DNA from: Phycisphaerales bacterium
Lineage (GTDB): Bacteria > Planctomycetota > Phycisphaerae > Tepidisphaerales > Tepidisphaeraceae
Direction: 5' to 3'
Assembly: GCA_003153655.1 (NCBI GenBank)
Contig: PMAK01000284.1
Span: 1 to 14,176 of the forward strand
DNA length: 14,176 nt
Shown one piece after another: positions 1-14,176 of the stretch. A model generated the notes under the pieces. The model was not told where the DNA came from. It made no database searches and saw only the letters and a list, made by a program, of their open reading frames with translations. A program made the translations under genes and the position numbers. Position 1 is the first letter of the stretch. The number at the start of each line of letters is the position of its first letter.

Positions 1-188
1 AGCGACTTCGGATAGGTCGATTGCCGTGGCCAGAGCAATTCATGCACTGCGCCGCCTTGAAACGCGCCGTTCGGTGCAATTTCATCGAACGCCTCCAAGC
101 CCGTGCGAAAGCTGCGGCAACCGACATGCGACCCTTGCTTTTCAGCAAGGGCGCGGCGCAGCTCATCCTTATCAGTCGTTATTTGCAC
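1..188 (-). CDS. imuA: ImuA-like RecA-fold SOS mutagenesis protein, N-terminal part only
   Basis: The first 62 codons of a minus-strand gene that runs off the left edge. I place the start at the GTG at 188, because GGAAGAGG lies just upstream and no in-frame ATG is nearby. The N-terminal helix is charged (DKDELRRALAEKQG) and is followed by FRTGLEAFDEIAPNGAFQGG and AVHELLW. This matches the entry of ImuA-type RecA-like proteins, whose pattern is a short helical lead, T/S-G-hydrophobic-D, then G-G-hydrophobic-HE. In known systems ImuA works with ImuB and DnaE2 in error-prone translesion synthesis and is SOS-induced. A (G/T)AAC-N7-(G/T)AAC operator at 207-221 fits that regulation. The Walker region lies outside the window, so another RecA-like protein (SulA/RecA type) is possible. 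Confidence 0.65.
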   Translation of the reverse strand, partial: MQITTDKDELRRALAEKQGSHVGCRSFRTGLEAFDEIAPNGAFQGGAVHELLWPRQSTYPKS

Positions 189-206
189 GACAAACCTCTT
201 CCCGTT

Positions 207-221
207 GTTCGCTATATGTTA
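207..221 (-). promoter_or_regulatory. SOS-box-like operator upstream of imuA (box 1)
   Basis: Read on the minus strand, this is TAAC ATATAGC GAAC, a 4-base direct repeat spaced by seven, ending 18 bases before the imuA GTG. It differs by one base from the GAAC-N7-GAAC direct repeat bound by alphaproteobacterial LexA. It also shares its spacer (ATATA-C) with box 3 at 3175-3189. That a LexA-family repressor binds it is inference. Confidence 0.6.
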
Positions 222-326
222 GGGTAACGATCTGAGCCGGGTTTCGTCAATCCCGCGCCCTTCGCGCCCTTGGGGTTTGTTCAATGACGATGCGATGATG
301 GATTTAGCGATAGAAAGGGTTAGCGC

Positions 327-387
327 AAAAAAAGATCGGCGGTTGAAGAAGGAGGGGGGGAACCTTCTTCGGGGAATACCGCCGATC
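327..387 (-). terminator. Rho-independent terminator of the DUF2840/S26 operon
   Basis: Two paired blocks, 334-343 with 378-387 (GATCGGCGGT / ACCGCCGATC) and 345-352 with 363-370 (GAAGAAGG / CCTTCTTC), make an 18-bp stem with a small asymmetric internal loop and a 10-base G-rich apex. On the minus strand the stem is followed directly by seven T (333 to 327). Orientation and position show it ends transcription arriving from the S26 gene and insulates imuA. Confidence 0.9.
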
Positions 388-489
388 CGCAGTTGATTAT
401 GCTTCGATCCTGATTGGATGCAAATCAATTGTTCCGTTACGCCAGCGGCGGGGAAATGTCCCGATTGGATGCGCGCATGGGTACGGCAG

Positions 490-1044
490 TCACCACGTTA
501 TCAAGGCGCGGCGGACTGTCTCAATGTGTTGCCTGCGAATGGGGCCATAGCAACGGCTATCGAAGCTGTTGGGAATCCGGTCAGAGAAAACGAAGAATTC
601 ATCGGCACCGAGCACGCGGGACTGCCGCCAGACGGGAAGCGGACGGCCGCTGCTGTCCGTTGGTGGCGGCATCGGCGCCAGCTTATGACCGTTAATGACG
701 AGCCATTCACCGGTCGTGTCAACGCGATCTCCTGGACCGGCGGCGATGGGCTTGAGGATGTACCAGTTCTCGCCATTGTTCCCGGTGCGTCCCTGAACGT
801 AGGGCCTCGCGAAATCCGGTATCCGAAAATCAATGATTCGCCCAACGGTGGGCTCGTTCGCGGACCGAATATACAAACCGGGCGCCACGCTCGGCGATGT
901 ATTGATGACGACGATGCGATGGCCGACAAGCGTTGGAAGGATCGCCCACACCCCCATCACGCCGAGCGACAGCCGCAATAACCGGCGGGACCGCGCGCGA
1001 TGAGCGGATGTGGTGGGCGCGTTGGAACCGATCAACTTGGGCAT
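490..1044 (-). CDS. TraF-like conjugal transfer S26 family signal peptidase
   Basis: 184-residue inner-membrane serine peptidase of family S26, TraF subtype. Residues about 23-42 form a hydrophobic anchor after an arginine-rich cytoplasmic start. The nucleophile block is NTSPSVAPGLY with Ser52 as the likely catalytic serine. The general-base block is YILKPIAAGPGD with Lys98. The C-terminal box is SFDSRCYGPI (about 160-169), the usual SFDSRYFGPI of this group. In RP4-type systems TraF matures the pilin TrbC; in conjugative elements this subtype commonly follows a DUF2840 gene, as here. The ATG at 1044 lies 4 bases after the DUF2840 stop, with AGGTAA upstream, so the two are probably translationally coupled. 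The stop is TGA. A strong terminator follows at 387-327. No other pilus or type IV secretion genes are in the window, so the substrate is unknown. Confidence 0.92.
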   Translation of the reverse strand: MPKLIGSNAPTTSAHRARSRRLLRLSLGVMGVWAILPTLVGHRIVVINTSPSVAPGLYIRSANEPTVGRIIDFRIPDFARPYVQGRTGNNGENWYILKPIAAGPGDRVDTTGEWLVINGHKLAPMPPPTDSSGRPLPVWRQSRVLGADEFFVFSDRIPNSFDSRCYGPIRRQHIETVRRALITW

Positions 1045-1048
1045 GGAA

Positions 1049-1501
1049 TTACCTAGTCAAGCTGTGGGTCCGAACGTGCGGATGGAGGAGAATGCGATGA
1101 ACAACTTTCGTCCAGTATTTCGGCGGCAATTTCGCCGGGTCTTGCCCGCGGGCTTTCACGTCTTCGATTAGGTCGAGCAGCAAATCAACCGTCCCGTTCT
1201 GTCCTGCCGGCCCGTGCTGATCGACGATCGCATGAACGGCCACGGCCGAGTGTATGCCTGGCAAGTCATGCCCACTTTGATCGCCTCCCAGCGCTTGGAC
1301 AATCGCGACGGCACGGTGTTGACGATCTTCCGGAAACCGCCGCCACCAAACTACTCCAAAGATTTGACCGGGATGGAAGTGGTATACGCTTTGGCCCTCA
1401 TGCTCTTCGTGTTGGTTGGCCGGCGCGCCAAAGCAGAGGCGCTCAAGGCTGGAGTGCGGAACGTATCGGGAAACGAAACGGGTTAAGTGGCTGGAGCGCA
1501 A
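1049..1501 (-). CDS. DUF2840-like conjugative element protein
   Basis: About 150 residues of unknown function. From memory of DUF2840 proteins, the resemblance is a central block with a proline-glycine turn and aromatic strand (HPGQIFGVVWWRRF), then an AIVQAL segment, and a C-terminal helix-turn region (VDLLLDLIEDVKARGQDPAK, then a PPKYW block) near residues 105-135. DUF2840 genes typically sit directly upstream of the S26/TraF peptidase in integrative conjugative elements, which is the arrangement here. I chose the TTG at 1501 because AGAGG lies 6 bases upstream; a TTG at 1525 is also in frame but lacks a ribosome site. The protein is rich in His and Gln, and an open frame exists on the other strand, so this call rests on family resemblance, operon position and the start site. 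A promoter lies at 1540-1568. Confidence 0.7.
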   Translation of the reverse strand: MRSSHLTRFVSRYVPHSSLERLCFGAPANQHEEHEGQSVYHFHPGQIFGVVWWRRFPEDRQHRAVAIVQALGGDQSGHDLPGIHSAVAVHAIVDQHGPAGQNGTVDLLLDLIEDVKARGQDPAKLPPKYWTKVVHRILLHPHVRTHSLTR

Positions 1502-1536
1502 GCGACACCTCTTTTTTTGTTGCAATTCGACGGGGA

Positions 1537-1551
1537 GAACATTAACCTAAC
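1537..1551 (+). promoter_or_regulatory. Direct-repeat operator in the divergent region (box 2)
   Basis: GAAC ATTAACC TAAC: the same four-base direct repeat with seven-base spacing as boxes 1 and 3. It overlaps the -10 of the minus-strand promoter and lies about 90 bases before the plus-strand regulator gene at 1640, so it could couple both transcripts to one repressor. Confidence 0.6.
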
Positions 1552-1568
1552 AATTCTGTCAGAGTCAA
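1540..1568 (-). promoter_or_regulatory. Promoter for the DUF2840/S26 operon
   Basis: On the minus strand, TTGACT (1568-1563) is followed after 17 bases by TTAATG (1545-1540), or after 18 by TAATGT. Transcription would begin about 30 bases before the TTG at 1501. The operator at 1537-1551 covers the -10, so a bound repressor would block this promoter. Confidence 0.5.
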
Positions 1569-1609
1569 GAGCAAAATGTCTATTTTGAATCCATTTTGAA
1601 TTTACTCTG
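1560..1609. promoter_or_regulatory. Repeat-rich operator region upstream of the XRE-S24 regulator
   Basis: Three nested repeats sit here. CAAAAT (1572-1577) and ATTTTG (1582-1587) form a perfect inverted repeat with a 4-base centre. ATTTTGAAT occurs twice, at 1582-1590 and 1593-1601, offset by exactly 11 bp, one helical turn. CAGAGT (1560-1565) and ACTCTG (1604-1609) form an outer inverted repeat. This is a likely binding platform for the adjacent CI-like regulator (autoregulation is inferred). I see no convincing plus-strand -35/-10 pair. Confidence 0.5.
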
Positions 1610-1639
1610 AGTTGTTTTTCGATTGACGGACTCCAAGCA

Positions 1640-2380
1640 ATGATGTTTACTGGTGATATGGAACGTGCATCAAGGACGGTGAAGGTTTCCGGCGAGCGGC
1701 TGGCGGCACTGTGGCGCGAGTCGTCGATGTCACAGGAAACCTTCGCGCACGAAATCGGCATGAAGCGATCTGGCTTCCTCCGGCTCATGCAGCCGGGGGA
1801 ACATGGAATGTTCACGGACAACTTTCGCCGCTTGGCTGAGGCGGTCCGGACCACGCCCGACGAATTACGCACGCGAATTGGTCCAGCGGGAAAAAACGAG
1901 TTTGAACTTGGTGTCGCTGGCGGCGCATCGCCCCGTGTTTCGCGCGCCGGCAATCGAATGGCGGGAGTGTCGGGAATCGCCCAGCCGCTTCGCGAAGTCA
2001 CGCGATTTCACGGAATCAGTGCCGGCGTGCGCAATGAGCGTTTAGCAGTCGAGCAAGGGACCGTGAAGGTTCCGCAAGACTTTGGCGACTTTGCTGTGCG
2101 CGTCGATGGCGAGTCGATGACACCTGAGTACCCGGACAACGCCGTTGTTTTGTTCGAGGCCGTTGAGGGACAGCAGTTCACGTTCGGGAAGGACTACCTC
2201 ATCTGGTTCACCAATGAAGAATGCTATTTCAGTCGCGTCACGGAAAGCGACGACGACCGCGACGTACTGATGTTGCAAAAAATCAATCCGGATCGGGAAC
2301 GGTATCCCGACCGCACGGTTCATCGCCGTGAGATTGCGCGGGTTGCGCTCTGCGTGGGGGTGCTGATCCGCAAGAAGTGA
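1640..2380 (+). CDS. XRE-HTH / S24 LexA-CI-like repressor, catalytic lysine not evident
   Basis: 246 residues. The N-terminal part (about 15-80) is a helix-turn-helix of XRE type: SGERLAALWRESSMSQETFA then HEIGMKRSGFLRLM. A Gly/Ala/Ser linker follows, with a candidate Ala128-Gly129 cleavage bond (ISAGVRN). The C-terminal S24 domain has FAVRVDGESMTPEYPDNAVV with the expected nucleophile Ser159. In LexA and phage CI-type repressors the catalytic lysine lies in a VKRL-like strand; here the equivalent strand reads CYFSRV, with Ser198 where Lys is expected. Family function is SOS-triggered self-cleavage and derepression; this protein may be cleavage-deficient or use another trigger. Starts at ATG 1640 or 1643 have only a weak ribosome site; ATG 1658 is possible. 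A second regulator gene follows 23 bases downstream. Confidence 0.88.
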   Translation: MMFTGDMERASRTVKVSGERLAALWRESSMSQETFAHEIGMKRSGFLRLMQPGEHGMFTDNFRRLAEAVRTTPDELRTRIGPAGKNEFELGVAGGASPRVSRAGNRMAGVSGIAQPLREVTRFHGISAGVRNERLAVEQGTVKVPQDFGDFAVRVDGESMTPEYPDNAVVLFEAVEGQQFTFGKDYLIWFTNEECYFSRVTESDDDRDVLMLQKINPDRERYPDRTVHRREIARVALCVGVLIRKK

Positions 2381-2403
2381 TTTGTACCAAAAAGGAAAAG
2401 ACG

Positions 2404-3108
2404 ATGTCGAAGCTTACACAATGGCTCGACCATCGCATGGAGGTGGTGGGACTTAATCGGTGGAAGGATCTGTCAGAATACTCCGGCGTGCCGCATCAAA
2501 CGATCCGGGACATGAATACCTGCGGCTCGCTGGACGTGCTGAACCGCTCGGATCGTCGCTTGCTTGCCGCCACGTTGCGCGTTTCGCTGCGAAGGCTGGA
2601 GCAACTCGACAACGGGAAAATCGACTGGATAGAGGACAAGCATGTCTACGATGTTGGTGCGCAGGGCCGACCGGCGCCTTGGCAGGAAAACGATCCGGCA
2701 TACTGGGTTCCGAAAGAAGTGACGCCTGAGGATCGCGGCACGCCCGTGATCGGAAGCATCCGTGCCAACGGCACGGCGGAGCCGGACGAAGCCTGGCAGG
2801 AGGAATGGGGTCGTCACATCCCGCAACGATTCGGCAAGGGCAAAGACATCTACGGCCTGGAACTCGAAGGCGTTGGCCAATCCATTGTGTTTCGCAACAT
2901 TCCCCCTTGGGAATTTCGCGATGGAACGGCGGCGGTCTACTGCTGGAACGGGTGGGAGGCACGGGGGCTATTCGGTCGGGTTGAATTAGCGCCACTTAAA
3001 ACAATCGTTGTAACAGCGGATGGGAAGCGGCATGAGTTGGACCCGGTGAACGTCGTCCGCATTGGAAAGATCATCGGACGATGGCCTGTTGAAGCCGCGC
3101 GCCTATAG
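2404..3108 (+). CDS. HTH regulator with degenerate S24-like C-terminal domain
   Basis: 234 residues from the ATG at 2404, which has AAGGAAAAG just upstream; an in-frame GTG at 2377 overlapping the previous stop is less likely. Residues about 18-70 look like an XRE-type DNA-binding helix bundle (RWKDLSEYSGVPHQTIRDM, then a LLAATLRVSLRRLEQL helix). Residues about 112-230 follow the outline of an S24 domain: TPVIGSIRANG, a strand LELEGVGQSI aligned with the usual V-x-GDSM motif, RDGTAAVYCW, and GLFGRVEL where a KR pair is normally found. Ser160 is present, but the flanking motif is degraded and no lysine occupies the catalytic position, so self-cleavage is not expected. It is probably the partner or antagonist of the upstream XRE-S24 regulator in one operon. 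The C-terminal assignment is tentative. Confidence 0.72.
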   Translation: MSKLTQWLDHRMEVVGLNRWKDLSEYSGVPHQTIRDMNTCGSLDVLNRSDRRLLAATLRVSLRRLEQLDNGKIDWIEDKHVYDVGAQGRPAPWQENDPAYWVPKEVTPEDRGTPVIGSIRANGTAEPDEAWQEEWGRHIPQRFGKGKDIYGLELEGVGQSIVFRNIPPWEFRDGTAAVYCWNGWEARGLFGRVELAPLKTIVVTADGKRHELDPVNVVRIGKIIGRWPVEAARL

Positions 3109-3151
3109 GGCAAGTCCCATCGTTTGCGACGTTTTGATATAATTCATACCA

Positions 3152-3180
3152 TTGACTTTGTTACCTCTGGATGCTAACAT
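3152..3180 (+). promoter_or_regulatory. Sigma-70-type promoter for the small excisionase-like gene
   Basis: TTGACT (3152-3157), a 17-base spacer, and TAACAT (3175-3180). Expected start near 3187, about 40 bases before the ATG at 3229. The -10 is part of the operator at 3175-3189. Confidence 0.65.
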
Positions 3181-3189
3181 ATACCTAAC
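3175..3189 (+). promoter_or_regulatory. Direct-repeat operator over the -10 element (box 3)
   Basis: TAAC ATATACC TAAC, an exact four-base direct repeat with seven-base spacing. Ten bases, CTAACATATA, are shared with box 1 upstream of imuA. The box includes the -10 hexamer and the predicted start site, a classical repressor position. Confidence 0.6.
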
Positions 3190-3207
3190 TGCTGCAAGTC
3201 GCAGCAG
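3189..3207 (+). other. Small hairpin at the 5' end of the excisionase-like transcript
   Basis: CTGCTGC (3189-3195) pairs perfectly with GCAGCAG (3201-3207) around the loop AAGTC. It would begin within a few bases of the predicted transcription start. A 5' end-protecting stem or a further protein site are both possible; no T run follows, so it is not a terminator. Confidence 0.4.
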
Positions 3208-3228
3208 GTTGTGAAATTGAGTGACACC

Positions 3229-3438
3229 ATGACAACGGTTGAACTGCACGCTCAGACACTTTCGCCGTATTTGTCGCCGAGGGAACTTCAGGAGCGGTGG
3301 CGCTGCTCGCGTTCAAGCGTCGACCGAATTGCCCGCCGAGCGGGCCTGACTCGGCTTTGCCTTGGCGAAGGGCGCAACGGGATCGTGCGGTACAATCGGA
3401 AGGAGGTGGAGGAATTCGAGAACAAACGGCAGGCATGA
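3229..3438 (+). CDS. Small excisionase/AlpA-like helix-turn-helix protein
   Basis: 69 residues from ATG 3229, with GAGTG 5 bases upstream; a GTG at 3211 in the same frame would add six residues. The core has the MerR/excisionase winged-helix layout: YLSPRELQERWRCSRSSVDR as the helix-turn-helix, then the wing LGEGRNGIVRYNRKEVEEF, where a strand ends in R-Y/F-x-x-x-E-V. Such proteins direct site-specific recombination or transcription in integrated elements, though many are generic DNA binders. No integrase lies in the window. It has its own promoter overlapped by box 3 and faces the defence operon tail to tail. Confidence 0.72.
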   Translation: MTTVELHAQTLSPYLSPRELQERWRCSRSSVDRIARRAGLTRLCLGEGRNGIVRYNRKEVEEFENKRQA

Positions 3439-3470
3439 ACCAAGATGCCTGTCACGAGCATTATTATCAC

Positions 3471-3511
3471 AGCGGCCGTTCCGGAAATGCAAGTCCGCCG
3501 GAACGGCCGCT
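3471..3511. repeat. Perfect 14-bp inverted repeat between convergent genes
   Basis: AGCGGCCGTTCCGG (3471-3484) and CCGGAACGGCCGCT (3498-3511) form a very stable stem with a 13-base loop. It stands between the stop of the plus-strand excisionase-like gene (3438) and the stop of the minus-strand ATPase gene (3629). No run of T follows on either strand, so it is not a standard intrinsic terminator. It could act as a bidirectional transcript-end or 3' stability stem, or be a dispersed palindrome. The rest of 3439-3628 shows no gene. Confidence 0.75.
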
Positions 3512-3628
3512 CGCATAGTAGGGATTGCAAATAGTGAATCGCTGGGGACGGACATTCCGGGGAAGCGAGCGGGGTTCAATGTGTTCGTCAACTCGCGCAC
3601 GGTCACTACATCACTTTCTGAGACTTTC

Positions 3629-6600
3629 CTAACTGAGTCGGAAGTTCTCATCGACGTTCTTTAAGACTGCATTGATGTCCTTAATGACCGAATCTGCTGG
3701 GGATATTTTGCCATCACCCACCTCCAATCGGACGTGAAACTTGATGACGAGCTTCGCTTTGGCCCTGATTTCCAGCAGCTTCGGAATGAGATCTCCAATA
3801 TCCTGAATCTGCGCGGGGTCGAAATCGCCGCTGGCGACCCGGATATTCGGCAGAGGAACTTTGGGTTGCGGACTGCCCGTCCCGCCAATTCCTCCGATGC
3901 CCAATGCGGCTACGGGAACCGTTATGCGCACGGCTTGGGCACCGGAGAAGTCGCACGGCCATGTGCCGGAATCCTCAGTTAGGGCGATAAACCTTGCTTG
4001 CAGAGCACCGGCAATGACATCACGCACGGTCTTCCACGGCAGCGTGTTTCCGGCGTTTTGCGAGAGCGCGGCGGCGATCGCCAGCGCGCTGGTCGTGCCA
4101 TTTTGCCAAGCCGTTGGTAAGTTTTCCGGAAGAATGGCCGCGGCTGATATGATCGCGGGCGGCGTTCGCAATTTCGCTGTAGTTGTTAGGACGCCCGGAG
4201 GAATCGGTTCGTCGAACAAGCTTGCCGGGCCGGACAAAAGCCATACTTTGCCGGTCGCGACGGCATCGTTAATAGCTCGGTTCACGATTTCCTGCGAAGC
4301 CTTGGGAATCTGGACAGGCTCTTGATAAGAGCCTTTGTCCACCTGTACGACGGTTCTACCACCGAAATAATCTTGCACGACTTGTGAAGTAATTTCATCA
4401 CTGGTCCAAAGTGACGGCAGCACTTTTGGCACCAGCAACTCCGCGGGAATCTCACCCAACTCGGCTGCTTCGGGGAGTACCAGTTCCAACGCCGGATCGC
4501 CCAAAGCGGCGTCGTCCGGTCGGGAACGCCACCATGTGCGGAACGTCCGGTCCGGTCGCGTGACCCGAAGAACAAACGTACCTTGTAGGCAGCCGTCAAC
4601 TAGCGTCTGGACGATGGCCTGTGCTTTGAGCATCTTGGGCAGGTGTGGTAACTGAGCAAAGGCTCCGGCCAAGTCTTTCACGCGCCGGGCGCTTTCGGCG
4701 CCTTTCCAAAGGTTGTATGGACCCTCGGGCAACAATGCTTCGGCTGTGACGGCTGTGTCCTGCACGCGCGAGCGAGAATCGTTCTTGATCGTTTCGAAGT
4801 GCGGTTCGTCGGTAACGGTAATCTTGAACGCCTGGTCCTCGTCCTTGTCGGAAACCGTAACGACGATGCAATACGCCTGGCGGATCGCCTCGGGAACACG
4901 ACCCTTGGCTTTGTCGATGTTCATGGCAAGCGTCTGTAGCCGTGCGACATCGACCGAGACCTTCTGCTTCTTTTCCTGTTCGTTCTTTGCGGTGAGATCA
5001 TCGCGCACCCTGTCCCACGCCAAATATTCGCGGATGCGCGCTTGGGCAACTTCCAGCCCGTCCCGGGAAGCCGCCAGCAGCATGACGGCATTGCGGAAGA
5101 CGCGGGGCTTCTCGGGTCCTGTCGTTTCGTCCAAGTACCTTTTGGCTTCCGCACTCGGCTTTCCAGAGTCCGATGCCGCGCTCGGGGCCAGGACGGCGTA
5201 ATGGAACAATCCGTCGTCTTCGATGTCTTTGGGCTTGGTGGGTAGCGAGTGGACGCGCACCCCCAGCGCAGAAGCGCCGCTGGTAAGCGTCTTCACCTTG
5301 CCGATTTCGTCCAAGAGTCGTCCCTTAACAACGTCGTCAGATATCAGCGCGGCCGCTGCAGATTGCATTTGGTTCAGATTTGGACGGTTCCCCATCCGCC
5401 ACTCGCCGGGCAACTGGCCGTCCTTTTCCGATACATTGGAATCGTCCAGCCAATAGCTGCTTCGCGCCCAGCGAGCCAATCCTTTTTCTAATTCGATCTT
5501 GTCGGCGCGACACGGGCCGACAAGCAGCAGCAAGTCGCGGGTTTTGGCGCTATGGCCCACTGGCTGCGAATGAAGGAACGTTGCCATGACGGCCTGTTCG
5601 ATCTCTCGCTGCTTGAGGCCCACAGAATCCGCCTGCACCTGCCGTCCGCAACCAAGTTCTGACTCCAATATGCCGGTCCATCGGGTTCCCTGGCCTTCAG
5701 TGATGATCGTGTCCGCCACTGCCACCAGTTCGCGCGCTGCTTCTGAAAGGGATTCCTGCGATGGGGCATTCAGGAACACCGCCGGGCCGACTAGCGGCGA
5801 GCCATCCCATTTCTCCGCTTCCCGCAATGCCAACGCGAACGTGCGCAGCACTCCGCGCGTCTTTTGAAACCGTTCGATTCCTGCGGACCATTTTGAATAA
5901 AAGACTTCAGTAAGTTCTGGATGGAAAGGAAAACTCTTCAAGTAGCGGTCTTCGGCGGCTGCGCCCTGTTTGGCGGTTTGATCGTCGATTGCCTGGATAC
6001 CCTTGAGCGCTGCGATCACCTGCTGGCCCCAATTCTGGCGATCATGTACCGATTTGGGATCGAATAAGCGCCGACGAAGCACCTCTGCCACGTCGTCTTT
6101 CTCGACGGGATTCACCGCCGCCTCGCGCTGGCGCTGGAAGATGTCGTACAACTCCGACACGATCCGCTTGCCTAGCGCATCGGCCTGATCCTTTGGTTCG
6201 CTGGAGAGCAGCGACGCCACGATGCAGCAGCGGTCCACTTTCGCCGCCGACTGCGTAAGGTATTGGAAGAATGATGTGAGGATGTCGAGCCATCCTGGCT
6301 CCGAGCGCACTTTCACCTTGGCATAAAGCAATACTTCGTCGATGAGGATCAACGTTCCCAAACCCTCTTTAAGTGGAAGTGACAAAAGCTCGGTCAGCGT
6401 GTTTTCGGCCGGCGGTGTTGCGCGCTCGTCCGCTTTACCTTCGGCATTGAGCAACTTCAATCCGGCGTCACCGGCGACCTGATAAGCCAGTACACTCCAA
6501 GGCTGCTTGAGTCGTCGTACTTTTCCATCGGGTCCGCGCACGTCCATGCCGGTTTCCACGTCGAGTTTGTCAAAACACAGGGCCGCGACGCGGGCGTTGG

Positions 6601-6979
6601 GCAACGCCTGTCCGATGGTCTCGGTGAACTCGCGCACGGCCGGAAGGTCCGGAAGCTTCGCCGGGTCATGCACGAGGTGGCGCATGGTAATCAGCGTGTG
6701 CGTCTTGCCACCGCCGTAGGTGAGCTCAAGTTGGCGAACCGCTTTGTCATTTTTTCCAGCCAGCCGCAAGACGACCTCACGCACTAAATTTCGCAAGTTA
6801 TGCGTGGGGTAGGTGAGGGCAAAAAAGCTATCGGGGTTCTCGTAGATCGGGCGCTTGCCGTTCTGCATCATGACTTCGTACAAGTCTGCCGCGAACAGAT
6901 GCAGAGGTAGATCGCCGGATCGCAAATCGTCCCGTAGCCGCACGACTTCGTGCCACGCTTTCCAAGGTAATTTCGCCAT
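3629..6979 (-). CDS. DUF499 (COG1483) AAA+/P-loop ATPase of a methylation-linked defence module
   Basis: 1116 residues, cytoplasmic, last gene of the defence operon. The start MAKLPWKAWHEVVRLRDDLR and the following block are typical of DUF499 proteins. Walker A is LTYGGGKTHTLI with Lys at about 92, in the GGGKTH form usual for this family, and Walker B is TLILIDEVLLYA (Asp214, Glu215). The middle and C-terminal parts (FAQLPHLPKMLKAQAI, and VIKFHVRLEVGDGK near the end) are the long non-ATPase part of these proteins. DUF499 ATPases are recurrent neighbours of DUF1156 methylases and are assumed to power target recognition or remodelling, but their exact role is not established. AAGGA lies 9 bases before the ATG, 11 bases after the upstream stop. 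The stop is TAG. The length looks complete. Confidence 0.93.
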   Translation of the reverse strand: MAKLPWKAWHEVVRLRDDLRSGDLPLHLFAADLYEVMMQNGKRPIYENPDSFFALTYPTHNLRNLVREVVLRLAGKNDKAVRQLELTYGGGKTHTLITMRHLVHDPAKLPDLPAVREFTETIGQALPNARVAALCFDKLDVETGMDVRGPDGKVRRLKQPWSVLAYQVAGDAGLKLLNAEGKADERATPPAENTLTELLSLPLKEGLGTLILIDEVLLYAKVKVRSEPGWLDILTSFFQYLTQSAAKVDRCCIVASLLSSEPKDQADALGKRIVSELYDIFQRQREAAVNPVEKDDVAEVLRRRLFDPKSVHDRQNWGQQVIAALKGIQAIDDQTAKQGAAAEDRYLKSFPFHPELTEVFYSKWSAGIERFQKTRGVLRTFALALREAEKWDGSPLVGPAVFLNAPSQESLSEAARELVAVADTIITEGQGTRWTGILESELGCGRQVQADSVGLKQREIEQAVMATFLHSQPVGHSAKTRDLLLLVGPCRADKIELEKGLARWARSSYWLDDSNVSEKDGQLPGEWRMGNRPNLNQMQSAAAALISDDVVKGRLLDEIGKVKTLTSGASALGVRVHSLPTKPKDIEDDGLFHYAVLAPSAASDSGKPSAEAKRYLDETTGPEKPRVFRNAVMLLAASRDGLEVAQARIREYLAWDRVRDDLTAKNEQEKKQKVSVDVARLQTLAMNIDKAKGRVPEAIRQAYCIVVTVSDKDEDQAFKITVTDEPHFETIKNDSRSRVQDTAVTAEALLPEGPYNLWKGAESARRVKDLAGAFAQLPHLPKMLKAQAIVQTLVDGCLQGTFVLRVTRPDRTFRTWWRSRPDDAALGDPALELVLPEAAELGEIPAELLVPKVLPSLWTSDEITSQVVQDYFGGRTVVQVDKGSYQEPVQIPKASQEIVNRAINDAVATGKVWLLSGPASLFDEPIPPGVLTTTAKLRTPPAIISAAAILPENLPTAWQNGTTSALAIAAALSQNAGNTLPWKTVRDVIAGALQARFIALTEDSGTWPCDFSGAQAVRITVPVAALGIGGIGGTGSPQPKVPLPNIRVASGDFDPAQIQDIGDLIPKLLEIRAKAKLVIKFHVRLEVGDGKISPADSVIKDINAVLKNVDENFRLS

Positions 6980-6990
6980 ATCTGTTGTCC

Positions 6991-8112
6991 TTATTGGATC
7001 AATTGGTCCGGGTCATGCACAACCATTACGCCATTAGGAAGAACATAACCGGCACCATCGAGTTCGAGCCGTTGTCTGGAGAGTTGAGCCAACGAGTCAT
7101 TCACCGCAGCCGAAAGCGAGGAACTGCCGCGGGCGAAGAGAGCCTTTGCCGTCGGACCGTAAATCCCGATAGCGTCACCAAAGGGTGTTATTCCCAATGG
7201 CAAAATTGGAGTCCCCGCAACGCGCGGCAATGACGCGCTCTCCAGGCCAGAAAACACACCTTCGAAACCTCGTCGAAACAAAAGCCGCTCTGATATAGCG
7301 TCTTGTGCCATGAACCGCAGTGATTTTGCGTATGCTAGCCGGAGAACCTCATCGGACTCGGGATTTTGTTGCTGCCCGCTGTCACCTGATGGATCTTTGA
7401 TGATTGTCGTCGACTCCGACCTATCGTGAATCCCTTCGGTACAAAGATGTGTTCCAATGACCACTCGACCGCATGAGGCTCTCAATTGAAGATTGACAGG
7501 GGCCACATTCTCGACTTGCGCCCAACCCTCGGGGTCAATTCGACCACTGACCTTGCTTCTGGTTCAGGACGCTCCTTTGCTCTCGGCAATTACAGCCTGA
7601 AGGCTTCCGTCCTGACAAAAGTAATCGGGGCGCGATTCCGAATTTGGATCCACATACGTTAACTCTCCTCGCTGAATACATGCGTAGGCGTCGGCAATAT
7701 GAGTTAGCTGAAAATGTTCACGCAGGACGTAACACGTGACGCCCGTCGCAATCTCTTCTGACGCTACTGCTGTGAGGCGTGGATCCTTCTCCGAAACCCC
7801 GGAATAGAATCGCAGATTCGGCGTCGTCCCTGCGAAGTCGGCGGCATACCGATACAATGCGAACCACGACCTCGGATCCCATGATGAAGTGGCCAGTGTT
7901 AGCGCGATTCCTGCTTCAATGAGCAAACGATGGAGACTTACTCGCAAGGTTCCGTTCGGCGGTAGCGGATTCGCAAGTGCGATCGCGGGCGGTGCGATTT
8001 CCACATTCCATTCCCGGATGTCAGCAGGGCTGGGCGCGAAAGGAAGCCAGAAGGGCGCCAGATTGTGTCGCACGCGCCAATGTGGCCAAGAATGAAGGAA
8101 CCAGGGAAACAT
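6991..8112 (-). pseudogene. PD-(D/E)XK nuclease-like protein, interrupted by an in-frame TGA
   Basis: A 373-codon frame from ATG 8112 (GGAGG 10 bases upstream) to TAA at 6991, broken once by TGA at 7566-7564 (codon 183). Both sides are in the same frame, with no other stop. Before the stop, PD at 162-163 and E177-S-K179 in VIAESKG give the PD-X13-ExK spacing of restriction-type nucleases. Immediately after it come TRSKVSGRIDPEGWAQVENV and a hydrophobic strand, the usual sequel in that fold. The downstream part could restart at GTG 7506. The gene lies between the methyltransferase (2-base gap) and the ATPase, the place expected for the effector nuclease. I did not recognise a named family. Options: true nonsense mutation, sequencing error, readthrough, or two split polypeptides. 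TGA is the normal stop of neighbouring genes, so recoding is not general. Confidence 0.62.
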
Positions 8113-8114
8113 GG

Positions 8115-11100
8115 CTATGGTTCCTCCCCGAGGGCAAGTTTCATTTGGTCGGCGTTTGCCTTTGTTCCTTTCGCACCGATGTGGTTGCTCAGGCTTTCCA
8201 GCAATGACCGTTCATCGCTACCGCGCTCGGACAACTCAATTAGTGATTGCACGAGGCGCTTGAACAATTCGTGCCGTCGCATGCCGTGTTCGTCGAGGTA
8301 CTCGTCAACCTTGTGAACATCACCAGCCTTCCAAAGATGCAAGAGGCGATGAACCCGGTCGATAAGTGGCACCGATCGCCCATTCGGCGCTTCGTAGCCC
8401 ATCGATCGGTCCTTTCGTTGAGTCCACGCCTTGAGTCGCACCTTGCCACCCGTCGACTCAGGCTCCTCCTCGCCATCGTCGGGAATAGAAAGATCATCGT
8501 CGTCGCTCGAATCATCTGCACCGGTTTTCGCGAGGATATCCCAAGTCTGAACCAATTCCGAATCCGAAAGATTGCATGAAACTGCATACAAGATGCAGGT
8601 GCCAACCGGTGCCTCATTCAAACCAAAATCATGCCTATGCAGCAGATAATAGGCGGTCGGCTCATCTAAGCGATCACTGGCCGAGAACTGGGCAGCGCCG
8701 TCCTGTTCACCGCTAAGCACCTTCCCGACCACGTAGTCGACGACCAACCGTCGAACATGGTTTAGGAATTCTGCAACCGTCATTACTTGACCTGGCTGAT
8801 CCGCTTTTTTCACTGCCGGGTGCTTGCTGTACGCCTCCAGCGCCGGTCCCGTCGCCGCCCATATGAAATCGGGCCCGCGGATGCCCGCGTCCCAGTAATT
8901 CTGCAACTTCACAGCAATGTTGGAACGCATTTCTTCGAGAACGGCAGTATCCCAGCCAACTCGCGCTGCGACCTCACGCTTCTTACATACGAGCCAGACC
9001 GATGAGGCCAGGGCAGCCGAACTTTGGGCACGCATACGACTACTCTGCTCAGTTTGAATTGGCCAAGTCCCATCGACTGTAAAGCCAGCACGGATAATCG
9101 CAGACACAAGCGTCTCCCAGGCGGCTGGCTGCTTGTTGGCGAAAACGATTACCAGTCGACCTTCGGGGGTTAACGACTCTGCACATTGAACAAACACTCT
9201 GGCCATTCCGTCCTCGTACACCTGCTTGCTCTTAGCGGCGTTATTTCCGTGACGGCTGGAATCGTCTATCAACTCGCCATCATTGGCTTCGTGATCCCAT
9301 TTGGGAGACAGTGCATTTCTAAACGGAATGTCGAGCACCGAGTCTGTGTGGGCCACAATTCGCCGGAGCCACACATAGAAAAAATCCATCATGTCCGAAT
9401 AGGGAATGGCGTCGTAATACGGGGGATCTGTCAGCACCACATCATATTGTCCTATCAAGGGATTAGTCGAAGATTGATGCACGACGTGCGGTGAGGGCGC
9501 ATCAATGTTCCAGCGCACAAACGTGTCAAGTGCAGTTGCAATGCGATCAAGACACATAATGTATCCGCCTGCACCGGGCCACAGAAGGTTGCCTTCCGCG
9601 TAATCCCATGTAATTGGGAGTGCAAAGCGGACAAATGAATGATTGATCGTTGGAACGTCAATCTTCCACTGCACGCCACAGTTGGCAAAGTCTAGTGTCC
9701 TATCGAGTCCACATGCTAGGTACGCGGCGATTGCGTCGATCCAGTCTGATGTATAGCCAAGATTAGCCATCTCAACGCGAGCATGGCGTGTGGAGGCAAC
9801 GAGTCTTCCAAGCGACTTTAGTTGGCGTGACGTGAACAAATCGCGCCAGAGCATTAGGCCGTAGCCTTGCACACTGAATGCGCGGCCAGCTCCTGATCCG
9901 CCGCCGCTCGGGGTGGGCTCATTCGGCACGCCGTATGGGACGTCTTCAAACGCTTTCTCCACGTCATCATCGTCAATCGCTGCTACCGACAGCTCATGTG
10001 CCGTAGGCATGCGGTAACCTTTACCATCAGCCGTATCCAAGACAACGGCCGTCATTACACTTCCCAGCTTTCCCGCCTTGCCTTCGACCCGAATGTCCTC
10101 CATTGTCATGATGGTCGGGCAACACGGACACTTCGCTCCCGCGCGGCTCATCGTGCCACCCGCAATGCGCTTGTCGTGTTCACGTTTCTGAGCGGCATTG
10201 CCACCCTGGGATGGTACATCCATCTGGATGCCGAAGACGACACCGCTCTTATCCTCATTTGGCGCCATCGTCAGAATCACCCGCCTGCGATCGGTCTTGC
10301 ACAACCATCGCGTTTTTAGGAGCGGGAGTTGGGCGCGACAATGCTTGCACTGCACAGTGCGCGCCCAGAGATACGCGACGGTGGGCTTCGCAATCCATCG
10401 AGGATTCGCTTGTACAGCAAGGTAATCCTTCGACAATTCGGCATTCATCGAGGCAATGTCAGGTGTTCCGTTTCGCGTCAAAGGCACAAGCGTCATGGGC
10501 CGATGCTCATAGGCGATTTGCTCCTTTTTCAACGGCTCGAAATCGGCATAGGTCGGATACAGCGGAGCCAGCTCCTTGCGCACGCGGCTCAGAACCCACT
10601 GGCCCCACGCGCGGACGTGCCACGCGAGGTCTGCATCAGGTCCATGTATCGTGTCGGCTGATGCGAAAAGCGTTGCTTTTTGCTTTTTAGTTGCTTTGCC
10701 TCGCCCTTCGGCATCAGGATTGGCTTTGTAGAAAGCGTCCATGAAACTTTCGTTGCCGGTGATGAAATCCGGCAGAACCCGTTTCTTCCCTGCCAGCTTT
10801 TGCGGATATTCCAGTGTGCATTTAAGAATGAACCACGCCACGGGATTGATATCCACGGCGGTCGTTTCGCATCCGAGACGCATCGCCTCCAGGGGAATCG
10901 CGCCACCGCCCGAGAACGGATCTATCACCCTCGGCGCTCGCCCGCCGTAACTCTTGCGGATTTCCTTCTTTAACCATTCGAGCGTGGCAGCATTCTCCGT
11001 TTCATTTCCCCAACGAAGAATTCCTCCCTCAGTCTCTTCCTTGATGCGCTCCACAATTTGCCCGTTGGGCATCTTCTTGCGCTCGATCCGTTTGACGACT

Positions 11101-11324
11101 TTGCCGGCGATTTTTTCGCAAAGTTCGCGCCGCTTTTCCGGCGTGCCAGGATCGGGCAACAGCGTCGCAATGAGTGCAGCTCGACTAGCCGCAAGAGGTC
11201 GCCGTGCCGGCCAAAGGTGGACAGTCGAAATGTGCCCATGACGTACGGTCTTCTCATGCACAGAATCCAGCGATGTCTGCTTCAGCGGGAACGCGTGTTC
11301 GATTAGTCTTGGGAAATCAGACAT
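8115..11324 (-). CDS. DUF1156 (COG1743) adenine-specific DNA methyltransferase with zinc-knuckle cysteines
   Basis: 1069 residues. The DUF1156 lead is plain: PRLIEHAFPLKQTSLDSVHE, then TVRHGHISTVHLWPARRPLA (about residues 5-46). SAM-binding motif I is VIDPFSGGGAIPLEAMRLG (about 133-151), with an acidic end of strand 2 at AVDIN. CKHC (326-329) and a CPCC pair (about 399-402) are the Zn-ribbon insertion described for COG1743. Catalytic motif IV is LTDPPYYDAIPYSD (about 631-644), the DPPY form of N6-adenine (or N4-cytosine) methylases. An acidic linker near residue 960 (SSDDDDLSIPDDGEEE) precedes a helical C-terminal domain. It is probably the modification subunit that marks host DNA. Its start overlaps the PIN gene stop by 8 bases; AAGGTG lies upstream. 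The target sequence cannot be read from here. Confidence 0.95.
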   Translation of the reverse strand: MSDFPRLIEHAFPLKQTSLDSVHEKTVRHGHISTVHLWPARRPLAASRAALIATLLPDPGTPEKRRELCEKIAGKVVKRIERKKMPNGQIVERIKEETEGGILRWGNETENAATLEWLKKEIRKSYGGRAPRVIDPFSGGGAIPLEAMRLGCETTAVDINPVAWFILKCTLEYPQKLAGKKRVLPDFITGNESFMDAFYKANPDAEGRGKATKKQKATLFASADTIHGPDADLAWHVRAWGQWVLSRVRKELAPLYPTYADFEPLKKEQIAYEHRPMTLVPLTRNGTPDIASMNAELSKDYLAVQANPRWIAKPTVAYLWARTVQCKHCRAQLPLLKTRWLCKTDRRRVILTMAPNEDKSGVVFGIQMDVPSQGGNAAQKREHDKRIAGGTMSRAGAKCPCCPTIMTMEDIRVEGKAGKLGSVMTAVVLDTADGKGYRMPTAHELSVAAIDDDDVEKAFEDVPYGVPNEPTPSGGGSGAGRAFSVQGYGLMLWRDLFTSRQLKSLGRLVASTRHARVEMANLGYTSDWIDAIAAYLACGLDRTLDFANCGVQWKIDVPTINHSFVRFALPITWDYAEGNLLWPGAGGYIMCLDRIATALDTFVRWNIDAPSPHVVHQSSTNPLIGQYDVVLTDPPYYDAIPYSDMMDFFYVWLRRIVAHTDSVLDIPFRNALSPKWDHEANDGELIDDSSRHGNNAAKSKQVYEDGMARVFVQCAESLTPEGRLVIVFANKQPAAWETLVSAIIRAGFTVDGTWPIQTEQSSRMRAQSSAALASSVWLVCKKREVAARVGWDTAVLEEMRSNIAVKLQNYWDAGIRGPDFIWAATGPALEAYSKHPAVKKADQPGQVMTVAEFLNHVRRLVVDYVVGKVLSGEQDGAAQFSASDRLDEPTAYYLLHRHDFGLNEAPVGTCILYAVSCNLSDSELVQTWDILAKTGADDSSDDDDLSIPDDGEEEPESTGGKVRLKAWTQRKDRSMGYEAPNGRSVPLIDRVHRLLHLWKAGDVHKVDEYLDEHGMRRHELFKRLVQSLIELSERGSDERSLLESLSNHIGAKGTKANADQMKLALGEEP

Positions 11325-11913
11325 TCGTTGTCACCTTCTGCGCAGCCATCAATCGGCACCGCAATGCTTCGAGATAAATCTGTTCAAAATACGTCGCGAG
11401 AGGCCTCGCCAATTGCTTATGCTCGGCGATTACCGAATCCTTTTCAGAGTCGGTGAGGTGATTGTTGAAATAAAGCCAGCCAAACAAATGAGGAGTGGTT
11501 TGTGCGCCGGGATTCGAGAGAACGTCGGCGGCAAGCTTCCGCGCTTTTTGGTCGTCGGTGAGAAAGGCCTGCCGCGTTTTAAGAGCGAATGCGATTGACG
11601 ATAACTCACCCTTCCCCAAGCGTTTTCGCTTCTCCAGCAACTCAACAGTTTGCAGATCATCAATGTCGAGGGAGAAGACGGAGAATGCTTGGGCCTTCTG
11701 GGCCGCTTGGAGTCTGGATCGCAACTCAACATCCGCATCCGTAACATTCTTTCGCGGCTTTAGCAGGCATTCATACGCAACTACACGCGTGCAGACGAAA
11801 ACGACGCCCGCATCCAGCGCCACACGAAGGAGACGCCGCGAGGAAAGAATGTTCCAGACCGCGCACGTGTCCGCAATGTTGTGTGGATGAAAACGTGATA
11901 CATCAATCGCCAT
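11317..11913 (-). CDS. PIN-like domain ribonuclease/toxin candidate
   Basis: 198 residues from ATG 11913, which has GGGAGGG 9 bases upstream; an in-frame ATG at 11949 would deepen the overlap with the upstream gene and is less likely. The acidic pattern of PIN nucleases is visible: D15 in IADTCAVWN, E48 in VVAYECLL, E103 in LGKGELSSIAFAL and D120/D121 in AFLTDDQKARKLA. PIN proteins are metal-dependent RNases, often toxins. The gene overlaps the stop of the HTH-ImmA gene by 11 bases, so the two are translationally coupled. HTH-ImmA proteins are recurrent neighbours of PIN-like proteins, consistent with a toxin-antitoxin or regulated-effector pair carried inside the defence operon. Target RNA is unknown. 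Confidence 0.75.
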   Translation of the reverse strand: MAIDVSRFHPHNIADTCAVWNILSSRRLLRVALDAGVVFVCTRVVAYECLLKPRKNVTDADVELRSRLQAAQKAQAFSVFSLDIDDLQTVELLEKRKRLGKGELSSIAFALKTRQAFLTDDQKARKLAADVLSNPGAQTTPHLFGWLYFNNHLTDSEKDSVIAEHKQLARPLATYFEQIYLEALRCRLMAAQKVTTNV

Positions 11914-13051
11914 GGGAAAGCGCCCTCCCATATAGCGATGCCAGCCCACTGAGCTCTGCCTCCGCTACCAAAAGCATTTCTGCCACGCGGGCCGCAGTTA
12001 CGATTCCACGGTCATACGCATCAAAACATAGCGCCACGTATGAGTCCGACAGGCCACGTTGGAGAAGTTCTTCTTTGCGCTGCCGACTTCGCACCCCGAG
12101 CGTTTCCGGAAGTTCGGGGTCCGCTTTGCGCGCCTTTGGAACCTTAAGCTTCTTGAGGGACGTGACTTCCGCATCGGAAATCAGATTCGCGTCGCGAAGC
12201 GCATACGCCATCGTCTCTGCGTTTACCATTAGACGAGCGGCATAGTCGAGGAACTTTTGCTCAGTCCAACTCTTCGCGTCAGGGATCGCCTGAATCACCT
12301 CCGGGGGTAGCAGAAACCGTGACGCAAATGTATTGGCGCGGATTTCGCTGAGGTCGCCCTTCGCCCAGTCATTGAAAGAGACAACGAAGTCCTGATCCGT
12401 ATCAAGAATGGCGTGACCTGCCTCATGTGCCGCAGTGAATCGTTGGCGAAACACGTCCTCGCTGTAGTTGACCAACACACAAGCACCCGCAATGGGGTGG
12501 CGAATAAACAGCCCAGAAATCGTGCTGGAACCTAATTGACGGCGGAATACATGCACGCCGATATCGCGGAACACTTGAAATACGTTTGGCGGAATCTCGT
12601 TCGATGCCCAACCGATATAGCGGCGCAGCTCGCTTGCTGCCTCTTCACCATGGCGTTTGAAAAACGTCCCATGCTTCGTGAAGGAGAAATGCCGCCGTGG
12701 GCCTTGGGACAACTCAGAAAGAAGAAACTCCTGACACTCGCAAAGGAACAGAAATTCCTGGATGGCCCATCGATCTTGCTGGGATAGCTCGGTTCCGTGC
12801 TTGCGAAAAAGAGATTCTGTTTGTTCAAAGGACGCCAGTTTTTCATTGGAAATGAAGAACTTAAAATCGCATTTGAAATAATCGGCCAAGATGAGAACTT
12901 CATCTCCAGTTGGATCGGTGGTGCTGCCGAGCATTGCCGCAAGGCGCGCAGGTTCGATTCCGGTGCTCGCGCAAACGACATCGGCATTGACCTGAAATTG
13001 GGTCATATATCGCTGAAGCTTGCCCGAGAACATTTGGCGATCTAGTGCCAT
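11903..13051 (-). CDS. XRE-HTH/ImmA-IrrE (COG2856) metallopeptidase
   Basis: 382 residues. Residues about 8-65 form an XRE-like helix-turn-helix (YMTQFQVNADVVCASTG, ARLAAMLGSTTDPTGDEV). The M78 (ImmA/IrrE) peptidase domain carries RFTAAHEAGHAIL with the zinc-binding HEAGH at 209-213, followed by EIRANTFASRFLLPP, which supplies the third ligand (Glu236) and the family's A-N-x-FA signature. Known relatives cleave phage-type repressors or DNA-damage regulators, or act as antitoxin-like regulators. GGAG lies upstream of ATG 13051, 6 bases after the helicase stop. Likely targets, by inference, are its own HTH-controlled promoter, the PIN partner, or the S24-like regulators in this window. The stop is TGA. 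Confidence 0.93.
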   Translation of the reverse strand: MALDRQMFSGKLQRYMTQFQVNADVVCASTGIEPARLAAMLGSTTDPTGDEVLILADYFKCDFKFFISNEKLASFEQTESLFRKHGTELSQQDRWAIQEFLFLCECQEFLLSELSQGPRRHFSFTKHGTFFKRHGEEAASELRRYIGWASNEIPPNVFQVFRDIGVHVFRRQLGSSTISGLFIRHPIAGACVLVNYSEDVFRQRFTAAHEAGHAILDTDQDFVVSFNDWAKGDLSEIRANTFASRFLLPPEVIQAIPDAKSWTEQKFLDYAARLMVNAETMAYALRDANLISDAEVTSLKKLKVPKARKADPELPETLGVRSRQRKEELLQRGLSDSYVALCFDAYDRGIVTAARVAEMLLVAEAELSGLASLYGRALSHGD

Positions 13052-13057
13052 TATTTT

Positions 13058-14080
13058 CTACTCCGGCGCGCAATACTGAGCGACAAATTGATCTCCGGTG
13101 ATTGCCGCTGGGCATTGAGGGCCCAATTCGTGAACGTACCGCGATGTGACAGTTCGGGCGATGCCATGGACCGTCCGATTCGTACGGGCCCGCATCCGAA
13201 ATGCCATGGCCGTGGGAAGGCAGGAAACAGAAGAGAGCAGTAATATTTGCTTGGTTCGGGTCACAGCCACATAGAATAGTCGGCGCTGTTCTTCCACGGC
13301 GCGAGTCTGTTCGTCGGCGGTAGCGTCGTCGTCGATCGCGGGCATAAGACCGTCCAGGCAGCCGGCAATGATAACCAATTCTGCTGTTAGCCCTTTTGAT
13401 TTGTGAAGACTCATGACGCGGACGTAATCAACATTCGTCGGCATCTCGGGCTGTGAGATATTGCGTCGTATGGCATCGCAAAGCGCCGCCGCATCGAAAT
13501 CCTCTTCCTCAATGTGATTGGACAGTTCTCGCAAGGGCACTGCCCACTCTTCAGCGCCGGGAAGCACGGCATCAATAAGCGCATCGCCACGAAGATTGCC
13601 AATTCGGCCCAACTCGGCAGTTAACACGTTGAACCGATCGACGAGGTACTGGGTGTGAGGTAGGCGAATCTGGCCTGCCGCGAGCTTGGTTAAGCCCTGC
13701 CAAGGAGTGTCGCCGGTCTGCTCGCAATGTGATCGTAATCTTGCCCATGCTCCGTCCGCGAGTGTGTTATGGCCAAGACCACACCAACATCGGAGCGCTA
13801 CTCGGTCGTCTTGACTGCCTGCCAATATCAGCAGCACCAACGCTTGTTGGGCCTTGCAGTCGTCAATTTGCTTGGGATCACCATCTAAGAGTTGCTCACT
13901 AAAGAAGCTGTGAGCCGGAACGCCAAGCCCTACTAGCGCGTCTCGCACTGCGTATCCGAACTCGCGACGAGGTGCCAAGACTAGAATGTTTCCCGGTTGG
14001 ACTGTTCCTGCGGCGATTCGCGTACTGATAAATCGAGCAATACCACTCGCCTCGTCGTCGATCCCGCGCCACTGGACGCC
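13058..14080 (-). CDS. UvrD/Rep-like superfamily 1 helicase, C-terminal portion
   Basis: Only the C-terminal half of an SF1A helicase is present. Clear landmarks are a strand NILVLAPRREFGYAVRDAL (near 13920-13990), motif V VMSLHKSKGLTAELVIIAG (about 13360-13420) and motif VI EEQRRLFYVAVTRTKQILLL (about 13230-13290). Walker A and motifs Ia-III would lie further right and are absent. Helicase-like sequence can be followed up to VQWRGIDDEASGIARFIS near 14077; beyond that the frame stays open to the window edge but becomes an arginine-rich string typical of reading the wrong frame. I therefore place the end of recognisable gene at about 14080. It would act as a 3'-5' DNA translocase. It leads the operon, with a TAG stop 6 bases before the HTH-ImmA start. 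Confidence 0.88.
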   Translation of the reverse strand, partial: GVQWRGIDDEASGIARFISTRIAAGTVQPGNILVLAPRREFGYAVRDALVGLGVPAHSFFSEQLLDGDPKQIDDCKAQQALVLLILAGSQDDRVALRCWCGLGHNTLADGAWARLRSHCEQTGDTPWQGLTKLAAGQIRLPHTQYLVDRFNVLTAELGRIGNLRGDALIDAVLPGAEEWAVPLRELSNHIEEEDFDAAALCDAIRRNISQPEMPTNVDYVRVMSLHKSKGLTAELVIIAGCLDGLMPAIDDDATADEQTRAVEEQRRLFYVAVTRTKQILLLSSVSCLPTAMAFRMRARTNRTVHGIARTVTSRYVHELGPQCPAAITGDQFVAQYCAPE

Positions 14081-14176
14081 GCGCCCGCGAACGCCGCGCC
14101 GGCGGGTGTCCCAGCGTCGGCTTCGGCGGCGGCGACGTAGAACCCGAGCATGATCGCGGCGGGCGCGTTGATCGTC
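14081..14176 (-). other. High-GC segment of foreign composition at the right edge
   Basis: By hand count about 76% G+C, against roughly half in the preceding hundred bases. In the minus frame starting at 14175 it reads as ordinary protein (TINAPAAIMLGFYVAAAEAD, then an Ala/Gly-rich stretch), with about nine in ten codons ending in G or C. That frame is not the helicase frame. I do not recognise the product. It may be a piece of an unrelated high-GC gene joined during assembly or by a real rearrangement. Confidence 0.6.

Follow-up and report, generated by a model that had tools for sequence, protein, structure and literature searches.

Candidate LexA-type operators on an integrative element and an imuA cassette of a Phycisphaerae bacterium

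The window, that is the whole stretch of 14,176 nucleotides analysed here, comes from a planctomycete host, and its features are collected in Table 1. A tyrosine integrase, an excision factor, a DUF2840 protein and traF occur together, the excision-factor and TraF matches being under their curated cut-offs. The three boxes described below belong to an integrative element that also carries Hma defence genes. A foreign (contaminant) contig is thought unlikely, as its GC content of 0.56 falls within the 0.53-0.58 of the further contigs read from this genome and the box matches that of the host. The left edge is occupied by a gene which we take to be imuA from familiar sequence features and the neighbouring imuB and dnaE2. 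The latter two are encoded on contig C18, whose last 22 bases are the start of this contig; contig C119 begins with these 22 bases as well, so that C18 may join either of them.

Table 1. Genes, promoters and candidate operators in the window.
Feature	Position	Strand	Basis or remark
imuA-like gene, 5' part	1..188, start GTG 188-186	-	Translation; runs off the contig
Candidate imuA operator	207..232	-	Tandem GATC-N7-TAAC-N7-GAAC; holds first-noted site 1 (207-221) and overlapping box (218-232)
TraF-like S26 signal peptidase	490..1044	-	Pfam PF10502 6.6e-16; NCBIfam TraF models 1e-21 and 3.6e-21, under curated cut-offs
DUF2840 protein	1049..1525 (furthest start)	-	Pfam PF11000 6.6e-11
LexA-type box	1537..1551	+	Overlaps predicted -10 of DUF2840-traF promoter; blind-motif rank 1
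Predicted DUF2840-traF promoter	TTGACT 1568-1563; -10 1545-1539	-	From sequence
Direct and inverted repeats beside S24 gene	1559..1610	+	Repeats seen
HTH and S24 repressor-like protein	1640..2380	+	Pfam PF00717 4.7e-07; alignments; fold
Second regulator	2404..3108	+	No Pfam family; weak LexA/CI-like fold match
Predicted xis-like promoter	TTGACT 3152-3157; -10 TAACAT 3175-3180, 17 bases after	+	From sequence
LexA-type box	3175..3189	+	Blind-motif rank 4; predicted -10 TAACAT 3175-3180
HTH_17 excisionase-like protein	3229..3438	+	Pfam PF12728 1.1e-04, 22.9 bits, under 27-bit curated cut-off
HmaC-like ATPase (cargo)	3629..6979	-	PADLOC HmaC 2.9e-69
HmaB-like DNA methylase (cargo)	8115..11324	-	PADLOC HmaB 3.4e-115

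The S24 protein retains Ser159 and a Ser-Ala-Gly motif with the Ala-Gly pair of a cleavage site, and serine 198 stands at the position of the LexA catalytic lysine, with serine there in all 24 aligned homologues, leaving the Ser-Lys dyad of self-cleaving S24 repressors incomplete. Such a repressor probably does not sense damage, and the replacement suggests that damage sensing is left to the host LexA. The repeats beside its gene may serve as the operator of this repressor. Relatives of the second regulator were found in 3 of 397 genomes of the class and none in plasmid records, and the comparison with viral contigs gave one short partial match; a profile search of solved structures returned nothing useful.

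An earlier note had proposed three copies of one operator, none of them within a gene, just upstream of imuA and over the -10 of the DUF2840/S26 and excisionase-like promoters. This placement was borne out, since a scan with KAACATWWASCKAAC returned exact, mismatch-free matches at all three sites, all of them are intergenic by the gene starts in Table 1, and the predicted -10 hexamers of the latter two promoters overlap the boxes. Allowing up to two mismatches, KAACATWWASCKAAC had 4 matches in the window against a mean of 0.20 in shuffled sequences, with 0/200 shuffles reaching 4, a count that is circular because these very sites had supplied the pattern. For the first site the position upstream of imuA stands, while its form was revised from a single box to a tandem of three half-sites, better described as 26 bp at 207-232(-), because the blind motif described below ranks 217-231(-) second and the site as first given ninth.

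The promoter of the host lexA carries GTACATTACCCTAAC (C12:102-116) over the -10 of TTGACT-N17-TAATGT. Among the lexA promoters of the family, 13/21 lie within 3 mismatches of GAACATWWACCTAAC, as opposed to 9/420 shuffles, and 16/21 have at most 1 mismatch to GAACNNNNNCCKAAC or none to GAAC-N7-KAAC; loci L128-L130 were left out of this count, as their proteins scored about 20-25 bits with the LexA N-terminal model, whereas those of the 21 retained loci reached about 94-104. The family genomes G001, G002, G013 and G022 gave no LexA match. A second, inverted box is present in 8 of the 16 boxed promoters, and four of the 16 (L108, L114, L118, L119) have their main box at least about 190 bp away from the start. 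When 80 named lexA loci were compared, several of which are the same records as the training relatives, all 11 box matches fell among the 14 closest, and such a box was absent from the lexA promoters outside the family (66 loci below it). A preference for T at the first half-site base, as claimed earlier, holds for imuA-type sites, but lexA has G or A more often. The box of this Phycisphaerae family is best explained as a direct repeat KAAC-N7-KAAC, about GAACANTACCCTAAC, which would lie over the -10. In the literature searched no planctomycete LexA motif was found. The assembly yielded no recA, its single match being below the family cut-off.

A blind test was based on EM motif discovery upstream of lexA in 20 relatives from the family, with the own genome and the window excluded. 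The best motif was GTTAGGGTAGTGTTC-like, and over the window it placed 1538-1552 first, 217-231(-) second and 3176-3190 fourth, i.e., the promoters of DUF2840-traF, imuA and xis. An earlier matrix, for which sites were gathered with GAACNNNNNCCKAAC, had the 3175-3189 box at rank 2 in the window, its E values being partly circular because this pattern was picked after the window boxes had been seen.

The genome-wide scan suggested in the earlier note gave a divided answer. Over the 4.65 Mb of the genome, 9 exact matches of the pattern stood against none for its reversed control, one of the nine being a near-copy of site 1 on C119 (88% identity over 471 bp), whereas the loosened patterns were hardly or not at all enriched over their controls: KAAC-N6-CKAAC with 81 matches against 189, GAACATWWACCTAAC at up to 3 mismatches with 139 against 320, and KWACNTNNNCCTAAC with 18 against 12. 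Some matches, including good ones, lie inside ORFs (C174; C146:1672, score 21.5), and in a reading of 27 loci, each with no more than 2 mismatches, the evident repair genes outside elements are lexA, priA and rmuC only, with boxes near the starts of the latter two. A further box 5' of a dinB-like gene (L067:1521-1535, score 19.3) is not claimed, as it is too far from the likely start. The missing enrichment of loose patterns and the -10 hexamer within each box are what one would expect if the likeness came from chance and common promoter letters; however, with the blind motif all three regions are among the four best of the window (ranks 1, 2 and 4) and the placement is equal in related elements, so that this explanation is very improbable. 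Since the loose scans showed little or no enrichment, we relied on the promoters of relatives and on placement.

The gene imuA is the commonest conserved SOS target. From 25 imuB loci (L230-L254), 7 without an imuA ORF found and 2 with only 92 bases to score were removed, and a box match at p<=0.05 was obtained in 10 of the remaining 16 imuA promoters, with 6 misses. The tandem of the window also occurs before imuA in several relatives, and in another family the box of an imuA promoter is identical to window site 3. In related elements, a box at p<=0.05 was present in 8/10 repressor/DUF2840 regions (2 misses) and 4/7 xis regions (3 misses), in a test with regions set by the analyst, a p floor of 1/201 and elements that are not independent of one another. 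For G114b, where the xis gene could not be placed, a wide xis region was used; no DUF2840 gene was found beside the repressors of G001 and G022, and the 11-kb locus of G083, which includes DUF2840, had a best box match of 8.6 when scanned as a whole.

Some repressors, such as SXT SetR and lambda CI, sense damage themselves, and the boxes could accordingly be bound by the S24 repressor that the element encodes, or by the neighbouring regulator, acting in this way. The repressor genes are located between two of the boxes, their C-terminal folds are LexA/CI-like (a weak match for the second regulator), and Ser159 and the Ser-Ala-Gly motif are retained. Against this, the catalytic lysine is replaced, a separate set of repeats lies beside the S24 gene, and the box is also present before lexA and imuA in genomes that gave no relative of the second regulator, which makes such an origin of the control unlikely. 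Binding by a different regulator of the host, or by a diverged second protein resembling LexA, is less probable still: the relatives G003 and G015 do have additional proteins with a LexA-type DNA-binding domain, but the own genome (88% complete) yielded a single domain of this kind, and the box is on the promoter of its own LexA gene.

The three sites are therefore most likely operators of the host LexA, because of the blind-motif ranks, the box of the host lexA and the imuA promoters of relatives. The core of the earlier note, a LexA-type operator common to imuA, conjugation-linked and excisionase-like genes, thus finds support in the lexA boxes of host and relatives, the imuA promoters of the class and the placement in related elements. 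In the scheme that we infer for LexA binding, induction, excision, transfer and the division of labour between the repressors, the integrative element would bear LexA boxes on its xis-like and DUF2840-traF promoters, and the imuA-imuB-dnaE2 cassette, which lies within the element or next to it, would bear the tandem imuA-type box. LexA would repress all three promoters in the undamaged cell, and after damage its RecA-driven self-cleavage would release them together, leading to excision, a transfer-linked step and mutagenic repair, with the S24 repressor as a second lock at another operator. Taken as a whole, we regard this explanation as quite probable.

A broader reading, which we put forward tentatively and consider somewhat less than evenly balanced, is that a family of Phycisphaerae integrative elements gave up S24 damage sensing to the host LexA, that excision, a transfer step and the error-prone polymerase cassette in or beside an element with anti-phage defence genes are all released by a single host signal, and that the planctomycete LexA motif is a direct repeat reached independently of alphaproteobacteria. 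If true, mutagenic repair, mobility and defence genes would be joined under one signal. The results provide a concrete, testable candidate SOS box for a large, little-studied bacterial class and suggest that a mobile element can couple its excision and spread to the host damage signal even if it encodes no cleavable repressor itself.

The LexA box of alphaproteobacteria, GTTC-N7-GTTC or GAAC-N7-GAAC on the other strand, is likewise a direct repeat of four-base half-sites seven apart (PMC8565304). The earlier note had pointed to this similarity of form. GAAC stands at both half-sites in 0/3 window sites, one half-site is usually TAAC, the spacer is constrained (A.TACC) and half of the boxed lexA promoters add the inverted box. 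As the host is a planctomycete of the Phycisphaerae, the resemblance is likeness only, and this host identity also led us to reject an alphaproteobacterial origin. In Tn4371/Mesorhizobium-type ICEs with rdfS, DUF2840 and traF (PMC8627217), a DUF2840 gene also lies between the excision-factor gene and traF; trb genes, none of which was seen on this contig, are present in the host genome (with TrbI matches on contigs C172 and C126) and beside related elements. The element described here differs in its two S24-like regulators between xis and DUF2840 and in its apparent SOS control. Phage GIL01 is repressed by the host LexA (PMC4551915) and shares mobile-element promoters with host LexA boxes, binding being predicted here, but it is a phage with the helper gp7 rather than an integrative element with two S24-like regulators. 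In the Salmonella Gifsy prophages, an uncleaved repressor is combined with an antirepressor under LexA (PMC3121763), whereas here the boxes are on xis, DUF2840-traF and imuA and no antirepressor gene was identified; common to both is an element with a probably uncleavable repressor that is plugged into the host LexA.

According to the earlier note, the window carries three LexA-like (G/T)AAC-N7-(G/T)AAC operators outside genes, and all three 15-mers were indeed found to be intergenic at the coordinates claimed, with 0 mismatches at each. The accompanying expectation that such sites recur before damage-response genes of the host held in part: the exact pattern had nine matches genome-wide as opposed to 0 for a reversed control, and boxes lie at lexA and where priA and rmuC begin (start codons tentative), but loosened patterns were not or hardly enriched, so the case was left undecided by pattern counts alone. 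None of the remaining loci from the host box scan held an evident repair gene, and ORFs contained a few of the sites. In the host assembly (304 contigs, 88% complete), in which the window makes up the first 14,176 bases of contig C280, no recA gene was found. One box with a high score (21.5) falls within the ORF of a DNA methylase (C146:1672-1686; loci L054, L068) and reflects either chance or an internal promoter. Outside the elements, boxes on contigs C246, C37 and C191 (L006, L024, L045) precede short ORFs that have a repeated peptide, MGHS-A-WG, in common; this may point to a dispersed repeat adjoining LexA-type boxes.

The host genome yielded one LexA DNA-binding domain, and the closest LexA proteins among named genomes belong to Phycisphaerae and other Planctomycetota, including Humisphaera sp. 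In the host, the lexA promoter (TTGACT-N17-TAATGT) reads GTTAGGGTAATGTAC across its -10, in the orientation of the gene. Among 21 lexA promoters of the family, the host's own counted in, 16 have a box that either departs from GAACNNNNNCCKAAC at no more than one position or fits GAAC-N7-KAAC exactly, eight of these 16 with a second box on the opposite strand 3-4 bp after the first; at most three mismatches to the strict consensus were present in 13/21 compared with 9/420 shuffles. Of 80 named lexA loci, 11 reached a matrix score of at least 12 (shuffles, 3/800), and since all 11 fall within the 14 closest LexA proteins, the lexA box is a feature of the family and is not shown for the class. Full-text literature searches returned no planctomycete LexA motif in titles or abstracts, and, according to PMC3108266, the E. 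coli motif is not recognised by the LexA of planctomycetes.

When all 28,324 window positions were scored with a matrix built from 25 sites in relatives, sites 2 and 3 ranked first and second (E 0.003 and 0.16), site 1 seventh and its overlapping partner fifth. As the pattern used to collect these 25 sites had been picked after the window was seen, the test was repeated blind by EM discovery on the lexA regions of 20 relatives, in which GTTAGGGTAGTGTTC-like motifs were the best three optima among those listed. The blind motif ranked 1538-1552 first, 217-231 (minus) second and 3176-3190 fourth, with site 1 itself only ninth.

A lexA-trained matrix was applied to related elements (cut-off p ≤ 0.05); the best match passed in 8/10 regions preceding the repressor (adjoining DUF2840 in the elements that have it) and in 4/7 xis regions. 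By eye, their promoters show TTGAC with the box on or adjoining the -10. In the f5 elements, genes for an S24 protein, a DUF1580 excisionase-like protein, DUF2840, an S26 peptidase and an integrase lie nearby, joined in one case by TrbI. A match at p ≤ 0.05 was also present in 10 of 16 imuA promoters; the imuA operator in relatives is often the same tandem, e.g., GATCAATACCCTAACATAATGCGAAC in genome G021, and that of G055, from another family, TAACATATACCTAAC, is identical to site 3. The three sites are thus very probably LexA operators of the planctomycete host, predicted to sit on the excision and transfer-linked promoters of the element and on imuA.

Predicted operators and genes in or beside the element (C280, contig of the window; L009, extracted locus)
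Feature	Position	Strand	Remark
Site 1	207-221	minus	before imuA; overlapping partner 218-232
Site 2	1537-1551		DUF2840-traF promoter
Site 3	3175-3189		xis-like promoter
DUF2840 protein, TraF-like S26 peptidase	window	minus	
S24 repressor	1640-2380	plus	
Second regulator	2404-3108	plus	
HTH_17 excisionase-like gene	3229-3438	plus	
HmaC, HmaB	within 3629-11324		Hma-type defence system, cargo
RmrA-like match	11903-13051		defence-like gene between Hma genes
PDC-S19 match	L009:5216-6334		defence-like gene between Hma genes
HmaA	C280:16331-19900 (L009:6331-9900)		Hma-type defence system, cargo
Tyrosine integrase	C280:20100-21344		

On translation, window bases 1-188 (minus) give an ImuA-like N-terminus. 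The same 22 bases form the end of contig C18, which encodes imuB and dnaE2, and the start of both C280 and C119. Because C280 and C119 share 88% identity across 471 bp of this end and diverge beyond, the imuA start is present in two versions, and upstream of each is a TraF gene. The imuA-imuB-dnaE2 cassette lies either inside or beside the element, both being compatible with the assembly. Beyond the second imuA start, C119 (L010:772-6235) carries a type IIG restriction enzyme, an AAA ATPase and a DUF4276 gene ahead of a TraF-like stretch. Downstream of dnaE2 on C18 (L066:4386-5705) are genes for a reverse transcriptase and a small HTH protein, perhaps retron-like cargo.

In a paralogous module on C146, GAACATTACCCTAAC lies in the interval from DUF2840 to the S24 region; the second regulator occurs a third time on C124. 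Relatives of this regulator occur in 3/397 class genomes, including the host's own, and DUF2840 in 7/397, two of the seven above the family cut-off. For the two regulators, protein searches yielded 119 and 147 homologues, mainly from metagenomes. One S24 relative (P0195, 62% identity) is labelled Bryobacteraceae, and from this label the range of the element family may extend to Acidobacteriota.

The structure model of the S24 repressor (pLDDT 63.5 overall, about 71-86 in the C-terminal part) has a C-terminal LexA/lambda CI domain (best match E 8.4e-06). Ser159 and Ser-Ala-Gly are kept, and serine occupies the LexA lysine position in 24/24 aligned proteins, namely the window protein and 23 picked out of 120 listed; the f5 S24 proteins have the lysine. 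From the known LexA mechanism, we infer that the lysine-less repressor would not be self-cleaved. The second regulator weakly matches a LexA/CI-like fold (E 3.3e-04, pLDDT 75.9), and the repeats at 1559-1610 may serve the element as an operator of its own. Among known systems, DUF2840 is described between rdfS and traF in ICEs (PMC8627217), and Gifsy prophages (PMC3121763) and GIL01 (PMC4551915) are known as mobile elements under host LexA control.
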